Shown in pieces: positions 1 through 64,000 of a stretch of 64,000 bases of DNA. The notes beneath the pieces are model-generated. The model saw only the letters and a list, made by a program, of their open reading frames with translations, was not told the origin of the DNA and did not search any database. The translations under genes and the position numbers were made by a program. The stretch's first letter is position 1. Each line of letters begins with the position of its first letter. This stretch comes from Candidatus Thorarchaeota archaeon (lineage in GTDB: Archaea; Asgardarchaeota; Thorarchaeia; Thorarchaeales; Thorarchaeaceae): the NCBI GenBank assembly GCA_020348985.1, contig CP070761.1, positions 2,499,445 through 2,563,444 on the forward strand, given 5' to 3'.

Positions 1-2
1 AG

Positions 3-329
3 CAACGATTCTATCGGAGCTGGAAATGGCGAGCACAAGCAGAACAAATCAAGAAGAGAGACAATTCTACTTGCCAAGGATGCGGATGGGATGAGAGTGA
101 AGTTGAGCGAATTGGAGTGCATCACGTGAAGCCACTGGAAAACTGGGATGGTGATTGGCACGACTATCCAGACGAGATGTTAGCGACTCTCTGCGAGAAG
201 TGTCACAGCAAAACAGAGTGCCAGGAAAGGGATTTGAAATGGCCTCAAAATGGGAGAGGAGAAGATGCCAGACTAGATCGGCTTCATAATCCCGAAAGTA
301 GGCAGGCTGGTCTAGATGACTTTGGTTGA
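3..329 (+). CDS. HNH endonuclease, 5' end outside window
   Basis: The frame is open from the first bases of the window, so the N-terminus is missing. The readable 108 residues carry a CxxC pair (CQGC), then the HNH core HHVKPLENW, and then LCEKCH, which gives the second CxxC and the last His. This zinc-stabilised beta-beta-alpha metal fold cuts DNA in McrA-like and other HNH nucleases. A shorter reading could start at the GTG at 117, but that would discard the first zinc-binding Cys pair, so the upstream frame is preferred. The role (restriction, repair or mobile element) cannot be told from the C-terminal piece alone. It converges on nrdD. Confidence 0.7.
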   Translation, partial: QRFYRSWKWRAQAEQIKKRDNSTCQGCGWDESEVERIGVHHVKPLENWDGDWHDYPDEMLATLCEKCHSKTECQERDLKWPQNGRGEDARLDRLHNPESRQAGLDDFG

Positions 330-347
330 GTAGCCCTCTAGGAGATA

Positions 348-2492
348 TCAAACACCGTAGCGGTGTCTATCGAGAAATTCCTGTCGCTTGGCATCATTCC
401 AAACTGAAAGCGACTGAAGATATCCTGTGATTCTTGAGTATACTTCGACACCAAATGCCCCACACCTTGGACACTGTATCTTCTTCAAGTCTTCAATTGT
501 CTTGAACTTGGTTCGACTCCAATCGATCCCAGTCTGATAGAAACAATGATCGCACCACAAGACGTCCTTCGTGAAGCTGAAGTAAGATACCAAGGTCTCC
601 CTCGAAATCTTCTTGGTTAGTTCCCATAAAGCGTCAGGGTCGGGATTAGCTTCACCCAAGTAGATGTGAGTCAGAGCGCCACCGTCCATATACGGATGGA
701 ACATCGCTTCCTTGCGAATCCTGTCGCTGAGCGGTAGTGGGGCAGCCACGTCCAACGTTGTGCTATTAGTGTAGTAGACATTGGGCGCCGAGCCTTTCAG
801 ATATTTCCGAATACCAGGGTACTTCTTGTAGTCCTTCAACGCCAATCGACCGGCTGCACTTTCAGCTGGAGTCCGGGTCACACCGAAGTGAAGACCAGTC
901 TCCTCCTGAAACTCCGCGGCACGCTGCTTGAGATGCTTCAGTACCTTGATTCCGAATCGGATACCCTCACGATCATGGAGTGCATGTCCAGTGATAATCT
1001 CACTCATTTCTGAGAATCCCACAGTCCCAAGCAAGAACTCCCGCTTTTCCATGTCGATGAGTGGTTCGCCGTTGGGCTTCGGCTGAGTGTAGAAGGGAAC
1101 GCTGCCGCTTCCGATTAGCCGATCCATCAGAGCCTTCTTCTCAAGAATGACCTCCTTTGACAGTTCCACCTGCTCGTCGAGTTTGGTGAAGAACTGGTCT
1201 TCATCACTTCGACCAATCCATGCTGCGCGGCCGAAGTTCGGTGTCACCATCTGAGATGCTCCAAAGACCATGTTGCCAGTCAAGAACTCCTCAAGCTCTT
1301 CATCGGTGCTTGCTGTCCAGAGGTGTGAACAGCAACTACTACAACCGGCCTCAATCTTTGAACGCCAGTTCAGGTAGTTCTCGAAATAGGGAGATCCGAA
1401 CTTGGCCGTAAGTTCAGCGACAAGCCGCCAAGCTTCATCGTACTCAGACTTCATGAATTCTTTCCGAAGCACGATGTTTGGCTTGGGAAAGTTGAATCCT
1501 TTGCCCTTGGCATCACCTTCGAGCATGACTTCCATGAACGCTGTGAAGAACTGACGAGCCTCGACCTCATAGTCGCCATACGTGTCTCCATTCTTCTTTC
1601 CGCCGGGAAGAATTGCCGGGACATCCTTCATGATCCGAGGAATCCCAGGAGTGAGATCGACACTAGAGAAGATGACTTGACCTCCACGGGCCACGTATTG
1701 CTGAGTAAGAGTAAAGATGAGTTGTTGAGCAGCCTGCTTGATTTCTCTGTAGCTCTTGCCCCTCATGTAGGGAGCTAGGAAAGTATTGTAGAAGAAATAG
1801 CCCTGACCGCCGGCGAAGGAGCTTTGTGCTGCTGCCAACCATATTGCCGAATGGTTGACTGCTACGTGAAGATGCTCCGCGGGTCCTGCGGCTGATGAGT
1901 GCATACCGCCGAGACCGTCAGGAGCAATCCCAAGAGCGAGCACTTGACGTAGGTCCCACGTCGCACAATAGTCTCGAGTGCTGAAGTACTCTCTGTCCTT
2001 GATGTAGATGTCACCACGAAGATGTGCGTCAGCCAAGTGTGAAGGGATTGTCAGGTAGGTGTGCTGTTCCATTACTTGATCGTGAACGAGTTTGGCTATA
2101 GTCTCAGGATTTCTCATTAGGTTGGCATTGTAAGTGTGAGTGCCTGGGTCGTGAATAAGCTGGGTGAGGTCGTACATCGGAACACCGACACGAGTGTAGA
2201 GTATTCGGGCCTGCTCGAATCCGAGTTCTGCCAGAACGCTGTTGCACATCTCACGGATAAGCGGACCTGACAGAAACTGAATTCCTGAGGCAACAATTCG
2301 GTCCATCACTCTGATCGCAACAAGCTGAGCATCTGCTCTTGACAGCCTGGCTTCAAGAACAAGGCTTTCGATTATCCTCTCAGCCTTGAATGACTCGATT
2401 GTGCTGTCTGTCGACCTGACCTTTGGCATCCGCTTCTCTCGAGCTTCGATGGCTTCGATGTCATCAGCTAGCGAACGAGTTATGTCAGTCAC
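348..2492 (-). CDS. nrdD: Anaerobic ribonucleoside-triphosphate reductase (class III)
   Basis: This 714-residue glycyl-radical enzyme reduces ribonucleotides to deoxyribonucleotides without oxygen. Residues about 20-110 form an ATP-cone allosteric domain. The C-terminus has the zinc site C647/C650 and C674/C677, followed by the radical site RITGYL with the glycine near 690. The gene follows the small redoxin by three bases on the minus strand, so the two are probably co-transcribed. Class III enzymes need a radical SAM activase (NrdG). None is adjacent, and the only PFL-activase-like radical SAM gene in the window is at 41.6 kb. The neighbouring redoxin suggests a thiol-fed rather than a formate-fed subclass (inference). 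Confidence 0.95.
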   Translation of the reverse strand: MTDITRSLADDIEAIEAREKRMPKVRSTDSTIESFKAERIIESLVLEARLSRADAQLVAIRVMDRIVASGIQFLSGPLIREMCNSVLAELGFEQARILYTRVGVPMYDLTQLIHDPGTHTYNANLMRNPETIAKLVHDQVMEQHTYLTIPSHLADAHLRGDIYIKDREYFSTRDYCATWDLRQVLALGIAPDGLGGMHSSAAGPAEHLHVAVNHSAIWLAAAQSSFAGGQGYFFYNTFLAPYMRGKSYREIKQAAQQLIFTLTQQYVARGGQVIFSSVDLTPGIPRIMKDVPAILPGGKKNGDTYGDYEVEARQFFTAFMEVMLEGDAKGKGFNFPKPNIVLRKEFMKSEYDEAWRLVAELTAKFGSPYFENYLNWRSKIEAGCSSCCSHLWTASTDEELEEFLTGNMVFGASQMVTPNFGRAAWIGRSDEDQFFTKLDEQVELSKEVILEKKALMDRLIGSGSVPFYTQPKPNGEPLIDMEKREFLLGTVGFSEMSEIITGHALHDREGIRFGIKVLKHLKQRAAEFQEETGLHFGVTRTPAESAAGRLALKDYKKYPGIRKYLKGSAPNVYYTNSTTLDVAAPLPLSDRIRKEAMFHPYMDGGALTHIYLGEANPDPDALWELTKKISRETLVSYFSFTKDVLWCDHCFYQTGIDWSRTKFKTIEDLKKIQCPRCGAFGVEVYSRITGYLQSLSVWNDAKRQEFLDRHRYGV

Positions 2493-2495
2493 GAT

Positions 2496-2762
2496 TCAGT
2501 TCACCTCAACCGCAGACCTAACGCCCTCGATCGTCGGCACCTCTCCGCTGCTCAACATACGGAGTTTGCCATTGTTCTCAATGATAATGCTCGGAGTAGA
2601 AGCAATGAACACTTGGTTCTCGAGCAGTAGGAATTCGAAGTCAGGATCCATCCTGTTGAGGTCGACTGTGTGAAAAGAGACTTCAGAGCCTGCAACCGCT
2701 TCTTCAACGACAGCCTTTGCTGCCGGACAGTTGATGCAATTCTCCTGAGTTATCAGGTACAA
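2496..2762 (-). CDS. Small glutaredoxin/thioredoxin-like protein next to nrdD
   Basis: This 88-residue thioredoxin-fold protein has the redox motif CINCP (C9, C12) right after the first beta strand. A TPSIII segment near residue 56 supplies the cis-proline of the fold. The start is TTG at 2762. A GGGAGGA ribosome-binding match lies about 20 bases upstream, further than ideal, so the exact start is uncertain. It sits directly upstream of nrdD in the same direction. A likely job is electron donor to the reductase, as known for NrdH-type redoxins, but it could also be a general disulfide reductant. Confidence 0.8.
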   Translation of the reverse strand: MYLITQENCINCPAAKAVVEEAVAGSEVSFHTVDLNRMDPDFEFLLLENQVFIASTPSIIIENNGKLRMLSSGEVPTIEGVRSAVEVN

Positions 2763-3198
2763 TGTAGGCGGTATAGTCTCTAGTCCTCCCGGCGGTTTCT
2801 CGTGTCTCCCCCACTTGTGGGGCCAGAGAAGAATCTACTTTGGGTAATAAAAGAGTTGTCGCTCCTCGACACGGCTTGTAGAGGCATTCTGATGAAGCTA
2901 GAGCGAAGCGAGTCTGTAACCATGGTGCTCTTATTGAAGTACTGTGAATATGCTAATAATCTCCTACAATAATTGAAGGCAGGGTGACACTCGAAGTAAG
3001 GAATTTGCAGTTTTCGGCATGGAGACTAGACCAAACTTCTAGTGAAACGCACCAAGATGTTGAACACGTGTTGGTATGAAGCTTTGGCGCGGTTCATTTT
3101 CGAAAAACAATGAGCCTTGTCGATTTGAAGTACATCCCACAGACGAGGAGAAAAGCTAGAATAGAGGAGTAGACGTTCCACCTAATCAAGACGGATGG
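2763..3198. other. Intergenic region, divergent promoters and a 5' UTR hairpin
   Basis: No credible gene is seen. On the minus strand a TATA-like stretch at 2844-2853 would start transcription near 2820. The first transcribed bases then form a short inverted repeat (CCCCAC at 2809-2814, GTGGGG at 2817-2822). The rest is AT-richer and holds open frames only antisense to the thymidylate synthase. A CTGATGA match near 2892 has no partner D box. Confidence 0.5.
2844..2853 (-). promoter_or_regulatory. TATA-like box for the redoxin-nrdD operon
   Basis: Minus-strand CTTTTATTAC lies about 85 bases upstream of the redoxin start. It would place the transcription start near 2820, just before the short GC-rich hairpin in the leader. 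Confidence 0.45.
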
Positions 3199-3828
3199 AT
3201 GTCGATGCCAACGTATGTACGAGCAAGGACACCGGTTGAGGCATGGAGACGTGTTATCAAGAAGATCATGGAGAGCGGCATGCTGCGTGTCGATGAGAGG
3301 GGAATCAAGACACGTTGGCTTGACAACGTTATGGTTCACATAGCAAGCCCATACGAGGACAGGGTCAGCAAGCACTACCCGTTCAGTGAAACTGTGTTGA
3401 GGGAGAGATATGCCACTCAACTTCTCAATCCGGACAGAATGGATTTCGAATATACATATGGAGAGCGGCTCAGAGCGTATGGGGCTGAGACCATCGACCA
3501 GATTGAGTATGTCATCAAGAAGCTCAATGACAGTCGCCATTCACGACGAGCGGTCGCGACTACTTGGGACCCGAGCAAGGATACGGACGCCGATGAGGTT
3601 CCGTGTCTGAATCACTTCGTATTCATGGAGCGAGAAGGACTCCTGGATGTCTCTGTCATGGTGCGGTCGAATGACATGTATGGTGCTTGGCCTGCCAATG
3701 TCTATGCCCTATCTGAATTGCTGACATACGTTTCTGACAAGACTGATCTTGGGAGTGGGACAGTGACCACAGTCTCCATTAATGCCCATATTTACAGTCA
3801 TGATTGGGATAATGCAGAGAAGCTTTAG
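3199..3828 (+). CDS. thyA: Thymidylate synthase, archaeal type
   Basis: This 209-residue protein should methylate dUMP to dTMP. Family landmarks are SRRAVATTW near 116, the nucleophile region PCLNHF with C136, and RSNDMYGAWPAN at 156-167, which binds dUMP. It is shorter than the roughly 265-residue bacterial ThyA and resembles the compact methanogen form, whose folate-like cofactor may be a methanopterin derivative (family knowledge, not visible here). The ATG at 3199 is chosen because the homologous region begins soon after it. It stands alone, with a TATA-led Lrp gene downstream. Confidence 0.85.
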   Translation: MSMPTYVRARTPVEAWRRVIKKIMESGMLRVDERGIKTRWLDNVMVHIASPYEDRVSKHYPFSETVLRERYATQLLNPDRMDFEYTYGERLRAYGAETIDQIEYVIKKLNDSRHSRRAVATTWDPSKDTDADEVPCLNHFVFMEREGLLDVSVMVRSNDMYGAWPANVYALSELLTYVSDKTDLGSGTVTTVSINAHIYSHDWDNAEKL

Positions 3829-3849
3829 AACGTAAGCGCTGGGCGACTG

Positions 3850-3858
3850 AAATATATA
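3850..3858 (+). promoter_or_regulatory. TATA box upstream of the Lrp-type regulator
   Basis: AAATATATA lies 76 bases before the ATG at 3934. It predicts a start near 3880 for a transcript that could run through the regulator, acyltransferase and EF-2 paralogue, which are closely spaced on the plus strand. Confidence 0.55.
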
Positions 3859-3933
3859 GGCCTTTAACCGACAAACGCGCGTAGGTTTCCCAGTGTAACT
3901 CATCTGACAATATGCATTGAGGAGTAGATTGCA

Positions 3934-4548
3934 ATGGACAATGTCGACAAACAGCTGATCTCGATGCTCCATGACAATGGCAGAGCGAGTCTGTCAGAGA
4001 TTGGCAAGAAACTGAGGATGTCTCATGTGGCGGTGAGCAAGAGACTTGACAAACTCATTCAGCAGGGCCTTGCCAAGGTGACAGTTGGTGTCAATGCTGA
4101 AGCGTTGGACATGAAACTCTTGTTCATGGCTATTGAAACGGACAATCTGGATATTGCTGAGCATATCATAAACAAGTACCAGAATTGTCCACGTGTGTTG
4201 ATGATAGCTCCAGTGACGGGTAGATACAATCTCTTTGCCGTGATGGTTGCTGAGGACTCTTGGACACTTGAGTCAATAATAGGCACCTGCAGCCTCAGAA
4301 CTGAGAAGGGAGTGCGTCGGTCAGAGACCTGGTTTGGTAACGCACCGAAGGTTCCAGAGTACGTGATGGTGGATCTTGCCCCCTTAGACGACGGAAAGGT
4401 CAAGGCTCCTTGTGGAATAACATGTGAGTCGTGCAAGAGATATGGCGTGGACAAGTGTGTGGGATGTCCGGCCACTTCTAGCTATCGAGGTCTCCTTTGG
4501 TCCTCTGAGCTCACCGAGCGAAAGAGAGGAAGGAAGAGCAAGAGTTAA
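3934..4548 (+). CDS. Lrp/AsnC-family regulator with C-terminal Cys cluster
   Basis: Residues 1-50 form the winged helix-turn-helix typical of Lrp/AsnC (LSEIGKKLRMSHVAVSKRL). Residues about 55-140 match the RAM ligand-binding domain. A tail then follows with five cysteines, C160, C164, C167, C175 and C178, in the pattern CGxxCxxC...CxGCPA, a likely metal site. The ending is basic (KRGRKSKS). The protein should bind DNA as an oligomer and respond to an amino acid or to redox or metal state through the Cys tail (inference). The gene leads a plus-strand group with the acyltransferase and EF-2 paralogue. Confidence 0.85.
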   Translation: MDNVDKQLISMLHDNGRASLSEIGKKLRMSHVAVSKRLDKLIQQGLAKVTVGVNAEALDMKLLFMAIETDNLDIAEHIINKYQNCPRVLMIAPVTGRYNLFAVMVAEDSWTLESIIGTCSLRTEKGVRRSETWFGNAPKVPEYVMVDLAPLDDGKVKAPCGITCESCKRYGVDKCVGCPATSSYRGLLWSSELTERKRGRKSKS

Positions 4549-4572
4549 CTCGCATTATGCTGAGCGTGTCTT

Positions 4573-5172
4573 GTGACTCAGATGGGAGACGTGTTTATTC
4601 ACGAGCTTGCCGTAGTTGATGAAGGAGCAGAGATAGGCGAGGGTTCTCGAATCTGGCATTTTGCTCACATCAGGGGAACGGCGAAGATCGGCAAGAACTG
4701 TATAATGGGAAAGGGTGTCTATGTTGACACAGATGTCACTGTAGGTGACAATGTCAAGATACAGAATGGAGTATCTGTCTACCAGGGCGTCACTATAGAA
4801 GACGACGTCTTTCTAGGTCCTCACATGGTCTTCACAAATGACCTCTACCCACGTGCTGTGACAGACACCTGGGAAGTCTCAAACACTCTAGTCAAGCGAG
4901 GTGCATCAATTGGTGCAAATGCAGTCATAGTCTGCAACACAGTATTGGGTGAGTACTGCATGGTCGGGAGTGGATCAGTGGTCACAAAGGATGTGCCGGA
5001 CTACGGATTGGTCGTCGGCAACCCAGCTAGACTTCTAGGCTTCGTCTGCAAATGTGGCAGGCCTGCACAGAAGGAGATCGGCAGGACTGATGAGTTTGTG
5101 ACACTATGGTGTGACCAGTGTGAATCTGATGTCATGATTCCTCTCGAGGATTACAAGAAGATAGTCAGGTAG
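4573..5172 (+). CDS. Hexapeptide-repeat acyltransferase (WbpD/WlbB-like)
   Basis: This 199-residue left-handed beta-helix protein has repeated hexapeptides such as IGEGSR, IGKNCI, VGDNVK and IEDDVF. It resembles the UDP-2-acetamido-3-amino-sugar N-acetyltransferases that build surface polysaccharides from acetyl-CoA. The sequence HMVFTNDLYPRA in the mid region is typical of that subgroup. After the helix come VVGNPARLLGFV and a small zinc-ribbon-like tail with CKCGRPA and LWCDQCES. The start is GTG at 4573, or ATG at 4582 in the same frame. The gene lies 7 bases before the EF-2 paralogue, with no obvious functional link. Confidence 0.8.
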   Translation: MTQMGDVFIHELAVVDEGAEIGEGSRIWHFAHIRGTAKIGKNCIMGKGVYVDTDVTVGDNVKIQNGVSVYQGVTIEDDVFLGPHMVFTNDLYPRAVTDTWEVSNTLVKRGASIGANAVIVCNTVLGEYCMVGSGSVVTKDVPDYGLVVGNPARLLGFVCKCGRPAQKEIGRTDEFVTLWCDQCESDVMIPLEDYKKIVR

Positions 5173-5179
5173 ACCTGTC

Positions 5180-7258
5180 GTGTCGCATCTGTACAAGAAA
5201 TTCGTAAACGAACGGATATCACACCTGATAGACAACACAGACAGGATCAGGAACTGTACAGTCATTGCGCACATAGACCATGGAAAGACTACATTGACAG
5301 ATTCGCTGATTGCTGCGTCTGGCCTCCTCTCAAAGGATGTAGCGGCCACTGCGAGGCTTCTCGACTATGACATAATTGAACAAGAGAGAGGGATTACGAT
5401 AAAGGCCTCGAGCATCTCACTTGTTCATAGCCTTGGCGAGTATGAATACCTTGTAAATCTCATAGACACACCCGGGCACATCGATTTCTCAAGTCATGTG
5501 ACAAGAGGCCTCCGTCTTACTGATGGTGCAATCATCGTAGTAGACGCAATAGAGGGTGTCATGGTTCAAACAGAGACCGTGACGAGGCAAGCAATGCGTG
5601 AACTTGTCAAGCCAGTTCTCTTTGTCAACAAGATTGACCGACTGATTACCGAAAGAAGGTTGAACTCAAGGAAGGTCGCAAAAGAGGTCAATCGTGTCGT
5701 TCGTGAGTTCAATGCCATGCTTGGCAAGTACCTTGACGACGATCGCTTAGTAGAATGGGAAGTCTCTTTCAGTCGAGGGTCTCTATGTGTTGGTTCAGCT
5801 CTTGACAAATGGGGAATAGGGTTTGAGGACCTACTTCGAGAAAGTGGAGGGAAGGATGACCCTTCAAGTCTTGAGTTCGCATTCCTATCTATGCTAGAAG
5901 GAATTGCAGAAGTATACTCCAAGGAAGAAGAGAAACAGCTTCCAGAAAGCTATCCTGTTGCGAAAGCCATCCTGGATGCGGTCGTCAAAATCGTGCCTAA
6001 CCCAATCCAAGCCCAGCAAGAACGGATACCCACATTCTGGAGCGCACCAGGGGAAGAACAGATTCGCGAGGCTCTTCTTCATTGTAAACCAGATGGCCCC
6101 TGCGTGGCAACGGTTGGTGACGTACAGCCAGATCGCCACGCCGGAACAGTTGCTGCCGTGAGAGTCTTTGCTGGAACCCTGCGAAGAGCTAAGCCATTGA
6201 GAAATACCAGGACTGGAAAGTCTGACAAATCACTACAGGTCGGACTCAATATGTCAAAGTCCAGAGTGGCTTTGCCAGAAGTCCCGGCTGGTAATCTCGC
6301 ATTCATAACTGGCCTTCGCGGTATTGCTGTTGGAGACACTCTCGTGGATGACGATTCAAAGGATATGGGGTTCATGAAAGGACTTGTGTATCCTACCGAG
6401 CCCGTCGTGACATTCACTCTAAGCCCAAAGAAGCTGTCGGAGCTCGGCAACATAGAGACCCCAATCAGGGAGTTTGTTGAAACAGATCCAGGACTTGAGT
6501 TTGAAATCAATGAAGAGACTGGAGAGTATCTGCTGTCTGGTGCAGGTGAGCTTCACATTGAGGTGAGCGTTCAGAAGCTGAATAGGATTGGCATCGACCT
6601 AATCCTTGGAGAACCAATAGTCGTCCTGAAGGAACAGATGACAAAGGACGGAGAGGTGGCAAAAGGAGGGGAACGTCCCTCGAGCACATTTTCAGTTCAA
6701 GCAGTTGTGACACAGCAGGAGCCGGACGCCTCCAAAGGAAGAGTCTTGGACTCGGTTCCACATTCTGATTGCTACCTCGTTGATACATCTGGGACCATTC
6801 CCCCATTCTCAGGAATTGAGGAATGGGTCGTAGAGGGATTTCGATCTGTGGTTAGAAATGGTCCGCTGCGAGGGGAACGAATGAGGAAGCTAACAGGAGT
6901 CATTCGTCAAGCAGAGATAAGCTTGGAGTCTCGAGAGACGTCATGGCGGGATGTGACTCAACCGTTTGTCAATGCGTTGAGATCTAGCATAGAGACCGGT
7001 ACTCCCAGAGTTCTGGAGCCGTGGGTTCATTTGGAGATTAGTGCGCCAGGGGAGCACGTAGGGAGACTAACTGCAATACTTGCCAGAAGAAAGGGTGATG
7101 TGCTCGAAATCGGATCTGAGAGAACACTGTATCTCATAGTCGCTGAGATACCTGTCAGGAAATCATTTGGTCTTGCCACTGAGATTAGAACGGCAACCTC
7201 GGGCTGGGCAACCTGGGGAGCAGAGAGCGGTGGATTCCGGGAAGCACATCTCGACTAG
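5180..7258 (+). CDS. Divergent EF-2 paralogue lacking the diphthamide histidine
   Basis: This 692-residue translational GTPase has a P-loop region AHIDHGKTTLT (30-40), EQERGITI (67-74), DTPGH (96-100) and NKID (150-153), so the G domain looks active. Domains II-V follow EF-2 order. Domain IV is strongly divergent. The loop around residues 578-595, which in EF-2 carries the diphthamide His, reads RQAEISLESRETSWRD and has no His. Ungapped alignment with the second EF-2 of this window puts Glu585 at the position of His599. The start is GTG at 5180. Paralogues missing diphthamide residues are known from dph-lacking Asgard archaea and Korarchaeota. Its function there is unresolved; a non-canonical ribosomal role is possible. 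Confidence 0.88.
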   Translation: MSHLYKKFVNERISHLIDNTDRIRNCTVIAHIDHGKTTLTDSLIAASGLLSKDVAATARLLDYDIIEQERGITIKASSISLVHSLGEYEYLVNLIDTPGHIDFSSHVTRGLRLTDGAIIVVDAIEGVMVQTETVTRQAMRELVKPVLFVNKIDRLITERRLNSRKVAKEVNRVVREFNAMLGKYLDDDRLVEWEVSFSRGSLCVGSALDKWGIGFEDLLRESGGKDDPSSLEFAFLSMLEGIAEVYSKEEEKQLPESYPVAKAILDAVVKIVPNPIQAQQERIPTFWSAPGEEQIREALLHCKPDGPCVATVGDVQPDRHAGTVAAVRVFAGTLRRAKPLRNTRTGKSDKSLQVGLNMSKSRVALPEVPAGNLAFITGLRGIAVGDTLVDDDSKDMGFMKGLVYPTEPVVTFTLSPKKLSELGNIETPIREFVETDPGLEFEINEETGEYLLSGAGELHIEVSVQKLNRIGIDLILGEPIVVLKEQMTKDGEVAKGGERPSSTFSVQAVVTQQEPDASKGRVLDSVPHSDCYLVDTSGTIPPFSGIEEWVVEGFRSVVRNGPLRGERMRKLTGVIRQAEISLESRETSWRDVTQPFVNALRSSIETGTPRVLEPWVHLEISAPGEHVGRLTAILARRKGDVLEIGSERTLYLIVAEIPVRKSFGLATEIRTATSGWATWGAESGGFREAHLD

Positions 7259-7266
7259 AAGCAGAG

Positions 7267-9573
7267 TTAGACTCTGAGGTAGTACTTCCGATTCATAATG
7301 TCTCCGAGGAATGAAAGGACTCTTCTGTCCACGAGAGAGACTGAGTCCATCATTCGAAGGGCACGCGTAATATTCGAGAAGACAGCATTGAGGTAGGGTT
7401 GAGCCTGGGCAAGTTCAGCCTCTTCCACCATTTCTAGGTAGTTGTCCGTGATCTTCATCAAACCCAGCCAATCTTCTGTGAGGATTAGATTGATCTCTTC
7501 GTCCCCAAGACTAGAAACTGCCTTCTCACTATCAATCCGGTCGATTTGTGCTCCGAATTGGCCTTCTAGAGCGAGCGCAAATCGCATCAGTGTTTCAGAG
7601 AACGATATGGCGGTGGCACGAATAAACTCTGATGATTCAACGTATTCGGTCTCTACAGCCCCTACCTCAATTAGAATGTTGGCTGCTTGATAAAGTCCGG
7701 TGGCTACTTCAGAATAGTCCCTGTTGTCGTAGTATGCCTTCAGAGTCTTGGCAATAGCGTTCTGTCCGTGCCAATACTGAGCAAGTAGATTGTCAGTCAG
7801 TTCTACTAGTTCTTCTACGGGAGAGAGTGAACGAACTCTGGCCTCCAGACTGATTGCCTGAAGATTCATCTTTCCTGAAGCGAGCGCGATCATGAGCCGT
7901 GCGGCGTCTGCCAGCACTGAATCCTCAGACACCACTTTGGCCGCACGGTCACGCAGAGTAGGCCACTGCTTATTGAGATATGGAACCACAAGTGACACGC
8001 CCTGAATGAAAATCGATTCTTCGTGATCTCGCGCGTCACTAAGCATTCTATCCATGTCTTCGAGAAGCCGCAGAATCTTCTCCGGCAGGGTCTTTCCGTG
8101 GCGAATCGTTAGCCACACTACATTGTACATTGAGATTGCGGCCTCTACAAAAGCACGGGGATCGGATGGAAACAGAGGGAAGTAGCTAACAAGGACCTCC
8201 CTAAGTGTTTCATACATCTCATCGTCAGTGCTCTCAAATGATCTCATCATTGAGAGAACTAGACCAATATGGCTTCCAAGTGCCTCCAGCTCTGAGATGT
8301 GTCCAGTCTGGAGGAGATCCTCTCTGATTCTGATTGCGTTTTGAAATGCCTCAATACCAATAGACCAGAACTCTGTCGAGTCATTAGAGAGACACACCCA
8401 GCCGATTGCATTCTCAACTCGTGCCATTTGGCAACGGATATCAAATCCAGACTGCTCAATTCTCTCCAGTGCCGACTTCGCTCTTGTCATGTACTCAATA
8501 CTGCGGGTAATGCTTCTATCGTCATCTAGCAATCCATGTGCAAAGCCAATTCCAGAGAGAGTCCGAAAAAGAAGGAGCGATTGGGAGACATCTAAATCCG
8601 TTTTGCTTTCGAAGACCTCCAGAGCGGCATTCAGTCGCGTAATCGCTTCGGGAACTGATTCCCTCCACCCATTTGCAAGAATGCTGGAGCCAATGACCAG
8701 ATGGGCCAACCCCAATCCATCCTTTGAAGACTCGCCTTCATCTAATACTTGCCTGAACATCTCCGCAGCATAATCGCCAAGAGTGCGTGCCCTCACATGA
8801 TCAACCGAATCGTCGCGGGTTTCATTGATGCTTAGAGCGAGAGTGATTGCCGCAAGATCGACCGAGCTATTGCGCTGTGTGGCCTCGGTTTCCAATCTCT
8901 TGAGAATAACACGAGCTTGGTCGTATATGCCCAACTCAGTAAGGACAGAAGACTCATCCAGAGAAACGTCGAAGTGTAAGTCATCGATGGACAGGTCCTT
9001 TGTTATCACCATCATTCGGTTCAGCAGTAGCTCTGCACCTTCGAAAAAGCTCGCTTCCGTCAATCTCGCTGTCAGATGGTGGACTTCCCTCAACGCCAAC
9101 CTAGTTGCTGCTTCGTGTCTCTTGTCAACGATGGCGTTGAGGGTCATCAGCACTTCATCTGCAAAGAATGGGAGAACCGGACGGAGGTTAAGCTCAAGGG
9201 CCATGTCAACTGATAGTGAGAGCTCGCCAAGGATGTCGAGAAGGACTTGTACTGCGGCCAGGTCGGGGAGAAGTTCGCTTTCTATCCGTCGGTAATCACT
9301 CGTGTATCTAGTATCTAGTAGCGCAAGCATCTCAGGCAGAACACGGTTCTCTTCAAAAGAAAGTCGGACTACTAGTTCTGTTAGCTTAGCACTTGCGATG
9401 CTTGGCCTCCTGAGTATGATCTCCTCGATAGCTCGAGCGCATTCAAACACAATGTCCGATTCGTCTGACCGTTTTATAGACATCCTTTGGATTGTTGAGA
9501 GTCCGTCGTCAAGGGAGAGAGTGCCACAGAGAATATCCCTCAATGTGACAATCAATACGGACTCCACTTTCAA
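7267..9573 (-). CDS. Long alpha-helical repeat (TPR-like) protein
   Basis: The protein has 768 residues and is almost entirely predicted helical. Pairs of amphipathic helices resemble a TPR-type solenoid, clearest around residues 230-480 (segments like AITRLNAALEVFES and GIEAFQNAIRIRED). There is no signal peptide, membrane segment or catalytic motif. It starts at TTG 9573 behind a GAGGG ribosome-binding match. A TATA-like ATTAAAAG near 9613-9621 upstream allows its own short leader. It is the last gene of a minus-strand group with two KaiC-like ATPases, a redoxin and Roadblock, so a scaffold role for those partners is plausible (inference). I do not recognise the family. Confidence 0.7.
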   Translation of the reverse strand: MKVESVLIVTLRDILCGTLSLDDGLSTIQRMSIKRSDESDIVFECARAIEEIILRRPSIASAKLTELVVRLSFEENRVLPEMLALLDTRYTSDYRRIESELLPDLAAVQVLLDILGELSLSVDMALELNLRPVLPFFADEVLMTLNAIVDKRHEAATRLALREVHHLTARLTEASFFEGAELLLNRMMVITKDLSIDDLHFDVSLDESSVLTELGIYDQARVILKRLETEATQRNSSVDLAAITLALSINETRDDSVDHVRARTLGDYAAEMFRQVLDEGESSKDGLGLAHLVIGSSILANGWRESVPEAITRLNAALEVFESKTDLDVSQSLLLFRTLSGIGFAHGLLDDDRSITRSIEYMTRAKSALERIEQSGFDIRCQMARVENAIGWVCLSNDSTEFWSIGIEAFQNAIRIREDLLQTGHISELEALGSHIGLVLSMMRSFESTDDEMYETLREVLVSYFPLFPSDPRAFVEAAISMYNVVWLTIRHGKTLPEKILRLLEDMDRMLSDARDHEESIFIQGVSLVVPYLNKQWPTLRDRAAKVVSEDSVLADAARLMIALASGKMNLQAISLEARVRSLSPVEELVELTDNLLAQYWHGQNAIAKTLKAYYDNRDYSEVATGLYQAANILIEVGAVETEYVESSEFIRATAISFSETLMRFALALEGQFGAQIDRIDSEKAVSSLGDEEINLILTEDWLGLMKITDNYLEMVEEAELAQAQPYLNAVFSNITRALRMMDSVSLVDRRVLSFLGDIMNRKYYLRV

Positions 9574-9648
9574 TACGCCCCTCTGATTTTACACGTCGCG
9601 GGCGGCCCTCGATTAAAAGTCTTCAGTAGGCATCCAGAGACTCTAGTT

Positions 9649-10371
9649 CTATTCTTGGCTGCTTTCGAGGATGAACTCGTGCCACTCACGAGATGCCTCG
9701 GTTCCGCGCATCCGCTCCATTCTGACGAAATGACCTGGGGGTGCGCTTGACTCATCAATGTTGAATCGTAGTACTGCGTCGGCAAGGTACGAAAATGTCG
9801 CGTAGGTCTTTTCATCATGAACTCCCTCTTCAAGTACATACATAATACTGTGTGAGCTTTGAGTGATTCTTCCACTTAGCCTTTGAACTGCTCGAGGCAT
9901 TGTAGCAGGATTTGAGTGGAGAATAAGAGTAGATAGACTGTCGACCACAATCCGGGCTACTACGAGGTCCTCAAGAACTTCAAACAACACAATGCCCAGC
10001 TCGCTGATGTCATCAACCTTTGTCAGAGACCTAGTTGAGCCAGCCATAGGAGCTCCCATTCGCTCGGAGTAACCATCTATGAAGACTAGTTTCCCTTCCT
10101 GCTCATACTTCTCAAGGGACCATCCATGACGACTCATATCATTCCTGATGACCCTGGGGGATACGTCTGTTGTCACAATAACTCCAGGGAAACCCTGTCG
10201 TAATCCATCGGCGATATAGGCCTCACCATACGTGGACTTCCCGGAACCAATAGGACCGACAAGCATGACTGATACTTGAGTCAACTGACCAAATTTGACA
10301 AGGTCGCCAATCATCGGCGTAGCAGTGGTCTTGTGCTCTTCCTCTTTGTCGGTCTGCTCCTTCTCACCCAA
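9649..10371 (-). CDS. KaiC/RecA-like ATPase, divergent
   Basis: This 240-residue single RecA-fold domain has Walker A GPIGSGKST (39-47) and a Walker B-like strand ARIVVDSLSTL. The layout matches the KaiC family (IRNDMSRHGW, as in KaiC IRRNM). The first 20 residues are charged and probably disordered. It lacks the usual KaiC opening TGIPGLDELI found in its neighbour, so it is the more derived of the pair. The start is TTG at 10371. It lies between another KaiC-like gene and the TPR-like gene in one direction. Such proteins act as ATP-driven signalling switches; the target here is unknown. Confidence 0.8.
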   Translation of the reverse strand: MGEKEQTDKEEEHKTTATPMIGDLVKFGQLTQVSVMLVGPIGSGKSTYGEAYIADGLRQGFPGVIVTTDVSPRVIRNDMSRHGWSLEKYEQEGKLVFIDGYSERMGAPMAGSTRSLTKVDDISELGIVLFEVLEDLVVARIVVDSLSTLILHSNPATMPRAVQRLSGRITQSSHSIMYVLEEGVHDEKTYATFSYLADAVLRFNIDESSAPPGHFVRMERMRGTEASREWHEFILESSQE

Positions 10372-10402
10372 ATCTCATGCCTCTTGATGCCTTCCAAATC
10401 TA

Positions 10403-11146
10403 TCATCCGGATCCTATCTCGCCCGGGAATACTCTGATTCCGTCCTCAGTTATTCTCATCGAATGGATGCGTGAGCTATGCTGAGAACCCCTCAATTTCA
10501 GTACTTCGATGGACCTTGACCTTGAGGTTTCACTGATCTTCTCATTATAGAGAACTATGACTCCTGAGGCAAGGAACGCCTCGATGTCAAATACTCCCAG
10601 TCCATCATGCTGTTCTGGAATCTCACTGGTCAATACTAGCGTCCGTCCTTCATCCGTCAGATGTGCTGCGAGTTTGAAGAACTCCTCTCTCAGAATGTCA
10701 CGACTCTTGAACTTGTATGCCATTATTGACAACGTGTCCAGCACGATTCTCTTAGCTCCAAGCTTCTTTACGTGATTCATGATGATTGCTTCTAGACCAG
10801 ATAGATCGAAGCTGGGATACTCGCCGATTGTGACTGGCGTGGCTTCTTTCGAGGGAGATAGGTCCACGACGGCTAGTTTGCCTTCTTCCTCCAGCTTCTT
10901 CAAGTCCATGCCAAAACGCAGCATGTTTCTCCGAATCATCTTCGGAGCCTCCTCCAAGGTCACTAGGACACCTGCCTCGTCGTACGTCACAGCTCCGTTG
11001 TATAGGAACTGTGTGGCCAGGATGCTCTTCCCTGTACCTGCTTTTCCCGCAACAAGGATTGTATCCCCTTTGGGAAATCCTCCTTCTATTAGCTCGTCCA
11101 GGCCGGGAATTCCTGTCTTGACACGTTCTATTGTGAATTCACTCAT
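10403..11146 (-). CDS. KaiC-domain ATPase
   Basis: This 247-residue single-domain KaiC homologue has the typical start TGIPGLDELIEGGFPKG, Walker A GKAGTGKS (34-41), Walker B KRIVLDTLS and the C-terminal region RSIEVLKLRGSQHS. It begins 3 bases after the upstream redoxin gene ends, so the two are very likely translated together. Archaeal single-domain KaiC proteins are linked to signalling and motility control, and phosphorylation or ATPase switching is assumed from the family. Its neighbours, redoxin and Roadblock, hint at redox- or GTPase-linked regulation (inference). Confidence 0.88.
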   Translation of the reverse strand: MSEFTIERVKTGIPGLDELIEGGFPKGDTILVAGKAGTGKSILATQFLYNGAVTYDEAGVLVTLEEAPKMIRRNMLRFGMDLKKLEEEGKLAVVDLSPSKEATPVTIGEYPSFDLSGLEAIIMNHVKKLGAKRIVLDTLSIMAYKFKSRDILREEFFKLAAHLTDEGRTLVLTSEIPEQHDGLGVFDIEAFLASGVIVLYNEKISETSRSRSIEVLKLRGSQHSSRIHSMRITEDGIRVFPGEIGSG

Positions 11147-11149
11147 TCT

Positions 11150-11476
11150 TCATACCTCGTTGGTTGTTACACGGACTCCCAGAATCATCTTCATGAGCAT
11201 CTCTGGCTCAGGGATACCGGTGATTGACAAGTTTCCTATCATGACTGTAGGCAATGCAAACACACCATACTCTTCTGCTGCCTCGGGAGTCTCGCTGACG
11301 TTGATTACTCTTAGCTTGAACGTTCCGGGTTCAAAGGTTTCAATGGTCTCTCGGACAACCTCCTCTGCACGCGGACAGAAAGCACAGGTATCCGACTTGA
11401 ACAGCACTATCTCCATAGTGTCTGAGTCTTCGACACCGTCTTCTGGGGCCTCATCACTTTCGGCCTTTTCCGCCAA
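11150..11476 (-). CDS. Thioredoxin/glutaredoxin-fold protein
   Basis: This 108-residue protein has the redox motif CAFCP (C31, C34) and the cis-proline segment LPTVMI in a thioredoxin fold. The first 20 residues are acidic and may be non-coding, since an in-frame ATG at residue 21 would give a compact 88-residue protein starting MEIVLFKSDTC. It is tightly packed ahead of the KaiC ATPase (3-base gap), which suggests joint action. It resembles the redoxin beside nrdD in size and motif but differs in sequence. Confidence 0.8.
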   Translation of the reverse strand: MAEKAESDEAPEDGVEDSDTMEIVLFKSDTCAFCPRAEEVVRETIETFEPGTFKLRVINVSETPEAAEEYGVFALPTVMIGNLSITGIPEPEMLMKMILGVRVTTNEV

Positions 11477-11567
11477 TGAGCTGAACTCCTGGACCAGTGA
11501 ACCTCAAGCAGAAGTGGGGCGACCTCTCTTGAATGTTTTGACAAAACTTCACGCGTATTCCTAGCAG

Positions 11568-11954
11568 CTACCGCTTGTACCGCATTATCTGTCGAATCGT
11601 TGTTGCGCCTTTGCCAATAGCGCGTGAGTGATAACGTACACTCTTTGGCATTATTGCGGCAACAAGAAGTGTCTGCTCGTCCCTCGACCCGATCTTTCGA
11701 ATGACCGCCTTGCCAGCACTGCATCTCACTACAATGTCCTTGACCTCTCCAAGCTCAAGGTCCTTCCGCATTCTCTCAACAGTCGAAGCAACATACCCTG
11801 ACATGGCTGCCACCACGTCCGGGTTTGTTCTTGGAGCCACGGCGTTTGCCATCGGCCAGCCGTCATCGCGAGAAAGGACAGAAGCATAGAATCCTCCTTC
11901 CTTGTTCATCTCTTCGAGAACCTTCGTGAGAGCACTGTAGTCAGGTCGCTCCAT
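11568..11954 (-). CDS. Roadblock/LC7-domain protein
   Basis: This 128-residue single Roadblock/LC7 domain has the characteristic strand ASVLSRDDGWPMA followed by a helix and a second sheet half. In bacteria (MglB) and eukaryotes such proteins bind small Ras-like GTPases as regulators or scaffolds. Two Rab-like GTPases lie within 2.5 kb and an MglA-like one at 57 kb, making a GTPase partner likely (inference). It is first in the minus-strand run leading to the redoxin, KaiC pair and TPR-like gene, and is divergent from the small GTPase at 12149. TATA-like TTATAAC near 12000 could drive it. Confidence 0.85.
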   Translation of the reverse strand: MERPDYSALTKVLEEMNKEGGFYASVLSRDDGWPMANAVAPRTNPDVVAAMSGYVASTVERMRKDLELGEVKDIVVRCSAGKAVIRKIGSRDEQTLLVAAIMPKSVRYHSRAIGKGATTIRQIMRYKR

Positions 11955-12148
11955 TTCAGACCCTCCGGCCTACTTGTCAGCCTCTCAATCACTCAGTGCC
12001 TTATAACAATTCATCGCATATTTCATTCAGCTCGTGCATAGGCGGCCAGAGCACCAATTCCAGACAGAGTTGTTTCAAGCAGTAGGAATGTCAGAAACAG
12101 CTTTTTAGGGGATGGCGCATTCGGGTCTTCAGGAAGGATTTGAGTATC

Positions 12149-12682
12149 ATGCCGGCCGATTACCGCTTCAAGTGCGTCATGATTGGAGATGGTGCTGTCG
12201 GCAAGACCGCCCTCACGGTTCGATTCACTGAGGGCCGCTTTGAAGCCGATTACAAGCGGACGATTGGCAGTGACTTTGCGGTCAAGAGAATTGAGCTGCC
12301 GGACATGGATGCTGGTGTGACGCTGCAAGTATGGGACCTTGCAGGTCAGCCAAGATTCGAGTTTGTACGTCAGTCATTCTATCGTGGCGCGAGAGGAGGG
12401 GTCCTTGTTTATGATGTCACTCGACGACGAACTTTCATGAACTTGGACAGCTGGAAGAAAGAGGCGTTCGATGCTCTTGGAACAGAGATACCTCTTGTAA
12501 TTGTGGCAAACAAGGTAGACCTAGCGGACAGCAGGGTAGTTCCGACTGAAGACGGACAGAAGTACGCGGATGAAAACGGGCACCTCTACGTAGAGTCTTC
12601 AGCCCTGACAGGCGAGAATGTTGAAGAAACCTTTGCCACCCTTTGCAGAAATCTGATTAGTCAGACCAAAGACAGTAGCTAG
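12149..12682 (+). CDS. Rab/Ras-like small GTPase
   Basis: This protein of about 177 residues has a full set of G motifs: GDGAVGKTAL (G1), the TIGSDF switch I threonine (G2), WDLAGQPRF (G3, with Gln), NKVD (G4) and SSAL (G5). It ends in KDSS, with no C-terminal Cys, so lipid anchoring as in eukaryotic Rabs is not indicated. ATG 12149 is preferred over TTG 12140 because an AGGAAGG ribosome-binding match lies about 11 bases before it. A TATA-like CTTTTTAGG near 12100 precedes it. Divergent to the Roadblock operon, it could act as its partner. Confidence 0.92.
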   Translation: MPADYRFKCVMIGDGAVGKTALTVRFTEGRFEADYKRTIGSDFAVKRIELPDMDAGVTLQVWDLAGQPRFEFVRQSFYRGARGGVLVYDVTRRRTFMNLDSWKKEAFDALGTEIPLVIVANKVDLADSRVVPTEDGQKYADENGHLYVESSALTGENVEETFATLCRNLISQTKDSS

Positions 12683-12696
12683 TTGACTAAGCCCAG

Positions 12697-13827
12697 TCAA
12701 TCCAGCTTTCGTGTTTTGCCCTTCAAGAGACCAAGCGCCTTCTTGCACTGCCATTGAATATAGAAGAGCCGCTTATCTTTGAGTGTCTCCTCATCGTACT
12801 GGCCTAGCAGACTCTCGTATTTCTCAATCAGCGCATCCTTCTGAGCCAGTTGGGGATCGCTCTCTATCTCTTTGAGGAGGCTCTCGAACGGAGCCAACAT
12901 CGATGCCAAATCCAAGACATCCCAGCGGAGTATTGCACCAGTTCCATCAGAGCTCAGGAATGAGTGCTCATCATGATACCATTCGAGACCATCAATCTCG
13001 CTGTCTGTTCTACCTTCACCCTCGATTGTGTAGTCCTCAGTCGACCATATGTATAGATCTTTGTCACTTGATCCTGACGCCAAGTATCTCCCGTCACTAC
13101 TGAAGGAAACGGCCCTTACTTCGTTCAGATGGCCTAGCAAGACTCGAGAGCCCTTCAGTGCACCACCCTGAGCGTCCCATATGATGATCGAATTGTCGGA
13201 GGATCCGGACGCCATTGTTGAACCGTCAGTAGTGAACCTGAGTGTATGAACTGCCGTCCTGTGGTCTTCATGCTTCTTAGTAGCCTTGCCGCTCGACGGA
13301 TTCCATTCGATAATGGTCGAATCTACAGAACCGGACACTATCCGGTTGCCGTTCGGATCCCAATCACAAGTCTTTACGTAAAGCGCGTGGCCTCTCAACG
13401 TGGCAAGTTCGCTGTAGTTTGACGTATCCCATATCTTCAGTGTCGTGTCGCCGCTTGCCGATACGAGTCTGTCACCATCAGGAGAAAAGGCAAGCGACAG
13501 AATTGGATAAGAGTGGCCCTCCAAGGTAGCGAGCAATTCTGCTGTTCTGATGTCCCAGAGCTTGACAACTCGACCGACGCTGCCACTGGCCACAATGTCC
13601 CCCTTTGGACTAAATGCAATCGATGTGCAAAGATGGTCGTCAGACATTCTTTGGATTTCTTCACAGTTCCTCGCGTCATAGAGTCGGATTGATTTGTCCT
13701 GAATTGCCGCAGCAAGCATCCTGCCGACTCTGTTCATGGCAAAACGTCTCGTAATCTCAGAGCCATGACTGGCGGCAGGTCTGAGCGTTTGGGGTTTGAG
13801 GAATAGGGATAACTCCTGCTCGGTCAT
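12697..13827 (-). CDS. WD40 beta-propeller protein
   Basis: Repeated WD40 units follow one another, each with GH near the start and a closing WD-type dipeptide (KLWDIRT, KIWDTSN, IEWNPSS, IIWDAQG, YIWSTED), enough for a seven-bladed propeller. A helical tail of about 80 residues follows. The ATG at 13827 is chosen because a TATA box (CTAAAAGG on the plus strand, 13876-13883) predicts transcription from about 13852, which excludes the upstream GTG at 13860. Such proteins are interaction platforms. It lies between two small GTPase genes, recalling a G-protein-linked scaffold (inference). Confidence 0.9.
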   Translation of the reverse strand: MTEQELSLFLKPQTLRPAASHGSEITRRFAMNRVGRMLAAAIQDKSIRLYDARNCEEIQRMSDDHLCTSIAFSPKGDIVASGSVGRVVKLWDIRTAELLATLEGHSYPILSLAFSPDGDRLVSASGDTTLKIWDTSNYSELATLRGHALYVKTCDWDPNGNRIVSGSVDSTIIEWNPSSGKATKKHEDHRTAVHTLRFTTDGSTMASGSSDNSIIIWDAQGGALKGSRVLLGHLNEVRAVSFSSDGRYLASGSSDKDLYIWSTEDYTIEGEGRTDSEIDGLEWYHDEHSFLSSDGTGAILRWDVLDLASMLAPFESLLKEIESDPQLAQKDALIEKYESLLGQYDEETLKDKRLFYIQWQCKKALGLLKGKTRKLD

Positions 13828-13910
13828 GATTCTGCATCCAGGGCCCGTTAACGTGGTCACGGCGTGGTGACCCTGCTAAAAGGCTTATGTTAGACGAACT
13901 GGATTGCGTG

Positions 13911-14477
13911 CTATACGAGTCCGCCTGACTCTAGAATCTTGATCGCAAGTTCCAAGAAAGCGGCCTCGACGTTGTGACCCGTCTTGGCAGATGTCTCAAG
14001 GAATGAAGTAATGACACCATGACCCGCTATCTTCTCAGCAAGACCTTTGCCTTCGTCGGTTGTAACGATAGTCTGTGCCATAACAGGGTTGTCCTTGAAT
14101 TGCTCTCGGAGATCGGTCTTGTTGGCTATGAGTACAACGGGAACCTTCTTACCCGCATTCGACCAACACTCATCCACCCAGTTCTGTATGTTGTCAAAAG
14201 AACCTCGCTCCACAACAGAGTAGACAGCCAAGGCTCCTTGGGCGCCCTTATAGAAGGTCGAGCGCACACTCTTGAAATGCTCCTGCCCTGCCAAGTCCCA
14301 AATCTGCACACTGACATCGTGACCTCCAGCAAGCTGCATCTTCTTCACGGCGAAGTCTGCACCGATGGTGAGGTGGTATTGTGCTCTGAATCCTTCGCCC
14401 ATGTAGGTACGTCTCAGGGAAGTCTTGCCGACGCTCCCGTCGCCCATGAGGACTATCTTGAATAGGGCAGTGACCAT
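13911..14477 (-). CDS. Rab-like small GTPase
   Basis: This 188-residue GTPase has GDGSVGKTSL (G1), TIGADF (G2), WDLAGQEHF (G3), NKTD (G4) and TSAK (G5), closely matching Rab/Ras. A longer insert sits between G4 and G5 (about residues 122-150). There is no prenylation-type Cys at the C-terminus. It is followed by the WD40 gene in the same direction after a 51-83 base gap, depending on the WD40 start. Its catalytic Gln in switch II is kept, so it should cycle normally, with the nearby Roadblock protein as a candidate regulator. Confidence 0.93.
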   Translation of the reverse strand: MVTALFKIVLMGDGSVGKTSLRRTYMGEGFRAQYHLTIGADFAVKKMQLAGGHDVSVQIWDLAGQEHFKSVRSTFYKGAQGALAVYSVVERGSFDNIQNWVDECWSNAGKKVPVVLIANKTDLREQFKDNPVMAQTIVTTDEGKGLAEKIAGHGVITSFLETSAKTGHNVEAAFLELAIKILESGGLV

Positions 14478-14732
14478 TTTGCGACCACCGATTTTCTACG
14501 AGCGGACAGGCGCTATTTGATGTTTCCGATGGAATGCCGTCCGATTCTTTGAAGAAACGAAAACGAACGCATCATATGAAAGTTGCGTGTTCAACTTCAG
14601 GGCAGAATACTTTCAGTAATCAGTCCGCCTCAGCATAGTACTTCCAGACCGACTTCCAACATGAGCAAAGGTCAGATTTGTTCGAGACTAGATATACTGT
14701 CTACCCAGTGTAGAGAACCCCCTCCCTCCCCT

Positions 14733-14741
14733 GCATATATC
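14733..14741 (+). promoter_or_regulatory. TATA box for the small protein-PolB2 operon
   Basis: GCATATATC is centred 23 bases before the ATG at 14760, so the message would be leaderless or nearly so. The 280 bases between 14478 and this box hold no other gene. Confidence 0.6.
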
Positions 14742-14759
14742 GAGTAACGGATTGCGAGG

Positions 14760-15044
14760 ATGAAAGCGTTGGGACGAACCGTAAGGACATTCAGAAATGC
14801 TGTTGATTCAGAGCAAGCCAGATGGCATGACTTCAGGCGCACACTCAGACCAGCTCATAGAGATCGCCTGGACCGGATTTTCGACTATGCACGAAAGTGT
14901 GCTGATGCGGGAACCATGATTGCATCAGCGAGAATTTCGGAAGTCGTCTTTATCTCCACGATGATGGAGATGCTCAGCGAGATTGACTCCCTCAAACAGA
15001 CAGTATCGGACCTCAAGAGCCAGACTGAGGAGACTGCTCCCTGA
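14760..15044 (+). CDS. Small helical protein coupled to PolB2
   Basis: The product has 94 residues. Residues 20-65 contain WHDFRRTLRPAHRDRLDRIF and ARKCADAG, followed by a short coiled coil (EIDSLKQTVSDLKSQTEE). The pattern is reminiscent of small uncharacterised proteins of haloarchaea and methanogens (memory-based, not searched). Its stop overlaps the next ATG (TGATG at 15042-15046), so it is translationally coupled to the polymerase-like gene and is probably a partner subunit (inference). Confidence 0.75.
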   Translation: MKALGRTVRTFRNAVDSEQARWHDFRRTLRPAHRDRLDRIFDYARKCADAGTMIASARISEVVFISTMMEMLSEIDSLKQTVSDLKSQTEETAP

Positions 15045-17323
15045 TGAAGAGAGTCGGCTGGCTGCTCGATGCCAGTGTGGACCACAAACGTCAGGCATTA
15101 ACGCTCTGGATTAAGGTGGAGGGAAAGACAAGAGGGTATGTGTATCATGGTTTCAGTTCGTCCGTATTCGTAAGAACCGACCTTCTTGACAGTCACAATT
15201 GGACTGATAGCAATCTACTAGGAGTAGTTCGAGAACACGACGGAGTACTTGCAGCAACTATCACTGAGAAGTTTGTCAGTGTCTATGATGCTGAAAAGAA
15301 GAGAGTCCTGCAGATATTCACCACACCGGACATGCACTGGGAAGTAACCCGGGACCTAGAGAAGCTGCCAGGTGCAACAGTCTTCCACGCGGACATCGAT
15401 CCAGTTCAGCAGTTCTTCATCATGCAGGAGATATTCCCATTTGGCCGTGTTGAATTCGAGGAAAAAAATGGCTGTATCACTACCATCACATGTCTTGATA
15501 GCCGAGAGGATGTGGAGTACGAAATCCCAGAACTGGATGAAATCAGGATTGAAGTCTTTGCGGACACCGACCGGATTGTTCCTGATGTTGAGGATCCAAT
15601 TCACCACATTGAGATTCATCATAGAGATGGTGTGATACGTGTTGAGGACGTTGACGAGCAGAGACTGTTGACTGCTTTTCAGGAGACCATCGGCGAACTC
15701 GACCCCGATGTGGTTGTGACCAGAGGTGGCGATGACACTCTGTTCAGATACCTGACTCTTCGTGCTAATCTGAATGGAGTCCAGTTAACACTCTCAAGGG
15801 ACGGGACACCCTTGCGAGTGGTCCAGAAGAAATCGCAATCGTTCTGGCAGTACAATCAGATTGTCTATCGACCGGGAAATCAGGTGATGTTTACCGGACG
15901 GATTCACATTGATCGGGGAGAAAGCCTGTACTATTCACCGTCTGGGATTGAAGGAATCATCGAGGGCTGCAGACTTGCTTTTGCACAGCCCCAGAGAGTT
16001 GCACGAATGTCAATAGGCAGCGTGAACGCGGCAGTCCAGTACTATAACGCATTCAAGATGGACATCCTGATACCGCCAATCAAACGCAACCCCGAGTTTC
16101 TCAAATCAATAAGCGACCTGAGAGATATTGACAGGGGAGGACTAATACTTCAGCCAAAACCCGACATCTACGAAGACATTGCGGAATGCGATTTCTCTTC
16201 CATGTATCCAACCCTGATGGTTACACGGAATATCAGCCCTGAGACAATATGTACACGTGATCAGTGCCCATACGATTACGACTACTGCACCGATGTTCCA
16301 GGACTGAGCTTCAAGCTCTGCACTAAAAGGAGAGGTATAGTAGCTGAATCACTAGATCTTGTAGTCAGGAAACGCAATGAATTCAAGCGACTCATTGAAG
16401 AGGGAAAGGACGCGAGAAAATACGAATTGATGCAGAATACCCTCAAGGGCGTTCTGGTCTCCTGTTTTGGATATCTTGGCTTCAAGAACGCGAGGTTCGG
16501 GAGGGTCGAGGCGCATACAGCAGTGACTGCACTGGCACGCGAAGTCATGCTCAGAACGCAGGATATTGGTGAGTCAATGGGACTCGAGCTGATACATGGC
16601 ATTGTGGACTCGGTATGGCTCAGGTCGGAAGACAAGATTGACCATCGGCATGTGGAAGAATTCTGTAGGCAGGTTACAGACGACCTGGACATCAAGATGT
16701 CACTAAAAGGCGTTTACAAATGGTTGGTGATTCCCTCATCGCGGATGCACCCATCAATTGCGCCATTGAACCGGTATTATGGTGTCTATCGCAATGGTGG
16801 AATTAAGACCCGTGGAATCGAGACTAGACGACGAGATACTTGTCTCTATGTGGGTGATTGTCAGACAGCAATGATCAAGACGCTGGCCCGAGGACGAGAT
16901 AAGAGCGGGTTCTTGGAGAGAATACCTGATGCATACGCAGTCTGCCAGAGCTACATAGACCGCCTACACGAGGGAGATGTGGACTTGAGAGACCTTATTC
17001 TTCACTCTCGACTTACTCGTGAGCCGGCAGAATATCGTGCAACGTCACGGGCAGCCATAGTAGCACAGCAATTGGTAAAAGCAGGAAAGGATCTCCATGC
17101 AGGACAGAAGGTCCGGTATGTTCTTTCGAGTGTGGACTCGCCGAGCCCTGTGCGAAGAGTCAAGGCTGTGGAATTGATTGATGAAACTGTCCGCTATGAC
17201 CCAGAAGCCTACGCAGTTCTTTGCGAGAGAGCATTTGAGAACTTGATACCTGCACAGTACCTTGACAAACATAGACCATCAAAGCCAGGCGAGGAGACTC
17301 AAACCCTAATCAGATGGACATAG
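15044..17323 (+). CDS. PolB2-type family B DNA polymerase with degenerate active sites
   Basis: The protein has 759 residues. Motif A is intact (DFSSMYP, 383-389). Motif B reads LKGVLVSCFG (467-476), keeping the Lys but losing the usual NSxYG. Motif C reads HGIVDS (518-523) instead of YGDTDS, so one of the two catalytic Asp residues is replaced by Ile. The exonuclease motifs are also lost: Exo I FDIE corresponds to FADT near 172-175, and Exo II has no matching Asp. This agrees with the archaeal PolB2 family described as inactivated, although weak activity has been reported for a Sulfolobus member. It may be a structural or translesion factor. Translation is coupled to the upstream 94-residue protein. 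Confidence 0.88.
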   Translation: MKRVGWLLDASVDHKRQALTLWIKVEGKTRGYVYHGFSSSVFVRTDLLDSHNWTDSNLLGVVREHDGVLAATITEKFVSVYDAEKKRVLQIFTTPDMHWEVTRDLEKLPGATVFHADIDPVQQFFIMQEIFPFGRVEFEEKNGCITTITCLDSREDVEYEIPELDEIRIEVFADTDRIVPDVEDPIHHIEIHHRDGVIRVEDVDEQRLLTAFQETIGELDPDVVVTRGGDDTLFRYLTLRANLNGVQLTLSRDGTPLRVVQKKSQSFWQYNQIVYRPGNQVMFTGRIHIDRGESLYYSPSGIEGIIEGCRLAFAQPQRVARMSIGSVNAAVQYYNAFKMDILIPPIKRNPEFLKSISDLRDIDRGGLILQPKPDIYEDIAECDFSSMYPTLMVTRNISPETICTRDQCPYDYDYCTDVPGLSFKLCTKRRGIVAESLDLVVRKRNEFKRLIEEGKDARKYELMQNTLKGVLVSCFGYLGFKNARFGRVEAHTAVTALAREVMLRTQDIGESMGLELIHGIVDSVWLRSEDKIDHRHVEEFCRQVTDDLDIKMSLKGVYKWLVIPSSRMHPSIAPLNRYYGVYRNGGIKTRGIETRRRDTCLYVGDCQTAMIKTLARGRDKSGFLERIPDAYAVCQSYIDRLHEGDVDLRDLILHSRLTREPAEYRATSRAAIVAQQLVKAGKDLHAGQKVRYVLSSVDSPSPVRRVKAVELIDETVRYDPEAYAVLCERAFENLIPAQYLDKHRPSKPGEETQTLIRWT

Positions 17324-17327
17324 AACA

Positions 17328-18755
17328 CTATTCAGTTACAGCATGGGCCTGTAATGCGATTCTTGGCTTGAGTTCACGTATTGGAATTCCAGTCTCCTTT
17401 GCCACTTTCAAGACATCATCGGCCTCCGGCTTTATGGCAACGATACTACCGTCTACTGACCGAGAAACCTTAACCCGAACCATGAACTCCTTGTCGTCTA
17501 TCTCGAGTTTTGTTACAATGGTCTCGCGGGGAGCCTTTAGACGGTTCCATGTTGTGTGACGAATACCAAGCGTTCCCAGATGCTTTATCAGAGTCTCAGC
17601 GATCTGCGCGAGCCCCTCATTCGGAGCGATCACCTTCACGACGTAACAGGGACGATTCTTCTTACCATAGGCAGGTATCATAACGAGGTCGTAGGCGAGA
17701 CCTTCAGCAAGCAGCTCGTCAAAGAGCAGACCCATTATCTCCCCATCCACATCATCTACGTTCGTCTCAATGACTGTTACTTCATCTGTGATGAGTCCTT
17801 CAATCAATTCGGCCGTCTCCTTCTTTCTTGGCTTCTTCTCTTTGCGTTTGGGAGCTTTCTTGGGTTTCTTCTCCTTTGGAGGCTTGGGAGGTGCCTTTGG
17901 CTTCTCTTCTACATCTTCTGGAGCTTCGGATTCCACTTCGAGTATTCTCAATAGGTTTGGAACATCGCCAAGGTCTTGAGTTCCGAACCCTACACCCTGA
18001 GCCTTTATCTTGAAACCGTCTGTCTCTTCAACGAATTCGTCCACCAGGGATACCAGAATGGCGGCCCCAGTAGGGGTTAGGAGTTCCTTTTCAACAGGAC
18101 CATCTTCAAATGGAACATCATGTTCCACAAGTATTTCAGCGACAGCCGGAACTGGAACATCTATTTCTCCATGTTCAGTCTTTACAGTTCCGCCACCTAT
18201 GGCAACGGGAGTTGCCAAGAATCTCACATTCTCAAGATATCCAGATTTCTCAAGCAAGTAGGCGGTCCCGACCACGTCAAGAACAGTGTCAACTGTACCT
18301 AGCTCATGAAGATGCAGTTTTTCTGGAGGTGTATCATGGGCTCTACTCTCAGCTTTGAACAACTGCTGGAGGACTTTGTCAGCGAATTCTTTCGCAGGAT
18401 CAGACAATTCAACTTCTTCGCATACAGCTCCGAGAACCTCGTCCAGTAGTTGAGGAGTGAGGCGGGCTTCTTGATCCAGTGTGACCTCAAGAGCCGGACC
18501 TTTGAGTTTCCCCGATTTCTTCTCCACAACGCTCAGGCGGAGAGTCGGATCATGAATCAGTAGACTTGCAGCCACTGGAACAAGTGCGTCATTATCGCCG
18601 ATTATATCGATTAGAGCAGACAGAAACATGTCTCCTGAAGCACCGGCCCCGGATACATCGATGAGCACTGTCTTTTTGCTCAATTCAACAACTCCAATTT
18701 GAGATGCGCTGTCTGCGTTGCGCACTATTCTTGACCTTTTCTTTCTTTCTGGCAT
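17328..18755 (-). CDS. larC: LarC, nickel-pincer cofactor nickel-insertion protein
   Basis: The 475 residues begin the family core with LIDVSGAGASGDMFLSALID, followed by LHLHELGTVDTVLDVVG and LLTPTGAAIL, all typical of LarC (formerly DUF111). A Lys/Pro-rich linker (about residues 285-325) joins the N-terminal part to the C-terminal CTP-dependent part starting near VIETNVDD. In Lactobacillus the two halves are joined by a ribosomal frameshift; here they are one continuous frame. LarC inserts nickel into the pincer nucleotide used by lactate racemase-like enzymes. No larA, larB or larE is in the window. It is the last gene of the minus-strand cofE-mtr run. Confidence 0.93.
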   Translation of the reverse strand: MPERKKRSRIVRNADSASQIGVVELSKKTVLIDVSGAGASGDMFLSALIDIIGDNDALVPVAASLLIHDPTLRLSVVEKKSGKLKGPALEVTLDQEARLTPQLLDEVLGAVCEEVELSDPAKEFADKVLQQLFKAESRAHDTPPEKLHLHELGTVDTVLDVVGTAYLLEKSGYLENVRFLATPVAIGGGTVKTEHGEIDVPVPAVAEILVEHDVPFEDGPVEKELLTPTGAAILVSLVDEFVEETDGFKIKAQGVGFGTQDLGDVPNLLRILEVESEAPEDVEEKPKAPPKPPKEKKPKKAPKRKEKKPRKKETAELIEGLITDEVTVIETNVDDVDGEIMGLLFDELLAEGLAYDLVMIPAYGKKNRPCYVVKVIAPNEGLAQIAETLIKHLGTLGIRHTTWNRLKAPRETIVTKLEIDDKEFMVRVKVSRSVDGSIVAIKPEADDVLKVAKETGIPIRELKPRIALQAHAVTE

Positions 18756-18826
18756 TTCGAACGAAAGAGGACTAAAGATGGTGAGTTGAGAATGTGCTAA
18801 ATAACATATTCAGCTTGTATGCAATG

Positions 18827-19600
18827 CTATTTCCCCTTGCGCCATTGCTCAAAGATTGCCATGTACATGCATTCTGAGGGCGGAATCCACATTTCCGAAG
18901 AGCTAAAAGATTGATTCACAAACTCTACTGGAGCCCCTCGTATAAGTGCCGCAGGCACTGATTCATCTGTTTCGCCCATGACCGCCGTGCATGCTGAAGC
19001 CAAGTTGTCAGCTACCGCCCTGCGAGTTATTCGCATGATATTGCCAAATAAGTCCTCACGACCCCTATCGTCCATTACAGGACGAAAACCTGCGACGGCC
19101 AGTGCCATCCCAACGGTCCCCATACGAAGTGGTTGGGTTCGACTGTCTATTATGATGACGCCTATGTCTAATTCGGTTCTCTTCTTCACTTCATCCCTAA
19201 TTCTTTCTGCACTGGCACGAGGATCTTTAGGTAGGAGTGAAGCATGTCCCATCGGGACGTTTGATTTGTCGACACCCGCATTGGCCATCAGAGTATTCTC
19301 CTTGATCGTGAGTAGAACATGCGGAATTCCTCCGAGAATCTCATCAGCCTCTCTGAGAATGAGCTCGGCCACTTCTGGAATCAATGTGTATTGCTCCGAT
19401 AGCCTTCTCGCTTCCTCAGACACTTCCACGTTGGATAGCTTCATCACTCTGCCCTCGGTTGTGCCAAGGGGAGTCTCAGCAATTCCGAGAATATCGTGGT
19501 TGGCAAGTTCGTATTCACACTTCTCAAGACCATCAAGGAGTACGCTCAAAATGTCGTCGGTCTCTGTGATGACACGTGTCTTGATTGGGAGTACTAGCAA
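18827..19600 (-). CDS. cofE: Coenzyme F420-0:L-glutamate ligase
   Basis: The 257 residues match CofE throughout: ILGIAETPLGTTEGR, the conserved centre MANAGVDKSNVP followed by LLPKDPRASAERIRDE, and DIGVIIIDSRTQPLRMG near 150. CofE adds glutamate residues to F420-0 using GTP, making the deazaflavin hydride carrier used by methylene-H4MPT dehydrogenase and reductase. It lies between the marker-14-like gene and larC in the same direction. The presence of F420 biosynthesis fits a methanopterin-linked C1 pathway served by the nearby mtr genes. Confidence 0.95.
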   Translation of the reverse strand: MLVLPIKTRVITETDDILSVLLDGLEKCEYELANHDILGIAETPLGTTEGRVMKLSNVEVSEEARRLSEQYTLIPEVAELILREADEILGGIPHVLLTIKENTLMANAGVDKSNVPMGHASLLPKDPRASAERIRDEVKKRTELDIGVIIIDSRTQPLRMGTVGMALAVAGFRPVMDDRGREDLFGNIMRITRRAVADNLASACTAVMGETDESVPAALIRGAPVEFVNQSFSSSEMWIPPSECMYMAIFEQWRKGK

Positions 19601-19695
19601 TCTCGAGTCCTCCGATTCTGCTCCGAACGCATCTAAGATAAACCCTGTCTATGTGAGCGCGTCAAGGGCGCAATGGACGCTTCCGTTACGAGAAC

Positions 19696-21114
19696 TCATC
19701 TCTTGCTTTGATGGTGTCTCTGCCGCTTCATCCGCGCCCCCATTATGCAACCGTCTCCTTTTCGACCGCCCATTGGATTGGTTCTGGTTCCCATAGAGTT
19801 CATACACCTGCCTGCAACTGCAGCTCCAAGAGCAAGACCATCTTCAACGAAAATCAGGTCACGATTACCCATCCAATGTTTGCCATCCTTAGACTCCAGT
19901 GTTGATGCGATGATAGAAGGCTTCTCTCCTGTAGTTATTCCCCGACCGGTAAGACCCAAGGATGTATTGGGATGCAGCAGTCCTTCCTCTTCTGCCAAGG
20001 ACACTATCCTCTGAGCTGTACGCGCTTGCACCTCGTCAATCAATCTCAGAAGATACGATATACCGTTCGCCTCCACAATGCCGCGTCCAAGAATCTCCAG
20101 GTCAGCAAGTCTAGAACCGTCAGTCCCTGCATCAACACCTATAAGAACCACACCAGATTCGTCAGCAGCTTCGGCGTTAACGGGTACTGTGCCAAATCGC
20201 TTGGTCCCCGGTGTCACCCGCTCAACACGGATGTACTCGTGGACAGCATCAACCTCATCTTGAGTTGCTTCAGCTTTGGACCTCTTGTTTTCTGACAAAT
20301 CCATCACGCAGCCCAAAGGGTTCTCTGGCAACAACGCCCCCCGAGCCAGTGCGTCAGGAATAGCTCCAGCAAGTCCTGCAAAGGACCCTATTGTCTTTGC
20401 GTAGGGATGTCCGTCGTCTGTAACTCTTCCAGCCAACGTTGTACCGAAATCAAGGGTCATCACTGGATTTCGGAAGTCGATGTCTGTGCTCTTGGCGGCA
20501 CCCTTTATGCCTGCAGTCACCAATTCCCCTTCCATCTCATTGGCAACAATCTCGGTGTTAGCAGGAGGAAGAGAACTGGCAATAGCTCCATCGAAGTGCA
20601 CCCTCTGTAGCCAGGTGTAGTCTCTCAGGCTTGGAGGTAGATTGTTGGGCGCAAGTGAGGCTGTCATCTTCTTCGGAGGAACTCCAACAAGCAAGCAACC
20701 ATCCGCTAGTGCCTTGACAATTGTACCGATTTCCTCTGGTCGTTCGAAGCCGGCGGTTATTCCGGTTGATCGAACCACAAAGTGAAGATCGCCCTCGATA
20801 GACATCCTAGCACGACTGACTACACTCGAGATTAGAGTAGCAACGAGTTCGGCAACCGATTCCTGGGAAAGCTCTATGCCAGTCATCGTCCTTCCGAAGA
20901 CGGATTCCGTCGGGACTACGGAGCGTATACCTCTTGTGAGCACAATCTCCTTCTCAATGACGAAGATTTCTGCCGTCTTAAGATTCGTAGATGTGAGTAT
21001 ACATTTGGCGGTCGTGTTTCCAAGCTCAACTGAGGCAACTGTGTAGAACGCTCCCAATCTAAGCGATGATACTCCTATCCGCCGGGGATTGATGAAAATG
21101 GGGCGCGTTGACAT
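19696..21114 (-). CDS. Methanogenesis marker protein 14-like, ASKHA-type motifs
   Basis: The product has about 472 residues from the ATG at 21114, which leaves a 16-base gap after mtrH; the longer frame to 21177 would overlap mtrH. It resembles methanogenesis marker 14 of methanogens. VELGNTTAKC near residue 30 and TLDFGTTLAGRV near 235 look like the two phosphate motifs of actin/hexokinase/Hsp70-type ATPases, and VLIGVDAGTDGS adds a third glycine-rich segment. Such folds drive reductive reactivation of corrinoid proteins in RACo/RamA-like systems, so a similar service for the adjacent MtrA-like protein is a reasonable inference, not a demonstrated role. Confidence 0.78.
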   Translation of the reverse strand: MSTRPIFINPRRIGVSSLRLGAFYTVASVELGNTTAKCILTSTNLKTAEIFVIEKEIVLTRGIRSVVPTESVFGRTMTGIELSQESVAELVATLISSVVSRARMSIEGDLHFVVRSTGITAGFERPEEIGTIVKALADGCLLVGVPPKKMTASLAPNNLPPSLRDYTWLQRVHFDGAIASSLPPANTEIVANEMEGELVTAGIKGAAKSTDIDFRNPVMTLDFGTTLAGRVTDDGHPYAKTIGSFAGLAGAIPDALARGALLPENPLGCVMDLSENKRSKAEATQDEVDAVHEYIRVERVTPGTKRFGTVPVNAEAADESGVVLIGVDAGTDGSRLADLEILGRGIVEANGISYLLRLIDEVQARTAQRIVSLAEEEGLLHPNTSLGLTGRGITTGEKPSIIASTLESKDGKHWMGNRDLIFVEDGLALGAAVAGRCMNSMGTRTNPMGGRKGDGCIMGARMKRQRHHQSKR

Positions 21115-21130
21115 GACAAGACTCACCCAC

Positions 21131-22066
21131 CTAGAGAAGCTTGTTGATAGGATGTCCTTCGATTGGTTCGATTCCAAACTCCGTCCTCAATGACTCTGCG
21201 GCAAATATATCCGCCATCGCAACTACCGGAAAGACACGTTCAGCATTTTCTATGGGCCCATAGAGGATGAAGTCCGCCCCCAATGTGTGTGTGATGAGAT
21301 TGGACGCTATGTCACAGGCTTCAAAGACCTCTGGACTCTCCTTCCTGATCTTGCGAAGCCAGCTCCATGAGGACGGTGCATTGTGTATTCCAGCTCCAAC
21401 TGGATGACCATAGAGCGTCTTGGCAACGAATGTGAACGATGCAGAAGAGCCAGCTCCTGCCCCCATTGCCATAGTTGCTGTGTCAATTAGTGGCTTCTTG
21501 ATCCCTAAGTCTTCAGCTAGAGCGAGCAGACCTCTTTCAAGCGTGATTGTTCCGTCATCTAGGACACCTCTCTTGCCGGCAATAGACGGATCCTGTGGAT
21601 TAAAGGCCAGAATGATGGCGCATTCGTGCTGCATGTTCCAAAGTGCCTCTCTCTCCTCTTTTGTGGCTGAGACGTTGAGCGAGTTGTAGATGGCCCTGTC
21701 AAGGAACCCAACCTCCTCCGCGTAATGAAGACCTGACACTCTTACCAATGGATCTGCTGAATCAATCAAGAATGGAGCATCAGACAGATCAGCAGTAAAA
21801 CCAAGGAACTTCAGCATGGCCTCTGAGGTCTCTGCAAAAACCTGAACCATTCTTGGATTGCCTGTCGTGTCTGACAGTTCCTCTTGTGAGTTTATCAATG
21901 ACTCTGCTGCTTTCTTGTCGAAGTCCCCGCGAACAGGATCCTTCACTATTTTGTGTCCACCATAGAATATGGTTCCCGCCAGAACAGTCGGGTGTTCACC
22001 TGGATGGCCACCCACTCTTGTTCCAGCTATGTCGTACACGAACTGCTCTTTCTCGAAGAGAAACAT
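21131..22066 (-). CDS. mtrH: MtrH-like methyltetrahydropterin:corrinoid methyltransferase (copy 2)
   Basis: This 311-residue TIM-barrel protein of the MtrH family contains AGTRVGGHPGEHPTVLAGTI, KAAESLINSQEELSD and AGIHNAPSSWSW, as in the H subunit that moves a methyl group between methyl-tetrahydromethanopterin and the MtrA corrinoid. It begins 5 bases after mtrA ends. It differs clearly from the copy upstream of mtrA (roughly one third identical by eye), so the two probably bind different methyl carriers or form a heteromeric complex. There is no membrane segment. Confidence 0.9.
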   Translation of the reverse strand: MFLFEKEQFVYDIAGTRVGGHPGEHPTVLAGTIFYGGHKIVKDPVRGDFDKKAAESLINSQEELSDTTGNPRMVQVFAETSEAMLKFLGFTADLSDAPFLIDSADPLVRVSGLHYAEEVGFLDRAIYNSLNVSATKEEREALWNMQHECAIILAFNPQDPSIAGKRGVLDDGTITLERGLLALAEDLGIKKPLIDTATMAMGAGAGSSASFTFVAKTLYGHPVGAGIHNAPSSWSWLRKIRKESPEVFEACDIASNLITHTLGADFILYGPIENAERVFPVVAMADIFAAESLRTEFGIEPIEGHPINKLL

Positions 22067-22071
22067 ATCAT

Positions 22072-22761
22072 CTACAACTCCTTGCCTATCGTTATGGTCC
22101 CTGTTTCGGTGTCTGTCACTTTTGCCCCAATGTTAGATGGATGAGTAGCTATCAGTGCAATTGATTCCTGTTTTGATATCAGTGACGTCGAGGAGGTCAT
22201 TGACATACCATACTCAGGAAGCAGCATGATTTCCGCACTTACAACTACACCCTTTGGCTTGGCCGACTTGGCCTTGAATTCGATCCATATTGGATCATCT
22301 GGAAATGGTCCGGGATTCCTGACAACTAGCTCTGCAGCTGCAGCCGATATAGCATCCGCATCAAGAACTCTGATGAAGTCAATAAGCTCAATCTGGACTC
22401 GGAACCGCTCTACAACCTCCACGGGGATGTTCTCAATGTATGGTATTGCACCAGGGGCATCAATGATTCTTCGCGTTTCTTCATCAATCCCATTCTCGTG
22501 TAAGCACTTGAAGCTCTTGCCCGTCAGATGTCCAGGAACTTCGGGTCCGGCAAGTATTAGGAATCTGATGTTGGGATTGGCCACAATGTTGGCAACTACT
22601 CGTTCAATCCCTATGTTCTCCGTCTTGCAGGAGCCGTTCAGTGCGAAGTCGCCTTTGATCGAGATCTTCTTTCCTAGAGTACAAATCGCTACGCATGATG
22701 AGTAGGAACCAACCTCGAAGTCACCTGACATGGGAGGCCACTCTTGTTCCTCATCAGACAT
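22072..22761 (-). CDS. mtrA: Soluble MtrA-like corrinoid protein
   Basis: This 229-residue protein shares the MtrA corrinoid-binding domain: a WPP...GDF start, CKTENIGIERVVANI at 45-59, NPNIRFLILAGPEVPGHLTG at 62-81 and APGAIPYIENIP. His78 in PGHLTG aligns with His84 of Methanothermobacter MtrA, the lower cobalt ligand. The C-terminal transmembrane helix of methanogen MtrA is missing; instead residues 160-229 form a beta-rich extension. The protein should be cytosolic and carry methyl groups between the two flanking MtrH proteins. No genes for MtrB, C, D, E, F or G are nearby, so sodium pumping is not expected. Confidence 0.92.
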   Translation of the reverse strand: MSDEEQEWPPMSGDFEVGSYSSCVAICTLGKKISIKGDFALNGSCKTENIGIERVVANIVANPNIRFLILAGPEVPGHLTGKSFKCLHENGIDEETRRIIDAPGAIPYIENIPVEVVERFRVQIELIDFIRVLDADAISAAAAELVVRNPGPFPDDPIWIEFKAKSAKPKGVVVSAEIMLLPEYGMSMTSSTSLISKQESIALIATHPSNIGAKVTDTETGTITIGKEL

Positions 22762-22771
22762 CTTTTTGTCA

Positions 22772-23695
22772 TCACCCGCTGGTCAAAGGCTCGAAAAGGT
22801 CTCGTTCGATGCCCATTGCTCGGCTTGACTCGGCCGCAGCAGAAGAGATTGCATTTCCTATCAGCGCCGCGGCTCCAAATGCTTCCTTTGAGCGAATCAT
22901 TGAGCCATACATTATACAATCTGCTGCGAAAACCTGGGCAGTCGATATTGCTGCAATTAGTGTCGCAAGATGCATTGGCTCATTGTCAAGGTCTGAATCC
23001 TTGATGAACTTCCAGGCAGAGGGAGCGTTATGTGGAGCCAGACTAGTTGGATAGCCAAGCTGAGACTTCACTGCCAAGAGCGTGCGATATTCAACTCCGT
23101 GGCCCGAGCCAACAGGCAGTGCACCGGGATCCACCAGGAACTCTGTGATGCCCATGTCCTGTGCTGAGGTGACCATCTCCCTGATCGTCTCCATTCTTTC
23201 TGGGAGCGATGTTGCTCTGGGGGTCCATCCTAGAACGATGCCCTTGCCTAGTGAACTCGCTGTCAAGGCCGCCTTTTCTTCATCAGTCATCGAGAGATTG
23301 ATGCTATTGTACAATGCTCTGTTGTTAAGACCCGACTCATCACAGAACTCAATTCCTCTAATACGGGATTCTGGCTTGACCGACTCAAAGATGATCGGAC
23401 CTTCAAATTGATCTGCAAGCCATGAGAGATGTGTCTCCATTGCTTTTGGCGTTCGACCAAAAGCCTGAATCATCAAAGGATGACCAGTCCTTTCTGACAT
23501 AAGAGTCCCAGTCTCTATCCATTCTTTGGCGAGCTTCTTGTCAAAGATACCTTCACGAGTGTTCTCCATTATTGGCTGGCCTGCAAAAAACATACCGCCT
23601 ATCAACACCGTGGGGTTCTCACCAGGCTGCCCTCCAGCGACCACTCCTCCAAAGTCGAAAGTTTGCTGCTCCTGCTTGAAGACGTACATCATCAC
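22772..23695 (-). CDS. mtrH: MtrH-like methyltransferase (copy 1)
   Basis: This 307-residue MtrH-family TIM barrel has GGVVAGGQPGENPTVLIGGMFF, VDPGALPVGSGHG and SLAPHNAPSAWK. It lies 10 bases upstream of mtrA and is the first of the H-A-H trio. Three Met codons follow one another at the start; any could be used. Relative to copy 2 the pterin-pocket regions differ, for example PGALPVGSG against TATMAMGAG. One copy may use a methanopterin-type carrier and the other a different methyl compound (inference). The gene follows hflX by 28 bases. Confidence 0.9.
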   Translation of the reverse strand: MMMYVFKQEQQTFDFGGVVAGGQPGENPTVLIGGMFFAGQPIMENTREGIFDKKLAKEWIETGTLMSERTGHPLMIQAFGRTPKAMETHLSWLADQFEGPIIFESVKPESRIRGIEFCDESGLNNRALYNSINLSMTDEEKAALTASSLGKGIVLGWTPRATSLPERMETIREMVTSAQDMGITEFLVDPGALPVGSGHGVEYRTLLAVKSQLGYPTSLAPHNAPSAWKFIKDSDLDNEPMHLATLIAAISTAQVFAADCIMYGSMIRSKEAFGAAALIGNAISSAAAESSRAMGIERDLFEPLTSG

Positions 23696-23723
23696 TTACT
23701 CCTTCAACGAACCAAACTGAGTC

Positions 23724-25013
23724 TTAGGGATCCATCACTCTCGTAAGGGCATCAAGGGGTAGCTGCCCTGCCAGTCTATCGAGAGCTTCCTCGCTCAAAT
23801 AGACTTCGACATGGATGACACTCTCGTCAAACGACTGACTCAGAACGTGAGCATTGTCATGGAGCCATGATACTACGGACATGGCACTTCTATCGTATGG
23901 GATGTCTATCGAGTATCGAACTAATCCAGGGAGGCTCCGTTCCACAGCGGCAAGAAGTGCTTCTAGACCTGTTGACTCCTTTGCTGAGATGGCCACGACG
24001 GAACCATTGAAGTCTTCAAAGGCCACAAGTCGTTCTTCGATAGAATTCTCATCCAGTAAGTCAGTCTTGTTTATTGCTAGAACAAGCGGGATACCTCCAA
24101 CGCCTACTCTGTTGAATGTTTGTTGGCAGACCTCTATCTTTCTGCCCATTTCTTCTAGCGAGTTACTACCATCTACTACTAAGATGATGACATCAGCTGA
24201 TGTAATCTCCATCAGGGTTGTATTGAATGCTTCAAGAAGAGCAGGGGGCAGGTCACTTATGAACCCGACCGAATCTGTCAGGACAACTTGCCGTCCAACC
24301 ATAGACAGAGAGGAAGACTTCGTAGCAAGCGTTGTGAAGAACTTGTCCTCTACCGCAACGTCAGAGCCAGTCAGTGCTCTGTGGAGAGTACTCTTTCCTG
24401 CATTGGTATAGCCAGCCAGCGCGATTTCGCTAAATCCAACCCGTTTCCTCTTCTTTTTCTTCAGAGTCTGTTCTTCTGAGATTTTCTTGAGTTTAGCCGA
24501 AATTTGCGCGACTCGCCTTTTTATCTCAGATATGCGGAGTGTGAGCGGGTCCTCCCCCGCACCTATCTGTTCGGCAATGGGGCGGTCGCCCGTGTGCTCT
24601 TTCTGCAGCCTCATTCTAATCTGATGGCGCTCAAAGGGCAGCTCATAGCGGAGGCGTGCCTGTTCGATCTGGAGCTTGGCCTGAGGAGTTCCGGCATGTT
24701 TATCAAAGATCTCTAAGATGACTTGTGTTCTATCTCGAACCTCAATCTCCCATTTCTCCATTAGTCGAAAGAGCTGGCTTGATTTGAGGGCTGGAGAAAA
24801 GAGAGCGTATTCTGGCTGGTTTATTTCTATCCAAGTTCCAATCTCCTCAGCTTTGCCGGCCCTGATGCCATACTTGGCCGACGGTACTCCTACTATGTCG
24901 AACCGACCTACGACCATATAGCCTGCTGTTTCGGCCAACGATTCGAACTCATGCATGAGGTCAGGCTCGTCTGACCTTCTACGTTGAACAAGTATAGTAG
25001 TGTGAGATTCCAT
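23724..25013 (-). CDS. hflX: GTPase HflX
   Basis: The 429 residues contain the HflX N-terminal domain (GIRAGKAEEIG), a helical linker (EQARLRYELP to KLKKISEEQ with a KKKKRKR stretch), a G domain with GYTNAGKST, FTTLATKS, TDSVGFI and NKTD, and a C-terminal domain. HflX binds the large ribosomal subunit and can split stalled ribosomes. ATG 25013 is preferred to the TTG just before it. It is divergent from tgtA. It heads the long minus-strand run into the mtr module, although a functional link is not evident. Confidence 0.93.
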   Translation of the reverse strand: MESHTTILVQRRRSDEPDLMHEFESLAETAGYMVVGRFDIVGVPSAKYGIRAGKAEEIGTWIEINQPEYALFSPALKSSQLFRLMEKWEIEVRDRTQVILEIFDKHAGTPQAKLQIEQARLRYELPFERHQIRMRLQKEHTGDRPIAEQIGAGEDPLTLRISEIKRRVAQISAKLKKISEEQTLKKKKRKRVGFSEIALAGYTNAGKSTLHRALTGSDVAVEDKFFTTLATKSSSLSMVGRQVVLTDSVGFISDLPPALLEAFNTTLMEITSADVIILVVDGSNSLEEMGRKIEVCQQTFNRVGVGGIPLVLAINKTDLLDENSIEERLVAFEDFNGSVVAISAKESTGLEALLAAVERSLPGLVRYSIDIPYDRSAMSVVSWLHDNAHVLSQSFDESVIHVEVYLSEEALDRLAGQLPLDALTRVMDP

Positions 25014-25121
25014 CAACTGAGTTCAGAGCGCTACCATCTTAAGACGTTCGCTCGCGTCCAAGATCGGGAGGGCAAGCACAAGATTCTTGGCCTGTTCAAA
25101 GCCCCAGCATCGTGGTCATCA

Positions 25122-27152
25122 ATGAGTGATTTTGAGATTCGTGCAAAGGACGGCATGGCAAGAATCGGACTTCTGCCTACAAAGCACGGGCGCCTAAGGA
25201 CACCTCTCCTGATGCCCGTGGTACATCCTGGTAAGTCGGCTGTTTCTCCGAAGGCCCTCATTGAGACCTATGGATTCCAAATGATAATCACAAACTCGTA
25301 CATAATCAAATCACACGAGAAGTTCAGGAGCAAGGCACAGAGTGAGGGGGTTCACTCGCTGCTTGATGTTGATGTGCCTGTAATGACTGATTCAGGCACA
25401 TTCCAAATGTACTTCCACGGTCTTCCGGAAGATGAGATTGATCCTCTTGAGATTGTGAGATTCCAGAAGGAGATTGGTTCTGACATAGGCACAATCCTAG
25501 ATGTCTTCTCAGACCCAAAGGTGGGCAAATCGAAGGTGGAAGAGGATGTGCGTGTGTCTATTGAACGCGCCAGGATTTCCGTTGGGTCGAAGGATGACAT
25601 GCTTCTTGCGGGGACAGTACAAGGCGGGATCTATCCAGACTTGAGGAGAGAATCTGCTCGTAAAATGGCGGAACTCGATTTCGACATTCATCCCGTAGGA
25701 GGAGCAGTGCCACTCATGGAAGCCTACAGATATGCTGACGTAGTCAGAGCGACGCTGGCTGCCAAGGAGTTTCTTCCGGTGGAAAGGCCTGTGCATCTCT
25801 TTGGATGCGGCCATCCGATGTTCTTTGCACTGGCAACGCTCTTGGGATGTGATCTATTCGACTCGGCCTCATATGCGAAGTTCGCTGAAACAGGCAGACT
25901 ACTTCTGACGACCGGGACAGTCCATTTGCAAGACCTGACAGAGCTTCCCTGTAATTGTCCTGTTTGTAGCAGGACCACTGCCGAAGAGATGAAGAACCTC
26001 AAGAAGAACGAACAAGAACTGGCACTGCTGAAGCACAATCTGTACATCAGCGCAGCTGAAATGCGTCGTGTGAGACAGGCAATCTATGATGGGCGGCTTC
26101 TTGAGCTAGCATCGATTCGTGCTCGAGGTCATCCAAGTCTGTATGATGCGCTTCAAGTCTTCCTGAGTCATTACAACCAGATAGAGGAATACCATCCTGT
26201 AGGAAATTCATCTTCAGTCTTCTACACAGGACCGGAAACTGCAGATCATCCCGACTTTGTGAGATTCACCCAACGAATTCTGGATAGGTACCCGTATACC
26301 AAAAGCTCGAACTTGTTCCTTGTTCCACATCATGGGGATCGACCCTTTGCAGAGACTACCTCAAAGATTGTGCAATTGGTCAGGTCAAGCAAAGCAGAGT
26401 CCAGCCTCCTGGTTTTTGCAGCTCCGCTAGGAGTGGTCCCTTGGGAGCTAGAGCACGTCTTTCCGGCTCAGCATTGTATCTTCCCTAGGAAGTTGGACAT
26501 TGCCACGATCAACGCTTCCAAAGAACGCACTGTGAGTTTCATCAAGACTCTGAGTTACAATGATGCTTACTGGGTTACTCGAGATACTCCGACTGATTCA
26601 CTTCTTGATGACGTCTTGGATGAATTTGGAATTGCCCGGCTGGGTGATGCGGCTGAGGGTCTGGCCATTATGGAAGAGGCCAACACCGGAGAACACTGGC
26701 CGCAGAGAAAGCTTGGAGCACTGATGGCATATCAGTGGGGACTGGAGGTTGGCTCTCTGTCAGACATCAAGGGCTTGAGTGTGAAAGTATCAAAGTCCAC
26801 AGGAAAGATCAGACATGTCACCAAAGGAGAGGACATTCTATTCACAATCATCCCAACGACAGGTATGCTTGCGCCTACGATGTCTGGCGGACTCTACCTT
26901 CTTGAGAAGAACTTGGGCCGAGACTATCAAGTCACTCTTGAAAACGAAGCCGCTGAGTTCGTAGCGAAGGGGAAGTCAGCTCTGGCAAAGTTTGTGATAG
27001 AGGCGAGTCCTCTGCTCAGAGCAGGAGAAGAGGTCATAGTGGTGAATGAGGACAGGGAGCCTGTTGGCGTCGGCCGTGCCAGCCTAAACGGCAATGAGAT
27101 GATCTCTTTCAACCGCGGAGTCGCTGTCAATACACGTCATTCTAGGTTGTGA
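25122..27152 (+). CDS. tgtA: Archaeosine tRNA-guanine transglycosylase
   Basis: About 676 residues. TgtA swaps guanine-15 in the tRNA D-loop for preQ0, the first step of archaeosine formation. The catalytic domain shows MTDSGTFQMYF, ILDVFSDP and LAGTVQGG, and the zinc site reads CNCPVC followed by a His in KHNLYI. The C-terminal end is a PUA domain (EVIVVNEDREPVGVGRAS). ATG 25122 is chosen because the family core begins with MSDFEIR; an upstream start at 24984 would lie inside hflX. It is longer than many TgtA proteins, with extra sequence in the middle C1/C2 region. It converges on an ABC ATPase gene with an 11-base overlap. Confidence 0.93.
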   Translation: MSDFEIRAKDGMARIGLLPTKHGRLRTPLLMPVVHPGKSAVSPKALIETYGFQMIITNSYIIKSHEKFRSKAQSEGVHSLLDVDVPVMTDSGTFQMYFHGLPEDEIDPLEIVRFQKEIGSDIGTILDVFSDPKVGKSKVEEDVRVSIERARISVGSKDDMLLAGTVQGGIYPDLRRESARKMAELDFDIHPVGGAVPLMEAYRYADVVRATLAAKEFLPVERPVHLFGCGHPMFFALATLLGCDLFDSASYAKFAETGRLLLTTGTVHLQDLTELPCNCPVCSRTTAEEMKNLKKNEQELALLKHNLYISAAEMRRVRQAIYDGRLLELASIRARGHPSLYDALQVFLSHYNQIEEYHPVGNSSSVFYTGPETADHPDFVRFTQRILDRYPYTKSSNLFLVPHHGDRPFAETTSKIVQLVRSSKAESSLLVFAAPLGVVPWELEHVFPAQHCIFPRKLDIATINASKERTVSFIKTLSYNDAYWVTRDTPTDSLLDDVLDEFGIARLGDAAEGLAIMEEANTGEHWPQRKLGALMAYQWGLEVGSLSDIKGLSVKVSKSTGKIRHVTKGEDILFTIIPTTGMLAPTMSGGLYLLEKNLGRDYQVTLENEAAEFVAKGKSALAKFVIEASPLLRAGEEVIVVNEDREPVGVGRASLNGNEMISFNRGVAVNTRHSRL

Positions 27153-28299
27153 CTGAGGGCCCCTCTGCACTGGCCATAGGATGACCAGGGATTTTCCTTA
27201 AGGCGTGAACTCCTCCCAATGGAAGAACCATCACATCTCTAACTGGTGCATAGAATGTTATTTCGTCGCCGGGTGTGAGCTTGAGATCTGGGTCAAGCAG
27301 TGCTTGAGCAGGTATGTCACCTACCGAGAAATAGACTTCCAGACCATTGCCAATGTAGATCGTGCGTGTAACCTTTCCCGTAATCTGATTGTCTTCTTGA
27401 GAAGAACGCTCCAGAAAGAGATTCTCTGGACGGATGGCACACTTGACATCCTCACCTTCCTCGAACGGGTATCCATGAACCGTGGTAACTCCTGATATTG
27501 GTTGTCCATCTGTTAGTCGAACTTGTAGAGTGCTTCCCGTCTTCTCGATCTTTCCCTCCACAAACGTACATTGTCCAATGAAATCAGCAACAAAGATAGT
27601 CTGTGGGTTTGCATATATCTCCCGGGGAGTATCGAACTGCTGGACATAACCGTGGTCCATAACTGCTACTCGATCTGAGATACTGAGGGCTTCATGTTGA
27701 TCATGGGTTACATACACGGTCGTGATTGACAGCTCCTTCTGGATTCGTATAATCTCCTCTCTCATTTCTATTCTGAGCTTGGCATCCAAGTTAGATAGCG
27801 GCTCGTCCAAGAGGAGAACGTCAGGCTCAATAGCGAGTGCACGGGCAAGAGCGACACGTTGCTGCTGACCGCCGCTAAGCTGATGGGGAGTTCGTTCACC
27901 TAGAGCATCCATCTGTACAAGCCCTAGAGCTTCATCAACCCTGCGTCGGATTGCGGATCCTGTGTACTTCATTCCCTTGACGCGTTTGATTTTCAGGCCA
28001 TATGCGATATTGTCGAACACAGACATATGCGGCCAGAGTGCGTAGTTCTGGAAACACATTCCGGTATTGCGCTTGTTTGGTGGTATGTATGTCATTTCTT
28101 TGTCATCGAAGAAGACTCTGCCTCTGTCGGGCTCATAGAAGCCTGCAATCAAACGCAAGAGAGTCGTCTTTCCACAACCAGATGGACCGAGAAGTGTAGA
28201 AAGCTCAGCCTCTTGAAGTTCCATATTGACGTGGTCAGTGGCCACAACGTCTCCGAAAGTCTTTCGCAGATTTTCCAAACGTATAGTTACCATTTTCAT
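27142..28299 (-). CDS. ABC importer ATP-binding protein, iron/polyamine type
   Basis: 385 residues with Walker A GPSGCGKTT, Q-loop CFQNYALWP, signature LSGGQQQR, Walker B VLLLDEPLSNLD and switch His VTHDQHEA. A TOBE-type C-terminal domain begins near residue 240. It belongs to the FbpC/PotA branch and forms an importer with the fused permease (7-base gap) and the binding protein upstream. The direction is uptake of an iron-like or other small solute, energised by ATP at the cytoplasmic face. Confidence 0.93.
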   Translation of the reverse strand: MKMVTIRLENLRKTFGDVVATDHVNMELQEAELSTLLGPSGCGKTTLLRLIAGFYEPDRGRVFFDDKEMTYIPPNKRNTGMCFQNYALWPHMSVFDNIAYGLKIKRVKGMKYTGSAIRRRVDEALGLVQMDALGERTPHQLSGGQQQRVALARALAIEPDVLLLDEPLSNLDAKLRIEMREEIIRIQKELSITTVYVTHDQHEALSISDRVAVMDHGYVQQFDTPREIYANPQTIFVADFIGQCTFVEGKIEKTGSTLQVRLTDGQPISGVTTVHGYPFEEGEDVKCAIRPENLFLERSSQEDNQITGKVTRTIYIGNGLEVYFSVGDIPAQALLDPDLKLTPGDEITFYAPVRDVMVLPLGGVHALRKIPGHPMASAEGPSVTT

Positions 28300-28306
28300 A
28301 TACCCC

Positions 28307-30316
28307 CTAGATTCCTGTCATTGCCGACGCTCTTGTTTTGAGAATTGCGTTAGTTATTGAGATTACTATCATTTGCAACAGCATCATCACAACACCCAGA
28401 GATGCTGCCGGACCAATTCCAAAGAGCGGTGGCAATCCTCGGTAGACCTGGTCAATCCAAAACGTCAATGGCGCTTGACCGTAGTTTGCCCCACCCAGCA
28501 AGAGACTTGTGCTGACTTCACTGACCGAGTAGACGAATGACAATAGGCCACCCGCAAGCACACTCACACCAATGAGAGGTACGACTATGCTAGAGAAAGT
28601 CTTGTTCCTACTTGCACCGACATTGAGTGAGGCCTCTTCCAAGGCCACAGGCGTTTGCTGTAGTCCCGCGTAGGCCGCTCGCACTGTAAACGGGAACTTC
28701 CTTACTGTGAACGACATAATAATCATGAACACTGGAAAGTCAGGCGGGAAGAAAGGAAGATATGGGTTTGCATAATAGGCCGTAAAGTACCCGGCCGCAA
28801 TAACGATACCAGGAAGCGCAATCGGAGAAGTTACAAGCAGATCCAGAGCCGAATTGCCCGGGATGTCCCTTCTTGCAATGATATATGCCGCAGACACGCC
28901 GAGAAGGATAGTTGCAAAGGTTGCTATCGCTGCATAGCCTAATGTCCGAATTATGGCGCCTTGTATGTCAGTACTCTCAAACAACAGTGCGTAATGGTCG
29001 AGAGTCAAGGGTGGCAGTAGGGCGCTAGAACGATGTTCTGCAAATGAAAGCACTATGACGCTTATCTGAGGAATCAGGGCGAACAACAGAACAGGAATAA
29101 CAACTAGATAGAGGAGCAGCGTAGTTCTGGGGTTGAGATCCCTTGTGCGTGGATTCCATTGACCGCCTTTGCTTGCAGACGCATAGCTTCTGAGTGAGGC
29201 ATATCTCCTAATTGCAAAGAATCCTGCCAGTGCAAACACCAGAAGCAACATACCTATAGCTGGACCAATTGGATTGATGGTTCCTGACTCTGCCGAGAAG
29301 TTGCTGTATACCTGATACGCTAGGCACTTCTGAGCTTGGATGTCATCGGAGTAGACTATTGGAGTTCCAAGATCTTCCATACTCAGGATAAAGACGAGGA
29401 TAGCGCCGGCTTGTATTCCAGGCATCGCTAGAGGGAATGTTACAGTTCTGAAGAGTCCGAAGCCACTGGCACCCAGGTTCTCCGCTTGTTCTTCTAGTGA
29501 TGGATCGATTCCCATGAATGACGAGTAGGCATTCAGATAGACCAGAGAGAACAGCGAAAGGCCTTGTACCACTATTATTGCTGCAAGCCCGTGAAACTCA
29601 ATCCGAGTCCATTCTACTCCAAAGGATCCGAAGAAAGCATAGGCGAGATTGTTGAGGAATCCATTTGCTCCCATAAACCATCGTATCCCAATCGCCCCTA
29701 TGAAGGGGGTAGATAGCATTGGGAATATTAGTGCAGTCCTGAGAATCGATTTGCCTGGGAAGTCGTACTTTGCTATCAAGTAGGCAAAACTGGTTCCAAG
29801 CACAACTGAGATTATGGTCACTACAAACGCAACATAGATGGAATTGAAGACAACTCCGAGGTCCATTCCCCAAATCTCAAGGATTCCGGCTTCGGGGCTC
29901 GGTCGAAAGATGTCGAACCGGAATTGTACACCAAACGTCGGATGCGTGAATGGTAGTATGATACGCTCGAGTGTGAAGTCGCCTGCGGACGTGAAGAATG
30001 ATGCACTGACAACGGTGACTAGGGGCAATATGAGAAACAAGAAGAAGACAACTATGATCGAAATCAGCATTACCGCTGAAAGCCAGTCTAGTTCCTTCCT
30101 GAGCCGCGTATAGCCTGAGCGTAAAGAAGGCCCGGGATTTCTAAGGAATCTACCAATTCCAAGAAGAAACCCGTAAATCCACTTGAAGATTCCAAGTATC
30201 ACTTTGCCGATGCCTTTGACTAGTCCGACAATCCCATCGGCAAGATAGCGAACAGCCCCTTCAGCTGGAGAGGGTTCTGTTTCAAGCTCCTCTTCTAGCT
30301 CCATCTCCGTTGTCAC
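28307..30316 (-). CDS. ABC importer permease, two fused halves (FbpB-like)
   Basis: 669 residues with about 12 membrane segments. The N-terminal half starts with a helix near residues 77-102 and carries an EAA-type loop (LEEQAENLGASGFGLFRTVTFP). The second half begins near 405 and has its own EAA loop (LEEASLNVGASRNKTFSSIVVP). This duplicated layout is typical of ferric-iron and thiamine transporters of the FbpB/ThiP type. The first 70 residues are acidic, then amphipathic, with an added early hydrophobic segment. It pairs with the ATPase downstream and binding protein upstream. Confidence 0.92.
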   Translation of the reverse strand: MTTEMELEEELETEPSPAEGAVRYLADGIVGLVKGIGKVILGIFKWIYGFLLGIGRFLRNPGPSLRSGYTRLRKELDWLSAVMLISIIVVFFLFLILPLVTVVSASFFTSAGDFTLERIILPFTHPTFGVQFRFDIFRPSPEAGILEIWGMDLGVVFNSIYVAFVVTIISVVLGTSFAYLIAKYDFPGKSILRTALIFPMLSTPFIGAIGIRWFMGANGFLNNLAYAFFGSFGVEWTRIEFHGLAAIIVVQGLSLFSLVYLNAYSSFMGIDPSLEEQAENLGASGFGLFRTVTFPLAMPGIQAGAILVFILSMEDLGTPIVYSDDIQAQKCLAYQVYSNFSAESGTINPIGPAIGMLLLVFALAGFFAIRRYASLRSYASASKGGQWNPRTRDLNPRTTLLLYLVVIPVLLFALIPQISVIVLSFAEHRSSALLPPLTLDHYALLFESTDIQGAIIRTLGYAAIATFATILLGVSAAYIIARRDIPGNSALDLLVTSPIALPGIVIAAGYFTAYYANPYLPFFPPDFPVFMIIMSFTVRKFPFTVRAAYAGLQQTPVALEEASLNVGASRNKTFSSIVVPLIGVSVLAGGLLSFVYSVSEVSTSLLLGGANYGQAPLTFWIDQVYRGLPPLFGIGPAASLGVVMMLLQMIVISITNAILKTRASAMTGI

Positions 30317-30354
30317 TTCGGATGCATCTCCCAGCCACGTGACGACACGTCTCT

Positions 30355-31773
30355 TTACGGCGTAATTAGATCATTCAGTGCATCAATAGTCGCAGCATAG
30401 GCCGCTACTGCCGCTGCACTCCACTTGGCCTGCATAGCATAATAGAAGTCAGAATCGTAGATCATCTGATCATTGATTTCCGTTGCCAGAGCTACCGTAA
30501 ATTTCCGGTCAAATCCGTCAACATCTACTGATACAGGTGTTCCCATCTGAGTCGCCAGTGTGTTCAACTGTTCAAGTGTGATGTCTGCATCGTAGTAGGC
30601 ACCTACAAGCTCACCCCAAGCATCAGCAAGCTCATCATGCGCGTTGTTGAACACAGCCTCAAAGTAGGCCGTGAATGCTGTGTTGATCTGCAAAGACAGG
30701 TCATCATCGAAGTCGATGGCCTCATTCTCGAGTGTCAGGTTGAACAACCGGTAAAGCTCTGTGTTTGCCTGTCCAGCCGGTGTCTGGAATGCAGAGGCCA
30801 AAACCGGCATTCTTCTAACACCGGGTGTAAACCAGATAGCCTGACCCTCAGCTGACAGTACATAATCTATGAAGCCTTCAGCCAACTCCTGTTGGGCAGT
30901 TCCCACGCAGAGAGCGATCGGATCACCGTTGACAATTGTCTCTCCCTCTGGGATTATGTACTCACAGTCAGGGTTGTTTGCCTGCGTGTTGTACCCGTAG
31001 AAGTCAATCGACATTGACACGCCCACATCTTGATTCTCAGCAGCAGCCTGTGTCTCGACTGAACCTTGATACATACCTGCACTGCCTGCCATTCTAGCTA
31101 TGGTCACCCAGCCAGCATCCCACCCCATTCCTTGAGTAATGATTTCGTAGATTCGAGTGTTGGATGTGGTCTTTGGAGCGTTGCCCATTGCAATAGTTGT
31201 AGTAGGTAATAGGCTACCCCAAATGGGCTGGGCAAGATGTGTCCAGTTGTTAGGTGTGGGAAGGCCGTGTGTATCCAGAAACGCGTGGTTTACGGTGAAT
31301 CCGAATGTTGAAATGGCTGCTGCCACCCAGACTACTTCTCCGTCATCGGTGCGCTTCATGGCTGCTCCAGCAATCTCATCTGGAACGCGTGCTAGTACCT
31401 GTTGCATATGTGTACTGGTCAGCGGAGCCAGGTTACCATCTCTGTTCATCTGATCGAACAGCGTTGGACCACCGCCCCAAAGGACATCTACGCCGCCCGC
31501 AGCGATTACATCATCCCAGAAAGCAGCGTCCTGTGTCTTCCAGTTTATGTCGACAATATCATTCTCAATGGCATATTCGGTTGCCAAGAATGCATCCTCA
31601 TAGGCCTCGTGTATCACAACGTCATGTCTTGTAAGTACCGTAAGAGTGACCCCTGTGGGGCCTCCTGTCATATTCAGCACGATAATAATGCCGGCTGTAG
31701 CTACGACACCAATCACGACAACGGCGAGGACTATTTTAGTCATGTTTCTTCCAGCTTCAAACTCTCCAGCCAT
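30355..31773 (-). CDS. ABC importer substrate-binding protein, membrane-anchored
   Basis: 472 residues. An N-terminal helix (residues 12-34, KIVLAVVVIGVVATAGIIIV) acts as an uncleaved anchor, as there is no lipobox. The rest is a periplasmic-binding-protein fold of the iron/thiamine cluster (VDVLWGGGPTLFDQM and a hinge near VWVAAAISTFGF). The family binds Fe(III) chelates, thiamine, phosphonates or similar; the ligand cannot be told from sequence. A palindrome over the start site upstream suggests repression when the ligand is plentiful (inference). Confidence 0.88.
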   Translation of the reverse strand: MAGEFEAGRNMTKIVLAVVVIGVVATAGIIIVLNMTGGPTGVTLTVLTRHDVVIHEAYEDAFLATEYAIENDIVDINWKTQDAAFWDDVIAAGGVDVLWGGGPTLFDQMNRDGNLAPLTSTHMQQVLARVPDEIAGAAMKRTDDGEVVWVAAAISTFGFTVNHAFLDTHGLPTPNNWTHLAQPIWGSLLPTTTIAMGNAPKTTSNTRIYEIITQGMGWDAGWVTIARMAGSAGMYQGSVETQAAAENQDVGVSMSIDFYGYNTQANNPDCEYIIPEGETIVNGDPIALCVGTAQQELAEGFIDYVLSAEGQAIWFTPGVRRMPVLASAFQTPAGQANTELYRLFNLTLENEAIDFDDDLSLQINTAFTAYFEAVFNNAHDELADAWGELVGAYYDADITLEQLNTLATQMGTPVSVDVDGFDRKFTVALATEINDQMIYDSDFYYAMQAKWSAAAVAAYAATIDALNDLITP

Positions 31774-31839
31774 TGGCTCTCACCATATGAAATTCGTATC
31801 GTTATTTGTTATGTGCAGCGAAACTAATGAACACTCCTC

Positions 31840-31884
31840 TGAGTTCGCTCGGACGCGTTTGAAAACGAACTCACATTATATCTT
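31840..31884 (-). promoter_or_regulatory. TATA box plus palindromic operator of the ABC importer
   Basis: The minus-strand TATA box AAGATATAAT (31875-31884) is followed at once by an 8-base inverted repeat, TGAGTTCG at 31840-31847 and CGAACTCA at 31866-31873 on the plus strand. The expected start site near 31850 falls between or beside the half-sites. Binding of a dimeric repressor there would block polymerase. No regulator gene is adjacent. Confidence 0.5.
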
Positions 31885-32050
31885 TACCGATACGCGGTCG
31901 GGAGAATTCGGGTAAGATTATCATGTTTTCTCATCGTGTTCACAATAGTATAGTCCGGCCGCTTGGAGCCTAAAAGGCTAAATAGTGCTAACCATGAAGC
32001 GAACACTCCTCTCTATTGTTCTCTCACAAGGGAGGAGGAGAACAAAGGCG

Positions 32051-33073
32051 ATGAGACTACGCAAATTGGGTTCAGTCTTCCTAATCGCAGCCCTATTTGC
32101 ACCATACTTGTTTGCGTTAGGCATAGCTCCCATGCCTGTTGCTGCTCAGAATCAAACCATTGTGTTTGACATGACGCACGGGCAATATAGCAGCTATATA
32201 TTTCCTAACGAAGACACAGATCTAAAGGCCGATCTAGAGGCACTTGGGTATACTGTTGTATGGGCATGGGGCGGACTGAACGACACGATTCTCGCAGATG
32301 CGGACGGCCTGATGATTGGCGGCATTTATGGCGCCACAGCTGGCTTCGCACAGGCAGAGATCGATGATGTAGCAGAATGGTTCAACGCAGGTAACAAGTT
32401 CATGTGGGTTGGATCTGACTCTGACTACGCAGGCTATGCATACATCAACAACAACGCGAGTGCTATTCTTTCAGCAGTCGGTTCACATGTCTATCCCGAG
32501 CCCATCTCGGTATCTGACTCTGAGTCCAACTGCAACGCTAGCTACCGTGCTGTTGCCAACGTTACAAGCAGTGATCCCTTCGTTGCTGATATCTTGGCGA
32601 ACGTTGATCAGATTCTCATGCATGGTCCGACCTGTCTATATGGTAGTACTACTGGAGACGGCGCTGGTGCGGTGGATCTTAGAGACACGACCATTGCTAA
32701 CGTCTACCCAGTTCTGTTCTACAGTCCTGCAGCAACAATCGGAGATTCTGATCTTGTTGCACCACTCGCTCACAGCGACGGTGACGTGGGTTCATTCGTT
32801 GCTATGACTGTCGAGACCTACGCAGGAGAAGCTGGAACTGGCGTACTGATGGTGGCTGGTGCTTCACAATATGGTGACTACAAGCCCATGTACGCTGACG
32901 AGTACTACGATGTGACGCTGAGCGGCCAGAACCTTGTTCCACAAGCTATCGAGTTTGGCATGGATCTTGCTCCTACTCTTACAGCAGGACTTGATTTGGT
33001 GCTAATCTTGGGTGCTGCTGGCGCCGTAGTTGTTGTAATCGTAATCGTTGCAGTGTTTATGAGAAGGAGGTAG
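32051..33073 (+). CDS. Surface protein with DUF4350/GATase-like domain
   Basis: About 340 residues from ATG 32051, chosen because GGGAGGAGG (32030-32038) precedes it and a signal peptide follows directly (RKLGSVFLIAALFAPYLFAL, cut near VAAQ). The outer domain begins IVFDMTHGQYSSY and contains ADADGLMIGG, VAEWFNAGNKFMWVGSDSDYAGY and ILSAVGS, a flavodoxin/glutamine-amidotransferase-like fold. A C-terminal helix (LDLVLILGAAGAVVVVIVIVAVF) and MRRR anchor it to the membrane with the domain outside. The same domain recurs in the next gene. No enzyme activity can be assigned. Confidence 0.75.
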   Translation: MRLRKLGSVFLIAALFAPYLFALGIAPMPVAAQNQTIVFDMTHGQYSSYIFPNEDTDLKADLEALGYTVVWAWGGLNDTILADADGLMIGGIYGATAGFAQAEIDDVAEWFNAGNKFMWVGSDSDYAGYAYINNNASAILSAVGSHVYPEPISVSDSESNCNASYRAVANVTSSDPFVADILANVDQILMHGPTCLYGSTTGDGAGAVDLRDTTIANVYPVLFYSPAATIGDSDLVAPLAHSDGDVGSFVAMTVETYAGEAGTGVLMVAGASQYGDYKPMYADEYYDVTLSGQNLVPQAIEFGMDLAPTLTAGLDLVLILGAAGAVVVVIVIVAVFMRRR

Positions 33074-33094
33074 TTTTCTACCTCTCCTCTCCAC

Positions 33095-33101
33095 TTTTTT
33101 T
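33095..33101 (+). terminator. Poly-T terminator
   Basis: A run of seven T lies 22 bases after the stop of the surface-protein gene, preceded by a pyrimidine-rich stretch. Archaeal termination typically uses such T runs. Confidence 0.5.
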
Positions 33102-33182
33102 GCCTGAGACTCCAAGGTATTCTTCATCGTGTTGTCAATGTGTCGTATGACTTAATACTGACCAAGAGCAGCACGACAGAGT

Positions 33183-35099
33183 ATGAAGAAATCAGGATTC
33201 ATTTTGACAATTCTGCTTGTATCAGTTATCCCAGCTGGGATTCTGTTGCCCATGGCAACTCCGGCAAGTGCATGGGGATTGACCACTCACATGTTCATTG
33301 TTGGCGAAACTGCAGATTATATCAGCAATCTAAGTTGGGCGGATGCCTATGACTTCTACATACCTGAGGTCCTATCAGGCTCAACAGCACCTGATTCGGC
33401 TTGGCAAGACTGGTCCAATCATCTCTACTACCCCATCGATGGGACCCATACCGCCCCAAGTGCTGCAAAGACCTGGTTTGACTACGCTAGGGACAATTTC
33501 ACATCAGCAAATTGGGAAGATGGTTTCTTCGCTTTCGGTGTGTTGAGTCACTACGTTACAGATACTTGTAACCCGATACATACTTACCTGAATTGGACTG
33601 GACATCCAGCCTACGAAGGAGACGTCAATGCCAATCTAGCCACGCTTGCTTTGTCAACTCCTTCAGAGGTCATCGTTACCAATGCGAGTCAGTTAGTTGT
33701 CGACAATGCCGTGTTCGTCAATCAATACTATAACATAATCGTTGACGCTTACCCATACTCTGAATCAACCGCTATCCAAACAAATGCAACGATTAGGTCG
33801 ATAACCGAGACTTGCATATCACGCGCTCTAAACTCGACTCTTTCGCTGTTCTTCACCCTGACTCAAGGTTTAGACGCGCCCGATGTGACCGTTGCGCTAG
33901 AATATGTTGCATTGTTCGATTTCGCGCACACAAATGACTATATTGACTACGCTGGAGAAGTGAAACTGGTCTCAGTGAATCAAACGCTTGCCCGTAGGGG
34001 CTTCGAGATGAAAAGACAGGAGTCTGCCTTCACTGCGTCCGCGCTCGCGGATGTTGACCTGTTAGTGGTCACATGTGGCCTCGACGAGTACACAACAGAT
34101 GAGATTACAGCTATCTCAAATTGGGCAGCTACGGGAAACAAGTCAATAATCGTTACGGGAAGAGGGGATTATTCTGAATATGTAGACACTGCGAGGGCAA
34201 ACGATATACTTGAAGCCGTAGGTTCCAACATTCGTGTAAACGATGACAATGTGAACATGGAAGGAACGTACCAACCGTACTACATCGACTTGACAGAAAT
34301 TCCTGACGAAGCCGAGACGGTGGGACTTACGGTTGGTGTGGCATCTATCACGTTCTACTCACCGTCGTCGCTATACTTCCTAGACGATGGACCTGTCTTA
34401 CCAATCATCTATGCGGATGCAACAGGGTACCAAGTCAACGAGCGTCCACCGGCAATCATTGTCGTTTGGGATGCACTCCAAGATGGCGTCAACGGCGAGC
34501 AGATTCCGTTGGCGGCCGTTGAAGAGGTTGGTAGTCTGAGAGTCTTGGTCACTGGAACCACATTCTTTTCAGATTTCGACTATGGCAAGACAGCAATCTT
34601 TGACAATATCGTGTTTCTGGAGAACTTTCTGGATTGGGCCATAGATAGAGACATAGGTGACATTCCAGACGAAGATGAGATTGGTCCCAGAATGGACATA
34701 GAATGGACTCCAACGAGTCCCGATGAAGGCCAGAATGTGGCATTCACTGCAACTGTCACTGACCCATCTAATGTTGATCATGTCACATTCGAAGTCTTCG
34801 ATGGCACGACAACCACAACAGCGACACCTACAATCGTTGGAGATGAGTACACCATCCAGTTGTCGGATGAATATGACGGATCAGTCCAAGTCAGAGTAAG
34901 AGCCAACGACACGGCAGGAAATGAGGCTGTTCGAGGTTACTTCACTGTAGCTTGGGGTGACGAAGTCCCAACTACGACTGGAACCACAACTCCAACTGGG
35001 CCCCCGCTAGATGATACCACTCTATACCTTATGATTGCTGCCGCAGGAGGCGCAATGATTGTACTTGCTCTCGTATTCGTTGTTATGAGGAGAAGATAG
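33183..35099 (+). CDS. Surface protein: zinc phospholipase C-like plus DUF4350-like domains
   Basis: 638 residues. A signal peptide ends in ASA, so the mature protein would begin with Trp31 (WGLTTHMFI). In bacterial zinc phospholipase C and S1/P1 nucleases this N-terminal Trp and a nearby His (H36 here) bind zinc. The second zinc signature, SHYVTDTCNPIH (122-133), follows. Residues about 265-480 repeat the GATase-like domain of the preceding gene (ADVDLLVVTCG, WAATGNKSIIVTG, ILEAVGSNI). An Ig-like domain (about 525-600), a Thr-rich stalk and a C-terminal helix ending MRRR complete it. It is probably an anchored extracellular phosphodiesterase or lipase; the substrate is unknown. Confidence 0.8.
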   Translation: MKKSGFILTILLVSVIPAGILLPMATPASAWGLTTHMFIVGETADYISNLSWADAYDFYIPEVLSGSTAPDSAWQDWSNHLYYPIDGTHTAPSAAKTWFDYARDNFTSANWEDGFFAFGVLSHYVTDTCNPIHTYLNWTGHPAYEGDVNANLATLALSTPSEVIVTNASQLVVDNAVFVNQYYNIIVDAYPYSESTAIQTNATIRSITETCISRALNSTLSLFFTLTQGLDAPDVTVALEYVALFDFAHTNDYIDYAGEVKLVSVNQTLARRGFEMKRQESAFTASALADVDLLVVTCGLDEYTTDEITAISNWAATGNKSIIVTGRGDYSEYVDTARANDILEAVGSNIRVNDDNVNMEGTYQPYYIDLTEIPDEAETVGLTVGVASITFYSPSSLYFLDDGPVLPIIYADATGYQVNERPPAIIVVWDALQDGVNGEQIPLAAVEEVGSLRVLVTGTTFFSDFDYGKTAIFDNIVFLENFLDWAIDRDIGDIPDEDEIGPRMDIEWTPTSPDEGQNVAFTATVTDPSNVDHVTFEVFDGTTTTTATPTIVGDEYTIQLSDEYDGSVQVRVRANDTAGNEAVRGYFTVAWGDEVPTTTGTTTPTGPPLDDTTLYLMIAAAGGAMIVLALVFVVMRRR

Positions 35100-35295
35100 A
35101 TTCACTTCGATGGGCAGAGATGAACTCTGCCCAACTCTTTCATTTCGCCGCTTGATGAGAGCTTCTGATGCAGTGGCTGTGACACCAGAGATTATTCGTC
35201 CTCATTGTAGATTTTTCGAATACCAAGCGATGCTCTATACATTCATATTAGGAAAAACCCAGACTGCAGTGAATTCGAAGCGCTGGGGTGTAGTG

Positions 35296-35931
35296 GTGTC
35301 TGAGACTGGAGTGCAGGATGGACACCCGAGTCCGATTGAGCTAGATATCATTCGGTCATTTGGGTGGTCGGTGATCGAGTTTGAAGCTACTCTCTATCAC
35401 AAATTCCTGCATCTGTCTGCAGGACGCTCTCTCATAGCTGAAGAAGACTTCAGAAGAATCCTCCGTGAAATGGAAGCCAAGGGATTCGTTGCGTCTACCG
35501 AACTGCATGGAAAACGGGCCCTCAGGAGGCTACTCATCGAAGAGGAGCTGGAGGAATCCTTGAAACCTCAAGTGCCGCTAGATGAAATTCGTCTTGCACT
35601 CGGACAGCTCGAGGCGAAGAAGAAAGAAGCGAGTGACGGTCCGCCTAGAGTCAGCGGCAATCTGGTAACAGGGGCACGAGTAATCGGGAAAGATCTATTG
35701 GAGTCTCTCGAAGAATCGTTGCTTCAAGGAAAACCAGCCGATGATTCTGATAGAGTCACTGTGCAATCCCATATTGGAAATATGCGTCGCGCTCTGTGTG
35801 ATTCTGAAGAAGCTTTGCTCGAATATGTGGAGATTCATGTTCCCGGACTTCTTCACCACGTCAAACAGCTTCTCAAAGCTAGAGGATCTGAGTTTATTCT
35901 ACTCAGTCTGCGTCTTGTGGAAGCAAATTGA
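35296..35931 (+). CDS. Uncharacterised protein, tandem paralogue A
   Basis: About 211 residues from GTG 35296. This start is chosen by alignment with the next gene: both begin [M/V]SxxQ, have a G-rich ribosome-binding stretch just upstream, and enter the shared core IIRSFGWSVIEFEATLYHKFLH. The open frame runs up to 35110 but the extra part has no counterpart in the paralogue and contains a TATA-like CTCTATACATT near 35233. The core looks like a winged-helix unit (FRRILREMEAKGFVAS), followed by a linker and two helices (RRALCDSEEALLEYVEIHVPG). I do not recognise the family. Confidence 0.65.
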   Translation: MSETGVQDGHPSPIELDIIRSFGWSVIEFEATLYHKFLHLSAGRSLIAEEDFRRILREMEAKGFVASTELHGKRALRRLLIEEELEESLKPQVPLDEIRLALGQLEAKKKEASDGPPRVSGNLVTGARVIGKDLLESLEESLLQGKPADDSDRVTVQSHIGNMRRALCDSEEALLEYVEIHVPGLLHHVKQLLKARGSEFILLSLRLVEAN

Positions 35932-36012
35932 AAGCACTACTGCGTATTCCCCGAAAGCTTCTTACCAGAAGACGTCAATTAGTAGATAGCACGCGCAAAT
36001 ATGGTGGGGGCT

Positions 36013-36654
36013 ATGTCTGACATTCAACTCCCCGAATCAATGGAGAAGGAGCTCGAGATTGCTATCATTCGCGCATTTGGCTCAGCTATAATCGAATTCG
36101 AAGCAGTCTTGTTCCAGAAAGTGCTCCTCCATTCAGCTCAGATGCTCATTACTGAAGATATCTTCAAAGCAAAGATCAATGAAATGGCAGACCGCGGATT
36201 TGTTGCACCATTGGAGTTTCATGGACGTCCTTGTTGGAGGAAATTGGCAACAGAGGAGGACTTAGAAGTAGAGGAGCCGTTGACCCCTGAGGAGATTCGA
36301 TCGATTCTTGAACAGGGACAGAAAGACATTCCTGTTGTTGAGAGAACTCCGAGAAGTCCGAGTGATAGGCTCGTGACCGAAGCTAGGAACATTGCCCAGG
36401 ATGTTCTGCATTTGGTCAGGGCACGAATGCTTGACGATGAGGAAAACAAGGATAGAGCAAGAAGAGAGATCATTCAGCACTTGCAGGAAATGCGAAAGAC
36501 GCTCACTGATTCAGAACAGGAGTTCGTGGAATACGTGAGAGAGAACCTTCCAGAGATCTCTGGAAGGTTGGAATTAATCCTGAAAGCCAAAGGAGAGGAC
36601 TTGATGCTTCCAGCTCTGAGGATGATTGAAGCTGGACTCAGGGACGAGTTCTAG
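36013..36654 (+). CDS. Uncharacterised protein, tandem paralogue B
   Basis: 213 residues from ATG 36013 (a GGTGGGGG ribosome-binding match lies directly before it; ATG 36001 is the alternative). It is homologous to the previous gene along its whole length: IIRAFGSAIIEFEAVLFQKVLLHSA, FKAKINEMADRGFVAPLEFHGRPCWRKL, then a variable acidic linker, then TLTDSEQEFVEYVRENLPEI. It is soluble with no Cys cluster. The likely fold is a winged helix plus a helical tail, so DNA binding or protein interaction is possible but unproven. Its end overlaps the convergent prenyl synthase by 4 bases. Confidence 0.7.
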   Translation: MSDIQLPESMEKELEIAIIRAFGSAIIEFEAVLFQKVLLHSAQMLITEDIFKAKINEMADRGFVAPLEFHGRPCWRKLATEEDLEVEEPLTPEEIRSILEQGQKDIPVVERTPRSPSDRLVTEARNIAQDVLHLVRARMLDDEENKDRARREIIQHLQEMRKTLTDSEQEFVEYVRENLPEISGRLELILKAKGEDLMLPALRMIEAGLRDEF

Positions 36655-37724
36655 TAGCTACGCTTCGCGAGGAAGTTTGACAATTCAACTAGGAATTCCT
36701 TGTATTTGGAACTAAGTGGAGGCTTAGCTGTCTCAAGTGAGGAGTGTGCGCCAGCAAGCAGCTCGTCCATTATGTTCTTTGATACCTGCAGGGCTCCAGA
36801 TTCCTTGAATATGGTTCTAACCTGTTCAACTTCTGCCACTGACATTCCGTCTTTTCCAAGTAGTTCCTTGAGCTGCCTCTTTTGATCATCAGTCCCCAAT
36901 TCAAACGCCTGGACGACAAGCATGGTCTTCTTTCCTTCTCTGATATCTCCATCTGTCGGCTTGCCAGTCTCTGCCTCTTCTCCGAAGCTGCCGAGAATGT
37001 CATCCTGGACCTGAAATGCTTGACCTGCCTTGCGACCAAACTCACCTAGAGCTTCCAGTTGTGACTCTGTTGCATTGGCCATTACAGCCCCCATCATGAG
37101 CGCACGCTCAAAGAGTACAGCAGTCTTCATGTACACCATGTTGAGATACATATCTGGAGTTGTATCAGGATCTCTAACCATTGCAAATTCCAAAAGGACT
37201 CCGTCCACGAGATTCTGGAAGCCATATTGATAGTATTCTAGAACCTTCATCCCGATTTTAGGAGGAAGTTCCGATGAAGTAAGCATCTGAGCTCCGGTAT
37301 TGATGAGGGCATCACCACCGAGGATTGCCATAGTCATCCCAAAGTCGTCAGCCTTTGATTGATCGGTGTCGAAATTTGCTTTGAGCCAATCTCTGTATAT
37401 TACATGGAAAGTTGGGCCGCCTCTGCGTGTTTCATCGTGATCGATCAAATCATCGTGTAACAAGGACCCGTTGTGAAGTATCTCAAGAGAAAGTGCTGCT
37501 CGATATAGACGTTCAAGCTCTACTACTTCCTTTACAGCTTTGTAGCCAACCGTAATCAAGGCAGGACGAAGTCGTTTTCCGCCTCTGGTCATGTACTCTC
37601 TGATGTTATTGTAGAAAGCCGCATGAGTCTGCCCGTACCTTTCAACTTCCTTTATTCTTGAATCGAAGTATTCGTTGAGAGCTTTCTCGACTGCTTCAAC
37701 TTCCTCTATGAGTATTCTCTTCAT
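36651..37724 (-). CDS. Geranylgeranyl-type polyprenyl diphosphate synthase
   Basis: 357 residues of the trans-isoprenyl diphosphate synthase family. The first Asp-rich motif is DDLIDHDETRRGG (D91, D92, D95) and the second is QVQDDILGSFGEE. GGKRLRPAL near 48-56 and GKPTDGDIREGKKT are also typical. It condenses isopentenyl diphosphate with allylic diphosphates to give the C20 (or longer) chain for archaeal ether lipids. Chain length cannot be fixed from sequence alone. It stands alone on the minus strand. Its product is upstream of the tetraether synthase-like enzyme encoded at 43.5 kb. Confidence 0.9.
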   Translation of the reverse strand: MKRILIEEVEAVEKALNEYFDSRIKEVERYGQTHAAFYNNIREYMTRGGKRLRPALITVGYKAVKEVVELERLYRAALSLEILHNGSLLHDDLIDHDETRRGGPTFHVIYRDWLKANFDTDQSKADDFGMTMAILGGDALINTGAQMLTSSELPPKIGMKVLEYYQYGFQNLVDGVLLEFAMVRDPDTTPDMYLNMVYMKTAVLFERALMMGAVMANATESQLEALGEFGRKAGQAFQVQDDILGSFGEEAETGKPTDGDIREGKKTMLVVQAFELGTDDQKRQLKELLGKDGMSVAEVEQVRTIFKESGALQVSKNIMDELLAGAHSSLETAKPPLSSKYKEFLVELSNFLAKRSY

Positions 37725-37850
37725 CTCGACTCCTCACCGTGGGCTGCCTGCCGTGATGGGTTTCGTTCCTTTTTTAGAGTTTCTCAATTTGAGGAACAAT
37801 GCTACATCAAAAGCAGAGCTCATCAAGTCTGGATAGAATCATGCAGCTGC

Positions 37851-38765
37851 CTAAATGTATAGAGTTCCTCGTAACGTCCGAACAGCGGTTCCGCTGACTT
37901 TCACTTGCTGAATCTCATCTTGGTCTCCAATAACCTCGACGAAGACTTTCCCAGGCCTGCCCACAAACTGGCCTTGTTCAATCACAATGCTGGTGACTCG
38001 GTTCGTAGAGTCCATTATTCCCTGCTTCACCATATAGCTGCCCATGGCACCGGCCCCGGAGCCGGAGACTGGGTCTTCATAAATGCCAAGCGCAGGTGCG
38101 AAGTGACGCGCGTGAGCATCTGATGTGACTTCAAGTGTTTCTCTTGAGAAAACCTGAATTGATACATAGTCAGCGTCTTCCCGAAGTTCTTTCAGTCGAT
38201 TCCAATCCGGCTCGATTCGCTCCATTGCCCGCATGGTAGTTATTGGCACCATTAGATGTGGCGTACCAGTGCTGACGGTCTGAATGGGGTTTGGTGAAAG
38301 GACATCTGCCAATGTTAGGCCAAGAGCTTCTGCGTAGACTCTTGGATCGTAAGTCCTCATGAATTGGGGACGCTGATGAAAGATCTGAACTTCGTTGCGA
38401 CCTGTGGTCTCGTTCTTCACAATCTCTACTTCGAGGACACCTGCTTTTGTTTCGAGGCTGAACATCGCGACATCATCAACAACTTCAACATGACCTTCTC
38501 TCGTCAATGCGTGAAACGCGGCTACAGTTGGATGTCCCGAGAATGCGAGCTCAGTCTTAGGTGTCATGAAGCGGAACTTGAAATCTGCCACTTTCGACGA
38601 CGAGACAAAGACGGTCTCTCTGACATTCATTTCGCGAGCTATCTTCAGCATCGTCTCCTCATTGACACGGTCGGCACCAAGAATCACAGCGGCCGGATTC
38701 CCTCCAAAGGGAACATCCGTAAAGGCATCAACCTGAACAACCGTCAGCTCGCGTCTATGCTTCAT
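37851..38765 (-). CDS. PhzF-family isomerase/epimerase-like protein
   Basis: 304 residues from ATG 38765 (a TTG four codons earlier is possible). The family pattern VDAFTDVPFGGNPAAV, MNVRETVFV with the catalytic Glu, AFSGHPTVAAFHAL and YEDPVSGSGAGAMGSYM is complete, so the duplicated diaminopimelate-epimerase-like fold and active Glu are kept. PhzF relatives isomerise small acids; most have unknown substrates, and no phenazine genes are present here. A 565-base gene-free region lies upstream. Confidence 0.88.
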   Translation of the reverse strand: MKHRRELTVVQVDAFTDVPFGGNPAAVILGADRVNEETMLKIAREMNVRETVFVSSSKVADFKFRFMTPKTELAFSGHPTVAAFHALTREGHVEVVDDVAMFSLETKAGVLEVEIVKNETTGRNEVQIFHQRPQFMRTYDPRVYAEALGLTLADVLSPNPIQTVSTGTPHLMVPITTMRAMERIEPDWNRLKELREDADYVSIQVFSRETLEVTSDAHARHFAPALGIYEDPVSGSGAGAMGSYMVKQGIMDSTNRVTSIVIEQGQFVGRPGKVFVEVIGDQDEIQQVKVSGTAVRTLRGTLYI

Positions 38766-38777
38766 GATTTCCCACAA

Positions 38778-39342
38778 GTGCGACTTCGTCCATCACCCTA
38801 ATTAAGAATCGCATGCGGTAATTGACTACAAAGTCATCGGTTGTGTTCAGTATGAGAGTCACCTGTGAGTGTCCTATGGGAGATCATGACTATGCATCTG
38901 TCCGATAGTGAATCCCTCGGCGGGTTTCTTTTTCTCTGGTTCCTAGAATAGCAATTCAGGTTAAACACTACTACTTCATTGTATTAAAGGACGATTAGAA
39001 GGTGGCGGACCCATGGGAATCGTGGTAGGAGGGGGGAGTTTCGTAATTGAGGGCATGTAACGAAAAACTAGCCCACGTGTCCGCCTTTGCAGCGTTTGGC
39101 ATGTCCGAGTCATGTTCCCACTCAAACTACCAGCTGTGTAGTCCCACGATTGGCCCGGTCTTATATACATTTCTGCTTTCGTAAGGAAATACCCAGCGAG
39201 ATTTGCTCAACAAATCATAATCTTCTGACACATCTGAGCGTGTTTCGGTTTGGAGCCGTAACCATAACTCTGCTCAATAGTTACCGAGTGAAAAGGCGTC
39301 CATGCGTTCGACTTATGAGTCTCCTAGCCGCTGTTCAGAAAT
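38778..39342. other. Gene-free region with a folded element and a TATA box
   Basis: No convincing protein gene is seen. It holds an inverted-repeat element at 39004-39085 (separate entry) and a good plus-strand TATA box, CTTATATAC at 39160-39168, predicting a start near 39190 and a long leader for the QueG-like gene. A second AT-rich box (TATTAAA, 38982-38988) lies 28 bases before a 15-codon leaderless frame at 39013-39060. Confidence 0.45.
39004..39085. ncRNA. Possible structured RNA (82 nt), strand uncertain
   Basis: Outer arms GGCGGAC (39004-39010) and GTCCGCC (39079-39085) pair perfectly. Inside, TGGG (39014-39017) can pair with CCCA (39072-39075), and AGTTTCGT (39037-39044) pairs with ACG..AAACT (39060-39069) with a two-base bulge. 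The 7-base acceptor-like stem recalls a tRNA, but there is no T-loop or anticodon arm on either strand. Chance pairing is not excluded. Confidence 0.25.
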
Positions 39343-40131
39343 ATGGGAGAAGAACCTAGAGAGCAGAATATGCATACCGTCATGGATGCTCTGGCAGAAC
39401 TCATGAAAGAGCAATCCTATGACTACATAATTGGAATCACTGGTTTCGAAACTGTGTTTTGCGCGTTGATGCCAGTCCAGCAGAAATGGCTTAGAAATCT
39501 GTGCAAAGAGAGATTCAATGACTTGGTTGAAATTGGTTCATTCGTGTCCTTCGGCATCTCGTACTATGATTCGATAATCGACACGATTAACGTCAAGAAG
39601 GGAGGCGAGACGGACTTGGATAGTTGGAATCTGTATGGTGATGAGTATTCAAGACTAAACGAGATGCTGGACACGATTGCGTCCAAGCTGGCCAGTCGCT
39701 TTGACGGGATATCTATTCCCGCAACCCTGCATGGATTGGCTGGTAAGATAGAGAATGTGACAGACTACTATGGAAGAACAATCTCTCATCGAGCTGTAGC
39801 TGAAAGAGCCGGACTTGGCTGGAGAGGTAAGAATGGACTTCTGATCAATCATAGGTTCGGATGTGCGGTACGTTTTGCATCAGTAGCGGTGACACTTCCT
39901 CTTGATGCTTCTGAGGAGGTTGAATATGCATGCGGAGATTGTACAGCTTGCGAAGATGCCTGTACTTTCATCAAGCACAGAGTCGTGCTCCCTGATTACC
40001 GCGAGAACTGTAGACGCTACATAGCCAATCTTCGTAAGAAAGGTCTGAAGAAAGATGTCTGCGGGAAATGCATTCAGGCATGTATCCGAAACGGCATTCA
40101 TGCGACCAGTTTCGAATTGAGAGCCGAGTAG
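39343..40131 (+). CDS. QueG-like iron-sulfur protein
   Basis: 262 residues. The middle (AGLGWRGKNGLLINHRFG, 156-173) matches epoxyqueuosine reductase QueG. The C-terminus has two 4Fe-4S sets: C197, C200, C203, C207 and C223, C240, C243, C247. QueG itself uses cobalamin and two clusters to finish queuosine, which archaea normally lack (they make archaeosine), so the substrate here is probably different. Start ATG 39343; ATG 39370 is an alternative. It leads a plus-strand set of unusual enzymes. Confidence 0.8.
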   Translation: MGEEPREQNMHTVMDALAELMKEQSYDYIIGITGFETVFCALMPVQQKWLRNLCKERFNDLVEIGSFVSFGISYYDSIIDTINVKKGGETDLDSWNLYGDEYSRLNEMLDTIASKLASRFDGISIPATLHGLAGKIENVTDYYGRTISHRAVAERAGLGWRGKNGLLINHRFGCAVRFASVAVTLPLDASEEVEYACGDCTACEDACTFIKHRVVLPDYRENCRRYIANLRKKGLKKDVCGKCIQACIRNGIHATSFELRAE

Positions 40132-40227
40132 AGCATTCATTATTAGAACACAAGCTCTCTGTTGGTTCATGCAAGGTTTGCGGGAAAGATGTCCCTCTTA
40201 TGGCAATCTCATCATTCTGTATGCATT

Positions 40228-40713
40228 ATGACTGACGCCGAAATAGAGGAGAGAAAGAAACTCGTTCAGACCTTCAAGAACAGCGAGAAACGTCATGCCC
40301 GCGACAAAGCAGCCATCTTGGGCGCACTAGAGAAGAAGTTCGGTCCGGAGGTGCGCGCAATCTTCGCGGAAGAGAGATCAAAGATTATCCGTGAAGAGTG
40401 GAGAAAGATAGCAGAAAGCTCTGAAGGTGAGACCCCAGCAGATCTGATCAGAGTAATGTGGGAGCCGGTTAAGGACATGTTCCCATACGAAATAGAAAGA
40501 GAAGAAGAGGGTGAGATTCAGCTTAGAGTTTCTGGATGCATATTCTATGATGTTGCTAAGGAGGTGGGCATCGAAGGAACTTGGGGATACGACCTCTTCT
40601 GTGGTAATGATCCCTTCATAGTGGCCGGATTCAACCCGAAAATGAAGTTTGAACGTACAAAGACCCTGATGGATGGAGACGGTTATTGCGACCACTGCTA
40701 CACTCTGAAGTAG
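40228..40713 (+). CDS. ATC-hydrolase-like protein
   Basis: 161 residues from ATG 40228 (the frame is open upstream but not protein-like). The C-terminal pattern CIFYDVAKEVG, then LFCGNDP, then NPKMKFERTKTLMDGDGYCDHCY is that of the L-2-amino-thiazoline-4-carboxylate hydrolase-like family. Members are small, Cys-dependent and mostly uncharacterised. The N-terminal half is a long charged helix (EERKKLVQTFKNSEKRHARDKAA). It follows the QueG-like gene by 96 bases in the same direction. Confidence 0.7.
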   Translation: MTDAEIEERKKLVQTFKNSEKRHARDKAAILGALEKKFGPEVRAIFAEERSKIIREEWRKIAESSEGETPADLIRVMWEPVKDMFPYEIEREEEGEIQLRVSGCIFYDVAKEVGIEGTWGYDLFCGNDPFIVAGFNPKMKFERTKTLMDGDGYCDHCYTLK

Positions 40714-40816
40714 TTTTCAGATTCATGGAAGTCATTAAGAGAATCCTAGTCAATAGTGAAACAAGATATACCCCAGAACTCTGTTGAGAGCTGGAAGTCG
40801 AAACAGGTGAATGTGA

Positions 40817-41563
40817 GTGAACGAGCTCGATTTCGGCACAAAGCGGCTTCCAGCTCTTCTTTGTGGCTCGAGCCCCTTCATGGGTGCAGGGCAGTTTGGA
40901 CCAAAAGGGTTGGAGTGGTATCAGCACTTCTTCAATCATCCCAATCGTATGAGCGAACTTTTCTCTTACTTCTGTGAATTGGGCTTTCCCGGAGCACAGG
41001 TTATTGGATACTCCACTATAGTGGAGGCGGCTAGGCAGTCGCAACAACAGCACTCCATGAAAGTGGCGGTCTCATTACTGCCGGAGGATTGGATGCAGAA
41101 CCTGCGTGACGTTCAAGTGCTAGAGCCAGAAGTGATCTTCGTCCACGGTGCGATGACTGATGAATTCTTGCTGAATCGTGGCGATGAGCTTGTGGCTTGT
41201 TGCGACGCAATCCGTGAAGTGGGAGCGTTTCCCGGGATATCAACTCACAACCCCTATGAAACACTGACTCACATTCTATCGGATTCCAGCCACTTTGGTA
41301 GCGAATCGATTGGACTTCTGCTTCCCTTGAACCCAAAAGGATGGGGACTGGGAGCAGAAATCTCTGCGATTTCCAAGTTGGTGATGCAGCTCGATCAGCG
41401 AAACCCGATCATGGCAATGAAGGTCCTTGCAGCTGGAAGGATTCAGCCTGAAGAAGCATTGTCATGGCTCTATGAGACTGTGAATCCAACGATAGCAGCG
41501 ATTGGCGTCACAAACAAGGAGGAGGCACAAGAGCTTGCCTCTACTGTAAACAACCTTCTGTAG
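40817..41563 (+). CDS. TIM-barrel-like protein of unknown function
   Basis: 248 residues beginning at GTG 40817 behind AGGTGA. Alternating strand/helix segments (ALLCGSSPFMGAG, MKVAVSLL, EVIFVHGAMTD, GAFPGISTHNP, ESIGLLLPLNPKG, MAMKVLAAGRIQPEEAL, AAIGVTNKEEA) suggest an eight-stranded barrel. The last two resemble the ends of class I aldolase-like or aldo-keto-like barrels, but no catalytic signature is clear. A strong T run follows the stop. Within the local group it might act on the same pathway as the QueG-like and radical SAM proteins. Confidence 0.65.
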   Translation: MNELDFGTKRLPALLCGSSPFMGAGQFGPKGLEWYQHFFNHPNRMSELFSYFCELGFPGAQVIGYSTIVEAARQSQQQHSMKVAVSLLPEDWMQNLRDVQVLEPEVIFVHGAMTDEFLLNRGDELVACCDAIREVGAFPGISTHNPYETLTHILSDSSHFGSESIGLLLPLNPKGWGLGAEISAISKLVMQLDQRNPIMAMKVLAAGRIQPEEALSWLYETVNPTIAAIGVTNKEEAQELASTVNNLL

Positions 41564-41608
41564 GGATTTGATCTGTCATTGCAACCGTTTATTGGTCCTT
41601 GAAGACTA

Positions 41609-41616
41609 TTTTTTTT
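41609..41616 (+). terminator. Poly-T terminator
   Basis: Eight consecutive T lie 46 bases after the TIM-barrel gene and just before the radical SAM gene, so the latter probably has separate or reduced transcription. Confidence 0.5.
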
Positions 41617-41624
41617 GACTAATC

Positions 41625-42674
41625 TTGATCTTGGAGTGTCAGCTGGCACAGCAGGGAATCCCGAAAGGTTCGTGTGAAGTCGCAACAGAAGGAGACAAAA
41701 CGGGGCGAGCCTGTGACATTACGTTGAGATATAGTGAGAAGTCTGGATATGAACGCCTGATCAAATCCCTATTGCTATCTCGACCTGAGGACTACCTCTC
41801 AATCTACCAGAGTGGATGCAATCACACTTGTCTCAAGTGTCACTCGCATGAGTTCAGTAAGGTAGCTACTGGTGAATGGATGTCAGTTGAAGACATCGCA
41901 GGTGCCGTCAAGCAGTACAAGGAGTACATCACCGTTCATGAACCGAGAGAGGCTGCGACAAGTTGGCATGCACATCGGCTTTGCAAGCATTGTGGAAGCT
42001 GTCTGATGAATAGAGAACCTTCTGCAAACTGTCCCAGGATTCTCAAGCCCGATCAAGTGGTCATAAGTCCTCAAGGATTTGGTCCGGCACGGAACATAGT
42101 GGCGTTCACTGGGGGGGACATACTTTGTCGACCTGACTTCTATACCTCAGTTGCTCGCAGAATCAAGGAGGTTTCAGATGATCTTTGGGTCTTGCTTGAA
42201 ACCAATGGATATGGACTTACTGAGAAGAATCTGGCTCAGTTTGCTGAGGGAGGGATAGATTCATTCTGGTTGGATATCAAAGCCTACTCGGAGGATGTCT
42301 ACCGCAGACTGTGCGGAACGACCAACAAACACATCCTGGAGTCTGTGAGGACAATCGTTGACTATGGTTTCACACTTGAAGTGTTGACACTCTTCATACC
42401 GGGAATGGTAGAAACTGAAGAACATGAGAAGATTGCTCAGCTAGTTGCCGACGTTGATCCAGATATTCCATTTACTCTGTTGGCATTCTTTCCTTTCTAT
42501 CAGTTACTTGAACCCGAATATAGAAGTCCAACAGCTGAAGAGATGGCCGCCAGCTACATTTCGATAAAGGAAGTGGGACTCACCAATCTGAGACTTGGCA
42601 ATCTAGGTGTCTTCGTCAAGGACCAAGAGGACATGGATTACTTGTCGTCTGAGCTGGGTCCTGGATTCTTCTAG
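41625..42674 (+). CDS. Radical SAM protein, activase-like with extra Fe-S site
   Basis: 349 residues. The radical SAM cluster is C65, C69, C72 in GCNHTCLKC. A second Cys set (C120, C123, C126, C136) lies in an insertion, as in glycyl-radical-enzyme activases. FTGGDILCRPDFY, VLLETNGYGLT and FWLDIKAY follow the usual barrel order. It may activate a glycyl radical enzyme, and the only such enzyme in the window is NrdD at 0.3-2.5 kb, but distance makes this weak. The start is uncertain: TTG 41625 or 41631, directly after a T run. Confidence 0.75.
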   Translation: MILECQLAQQGIPKGSCEVATEGDKTGRACDITLRYSEKSGYERLIKSLLLSRPEDYLSIYQSGCNHTCLKCHSHEFSKVATGEWMSVEDIAGAVKQYKEYITVHEPREAATSWHAHRLCKHCGSCLMNREPSANCPRILKPDQVVISPQGFGPARNIVAFTGGDILCRPDFYTSVARRIKEVSDDLWVLLETNGYGLTEKNLAQFAEGGIDSFWLDIKAYSEDVYRRLCGTTNKHILESVRTIVDYGFTLEVLTLFIPGMVETEEHEKIAQLVADVDPDIPFTLLAFFPFYQLLEPEYRSPTAEEMAASYISIKEVGLTNLRLGNLGVFVKDQEDMDYLSSELGPGFF

Positions 42675-42841
42675 AAGTGCTTGAATGTGATCTCTTGGAC
42701 TCACTGGTCATCCAAGAATCTAGCCAAGCCGGAGTCTGAAGTCAGTCAGATGGCAGCAAACTACCATAGCTCACGTTGATAGTTAGACACAATAATAGAT
42801 GCTGTTCAACGAATCTCTGAGGATGGAGTGAATTGAACGAA

Positions 42842-43441
42842 ATGAATCGCGGCGGTCGGCAACCCAGTGAAATCAATTGGGACGAGGTTCTGGTCTTCCC
42901 GATGGAGGAGATTAAACTTCCACCTCTGGAAAAGAGAAGTGGATGGATTCTGGACATTGGGGCTGGGGGAGAAGGGATTATTGGGCTTCTGGGAGGGACC
43001 CGGGTTGTTGGAGTAGACAAGAGCAGAACCGAGCTAGAGGAGACTAGCGATGACTCGTTAAGGATAGTTATGGACGCCAGAGACCTTGGTTTCCTAGACG
43101 GAACCTTTGAAACTGCTACACTATTCTATTCCTTGATGTACATGTCTCTTGAGACTGTGGACAACGTTCTGGAAGAAGTGAAGAGGGTCTTAAAGCCAGG
43201 AGGAGAGCTCTATATCTGGGACGCCATTGTCGAGGTACCTCCCGAAGTTGACAAGAAGTACTTTCTTGTCCAAGTGAGCGTAGTATTCCCTGATGGGAGA
43301 TTGGGCGAGGGAAGGTACGGGATGGACATTCGCAGACAAGGGATTGAGACTTTCAAAGAGATCGCACAACATCACGGCTTTGTCGTGTTGAATGAGGAGG
43401 CAAAAGAACACTCCTTCTTCCTCAGACTCAGAAAAGAATGA
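42842..43441 (+). CDS. Class I SAM-dependent methyltransferase
   Basis: 199 residues with ILDIGAGGEGIIGLL (motif I), VVGVDKS (motif II), FETATLFYSLMYM and EVKRVLKPGGELYIWDA (motif IV/post). The substrate is unknown. ATG 42842 is taken; TTG 42833 lies closer to the GGAG ribosome-binding match. It is about 170 bases after the radical SAM gene and ends 62 bases before the convergent tes-like gene. Confidence 0.82.
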   Translation: MNRGGRQPSEINWDEVLVFPMEEIKLPPLEKRSGWILDIGAGGEGIIGLLGGTRVVGVDKSRTELEETSDDSLRIVMDARDLGFLDGTFETATLFYSLMYMSLETVDNVLEEVKRVLKPGGELYIWDAIVEVPPEVDKKYFLVQVSVVFPDGRLGEGRYGMDIRRQGIETFKEIAQHHGFVVLNEEAKEHSFFLRLRKE

Positions 43442-43503
43442 TGGGAAGAAGGAGGCACTCCGAAATGAAGGCATCCCTCGGTCGTATGGCCAACGGATTA
43501 AGA

Positions 43504-45162
43504 TTATCCAACGTATGGACTGCTAATCGAATCTTCTTCGACCTGTGATGGCTTGTCACGAGTTCTCCATTCGGATAGTGGAATCGAGAACTGATCCTCC
43601 ATCCTGGAACGGTGAATTGTGTTCATTGTGCAGAATGGAATAATCCTGCCGTCGGGAAGTGAGTAGTTCACGTCGCAATGCTGGACACGTTCAAGGTCGA
43701 AGTTGAATGGGTCCTGGAAATGCATCAGACCAATCATGATTATACGTCTCATGAACTTGGCCAATGACTCGTAATCTCCTCTGTTGAGGAAAGCACTCAG
43801 TAGATCCTTAATGATGCCTTTTCGCTTGATGTGTCTTGCGCCGGCTGCAAGCTTTGCCTTTGCCCGTTTGCTAGCAGCTCTTGCACCGTCGGCATAAAGA
43901 TTCGAAATGTCAACCAAGAGCTCGATAAACTTGTCAACATCAATCAAATTTGTGATTGGTTCGTAGTCACCATCATCGTTGATGTAGATGAAGGTAGACA
44001 TGCCACACGCGAAGTGTGTGCTAAGTTCAAGCTGTGGAGTCCCTTTCAACAGGCCAAGTGCACGACCCACAGGCATCATTGCTGGTACTGGATACCAGAC
44101 ATCAGCTGGAATCTTGCCGCCCGTCTGTTCTTCAATGAGATGGATTACGTCAGGAATCGTAATACGCATCTTCTTGCGTGCCTCATAGTCGATTCGTCCG
44201 GTGATACTGACTGGCTGGAAGTTCACACAACGAATTACATCTCGGTTCTCAACTGCGAACTCAATAATCCCGCCAACTTGATCGTCATTTACTCCGCGGA
44301 CAACAGTCGGCACAAGCACGAGTGACTCCATTCCCACCTCTCGTGCGTTTTCGATGGCCTGCTTTTTGATGGGCAGAAGATTGGACCCTCTTGCCTCGAT
44401 GTACGGCTCAGGTGTGATTCCATCAAACTGCATGTATATCGTGGACAGTCCTGCGTCTCGTAGCTCCTGGAGATATTCCTTGCTCTTGCCAACTCTGATG
44501 GCATTGCTGGCAATCTGGACATGTCTGAAACCGAGCTCCTTTGCCCAGCGAATGTACTTTGGCAAATGCTTGCTTACAGTGGGTTCGCCACCAGCAAACT
44601 GAAGCGCTGGCGCAGGAACGGGAAGGTTGCCACGCAAGTTCCTCATCATATCAAGGACTTCTTCTGGTGTTGGTTCGTAGACGTCTCCACCTTCGGCGGC
44701 AACTGCGAAGCAAATAGGACAGCGTAGGTTGCATCGGTTCGTTACATCAAGTAGTGCTAGCGCAGTGTGTGACTTGTGCTCCGGACACTGACCACAATCC
44801 TCTGGACATCCTTTCACGGTCTCTGTTCGGGGATTGTCCAGCCCGATCGACTTGTACCATTGGTTCTGAGCCTTTCGGAACATCTCTGCGTCACCCCAGT
44901 AGAGATCCACATACTCGCCGTGAGTCTCACAGCTCTTCTTGTACATGACCTTGCCATCTTCTTCGTAGACTAGCGCGTCTATCACGTGCACATTGTCATT
45001 GTCGAGAAGACAATCCGGACATATCGACTGGGTGGTATAAGGGAGCTCCCTTACAGGGTATTTCTCAATATGATACCTTGAGATGTCCTTGCCGCCGTCG
45101 GTGTGTGCAAGATCCTCCTCAGGTATGCGCTCAACTTCTGAGGTCTTCGGAGTTGTCATCAA
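43504..45162 (-). CDS. tes: Radical SAM tetraether lipid synthase-like protein
   Basis: 552 residues. N-terminal Cys pairs (C48/C51 in CPDC, and C119, C123, C126 in GCPEDCGQCPEHK) precede the radical SAM motif C144, C148, C151 (CNLRCPIC). QFAGGEPTVSKHLP, YMQFDGI, LVPTVVRGVNDDQVG and VNFQPVSITGR match the tetraether synthase (GDGT-MAS, MJ0619-like) family, which joins two archaeol tails into membrane-spanning tetraethers. Paralogues with other roles exist in archaea, so the exact substrate is not certain. A promoter with a short palindrome lies upstream. Confidence 0.82.
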   Translation of the reverse strand: MMTTPKTSEVERIPEEDLAHTDGGKDISRYHIEKYPVRELPYTTQSICPDCLLDNDNVHVIDALVYEEDGKVMYKKSCETHGEYVDLYWGDAEMFRKAQNQWYKSIGLDNPRTETVKGCPEDCGQCPEHKSHTALALLDVTNRCNLRCPICFAVAAEGGDVYEPTPEEVLDMMRNLRGNLPVPAPALQFAGGEPTVSKHLPKYIRWAKELGFRHVQIASNAIRVGKSKEYLQELRDAGLSTIYMQFDGITPEPYIEARGSNLLPIKKQAIENAREVGMESLVLVPTVVRGVNDDQVGGIIEFAVENRDVIRCVNFQPVSITGRIDYEARKKMRITIPDVIHLIEEQTGGKIPADVWYPVPAMMPVGRALGLLKGTPQLELSTHFACGMSTFIYINDDGDYEPITNLIDVDKFIELLVDISNLYADGARAASKRAKAKLAAGARHIKRKGIIKDLLSAFLNRGDYESLAKFMRRIIMIGLMHFQDPFNFDLERVQHCDVNYSLPDGRIIPFCTMNTIHRSRMEDQFSIPLSEWRTRDKPSQVEEDSISSPYVG

Positions 45163-45188
45163 TAATCGCCCCTTAGATAACTGGTTTT

Positions 45189-45242
45189 ACCACTAAAGCG
45201 AGTGGTATTCTTAGCCAGCAGCCGATGTTTATCGCATATAAG
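45189..45242 (-). promoter_or_regulatory. Promoter and inverted repeat of the tes-like gene
   Basis: The minus-strand TATA box CTTATATGC (45234-45242) predicts a start near 45212. Just downstream lies ACCACT (45189-45194) and AGTGGT (45201-45206), a perfect 6-base inverted repeat with a 6-base spacer. It could be a repressor site or a leader hairpin. Confidence 0.45.
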
Positions 45243-45282
45243 ATTTGTCCGATGACTAAGAGTATGCATAGTGAGTAAGACT

Positions 45283-45591
45283 CTAGGTGTCATTTTCCAT
45301 CGTTAGGACGTAGCCCTTTGTGAATCCACCCTTTTTTTCCAGCTTCTCCTCTCGGATTCTGTTGATCTCATCCCAAGAGACTTTCCTCAAGGCAAGAAGA
45401 GCACCAATGGCTTCAAGAATGTCTGCAATCTCTTCTGCTGTGCCAGATTTCAGAAACTCTTTGGCTTCCTCAACAATCTTTGCACGAAGCAAAACGTCCA
45501 GCTCATCTCCCGAGGCTATCCGGACATTGGCAGTCTCACCATCCGACGTAATGATTTCTGGTATCAAATCTCGAACTAGCTTCTCACTCAA
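45283..45591 (-). CDS. MazG-like nucleotide pyrophosphohydrolase
   Basis: 102 residues with KLVRDLIPEII, LLRAKIVEEAKEFL and EEIADILEAIGALL, giving the ExxE and ExxD metal ligands of the all-alpha NTP pyrophosphohydrolases. The end KLEKKGGFTKGYVL is typical of the short house-cleaning subgroup similar to phosphoribosyl-ATP pyrophosphohydrolase. It probably hydrolyses non-canonical NTPs. It lies 23 bases downstream of the zinc-ribbon protein gene in the same direction. Confidence 0.85.
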   Translation of the reverse strand: MSEKLVRDLIPEIITSDGETANVRIASGDELDVLLRAKIVEEAKEFLKSGTAEEIADILEAIGALLALRKVSWDEINRIREEKLEKKGGFTKGYVLTMENDT

Positions 45592-45614
45592 GTAAGGCCA
45601 CCTCAGCCCGAAAG

Positions 45615-46298
45615 CTATCTGAGAGCTAGGACCACTTCAATCTGCTCTTTGGCCTCTTGTAGAAAGGCCTCGATGCCGGCCTTCATGTTGTCAGGCAATT
45701 CGGTTGTCCAAGGCTCTTCAGCCCCGCGAGAGGTCTCTGCTGTCATTGAACCAATAGGAAGGAAGCTTGCCTCCAATTGCCCACTGAAAGAGACTGAACC
45801 GACCCACTGGCCATTGTTGTCAACTACTTCATAGACAGGCTGGAAGTCTGCCATGTCCTTGGAGGGAATAGCCGCCCAAAAGAAGGAGATCTCTGCGAAC
45901 TGAAGCGGCTTTCCTACTCCAACAACGTAGCTGTCCATTGTGGCCTTGGCAACCTCCAAATTGTAGAGAATCCCAATCCCACAGTTCAGGCACTGGTTGA
46001 ATTCCAGACCGTCACCACTTGGCTGAACATATGCGATACCGTTCTTCTCTATATTGTCATCATTGCAGAGCATACAGACATCCAGACCCCATCTGATCTC
46101 CATCTTGTCTTCGAGCGGACCATCTCTGAATCGCGTTCGAGCTCCATCAAAAGCACTGCCTAAGACTTCTGCGCCTTCTAAATCCAACTTCTTGCGAAGT
46201 GCGCTCCACAACTCCAGGTTGTCCTGCCAAAGCACGTTGAAGACCATATCTGCCAACTTGTCTGCAGGTCTTTCCTCAAGTGAACTCATTTCCGGCAC
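45615..46298 (-). CDS. Uncharacterised protein with CxxC pairs
   Basis: 227 residues. A helical N-terminal part (1-55) is followed by CMLC (C75, C78) and CLNC (C103, C106), which can form a zinc ribbon, then a mixed alpha/beta C-terminal half. There is no signal peptide or membrane segment. I do not recognise the family. It is divergent from ileS and upstream of the MazG-like gene. Confidence 0.65.
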   Translation of the reverse strand: MPEMSSLEERPADKLADMVFNVLWQDNLELWSALRKKLDLEGAEVLGSAFDGARTRFRDGPLEDKMEIRWGLDVCMLCNDDNIEKNGIAYVQPSGDGLEFNQCLNCGIGILYNLEVAKATMDSYVVGVGKPLQFAEISFFWAAIPSKDMADFQPVYEVVDNNGQWVGSVSFSGQLEASFLPIGSMTAETSRGAEEPWTTELPDNMKAGIEAFLQEAKEQIEVVLALR

Positions 46299-46592
46299 TC
46301 AGCTCCTAAAGTACGAACTAGCAGGTCTTGCTTTCGACGGCTCTCAATTAAGTCTTGGGCAGGCCTATCGATTCCGTTGCTTCGGCCAACGGTACTTGAC
46401 CGAACGTTTTTAACTGGGTCAACAGGACTGCAATTGTATCATACAGGGTGAGAAAGGATGGATTGCCAAATTCACTAGCGAATGTGAAAGCCACTGCAGT
46501 CCACTCTCTGATTTCAAACCTGTTCGGCTTTTGAAGAATACCCAAGATGTCGCATTAAACGGCTGCATGGATTGTCAATACCGGAGTTGGTG

Positions 46593-49500
46593 ATGGAGAT
46601 GTTCAAACCAGTACCCAATCAAGTTGATTTCGTTGCTCAGGAAATGGAAACGCTCGCCTTTTGGGAGGAGAAGCAGATCTTCGAAAAGCTGAAGAAACTG
46701 AGAGCAAAAGGGCCGATATGGTCCTTCATTGACGGCCCTATCACAGCCAACAATCCGATGGGTGTTCATCATGGATGGGGACGAACCTACAAAGACCTGT
46801 ACCATCGATTCAATTCCATGAAGGGACATCACACTCGCTATCAGAATGGCTTTGATTGCCAGGGGCTCTGGGTTGAAGTCAATGTTGAGAGAGACATGGG
46901 CTTCAAAGGTAAGCAAGACATAGAAGAGTATGGGCTGGAGAAGTTCATCATATTGTGCAAGCAGCGGGTTCTGAAGTACGCTGCAGTAATGACCCAGCAA
47001 AGCATACGTCTAGGCTATTGGATGGATTGGGATAACCTGGAAACACTCCAGAAGTTGCATGATGCACTTGGTAATGACCCAATGGCAGTCATGACAATCG
47101 AAGGTGTGGAAGGTCCTGTCACTGGCACGGTTGAGCAACTTGTAGGAAGACTTGGAATGCCTGAAGTTGGCGGATCATACTTCACTTTCTCCGAAGAGAA
47201 TAACTACACTATCTGGACTGTTCTGAAGTCTTGTCACGATCGAGGTTGGATATACAAAGGTCGAGACGTAATGCCATGGTGCGCCAGATGTGGAACAGCA
47301 ATCAGCCAACATGAGATTGTCACCGAAGGCTATAGAGAGCTAACACATCCTAGCATAACGTTGAGATTCCCATTGGTGAATCGTCCCGGAGAAAGTCTTC
47401 TGATATGGACAACGACTCCATGGACTCTGAGCAGCAATGTTGCTGCTGCAGTCGGTCCTGAACTGACCTACGTCAAGGTACGTCAAGGGAAGGAAGTACT
47501 CTATCTAAGTCGTGGGACACTTCATATGTTGAAAGGCAGTTACGAGGTTGAGGAGGAGCTGCTTGGTTTTGATATGGAGGGTTGGGTATATCACGGTCCT
47601 TTTGATGAGCTCCCAGCTCAGAAGGAAAGCGGAGTATCTGGCAAACACAAAGTGATACTGTGGGATGAAGTGGGAGAAGAGGAAGGAACTGGAATCGTGC
47701 ACATAGCTCCTGGATGCGGAGCGGAGGACTTCCAACTCTCGAAAGAACTTGATCTTGCAACAATAGCACCGCTTACAGAAAATGGAATCTTCATCGACGG
47801 ATTTGACTGGCTGTCCGGAATGAATGTCAATGCAGTTGCTCAGCCAATCTTCGAGAATCTAACAAAGAAGGGATTGACATACAAGGTTGAAGATTATACT
47901 CACAGATATCCGGTATGCTGGCGCTGCCAAGAAGAATTGGTCTTTCGTCTAGTTGATGAGTGGTTCATTTCAATGGGGAGCAAACTCGACGTGCCCTATG
48001 AAGAGGTCACCGAGGAACAGAAGAAGGCCAATCTTCGTTATCAGATAATGGAGGTTGTCATGGACGAAACCAATTGGTATCCTTCTTTTGGAAAGGAGAG
48101 GGAACTGGATTGGCTTCGGAACATGGACGACTGGATGATCTCCAAGAAACGGTATTGGGGACTTGCACTACCTATATGGGAGTGTTCGAACTGTGGCCAT
48201 TTTGATGTGATAGGGAGCAGACAAGAACTGCAGGATCGCGCTGTTGTCGGATGGGACGCATTCGAGGGACACTCACCTCATAGACCATTCATCGACAAGA
48301 TTGAGATAGAATGCAGTGAATGTGATGCAAGAATGAAACGAATACCAGATGTGGGAAATCCTTGGCTAGATGCCGGGATAGTTGCAATGAGTACAATGAG
48401 ATACAACTCAGATCGAGAATTCTGGAACAAGTGGTTTCCTGCAGAACTCATCAGCGAGAGTTTTCCAGGCCAGTTCAGGAACTGGTTCTATAGCCTTCTT
48501 GCGATGAGCACGATACTCGAACGTAGAGCACCATTCAGACACGTCTTCACCTATGCAATGCTGACTGGAGCGGATGGTAGGGAAATGCACAAGTCTTGGG
48601 GCAATATGATAGAGTTCAACGAGGCAGCCGATACAATGGGAGTCGATGTTATGCGTTGGCTCTATTGTGTCCACAGACCAGAGAAAGACCTCGCCTTCGG
48701 GTATGCTCGTGGTGATGAGGTGCGGCGACACTTTCTCATCCCTCTCTGGAATGTCTATTCATTCTTTGTCACCTACGCGCTCATTGATGGGTGGGTGCCC
48801 AAGAAGGATGTGAGGATGACGCGTAGCTTGTTGGACCGGTGGATACTCTCAAGGATGAACGAGGTCACTGAAGACGTCACAGGCTATCTGGAGTCGTATG
48901 AGCCAAACATGGCAGCAGCCGTTGTGGACCGGTTCATAGATCATCTAAGCAATTGGTATCTTCGACGAAGTCGTCGTCGCTTCTGGGTCGAGACAGGGTC
49001 GAGTGATGAAGCTGATGCAGACAAGAACGCGGCTTACGACACATTGTATAGTGTCTTAGTGAATCTCTCCCGACTACTTGCACCCTTTGTACCGTTTGCT
49101 TCTGAGGTGATACATCAGAATCTAATCTGCAGTATAGACTCTAGTGCACCAGAAAGCGTACATCATTGTGATTGGACTGTGGGTGAAGCCATTGACGAGG
49201 TCCTAAACAGAGAGATGGCACTTGTACTTCGCTTAGTCTCACTGGGTCATGCGGCAAGAAACAAAGCAAATCGTAAGCTTCGCCAGCCATTGTCTGAGAT
49301 AGCATTTGCTGTGGGACTGGACAAAGAGAGAGAGGTCGTTATGCGATATGCAGAATTGATAGGCGACGAATTGAATGTCAAGAAAGTTCGATTGCTAGAT
49401 GTTGCTGCAGAAGTAGTAAGCTATCAACTCAAACCACTGCCAAAGCAATTGGGTCAGAAGTATGGTTCTGAGTTCCCTGCACTTAGGGACGGCATTTTGG

Positions 49501-49952
49501 GTTTAGATCCCCGTGAAGCTTCAGCCCAGCTTCAAGCTGGTAAATCTATAGAAGTCAAAGTGAGCGGTAACAGGTTCGAAATATTGCCTGAAGAAGTCGA
49601 GGTGATAGTTGAAGCCAAAGAGGGCTTTTCGACAGCATCGGAAGGAGGATACCTCGCTGCTTTGACCACTGAATTGACTCGCGAACTCGAACTTGAAGGA
49701 TTAGCACGTGAATTCGTAAGACGAGTTCAAGATGTGCGCAAGTCAGCCAATCTAAACGTCAACGACAAGATAGATGTCCAATACTCCTCAAGTAAACGAG
49801 TAGCTGAGGCTGTCAAATATCATCAAGTGTACATCACAGAGGAAACATTGGCAACCAGCTTGAAGCAGGTGAAGAAGCCGACAGGAGATTTCCAAGATGA
49901 GTACAAGTTTGGTGATGAGAGACTCGTTGTAGCGATAGCTCTCAGTGAATAG
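46593..49952 (+). CDS. ileS: Isoleucyl-tRNA synthetase
   Basis: About 1119 residues. HHGWGRT at the HIGH position follows FIDGPITANNPMG, and the KMSKS element reads MHKSWGN. An editing (CP1) domain with LLIWTTTPWTLSSN, a zinc site CARCGTAIS and a tRNA-binding C-terminal region are present. ATG 46593 is taken because GGAG lies six bases before it; the frame extends seven codons up to TTG 46572. The variant signatures are those of the long archaeal/eukaryotic-type IleRS. It charges tRNA-Ile in the cytoplasm. Confidence 0.95.
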   Translation: MEMFKPVPNQVDFVAQEMETLAFWEEKQIFEKLKKLRAKGPIWSFIDGPITANNPMGVHHGWGRTYKDLYHRFNSMKGHHTRYQNGFDCQGLWVEVNVERDMGFKGKQDIEEYGLEKFIILCKQRVLKYAAVMTQQSIRLGYWMDWDNLETLQKLHDALGNDPMAVMTIEGVEGPVTGTVEQLVGRLGMPEVGGSYFTFSEENNYTIWTVLKSCHDRGWIYKGRDVMPWCARCGTAISQHEIVTEGYRELTHPSITLRFPLVNRPGESLLIWTTTPWTLSSNVAAAVGPELTYVKVRQGKEVLYLSRGTLHMLKGSYEVEEELLGFDMEGWVYHGPFDELPAQKESGVSGKHKVILWDEVGEEEGTGIVHIAPGCGAEDFQLSKELDLATIAPLTENGIFIDGFDWLSGMNVNAVAQPIFENLTKKGLTYKVEDYTHRYPVCWRCQEELVFRLVDEWFISMGSKLDVPYEEVTEEQKKANLRYQIMEVVMDETNWYPSFGKERELDWLRNMDDWMISKKRYWGLALPIWECSNCGHFDVIGSRQELQDRAVVGWDAFEGHSPHRPFIDKIEIECSECDARMKRIPDVGNPWLDAGIVAMSTMRYNSDREFWNKWFPAELISESFPGQFRNWFYSLLAMSTILERRAPFRHVFTYAMLTGADGREMHKSWGNMIEFNEAADTMGVDVMRWLYCVHRPEKDLAFGYARGDEVRRHFLIPLWNVYSFFVTYALIDGWVPKKDVRMTRSLLDRWILSRMNEVTEDVTGYLESYEPNMAAAVVDRFIDHLSNWYLRRSRRRFWVETGSSDEADADKNAAYDTLYSVLVNLSRLLAPFVPFASEVIHQNLICSIDSSAPESVHHCDWTVGEAIDEVLNREMALVLRLVSLGHAARNKANRKLRQPLSEIAFAVGLDKEREVVMRYAELIGDELNVKKVRLLDVAAEVVSYQLKPLPKQLGQKYGSEFPALRDGILGLDPREASAQLQAGKSIEVKVSGNRFEILPEEVEVIVEAKEGFSTASEGGYLAALTTELTRELELEGLAREFVRRVQDVRKSANLNVNDKIDVQYSSSKRVAEAVKYHQVYITEETLATSLKQVKKPTGDFQDEYKFGDERLVVAIALSE

Positions 49953-49986
49953 TAGGAACCAGATAGAAGGACTCCGAGGATGGTCT

Positions 49987-51318
49987 TCAGAAGGGGTAGG
50001 AATCTCTGATCAACAGCTCAGCAATCATGAAGTACAACTCGGCGTTCTCTTCTATAGAAGACAAAGAGACCCACTCATTTGTGCCATGGACGTTGCCACC
50101 GATAGGCCCGAAGTCAAATAGCTCTGCGCCCTGACCAGCGAAGTATCGCGAATCAGATGCTCCGAAACCTTCATTGATCTGATAGAAAACGCCAAGTTTC
50201 TCCAAGGCCCATTTTGCAGCCCGGATTAGTCTGGAGTCTGGATCCACATCTACGAAACCCGGACCCGGTATGACTTTCATAGAGAATAGGTCAAGCCTTC
50301 CTTCCAGGCTTTTTTCGAAGCTTTGATGGACAGCTTCGGCGTCATTGGTCATTGCACGAATGTCACACAGTAGAGTCCAAAGGTCATCCTGGCGGGACAG
50401 CACATTCGGCCATATCACGGTCCCTTTGTCCGATGGTCGAGTTGGGAATGATGTATATGCGATTGGCAAGAGCGACTTCATCAAATCAGTGAGCGCGCTG
50501 TCGTATATGAGCTCCTCACCAGAATCGTCCGGATGAATGAAGTCCACCTCTACCCAATCCGGAACAACATTTCTCTTCAGAAAGGGGCCTCTCACGTCTG
50601 CAACAACACTCTCAAGATTCATGTCCATGTATCGCGATGCAGCGAGCATGGCGTGACGGTCGACACCTGGGCGAAGGTAGGCAGAGTGACGAGTATCGGT
50701 TGCGAATGTCTCAGTATCGAAACGAATCGTCTCCTTCCTACCCTTCACTGAGGCTGCCTTCTGTTTGACCTTGAATTGAGTAGGCAATCCATTTCTTCGT
50801 CGATGAATGATCTGCTGTCCAATTCCATCAGCAATGACAATATAGTCTGGGAATAGTCCCTGCCTCTTCAGAAAGTCTCTCAGATGTCCCGCGCCGTTTC
50901 GGCCGCCAATCTCTTCATCACCAGTTGCAGCAATCATCATTGTACAAGGCAGGTCTACTGATGATATCTGTTTGGCCATCATCAGCATGGATGTGATGTT
51001 GCCCTTGTCATCACAAGACCCTCTACCATAGGCCCTGTCACCCTTGATCCTGAGCTTGAACGGGTCACCGTCCCATCCGTCAGCGGTGGGCACAACGTCA
51101 AAATGAGCCAAGTACAGAATCTTGAATCCACCATGGCCGTGTCGTCCGAAAGCAGTCCAGTATCCTTCAGCTTCAAGCAGTTCTGTATGGAATCCACAAT
51201 CTTCCAGTGCCTCGTTGATGTATTCAGGGCATTCTGAGGTGGGCTTGTTGTTGGGATCCCCAGTCCGGGTGTCAAATGAAACGAGCTTCTCTAGAATGGA
51301 CGAAGAATCGAATTTCAT
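49987..51318 (-). CDS. M20-family metallopeptidase/deacylase
   Basis: 443 residues. Zinc ligands and catalytic residues sit in LAHFDVVP (H72, D74), GRGSCDDKGN (D103) and GDEEIGG (E135, E136). It belongs to the ArgE/DapE/CPG2 group, which removes acyl or aminoacyl groups. The substrate is unknown: succinyl-diaminopimelate, acetyl-ornithine or a dipeptide. Neighbours (ileS and EF-2) give no hint. Confidence 0.9.
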   Translation of the reverse strand: MKFDSSSILEKLVSFDTRTGDPNNKPTSECPEYINEALEDCGFHTELLEAEGYWTAFGRHGHGGFKILYLAHFDVVPTADGWDGDPFKLRIKGDRAYGRGSCDDKGNITSMLMMAKQISSVDLPCTMMIAATGDEEIGGRNGAGHLRDFLKRQGLFPDYIVIADGIGQQIIHRRRNGLPTQFKVKQKAASVKGRKETIRFDTETFATDTRHSAYLRPGVDRHAMLAASRYMDMNLESVVADVRGPFLKRNVVPDWVEVDFIHPDDSGEELIYDSALTDLMKSLLPIAYTSFPTRPSDKGTVIWPNVLSRQDDLWTLLCDIRAMTNDAEAVHQSFEKSLEGRLDLFSMKVIPGPGFVDVDPDSRLIRAAKWALEKLGVFYQINEGFGASDSRYFAGQGAELFDFGPIGGNVHGTNEWVSLSSIEENAELYFMIAELLIRDSYPF

Positions 51319-51435
51319 CTTCTTTCGGTTCTCGAGAATCCATCTCTGGTCAAAAGTCTATCTTAGTGGGGATGAGCAAATGAAAGGAAGTTCAAGCGAC
51401 GCCCGAAAAGCGTCGCTTCAAAGGATTGATTGGAA

Positions 51436-53652
51436 TTATGTTCGTTTGTAGATATAACGACTCCAAGAGCTTGTAGTTGGCATCTGGACCGGCATTCCTT
51501 TTCTCTCACGTATCTCGAAGATTACCTCTTCCTGCATGTTGCCGGGCAGTGGTTCGAATCCTCTGAACTCATAACCAAAGAAACTCCTTCCGGCTGTGGC
51601 ACTCCTGAACTCATCAGCGATTCCTATGGTCTCTGCAGTGGGCAAAGTTCCCTTGATTGCCACGTTCTCTTCTTCACCCTCAATAGTGACTACTTGACCA
51701 CGGTGACCAGTCAAGACCTTGATCACACCACCTTGAGTGTCTGTAGGAGTCTTGATGTCCGTATTCAAAACTGGTTCATAGAGAGAAGGATCCGCGGTTA
51801 GGAAGCTCATATTCAAACCTGAGCTTGTCATCGTGGCAATCTCACTGTAACCAGTATGAGCAGGGTCAGTATGTACTGTAGCATCAGTTATCACTGCTTT
51901 TACACCCATAATAGGTTCACGAGCAAGCGGGCCTCCGTCGCAGAACTCGTGGAATACCGTCGTCACGTAAGGCCGTATCCTATCGAATCGCTGGACACCA
52001 CTCATCTGATCTACGAGCATATTCGACTCGTAGATGTCGAGTATCTTTCTCGCTTCCTTGGCGTCCCATCCTGCTTCATCACGCAGTATTGCTGCGCGCT
52101 CACGATCCGCCTGTGTTGCTGTGATCTTCTTCTTCCGGATGAGCTCAACTGTCTTGTCATCAAGCGGCTCGAGATAAATACGAAGCCTGTTGTGTCCGTT
52201 CGGAGACTTTGTGTGGAACTCTTCACCTCTCTGGGCAATCTTCTCACGGTACACAATGATTGGCTCGGAAACGTGTATCTTGACTTGCTCATGGATGCGC
52301 TTGGTCAGAATCTCAATCTGTAGGGGATCGATTCCGTCAAGCCGATATTCACCAGACTCCTTGTCATGGAAGAATCTTGCAGTTGGATCTGCCATAATCC
52401 ACTTTCTCACGACCTCACCTAGCTTTGCAATGTCTTGCGGATCTACGGGACTAATACTCCTGCTAACAACAGGCTCGCTCACATACTCGATTGCCTCAAA
52501 TCCTTTCATTTCAGAGCCTGGTTTAACGAAGGTCTCTCCTGATGGACACATGAAACCGAATATCGACATCAAGTTGCCAGCTGGAATCTCATCCATTGGC
52601 AGGATGTCTGTAATCTCTTGAACGCCCAATCGCTTCACACGAGCATTCTGCCTCATGTTTACAAGTGTAATCTCATCGCCTGTCTTGAGAGTACCAGAGA
52701 AGACTCGGCCAATTAGAGTTGGTCGCTTGCTCTTCGGGTCAACGAATATCTTGGTAATCATCCCTAGAAGAGGTCCATTCCTGTCACATTCGAGAAGTGC
52801 TTTTCCTTCGGGAGAATCAAGATCGCCTGACCAGATTCGTGGAATCTTGTACTTCTGGGCGTCCTTTGGATTCGGCAAGTGTTCGACAATCATCTCAAGC
52901 AAGGGCTCATCGAGTGGTAGGTTCTCTCGAAGCCACATCTCGTCTCCTTCGTTGTACTTCTCAAATACAACCACTGGCTTGATTTCCTTCTTGGCCAGAG
53001 TCTTCATTGTGAATGCCCAACCAGTCTTGGCTGAACCAATTGCAACACTTCCTTTTTCGAAGCTTACTCGCCAGTCTTGCTCGAACTCCCTCGGAGTGAC
53101 CTTCTTGATAAGCTCGTTCACCTTGGCTATGATGATATCAATTCGCTCGTAGACTTTCGCAGGTGGAAGCTTCAGCTCATTGATGAGGCGGTCAACCTTG
53201 TTGATGAACAAGACTGGCTTAGCCCCTTCCCCACCTACGGCGAGGCGGATGTTGGTCTCAGTCTGCGTCATCACACCTTCAAGAGCGTCCACCAGGATGA
53301 CTACTCCATCGCTGGCACGCAACGCTCGAGAAACTTCACCTGTGAACGACAGGTGACCGGGAGTGTCGGAAAGCTGGACCAAATACTCTTCGTCACCGAC
53401 CTCGAAGTTCAGAAGAACTACTGAGGTGAAGATTGTTATGCCCCGCTCCTGCTCTTCTTCGTCAGAATCAGTCATGAGGGCCTGTCCTGCTGCGGCATCG
53501 CTCATCAGACCTGCACGGCGCATGAGGTAGTCTGTAGTTGTCGTCTTTCCGTGATCGATGTGAGCACTGATTGAGATGATTCTCTTGTGCTCATAATCAT
53601 CACTCATGATTAGTTTCTTTATCGCGTCAGGTTCCTTGACCTTGACCATCAT
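51436..53652 (-). CDS. fusA: Elongation factor 2 (canonical copy)
   Basis: 738 residues, the usual aEF-2 length. G motifs: AHIDHGKTT (30-38), EQERGITI, DTPGH (97-101 region), NKVD. Domains II-V are complete, ending RSATAGRSFFGYEFRGF and IRERKGM. The diphthamide loop reads VHTDPAHTG with His599 in place, although the surrounding residues differ from the usual LHEDAIHRG. It drives ribosomal translocation. A second, shorter EF-2 with no His at this site is at 5.2 kb, so the organism keeps two forms. The divergence around His599 is expected where diphthamide enzymes are absent (inference). Confidence 0.95.
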   Translation of the reverse strand: MMVKVKEPDAIKKLIMSDDYEHKRIISISAHIDHGKTTTTDYLMRRAGLMSDAAAGQALMTDSDEEEQERGITIFTSVVLLNFEVGDEEYLVQLSDTPGHLSFTGEVSRALRASDGVVILVDALEGVMTQTETNIRLAVGGEGAKPVLFINKVDRLINELKLPPAKVYERIDIIIAKVNELIKKVTPREFEQDWRVSFEKGSVAIGSAKTGWAFTMKTLAKKEIKPVVVFEKYNEGDEMWLRENLPLDEPLLEMIVEHLPNPKDAQKYKIPRIWSGDLDSPEGKALLECDRNGPLLGMITKIFVDPKSKRPTLIGRVFSGTLKTGDEITLVNMRQNARVKRLGVQEITDILPMDEIPAGNLMSIFGFMCPSGETFVKPGSEMKGFEAIEYVSEPVVSRSISPVDPQDIAKLGEVVRKWIMADPTARFFHDKESGEYRLDGIDPLQIEILTKRIHEQVKIHVSEPIIVYREKIAQRGEEFHTKSPNGHNRLRIYLEPLDDKTVELIRKKKITATQADRERAAILRDEAGWDAKEARKILDIYESNMLVDQMSGVQRFDRIRPYVTTVFHEFCDGGPLAREPIMGVKAVITDATVHTDPAHTGYSEIATMTSSGLNMSFLTADPSLYEPVLNTDIKTPTDTQGGVIKVLTGHRGQVVTIEGEEENVAIKGTLPTAETIGIADEFRSATAGRSFFGYEFRGFEPLPGNMQEEVIFEIRERKGMPVQMPTTSSWSRYIYKRT

Positions 53653-53784
53653 TATCAGCTCATTCGTCTATGGCCTCTCCCAACCTGTTCGCTTAACGCA
53701 ATAGAAGGTCGGAGTCACCGATGGCGTCACCGGTGGCCTGCGCGCTCACGAAAAGCGAATCTTAAAAGAATTTCGTCAGGGACA

Positions 53785-54381
53785 ATGCATGCCTTGAGTC
53801 CACATCGAATTGTCTTTGAAGAACCAATCGTGAGAACTCACGTAGGTTTAACACGGTTTCCAGATAGATGCCCCATTTGCGGATTGCGCGCAACCAAGAA
53901 AAAGCGAATCGATGCGACACCAAAGGAGCCGCCTTGGGCCAAACCGCCGACAGGACGACGACTGACAACCATTCAGAGGATACGCCTTGGACTCAAGCCA
54001 GTGACTTTCATAGTCCCGTTCTGTGAAGAGCACGTGGACATTGATTCTGGAAGAGGTCGAATGCGGGTTGCGGCGACATACTTTTTCGGCCTGGCAACTT
54101 CCATTCTCATCATAGCAATCATGTTCGTAGGTAGTGATTTGTGGCTTGGGAGGGGCGTTCCGTTTTGGGCATATCCCTTCCTAGGAATATACGCACTCTG
54201 TTTCGCAGCATTCGTTCTGACCTATCGGCCTTCGGAATTGGAGTCATCGGTGAAGGTCATCGGCTTTGACGTAAACCGCGACCATGTATTCCTGCAGTTC
54301 AAAGACAAGACTTACACCGACGAGTTTCTTTTGCTCAATAAGTCAAATGCAGAGCTTGTAAGCTGGATAGTGAGGGTCTAG
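53785..54381 (+). CDS. Membrane protein with N-terminal zinc-binding-like motif
   Basis: 198 residues. CPICGL near residue 29 and FCEEHVD near 84 could bind zinc together. Two membrane helices follow (about 95-115 and 124-143), then a C-terminal soluble segment (VKVIGFDVNRDHVFLQFKD). TATA-like TTAAAAGAA about 22 bases before the ATG implies a leaderless message. It is divergent from EF-2. The family is not recognised. Confidence 0.7.
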   Translation: MHALSPHRIVFEEPIVRTHVGLTRFPDRCPICGLRATKKKRIDATPKEPPWAKPPTGRRLTTIQRIRLGLKPVTFIVPFCEEHVDIDSGRGRMRVAATYFFGLATSILIIAIMFVGSDLWLGRGVPFWAYPFLGIYALCFAAFVLTYRPSELESSVKVIGFDVNRDHVFLQFKDKTYTDEFLLLNKSNAELVSWIVRV

Positions 54382-54399
54382 CCACAACAATGAAAGGAT

Positions 54400-55194
54400 T
54401 CACTTCGTGGCTACGACAACCATTCGCTCCGAGTCTCTTGAATACGGCATCCTTGGCAGCTTGTTCTGACCGTAGAATTCGATCTTCTTGAAACCAACAT
54501 CCTCGAGGAGCTCTTTGATCTCAAGTGCGGTGTACATTCGGATATCATTGTTAGACAGTGCATCTTGATTCATCAGAACGAGTCTAGAATCCTCAATGTC
54601 AATGAACGTAGCTGGACGCCCTTTCAGCATACCAGCCTGAGCATCGAGCATATGAGGCTCACTCAGGAGATAGCCACCTTCTAGCTCGGTCCAAGTCTTG
54701 GCGAAGCGAGGGACGTTGTAGGGATTGATTAGGTCTAGTAGTAGTCTCCCACCATCGACAAGAGCTTCATGTGACTTCTCCAAAACTGCCTTGTTTTCTT
54801 CGTGATCAAAGAAGCCAAAGCTATGACTCAACAAGACTGCAGCGTGGAAGTTTTCCGAGAACGTGAGGTCACGCATGTCTCCCTTGTAGAAAGTGACCTC
54901 AATCTCTTCTTCCTTTGCTCGAGAGATTGCGACGTCCACAAGACTCTGCGCAAGATCGAAACCGGTCACCTTCAGACCATTCTTAGAGAACAGGATGCTG
55001 TGGTCCCCGGCTCCGCACGCAATATCTAGTATGAACTGATTCTGTTTCAGATCAAGAACTTGAATGCAGAAATCGACAACCATCTTGTCATACTCTGCAA
55101 TACCCTGAAGAGACCTCCTATGCCGTACCCTAAAGAGCTCGGCCCAAAACTCGTCCCAACCCAGTTCATTCTTCTCTAGAGGCACGCTCCTCAC
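54400..55194 (-). CDS. Class I SAM-dependent methyltransferase
   Basis: 264 residues with LDIACGAGDHSILFSKNG (motif I), VTGFDLAQSLVD (motif II) and HAAVLLSHSFGFF (motif IV). A beta-rich lid near residues 170-215 is typical of small-molecule methyltransferases. The substrate is unknown. It converges with the membrane protein at 53785-54381. Confidence 0.85.
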   Translation of the reverse strand: MRSVPLEKNELGWDEFWAELFRVRHRRSLQGIAEYDKMVVDFCIQVLDLKQNQFILDIACGAGDHSILFSKNGLKVTGFDLAQSLVDVAISRAKEEEIEVTFYKGDMRDLTFSENFHAAVLLSHSFGFFDHEENKAVLEKSHEALVDGGRLLLDLINPYNVPRFAKTWTELEGGYLLSEPHMLDAQAGMLKGRPATFIDIEDSRLVLMNQDALSNNDIRMYTALEIKELLEDVGFKKIEFYGQNKLPRMPYSRDSERMVVVATK

Positions 55195-55221
55195 TCAGCG
55201 CCGAAGTGATTCCCAATTGTT

Positions 55222-55308
55222 ATGAAGATTGTCATCAATGGAAATGATATCGAAGCCTACCTGAAAGGAGAATGGGGAGATGACGCCTTTGTTGACATTG
55301 AAGATTAG
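55222..55308 (+). CDS. Possible 28-residue microprotein
   Basis: A short frame, ATG to TAG, encodes an acidic peptide starting MKIVINGNDIEAYL and ending FVDIED. Codon choice looks like that of neighbouring genes, but no promoter or ribosome-binding site is clear, and its end overlaps the minus-strand small membrane protein by four bases. It may be a remnant of a longer gene. Confidence 0.3.
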   Translation: MKIVINGNDIEAYLKGEWGDDAFVDIED

Positions 55309-55517
55309 AAGTTCTCTTCTGGTTCCTCGGAGAGCTCCTTGTCAAAGATGGACTTCCATGGGCGTACTCCATAGCAGACGACAGCAAGCGCATTTATGGT
55401 GCCGGCAAGCAGCCACAGAAAGTTAGCACTCCAGTAGAAGAACATGAAACACAATAATGTGGATATGGTACCACAAAGCAGCTCGTATCGGTACAATCGG
55501 GGCCTTTGTGTCACCAC
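55305..55517 (-). CDS. Small two-helix membrane protein
   Basis: 70 residues with two hydrophobic helices (about 13-31 and 33-49) between a basic start (TQRPRLYRYE) and an acidic tail (ELSEEPEENF). It is the first gene downstream of the candidate structured RNA at 55591-55687, about 73 bases away, so that RNA could be its leader. Function unknown. Confidence 0.55.
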   Translation of the reverse strand: MVTQRPRLYRYELLCGTISTLLCFMFFYWSANFLWLLAGTINALAVVCYGVRPWKSIFDKELSEEPEENF

Positions 55518-55590
55518 GAAAAACTCCCCTCTTTATGCAGCCATAGGTTACATTTGTTTCTTTCCAATAACGATAACAAAGAATAAGGGG

Positions 55591-55687
55591 GGAGACGCCC
55601 GCAAAGCTCTGTTGATCTCCGCCGGGAGGGACGTAGACTAAGGCAACAGTCGACTCAATGAGTCAAGGCATGCGGGCCTTGGTCTCC
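55591..55687 (-). ncRNA. Candidate structured RNA (about 97 nt), novel or riboswitch-like
   Basis: On the minus strand the ends pair GGAGAC (55687-55682) with GTCTCC (55596-55591). Inside are three hairpins: CAAGGC/GCCTTG (55681-55676 with 55669-55664), GACTC/GAGTC (55664-55660 with 55656-55652), and CTGTTG/CAACAG (55649-55644 with 55614-55609) capped by CTCC/GGAG (55628-55617). The loop of the first hairpin can pair with GCGGG near the 3' end (55672-55676 with 55598-55602), a potential pseudoknot. A TATA box sits 28 bases before the 5' G. It is not a tRNA, 5S or SRP RNA by inspection. It could be a free RNA or the leader of the small membrane protein. Confidence 0.55.
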
Positions 55688-55711
55688 AAACTGTATTACA
55701 ATCTAAACTAC

Positions 55712-55718
55712 CTATAAA
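55712..55718 (-). promoter_or_regulatory. TATA box of the candidate structured RNA
   Basis: Minus-strand TTTATAG is centred 28 bases upstream of the first base of the outer stem (55687), exactly the archaeal spacing. Purine-rich bases (GCGAACA) upstream fit a TFB recognition element. Confidence 0.55.
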
Positions 55719-55877
55719 TGTTCGCGTGTTGAGCAAAACCGCTGTATTTTTCGATAAATCGTCGGGTTGTTCTAATAATGCTAGTGTACAAAAATCGAGC
55801 TCAGAACTATAAGAAAAGTTACATTTTGGGTCCTGTAATGTGCCAGACCACATCGGACCACGATTGGATCTGTGTCT

Positions 55878-56492
55878 TTATTTCTCTGCCATTACCCAGA
55901 ATGGATGCTCATCACGAATCTGGATTACTCGCGACCAAATGATTCGGAATCCGGCATCTTCGATGATCTCAAGGGACGTATCTTGGTCATGGTGACTCCA
56001 GAACATTGGCTCTCTGAAATACTCCCCAATATTTTCCCACTCATTCTGGCTAAGGCTGACCAACAGACGGCCGTTCGGTTTCAGCGTTATATAGAATCTT
56101 CGAAACACTTCAGCATGCAAAGCTTTGGGCACATGAATCACAGCATATGTAGAGATTATACCGTCAAAGGTCTCAGGGTCAAACTGGAGCTTGGTCATAT
56201 CCTGAAGAAGAAATGTTGCAGCGGGGACATGTTTGCGAGCCAACTTCAGCATACTTTCGGAAATATCAATTCCGGTAACTTGGAAGCCAGAGTCGACGAG
56301 GGCACTTGCCACAGGAACACCCGCGCCGCAGCCCGCATCGAGAATGTGTCCACCTGGGGTAACTGAGCTCATGAAGTCTTCAAGAATTCGAGAGATGTCG
56401 AATGTGTCTCGTTCGGCGTGATAGAGATGGGCAATCTTGTCATAACCCTCTCTCACAATTCGGATATGGTCTTCTTCGTCCACAAGTATCAA
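55878..56492 (-). CDS. Class I SAM-dependent methyltransferase
   Basis: 204 residues with ILDAGCGAGVPVASALVDSG (motif I), VTGIDIS (motif II), FDGIISTYAVIHV (motif IV) and ITLKPNGRLLVS (post motif). It resembles UbiE/SmtA-like small-molecule methyltransferases; the substrate is unknown. It lies directly downstream of tRNA-Gln on the same strand. The 360-base gap after it holds the candidate structured RNA. Confidence 0.85.
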   Translation of the reverse strand: MILVDEEDHIRIVREGYDKIAHLYHAERDTFDISRILEDFMSSVTPGGHILDAGCGAGVPVASALVDSGFQVTGIDISESMLKLARKHVPAATFLLQDMTKLQFDPETFDGIISTYAVIHVPKALHAEVFRRFYITLKPNGRLLVSLSQNEWENIGEYFREPMFWSHHDQDTSLEIIEDAGFRIIWSRVIQIRDEHPFWVMAEK

Positions 56493-56528
56493 CTCAACTC
56501 TGTGGCTTACTTCACTGTGAAAAGGTGG

Positions 56529-56633
56529 TGGTAGCTCCGCCAGGATTCGAACCTAGGTCCGGTGGGCCAGAACCACCGATGCTTGACCAGTGTGCGCCCA
56601 TCGAGTCATCGACAGACTCTACACCACGGAGCT
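56529..56633 (-). tRNA. trnQ: tRNA-Gln (CTG) with 29-nt D-loop insertion, CCA encoded
   Basis: The acceptor stem AGCTCCG/CGGAGCT (with the A1-U72 pair seen in archaeal tRNA-Gln), the anticodon arm GGTGG-TTCTGGC-CCACC with anticodon CTG, and the T-arm CTAGG-TTCGAAT-CCTGG are all regular. Discriminator A and CCA are encoded. The D-arm GTGTAG...TGGTCAAGCAT is split by 29 extra bases (56590-56618). Without them the molecule is a normal 72-nt tRNA, so the insertion is most likely an intron between G15 and position 16. Within the insertion GAGTC/GACTC can pair. TATA-like GGTTTTAGAAG (56658-56668) lies 30 bases upstream. Confidence 0.88.
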
Positions 56634-56657
56634 TCAAGGCGCCGGTTCGCCAAGTAC

Positions 56658-56668
56658 TTCTAAAACCT
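56658..56668 (-). promoter_or_regulatory. TATA box of tRNA-Gln
   Basis: Minus-strand GGTTTTAGAAG is centred 30 bases before the tRNA 5' end. It lies in the 55-base gap after the MglA-like GTPase gene. Confidence 0.45.
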
Positions 56669-56688
56669 TTTCGGTGAATCATCGAGAT

Positions 56689-57537
56689 TCAAATGCCGAC
56701 TTTGAAAATCAGGGCGTCTCTAAGAACTCGCTGAAACATTCTCAGTAGATTCTTCCCCTCAGTCGCAATGGTGTCAAAGACAGGGTATCCCTCCAGACCT
56801 AGCATTTGAAGCATGTAGTCAATCGGCAGGGCATTAGGAAGATCACGTTTGTTCAGAGAAACCACAATGGGCAGCGTTGCCATTCTGTCAGTGCCCAGAG
56901 CAATCCTGAGTTCTTGCATCGATGCGATGTTCTCGTTCATCTGTTCGGGCTGACTGTCAGCCATGAATATCAGGCCGTCGACCTCCCTCAGCACAGAAAT
57001 CCTTTGGCTGGCATGCCTTCTTTGTCCAGCCACGGTGAAAACGTCAAAGACAACCTTGTGACTAGCGGAGATAGGAACGAAGTCGAAGAATGTCGTCCGA
57101 CCTAGCTCATCATGAATCTCAACAATCTTTCCCTTGGATATAGACCTCACGTTGGCAAAGAGCCATCGCAATGCAGTTGTCTTTCCTGATAATGAAGGTC
57201 CGTAGAACACAATCTTGATGTGAATGCGACCCTCTTTGTCCCGCTTTAGGGCCCTGCCTGGTACAATCTCTGCCGCTGTCTGAGGTTCAATGTGAGCGGC
57301 CTTTGCCAAGTCTTGGGTTGCTGCTGCATCAATCTGAAGTTTCTCAGGCTCAGCTACAAGTGTACCAACAGGTGTAGGCTCTCGTCGAGTGGCTACATAA
57401 TCCGGTGGAGTGGTCAGCGGTGTAACAGTGACTTCTTCAGCTGGTGTCGAAAACTCAGGCATGGGGTCTTCTTCCGCTTCCTCCGCCTCTTTCTTGGGCT
57501 TCCTTATGCGACCTGCAAGCCTACGGAATACCGACAA
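56689..57537 (-). CDS. MglA-like small GTPase with disordered N-terminus
   Basis: 282 residues. Residues 1-100 are charged, Pro/Thr-rich and probably unstructured. The G domain begins at IHIKIVFYGPSLSGKTTALRWL (G1), with FDVFTVAGQRRH (G3) and NKRD (G4). The YGPxxxGKTT loop and VAGQRRH switch are those of MglA-type GTPases, which act with MglB/Roadblock partners to set polarity in bacteria. The Roadblock protein at 11.6 kb is a possible regulator (inference). Confidence 0.88.
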   Translation of the reverse strand: MSVFRRLAGRIRKPKKEAEEAEEDPMPEFSTPAEEVTVTPLTTPPDYVATRREPTPVGTLVAEPEKLQIDAAATQDLAKAAHIEPQTAAEIVPGRALKRDKEGRIHIKIVFYGPSLSGKTTALRWLFANVRSISKGKIVEIHDELGRTTFFDFVPISASHKVVFDVFTVAGQRRHASQRISVLREVDGLIFMADSQPEQMNENIASMQELRIALGTDRMATLPIVVSLNKRDLPNALPIDYMLQMLGLEGYPVFDTIATEGKNLLRMFQRVLRDALIFKVGI

Positions 57538-57605
57538 TTAGCTCTCCAGATTATGTCGGACCGGTTCAATGTCTTAAACTTTCTCTGTATTCTGTGTGAG
57601 GTTTA

Positions 57606-58766
57606 GTGACCTTTATGAGCAGGACCGTTGAGACTCTCGTCATGCCGCACGGTGTTGACCGCGAGTTTGTTGCTGAGATGTTTCCGACCCTATCCAGCAT
57701 GACCTATCTGAACAATGCTTCAACGGGAATACCGCCAAAGCCCACAATTGACGCAATCAAACAGTATTTGGATAATCGAACAAAGGCAATTGGTGACTTG
57801 GATGACACTCTGAATATCCTGAAAGAAGTAAGACAGCTTCTGGCAACAATCCTTGGTGGTGACTATTCAGCCTATGGCCTCGCACCGAGTACTTCACATG
57901 GCCTCAACTCAATAGCTCACAGTATCGACTATCCAGAGGGCTCCAACATCGTACTGTGTGACCTTGAGTTTCCAGCAAGTTACATCCCATGGCAGAACCT
58001 TTGTCGACTCCGCAATCTAGAGCTTCGTGTTGTCATGTCAGAGGCGGGTCAAGCTCCTCTCGACTCTTTCAGGGAAAAGATCGATGATAGAACAAGAGTA
58101 GTCGCAGTGAGTCATGTGCAATTCGGGAGTGGATACAAATCCGATCTTGGGGCACTGGCTAGGGCTGTGCATGATGTCGGGGGATACCTTGCGGCAGACA
58201 TAATCCAGTCAGCAGGCTGGGCTGATTTGGATCTTGTCAAGGACGAGGTCGACTTCGCGGCGGGCCAGTCTGCAAAGTGGCTGATTGGACCCATCAGCGC
58301 GGGATACGTGTATGTAAGGAGAGAGGTGATGGATCAAATAACGCCCAAGTTTCTGGGATGGTGGGGCGTTGAAGATTTGACAGAGTTTGGCTATATCGAG
58401 CGAACTCCGCTCCCTGATGCCAGAATGTTTCAGGTTGGTTCTCCTTCCGTGATGTCATATGTGGGTCTGAAGGAATCGCTGACGGTTATAAACAAAGTAC
58501 CGAGTGAGATACGCGAAAGGGTAGCACTAGCAAATGCAGATCATCTTAGGAAGAGATTGACCGAGATTGATGTCCCATTCTACGATTACGGTGAGAAATC
58601 AAACTCGACGATAGTCTCGTGTGATTTGGAAGACGTCGAGAGTGTTCACAAGAAGCTGGTGGAAGCTGCGATTCATTGTTCGCCTCGCAAAGGTCGACTC
58701 CGTATCTCGCCCCACTGGTACAACACAACCAAAGAGATTGATAGATTCATAGAGCATTTGGGGTGA
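57606..58766 (+). CDS. Class V aminotransferase-fold PLP enzyme
   Basis: 386 residues similar to cysteine desulfurase/isopenicillin-epimerase-like proteins: YLNNASTGIPP at the start, LAADIIQSAGW (the Asp under the PLP ring) and the Schiff-base Lys in GQSAKWLIGP. The catalytic Cys loop of desulfurases is not evident, so activity on another amino acid is likely. The start is GTG 57606 behind GAGG, or ATG 57615. It overlaps the MBL gene by 4 bases (GTGA), so both are translated together. Confidence 0.85.
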   Translation: MTFMSRTVETLVMPHGVDREFVAEMFPTLSSMTYLNNASTGIPPKPTIDAIKQYLDNRTKAIGDLDDTLNILKEVRQLLATILGGDYSAYGLAPSTSHGLNSIAHSIDYPEGSNIVLCDLEFPASYIPWQNLCRLRNLELRVVMSEAGQAPLDSFREKIDDRTRVVAVSHVQFGSGYKSDLGALARAVHDVGGYLAADIIQSAGWADLDLVKDEVDFAAGQSAKWLIGPISAGYVYVRREVMDQITPKFLGWWGVEDLTEFGYIERTPLPDARMFQVGSPSVMSYVGLKESLTVINKVPSEIRERVALANADHLRKRLTEIDVPFYDYGEKSNSTIVSCDLEDVESVHKKLVEAAIHCSPRKGRLRISPHWYNTTKEIDRFIEHLG

Positions 58767-59452
58767 TCTCAATCTTCGAAAACATATCTGGACCAGTTCA
58801 TGTTCTTGTAAGCAGAAGCTTCGACTCCAACATTGCCTTTCTCAAATGTGAGAATCACAAAGTTCTGATTGACACCGGAACCGGAATCTACCATAGCAGT
58901 CTTGAAAGAGACCTCAATCAACTAGGAACAGAAATGTCAGACATCACGGACATCGTTCTTACTCATTGTCATATCGACCATATAGGCGGGGTCCTGCCTA
59001 TATTGGATTCTGCGTCCCCTCAGATTCATCTTCATAGGTCTGAAGCAGAGAGGATCAACGCTGGAGACATGTCACAGACTCTGGGAGACACTTTCGGGGT
59101 CGACATGCCCAGGCTTAGAATTGATGGCATCCTTGATGAGGGCGACATTCTTGAGTTTGGAGACATAAGCTTGGATGTCCTTAGCACACCAGGTCATTCA
59201 AGTGGCAGCATTTGCCTTAACATAGAAGACTTGGGTATTCTCATCACCGGGGACACGCTCTTTGCAGGTGGCAGCTTTGGGCGGGTTGATTTTCCAGATG
59301 GTGATGCAAAGAAGCTGGTGGAGTCACTCAAAAGAATCTCTGAAATGAATTTCGCGACAGCCATACCTGGACACATGAATGTGATTCGACACAATACAAA
59401 GGGTTCTGCCAGACAGTCATATGAAATGGCCAAAATGATGTTTAGGGTATGA
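58763..59452 (+). CDS. Metallo-beta-lactamase-fold hydrolase
   Basis: 229 residues with the metal motif THCHIDHIGG, STPGHSSGS, TGDTLFAGG and PGHMNV. The layout is that of glyoxalase II-like and related thioester or lactone hydrolases. It begins at GTG 58763 inside the stop of the PLP gene. The pair suggests a small catabolic or detoxifying pathway: the PLP enzyme may release a product that the hydrolase then processes (inference). It converges with the ketopantoate reductase gene with an 11-base overlap. Confidence 0.85.
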   Translation: MISIFENISGPVHVLVSRSFDSNIAFLKCENHKVLIDTGTGIYHSSLERDLNQLGTEMSDITDIVLTHCHIDHIGGVLPILDSASPQIHLHRSEAERINAGDMSQTLGDTFGVDMPRLRIDGILDEGDILEFGDISLDVLSTPGHSSGSICLNIEDLGILITGDTLFAGGSFGRVDFPDGDAKKLVESLKRISEMNFATAIPGHMNVIRHNTKGSARQSYEMAKMMFRV

Positions 59453-60428
59453 GAATTCGTTCGTAGATTTCATCTGCATCCATTGGTCTGGCTTTCTCGT
59501 CGGGAGTCCCAATGTCAATTCGCTTTGCCTCAAGTGCCTTGACAAGAGCGTAGACTGATTCACTATAAGGTGTTGATACATCTAGTTCCTTTGCTAGACG
59601 AATGACCTCTCCGGTAATCGCGTCAATCTCAGTCCTTTTACATGAGCAGATGTCCTGCAGCATCGAATTCGTGTTGTCTGAAGTGGCCTTTGCGGTGCCC
59701 AGTGTATACCTTATTGGATCATCAGTGCTGAGCCGAACATCAAGAGCTTCAGCAACCCTGGCGGCTTCTTCTACCAGACGGACTACGAGCTCTCGAAGGC
59801 GCATGTCACCATGAATTTCCCCGTTCTTCATCCCAGTGAGCGCAGCTATGGGATTCAAGCCACAATTCACAATCGTCTTCGTCCAGACAACTCCTTCTAT
59901 GTTGTCTGAGGGAATGACATCAAACCCTGCTCTGGAAAGTATATCCACAACTTGTTGAACGAGATTCATGTTGCTAGGAATATGGGAGCCAACCTCTGTG
60001 AGCCCCTTTCCTGTTGCCGTTACTTCACCGTCATCGGTCATCAATGCACCTACGCAGGTGGTTGCTCTTAGCACTCGGTCGGATTCGAGCGTGTCGGAAA
60101 CCAGCAGTTCGGTTCCGAGTCCATTCTGAAGACATACCACCGACGCGCCACCTTCAACCAAGTGCGCAATCTCCTGGGCAGCCGCAACCGTGTCATAGGA
60201 CTTCGTTGTAATTAGCACGATATCACAAGACTTGATATCGGATGCGTTTTCCGTCGCTTCGACATGAATCACGTGGTCTCCGAACACGCCTTTTAGTATC
60301 AGACCTCGTTCATTCACGGATTCTATGTGGCGCTTGCGGCCCACCAACGTTACTTCATTCCCGGAGAGCTTGAGTAGGCCTCCATAAAGGCACCCAATTG
60401 CACCCGATCCCATTACAACAATTCTCAT
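59442..60428 (-). CDS. panE: 2-dehydropantoate 2-reductase
   Basis: 328 residues. The Rossmann NADPH site is VVMGSGAIGCLYGGLL at the start, with VTLVGRKRHIE, VLITTKSYDT and CLQNGLGTE. The C-terminal helical domain carries VVWTKTIVNCGLNPIAALTG with the catalytic Lys. It reduces ketopantoate to pantoate for coenzyme A. Its start overlaps the stop of the PPS gene (ATGA), and it is the last gene of the PoK-PPS-KPR operon, so pathway context is strong. Confidence 0.95.
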   Translation of the reverse strand: MRIVVMGSGAIGCLYGGLLKLSGNEVTLVGRKRHIESVNERGLILKGVFGDHVIHVEATENASDIKSCDIVLITTKSYDTVAAAQEIAHLVEGGASVVCLQNGLGTELLVSDTLESDRVLRATTCVGALMTDDGEVTATGKGLTEVGSHIPSNMNLVQQVVDILSRAGFDVIPSDNIEGVVWTKTIVNCGLNPIAALTGMKNGEIHGDMRLRELVVRLVEEAARVAEALDVRLSTDDPIRYTLGTAKATSDNTNSMLQDICSCKRTEIDAITGEVIRLAKELDVSTPYSESVYALVKALEAKRIDIGTPDEKARPMDADEIYERILIP

Positions 60429-61222
60429 TGAGCTGTCTCCTCTTTGAAATCTTGGGCTTCACTAGCCATTTCGTCAATGTGGTCTCTAATGGTCTCTAAC
60501 GATTTCTTCAGATTTGATCTGTTGTCGAATCTGTCAACAATCGCCTTTAGTTCCTTTATAGGTCGTCCCTTATGTTCACGCACGGCTTCAACCAACAATG
60601 GCATACAGCGGACTATATTGTCTACGATCGTTATATTGGAAAAGATGGCTGTTCTGCTCATCGGGTTCAAGTCGATTGTTATGACGAACTTTCCGATCCT
60701 TCGAAGTGCCTCTGTTCGGTCACCGTCTTCCAAGGGAACAAGAACCACATCAGCACTTCCTATTCCATCTGGGTCAACCCTTCTTCGATTACTAGACAAT
60801 TCAGGGATTGTCGTTGAAGGACGATCATGTGTACCAAGAACACGCTTGGCCCCAGCGCCTTTCAGCGCCTCCAAGATTGCATCCTCGCGCTCCTTGCGGT
60901 AGTAGAAGAGATTCACTTCCAACGGGGCCCCCGTCACTTCCGAAAGGAGAACTAAGTCTTCGGGGACTAGGGCGCAGACGTTGCCATTGACACTAATTAC
61001 GGGGTGATCTGCAGTGAGCATTGCAGCTGCTGCAGCATTTATGGCAAGTTTGGTGTAGCTATGAGTTCGTTCGCCAATAAGGTAGTCAAATGCCTCTCCT
61101 CGCCCGTGAGCGAGAAGCCCTGCGGTGGCAACTATGTGTCTCTGATGGCCTTCGATTACTTGCTCTCTTGTTTCGAGGGAGACTCGTCTTGGATGATCGG
61201 GGGGAATCTCTATCGTATCCAT
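60425..61222 (-). CDS. 4-phosphopantoate-beta-alanine ligase (phosphopantothenate synthetase)
   Basis: 265 residues of the archaeal PPS family (former DUF137): HPRRVSLETREQVIEGH near the start, KLAINAAAAAMLTADHPVISVNGN and DLNPMSRTA. It joins 4-phosphopantoate and beta-alanine using ATP, the archaeal replacement for bacterial PanC. Its ATG overlaps the stop of the pantoate kinase (TAATG), giving tight coupling. Confidence 0.95.
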   Translation of the reverse strand: MDTIEIPPDHPRRVSLETREQVIEGHQRHIVATAGLLAHGRGEAFDYLIGERTHSYTKLAINAAAAAMLTADHPVISVNGNVCALVPEDLVLLSEVTGAPLEVNLFYYRKEREDAILEALKGAGAKRVLGTHDRPSTTIPELSSNRRRVDPDGIGSADVVLVPLEDGDRTEALRRIGKFVITIDLNPMSRTAIFSNITIVDNIVRCMPLLVEAVREHKGRPIKELKAIVDRFDNRSNLKKSLETIRDHIDEMASEAQDFKEETAQ

Positions 61223-62151
61223 TAGACTAAACCTCCACCGCTCTCTGTCAGATTAGTCTGTAGGATTTCTGATTCATCCCAATGGTGTTGTAGCAAAGCA
61301 GCCGCATCTGCCACCTCGTTCTCTCCACAGAAGCAAAACACTGAGTCCCCGAGCATGACCATACTAGACTTCTCATAACCCGCATCTGTGAGTTCTGCAA
61401 GAGCACCTGACACACGTTCTGTCATTAGCCCGATTTTTCCCGAGAACTCTCTGGATACGGAGATGAACTCGTCGAAGGTCGGATTCTGCAACAACTTGGA
61501 GACCGCTTTTTCTCCAGCATCGTTGACAAGACTGCGGGATTTAGGATTGGCCAGCACGTCTCTCGTTTCGAGACCGATCGAACCCGCTAACAAGACTCTT
61601 CTCGAGGCAGGTGGGGTTATGTTGATCACATCACCGTGCCCTGGGCCTCCAGGATGCCTTCGAATCTCTAGCCCACCCATTGTCTGAGCCAAGACATCAC
61701 CGAGCCCGGTCTTATTCACAATTTCTGCCAAATGGGCATACTGAGCGGCTTTTGTGGGACCTATATTCTCGTCAATGATGTGAGCAAGTGCGAGAGCGGT
61801 CCCCAAGGCTGCGGCCCCAGAAGCTCCGAAGCCCACACCGACTGGTATCGAAGATGTGTGTTGAACACTCACCTTGAACTGCATCTCGTAATCTTCCAAC
61901 AAACTTCGTACCACCGTTTCCGTCACAGGAGCTTCTATTCTCTCGTCATTGAAATCTACTATAATACCCAGTGTGTCATCTTTCACTGCTTCTACTTCGG
62001 TGATGATCCCGGCTTCTACCGAGAAACCCGCCCCCCTTGAGCCACTCATCAGAGGGTCCTCATACGTGTCGTGAATACTGAACATACCTGTGATATGTCC
62101 GGGCACAAACGCACGAGCCCTTTCTGCGTGTCTGCTCAAAGTGTTCGTCAT
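61222..62151 (-). CDS. Pantoate kinase (GHMP family)
   Basis: 309 residues from ATG 62151. The protein starts MTNTLSRHAERARAFVPGHITGMF, and the ATP loop reads PVGVGFGASGAAALGTALAL, as in archaeal pantoate kinase. GLGDVLAQTMGG follows. The longer frame to 62229 is unlikely because two TATA boxes at 62202-62220 would start transcription inside it. It phosphorylates pantoate for the PPS enzyme encoded next. Confidence 0.93.
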   Translation of the reverse strand: MTNTLSRHAERARAFVPGHITGMFSIHDTYEDPLMSGSRGAGFSVEAGIITEVEAVKDDTLGIIVDFNDERIEAPVTETVVRSLLEDYEMQFKVSVQHTSSIPVGVGFGASGAAALGTALALAHIIDENIGPTKAAQYAHLAEIVNKTGLGDVLAQTMGGLEIRRHPGGPGHGDVINITPPASRRVLLAGSIGLETRDVLANPKSRSLVNDAGEKAVSKLLQNPTFDEFISVSREFSGKIGLMTERVSGALAELTDAGYEKSSMVMLGDSVFCFCGENEVADAAALLQHHWDESEILQTNLTESGGGLV

Positions 62152-62201
62152 GTGTTCTCTTGTAGACCACAGTATAAAGTAATCCATTACATCCAGTGAT
62201 G

Positions 62202-62220
62202 GGTATATACTGGTATATAC
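62202..62220 (-). promoter_or_regulatory. Tandem TATA boxes of the CoA operon
   Basis: GGTATATAC occurs twice in 19 bases (62202-62210 and 62212-62220, read on the plus strand). Either copy gives a start near 62175-62190 and a short leader to the ATG at 62151. Two copies may allow alternative starts. Confidence 0.55.
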
Positions 62221-62239
62221 ATTATGCATTTTCTCGTCG

Positions 62240-63085
62240 CTACTGGCCTTGCTGCCTAAGGGGCACTAGGCTTGTATACTGCTTAACCCTCGGGTCCTTG
62301 GACTGAGCGGCGGGATATGCCCAACGAGCATCAATGTCGCGACCACTGAGATCGTAGAGATTGAAGCTTCCAGAAGACCACGTGAGCGGACTGAATCCAA
62401 GAAGTAGTGTCTGAGTTCTCCAGCTAGTAACCACTAAATGACGATTCATTCCGGCGGTAGGTGCCACGAGAAATGCGTTTGATAACTCCATCAAAAGAGA
62501 GGTACTAATCCTGTAGAAGAAGCTGTATGTCTTCCTGTGTTCTTCAGCGCCCTGATCTCGGAGGTCATTCAGGTATCTTGTGATTGTTTCATCGTGAACG
62601 GCAGGGTCAAGAACGTCTGACAATGACTCAACGTCAACGACAACTGCTGTTTCGAAGTAGTAGGCTAGAGGAAACTCTGTCAAGTGGACAATGATGAATT
62701 TGTCCTTGGTGATTGTCTCATAGAGATGCTGGAAGATGGCCTGTTTGGAGAAGAGCAGAGACGGATCGAGCTCTGCTGGCTCGAAGTTTTCGGACGCCTC
62801 CGACACTACGAGCCGAAACATATCGTCCAACATGTCGCCATCGTAACCGATTCTCACTAGGTAGTAAGGAAGGTCTCTCAAGTTCCCTCTCTTCTGCCCT
62901 GTCAATTCCAGGAAGCTGTTGAAGTCACGTAGGAAAGTCTCAACCTCATTGTCATTGTCCAACACAAAGAGAGACTGTCCGGGAGTGCCAAGAGTCGATA
63001 TGACCTTTCTGTATGCTTGAAATCTGGCCCGCTGCTCTGAATCGAGCTTGCTGAGAATGGAGTCGATGTCAGGAGATTCGGCCAA
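62240..63085 (-). CDS. Uncharacterised protein in the CoA gene cluster
   Basis: 281 residues, soluble, Cys-poor, mixed alpha/beta. Segments such as KFIIVHLTEFPLAYYFETAVVVD and LVVTSWRTQTLLLGFSPLTW suggest a buried beta sheet, but no known motif is seen. It ends about 20 bases before the TATA boxes of the pantoate kinase operon and is divergent from coaBC, so its place inside the CoA cluster is the only functional hint. Confidence 0.65.
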   Translation of the reverse strand: MAESPDIDSILSKLDSEQRARFQAYRKVISTLGTPGQSLFVLDNDNEVETFLRDFNSFLELTGQKRGNLRDLPYYLVRIGYDGDMLDDMFRLVVSEASENFEPAELDPSLLFSKQAIFQHLYETITKDKFIIVHLTEFPLAYYFETAVVVDVESLSDVLDPAVHDETITRYLNDLRDQGAEEHRKTYSFFYRISTSLLMELSNAFLVAPTAGMNRHLVVTSWRTQTLLLGFSPLTWSSGSFNLYDLSGRDIDARWAYPAAQSKDPRVKQYTSLVPLRQQGQ

Positions 63086-63310
63086 GCATACTGCACCTTC
63101 TGCTGTTATGATTGAAGGGTATCGGTTTTTGCTGTACGTATATTCTCAGGAACTCGCCTTTTGCGTCCCTGTATGCGGTGCTTCCACTAGGGGGTGCACT
63201 CTGGACATGAGGCTTGAAACCAACCCACTCATATATTCTTCGACGACCTCTATCTTCTCGACACGCTACCTTCAAATAGATTCGCTAGATGAGCACTTGA
63301 TTGAAGGCGG

Positions 63311-64000
63311 ATGACGAACATAGACATTCACACTTCAAAGCTCATCATTGGCTCGAAGAGTAGTCTGCTTGGCGGACGGTTGGTAGCCTTGTGTGTAACA
63401 GGTAGTGTGGCCGCCGTTGATTGTGTTGCCATTGCGCGCGGAATCATGCGACATGGTGCTGAAGTTCATTGTGTGATGAGCCGGATGGCCCAGAAAATCA
63501 TCCATCCATATCTACTTGAGTGGGCCACCGGAAATCCCGTCGTTACTGAACTCACTGGTAAAATCGAACATGTCACTCTTGCCGGCAAACATGAAGGTAG
63601 GGTCGACTTGGTTTTGGTCGCTCCTTCAACGGCAAACACAATAGGAAAGATCGCCAACGGAATTGACGACACTACGGTGACCACAACCGTTTCGTCGGCA
63701 ATTGGTGCCCGCATCCCCGTCGTAATAGTACCTGCAATGCACGAGTCGCTTTATGATCATCCTGCAGTGAATGAAAACATCGAGAAGCTAAGGAGAATGG
63801 GTGTGATTGTACTCGCTCCAAGAATGGAAGAAGCCAAGGCCAAGATTCCGAAGACGAACACGATAATCGATGAAGTCCTTGCTGTTCTTGGCCCCAAAGA
63901 CCTGGACGGCAAGAGGTTTGTAGTCACGGCAGGACCTAACAGAGCCTGGATTGACACTGTAAGGTTTGTCTCGAACCCGTCAACCGGTAAGATGGGAATC
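63311..64000 (+). CDS. coaBC: CoaBC, phosphopantothenoylcysteine synthase/decarboxylase, 3' end outside window
   Basis: The first 230 residues are visible, from ATG 63311 behind GAAGGCGG. The decarboxylase (CoaC, flavoprotein) part has VTGSVAAVDCVAIARGI, VAPSTANTIGKIANGIDD and VPAMHESLYDHPAV. The ligase (CoaB) part begins near residue 203 with FVVTAGPNRAWIDTVRFVSNPSTGKMG, then the window ends. The fused protein adds cysteine to phosphopantothenate (CTP in most organisms) and decarboxylates it. With the kinase, PPS and reductase nearby, four consecutive CoA steps are clustered here. Confidence 0.95.
   Translation, partial: MTNIDIHTSKLIIGSKSSLLGGRLVALCVTGSVAAVDCVAIARGIMRHGAEVHCVMSRMAQKIIHPYLLEWATGNPVVTELTGKIEHVTLAGKHEGRVDLVLVAPSTANTIGKIANGIDDTTVTTTVSSAIGARIPVVIVPAMHESLYDHPAVNENIEKLRRMGVIVLAPRMEEAKAKIPKTNTIIDEVLAVLGPKDLDGKRFVVTAGPNRAWIDTVRFVSNPSTGKMGI

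Follow-up and report, generated by a model that had tools for sequence, protein, structure and literature searches.

A candidate cytosolic corrinoid methyl shuttle encoded by mtrH-mtrA-mtrH genes in Thorarchaeia

What might MtrA and MtrH do in an archaeon without the rest of the methanogen methyltransferase Mtr? The presence of these two proteins in Thorarchaeia without the remaining subunits has already been published: Adam et al. 2022 (PMC9635834) describe canonical MtrAH without other subunits and tie marker m26 to Mtr. We analysed such a locus in a window of 64,000 nucleotides (the whole stretch of DNA studied here) from a single-contig 3.16 Mb thorarchaeial (Asgard) chromosome. An earlier note on this DNA had described an MtrA-like protein flanked by two MtrH proteins and read it as a cytosolic shuttle. 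The observation is confirmed, and the interpretation is supported in part.

The three genes lie head to tail on the minus strand as intact, separate open reading frames, and no single chain combining MtrA and MtrH is encoded at the locus. The first, mtrH2 (22772..23695; Pfam MtrH, 3e-66), encodes a divergent MtrH paralogue, with candidate starts at GTG 23695 or ATG 23692/23689 and GAAGGAG upstream. It is followed after 10 bases by mtrA (22072..22761; Pfam MtrA, 5e-58), encoding a soluble corrinoid protein, and after 5 further bases by mtrH1 (21131..22066; Pfam MtrH, 2e-115), encoding a canonical methyl-H4MPT:corrinoid methyltransferase. These short gaps are as first described. The closest relatives of the MtrA protein come from "Candidatus Thorarchaeota". 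No RNA families were found by an Rfam scan of the window.

MtrA has the corrinoid domain and the cobalt-ligand histidine of the Mtr complex. In alignments with solved MtrA structures the ligand, His78, corresponds to His84 of M. marburgensis, and it is invariant in the alignment of 36 thorarchaeial and 45 methanogen proteins. By hydropathy and alignment there is no membrane helix, the C-terminus included, so the histidine and the missing anchor reported earlier both hold. The best 19-residue hydropathy mean is at most 1.59 in the 36 thorarchaeial proteins; it is at least 1.85 in 44 of the 45 methanogen ones and 1.37 in the remaining one. The NCBIfam score is 189.8 bits, under the equivalog cut-off of 249.2. 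The helix is replaced by a C-terminal beta-type extension of about 55 residues (approximately 174-229), which is conserved in Thorarchaeia with P182, E183 and G221 invariant; a related extension occurs in a distant Asgard genome, G215. The core of the AlphaFold model matches MtrA structures (5l8x/5laa) at 1.1-1.8 A. The extension is modelled with low confidence, and a fold search with it gave no match, only the MtrA core being matched. Using the contacts of MtrA to MtrH and MtrC in the Mtr model (PMC10998594), we found that the MtrH-contacting segment AIPYIEN is conserved and that MtrC-contact residues are altered: methanogen S/H is replaced by K/K at window positions 31/32, and K by P at 76.

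The two MtrH proteins are indeed clearly different, with 31.7% identity. MtrH1 passes the NCBIfam mtrH equivalog (398.7 bits, cut-off 271.4), MtrH2 fails it (219 bits), and both fail the MtgA equivalog (209.5 and 157.9 bits, cut-off 550). We compared the pterin-binding residues and the putative H4MPT-tail patch R239/K242/K243 (PMC12774963), in M. mazei numbering. MtrH1 retains D103, N129, D196, N230, H229 and the tail patch, as methanogen MtrH does; by residues and score it is a methyl-H4MPT:corrinoid methyltransferase. MtrH2 differs from canonical MtrH by D103E, T32G, A155G, F156W and P275S, and the resulting E103, G32, G155, W156 and S275 are present in all 39 thorarchaeial members. It lacks the K242/K243 patch. 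On the other hand, N129, D196, N230 and H229 are retained in 100% of the members, that is, three of four pterin contacts and the pocket histidine.

MtrH2 is as conserved as MtrH1 (mean identity 0.667 and 0.659, respectively) and is marked by 24 fixed residue differences, several of them in loops turned towards the corrinoid in the Mtr model (PMC10998594); it is therefore under selection for a distinct function. In the tree the two types form firm separate clades, the MtrH2 clade with support 100. Since G215 has members in both clades, the split predates the class. The grouping of the two clades with each other has AU p 0.32, and an origin of MtrH2 within Asgard archaea or earlier is compatible with this. 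G215 also has the mtrH2-mtrA-mtrH1 order and the MtrA tail, with mmp14 and cofE together on a second contig (the two contigs are C86 and C91).

In a survey of 47 thorarchaeial genomes, this one included, MtrA was found in 40 and MtrH in 44. Profile searches found MtrE (with positive controls) and McrA in none of the 47. The absence of Mtr membrane subunits and mcr, noted earlier for the window, thus extends genome-wide for MtrE and mcrA, the two searched at that scale; none of the operon genes examined encodes MtrB, C, D, F or G. The earlier note had named such genes elsewhere in the genome, or identical pterin pockets, as evidence against its reading; MtrE and McrA are missing and the pockets differ.

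The same genome encodes two further MtrH proteins outside the module. At G000:C1:1568043-1572739 (G000 being the genome of the window) there is a cluster of an MtmB-like protein, a corrinoid protein, an MtrH-family protein and RACo with a 2Fe-2S domain. The MtmB-like protein (PF05369, 459 aa) is full length with no in-frame stop, and thus apparently lacks pyrrolysine. A further MtrH-family protein is encoded at G000:C1:471415-473012, convergent with the gene of a B12-binding corrinoid protein.

The gene order around the module is conserved: about 35 thorarchaeial loci have tgt(-), hflX, mtrH2, mtrA, mtrH1, mmp14, cofE, larC, polB(-). The relatives have metF (PF02219) between hflX and mtrH2, often with metV (PF12225) ahead of it. 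Wherever a relative's locus extends at least 700 bases beyond mtrH2 on the upstream side, metF precedes it (37 of 37), the median gap being 7 bases. Of the 47 genomes, 39 have exactly one methylenetetrahydrofolate reductase (MTHFR), whose gene adjoins mtrH2 whenever the contig reaches far enough. The class-wide unit is metF-mtrH2-mtrA-mtrH1-mmp14, often with metV, and is followed by cofE and larC. The "three-protein system" proposed at first is too small, as mmp14 and, ancestrally, metVF belong to the unit too; that note had covered neither the downstream mmp14, nor the class-wide operon, nor metVF ahead of it in relatives.

In the window neither metF nor metV is present. The hflX stop codon lies 28 bases before the earliest mtrH2 start, and the junction (23696..23723, minus strand) contains no N; the window has no metF or metV remnant. 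No MTHFR was found genome-wide; metVF has been lost. Mer is at full strength here (452 bits; G000:C1:820943-821977). Within the genus, three species can be compared: Mer alone is found in the present one, metVF without a Mer over the cut-off in G006, and Mer together with metF in G007. Several thorarchaeial genomes have MetF and no Mer over the cut-off. Mer and MetVF as strict alternatives were rejected, since many genomes carry both, and with these and only one clear metVF loss the pattern does not lend itself to statistics. Separately, an apparent loss of the whole module in G034 (single contig C1) was rejected as evidence because a scaffold gap of 100 N falls exactly at the expected module site; this single contig is a gapped scaffold.

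Directly downstream of mtrH1 is mmp14 (methanogenesis marker 14, DUF2114; 19696..21114, minus strand; TIGR03285, 563.7 bits), encoding an ASKHA-fold ATPase-like protein. The frame is open from 21177; ATG 21114 is the likelier start, 16 bases from mtrH1. The predicted structure matches ASKHA-type ATPase folds, RACo (3zyy) being one of the weaker matches; the profile comparison with RACo is weak (probability 13%), and Pfam gave no match to a 2Fe-2S domain. A survey of 214 Asgard genomes found Mmp14 in Thorarchaeia and G215 only. There it tracks stand-alone canonical MtrA and is missing from genomes with only MtrAH fusions or divergent MtrA. Mmp14 is a likely re-activator of MtrA. The next genes encode a CofE-like F420 gamma-glutamyl ligase (18827..19600, minus strand; PF01996, 1e-68; TIGR01916 barely over the cut-off) and a LarC-like nickel insertion protein (17328..18755, minus strand; PF01969, 2e-97). 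Both keep their position after mmp14 in the Thorarchaeia examined and are identified by synteny as well; their part in the methyl-transfer unit is uncertain.

Gene content, synteny, residue patterns and the lack of MtrE and McrA are observed. Our preferred explanation, held tentatively and at somewhat less than an even chance, is that these genes specify a corrinoid methyl shuttle of the cytosol, in which methyl-H4MPT is the substrate of MtrH1 and a second methyl-pterin that of MtrH2, with Mmp14 as a helper. Through MtrH1, a methyl group would pass between methyl-H4MPT and the cobalt that MtrA carries; through MtrH2, it would pass between MtrA and a second carrier, most likely a folate-type pterin, presumably formed by the MetVF reductase whose genes adjoin mtrH2 in other Thorarchaeia. 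Mmp14 would probably help to restore Co(I) on MtrA. Two C1 pools would thereby be joined with no Na+ being pumped. The shuttle could fill the H4MPT pool in species where MetVF is present and Mer absent; the present species has Mer but lacks MetVF, and here the flow would be reversed.

A folate-type pterin for MtrH2 is suggested by the adjacency of metF, the retained pterin triad and the lost tail patch. However, MtrH-family proteins of corrinoid/RACo clusters in the same genomes likewise lack K242/K243, and thus loss of the patch is no proof of a folate substrate. Thorarchaeota possess both H4MPT and folate pathways (PMC6737245), and thyA is present in 31 of 38 of their genomes (PMC9931769). 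Two further points count against the shuttle. The present genome retains mtrH2 despite the loss of metVF. Besides, according to an unproven proposal made for ANME-1, archaeal-type MetF substitutes for Mer and uses H4MPT (PMC9012536); if so, no second pool is needed. A more specific version, a membrane-free pterin-to-pterin exchanger in which MtrH1 is specific for methyl-H4MPT and MtrH2 for methyl-H4folate around one MtrA, while the C1 pathway runs on Mer or MetVF as swappable parts, is possible but doubtful.

The strongest alternative, itself unlikely, takes MetVF to be just such a Mer substitute on H4MPT. An MtrH1-MtrH2 heterodimer would replace the MtrH homodimer; MtrH1 alone would be catalytic, passing the methyl group to an unspecified acceptor, and MtrH2 would serve docking or regulation. 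It might hold soluble MtrA, perhaps through the conserved beta-type tail of the latter, comparable to the docking of MtrB to the MtrH dimer in methanogens. There, MtrB docks to the MtrH homodimer by way of Asp5 and Arg211 (PMC12774963), and the two thorarchaeial proteins split these positions in a charge-complementary manner: position 5 is an acid or Gln in MtrH1, which has A/S instead of Arg211, whereas MtrH2 has Lys5 (92%) and retains Arg211 (100%). As residue patterns go, this would fit a mixed dimer without demonstrating one. The ANME-1 proposal and the Thorarchaeia that have MetF and no Mer over the cut-off point the same way. However, the loss of MtrB by itself could free positions 5 and 211, and a purely structural half has no need of N129, D196, N230 and H229, which every MtrH2 retains.

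The suggestion that MtrH2 handles a methylated compound other than a pterin (methylamine- or methoxy-like), feeding H4MPT through MtrA and MtrH1, is improbable. It agrees with a pocket unlike that of MtrH1, and the earlier note had proposed a "different methylated compound" for the second MtrH. That part of its reading fares less well than the soluble H-A-H module: since MtrH2 keeps three of four pterin contacts and the pocket histidine and adjoins metF in the class, a second pterin is the likelier partner. Moreover, the operon encodes no MttB/MtmB-type demethylase, and the methylamine-type system elsewhere in the genome (MtmB-like protein, corrinoid protein, MtrH, RACo) is available for other methylated compounds.

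Equally improbable is an anabolic module in which MtrA hands its methyl group to biosynthesis, for example of methionine, as proposed for methanogen MesA, which is predicted to draw it from MtrA (PMC7857596). The methionine synthase families PF01717 (MetE/Mes) and PF02574 (MetH/BHMT) were each found in 0/47 thorarchaeial genomes, which implies either methionine auxotrophy or an unrecognised enzyme; the latter would suit this explanation. However, the operon contains no candidate acceptor enzyme, and the missing families make synthesis of the Mes type unlikely; the MesA-like route from MtrA to methionine was rejected on these grounds.

That the module is a decaying remnant of the Mtr complex with no present function is very improbable: although thorarchaeial MtrA and MtrH are called remnants of ancestral Mtr in PMC9635834, metVF is lost here and mtrH2 dN between the present genome and its genus is 0.27-0.28, against 0.19 between two relatives, the reading frames are intact, dN is low with synonymous sites so saturated in the genus that dN/dS ratios are unusable, active-site residues are fixed in about 40 loci and the operon order is fixed class-wide.

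The shuttle would give a concrete candidate role to "leftover" Mtr subunits in non-methanogenic archaea, a matter left open by published reconstructions. The three species of one genus (Mer only, MetVF only, both), all of which retain the module, allow a clean comparison. If the two MtrH proteins do hold different pterins, a specific enzyme joins the archaeal and folate C1 pools of Asgard archaea.

The canonical MtrAH of Adam et al. 2022 are almost certainly the MtrA and MtrH1 genes described here; the accessible part of that paper makes no mention of a paired MtrH2, metVF linkage, the MtrA tail or alternation of Mer and MetVF. We did not find the two-MtrH architecture or these other features in the open-licence papers searched. 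MtrA, MtrH and MtrAH fusions are known from other Asgard archaea (Valentin-Alvarado et al. 2024, PMC11291895). The fusions of Atabeyarchaeia and Freyarchaeia resemble the present system in having MtrA-like and MtrH-like domains together, with no MtrE and no Mcr. However, they are single chains of about 510-590 aa with one MtrH, distant in the tree from both MtrH1 and MtrH2, and the genomes encoding them lack mmp14, with the exception of G215. The latter has MtrA matches of the size of MtrAH fusions and appears to carry both types.

The methanogen complex MtrABCDEFGH shares with the thorarchaeial module the corrinoid domain of MtrA with its histidine ligand and the TIM barrel of MtrH1 with all pterin residues, and mmp14 is found in methanogens too. 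The module differs in having no MtrE, no anchor on MtrA, changed MtrC contacts, a second MtrH clade and no McrA. MtgA-type systems (MttB-corrinoid-MtgA-RACo) likewise combine a soluble MtrH-family methyltransferase with a corrinoid protein. However, they use a corrinoid protein with a B12-binding domain and a demethylase, whereas here the carrier is MtrA, flanked by two MtrH, with no demethylase. In acetogens, MetVF and AcsE form a parallel to the thorarchaeial unit, as a methylene-pterin reductase supplies a methyl-pterin:corrinoid methyltransferase; the thorarchaeial unit uses MtrH-family methyltransferases instead, and MtrA takes the place of the corrinoid iron-sulfur protein.
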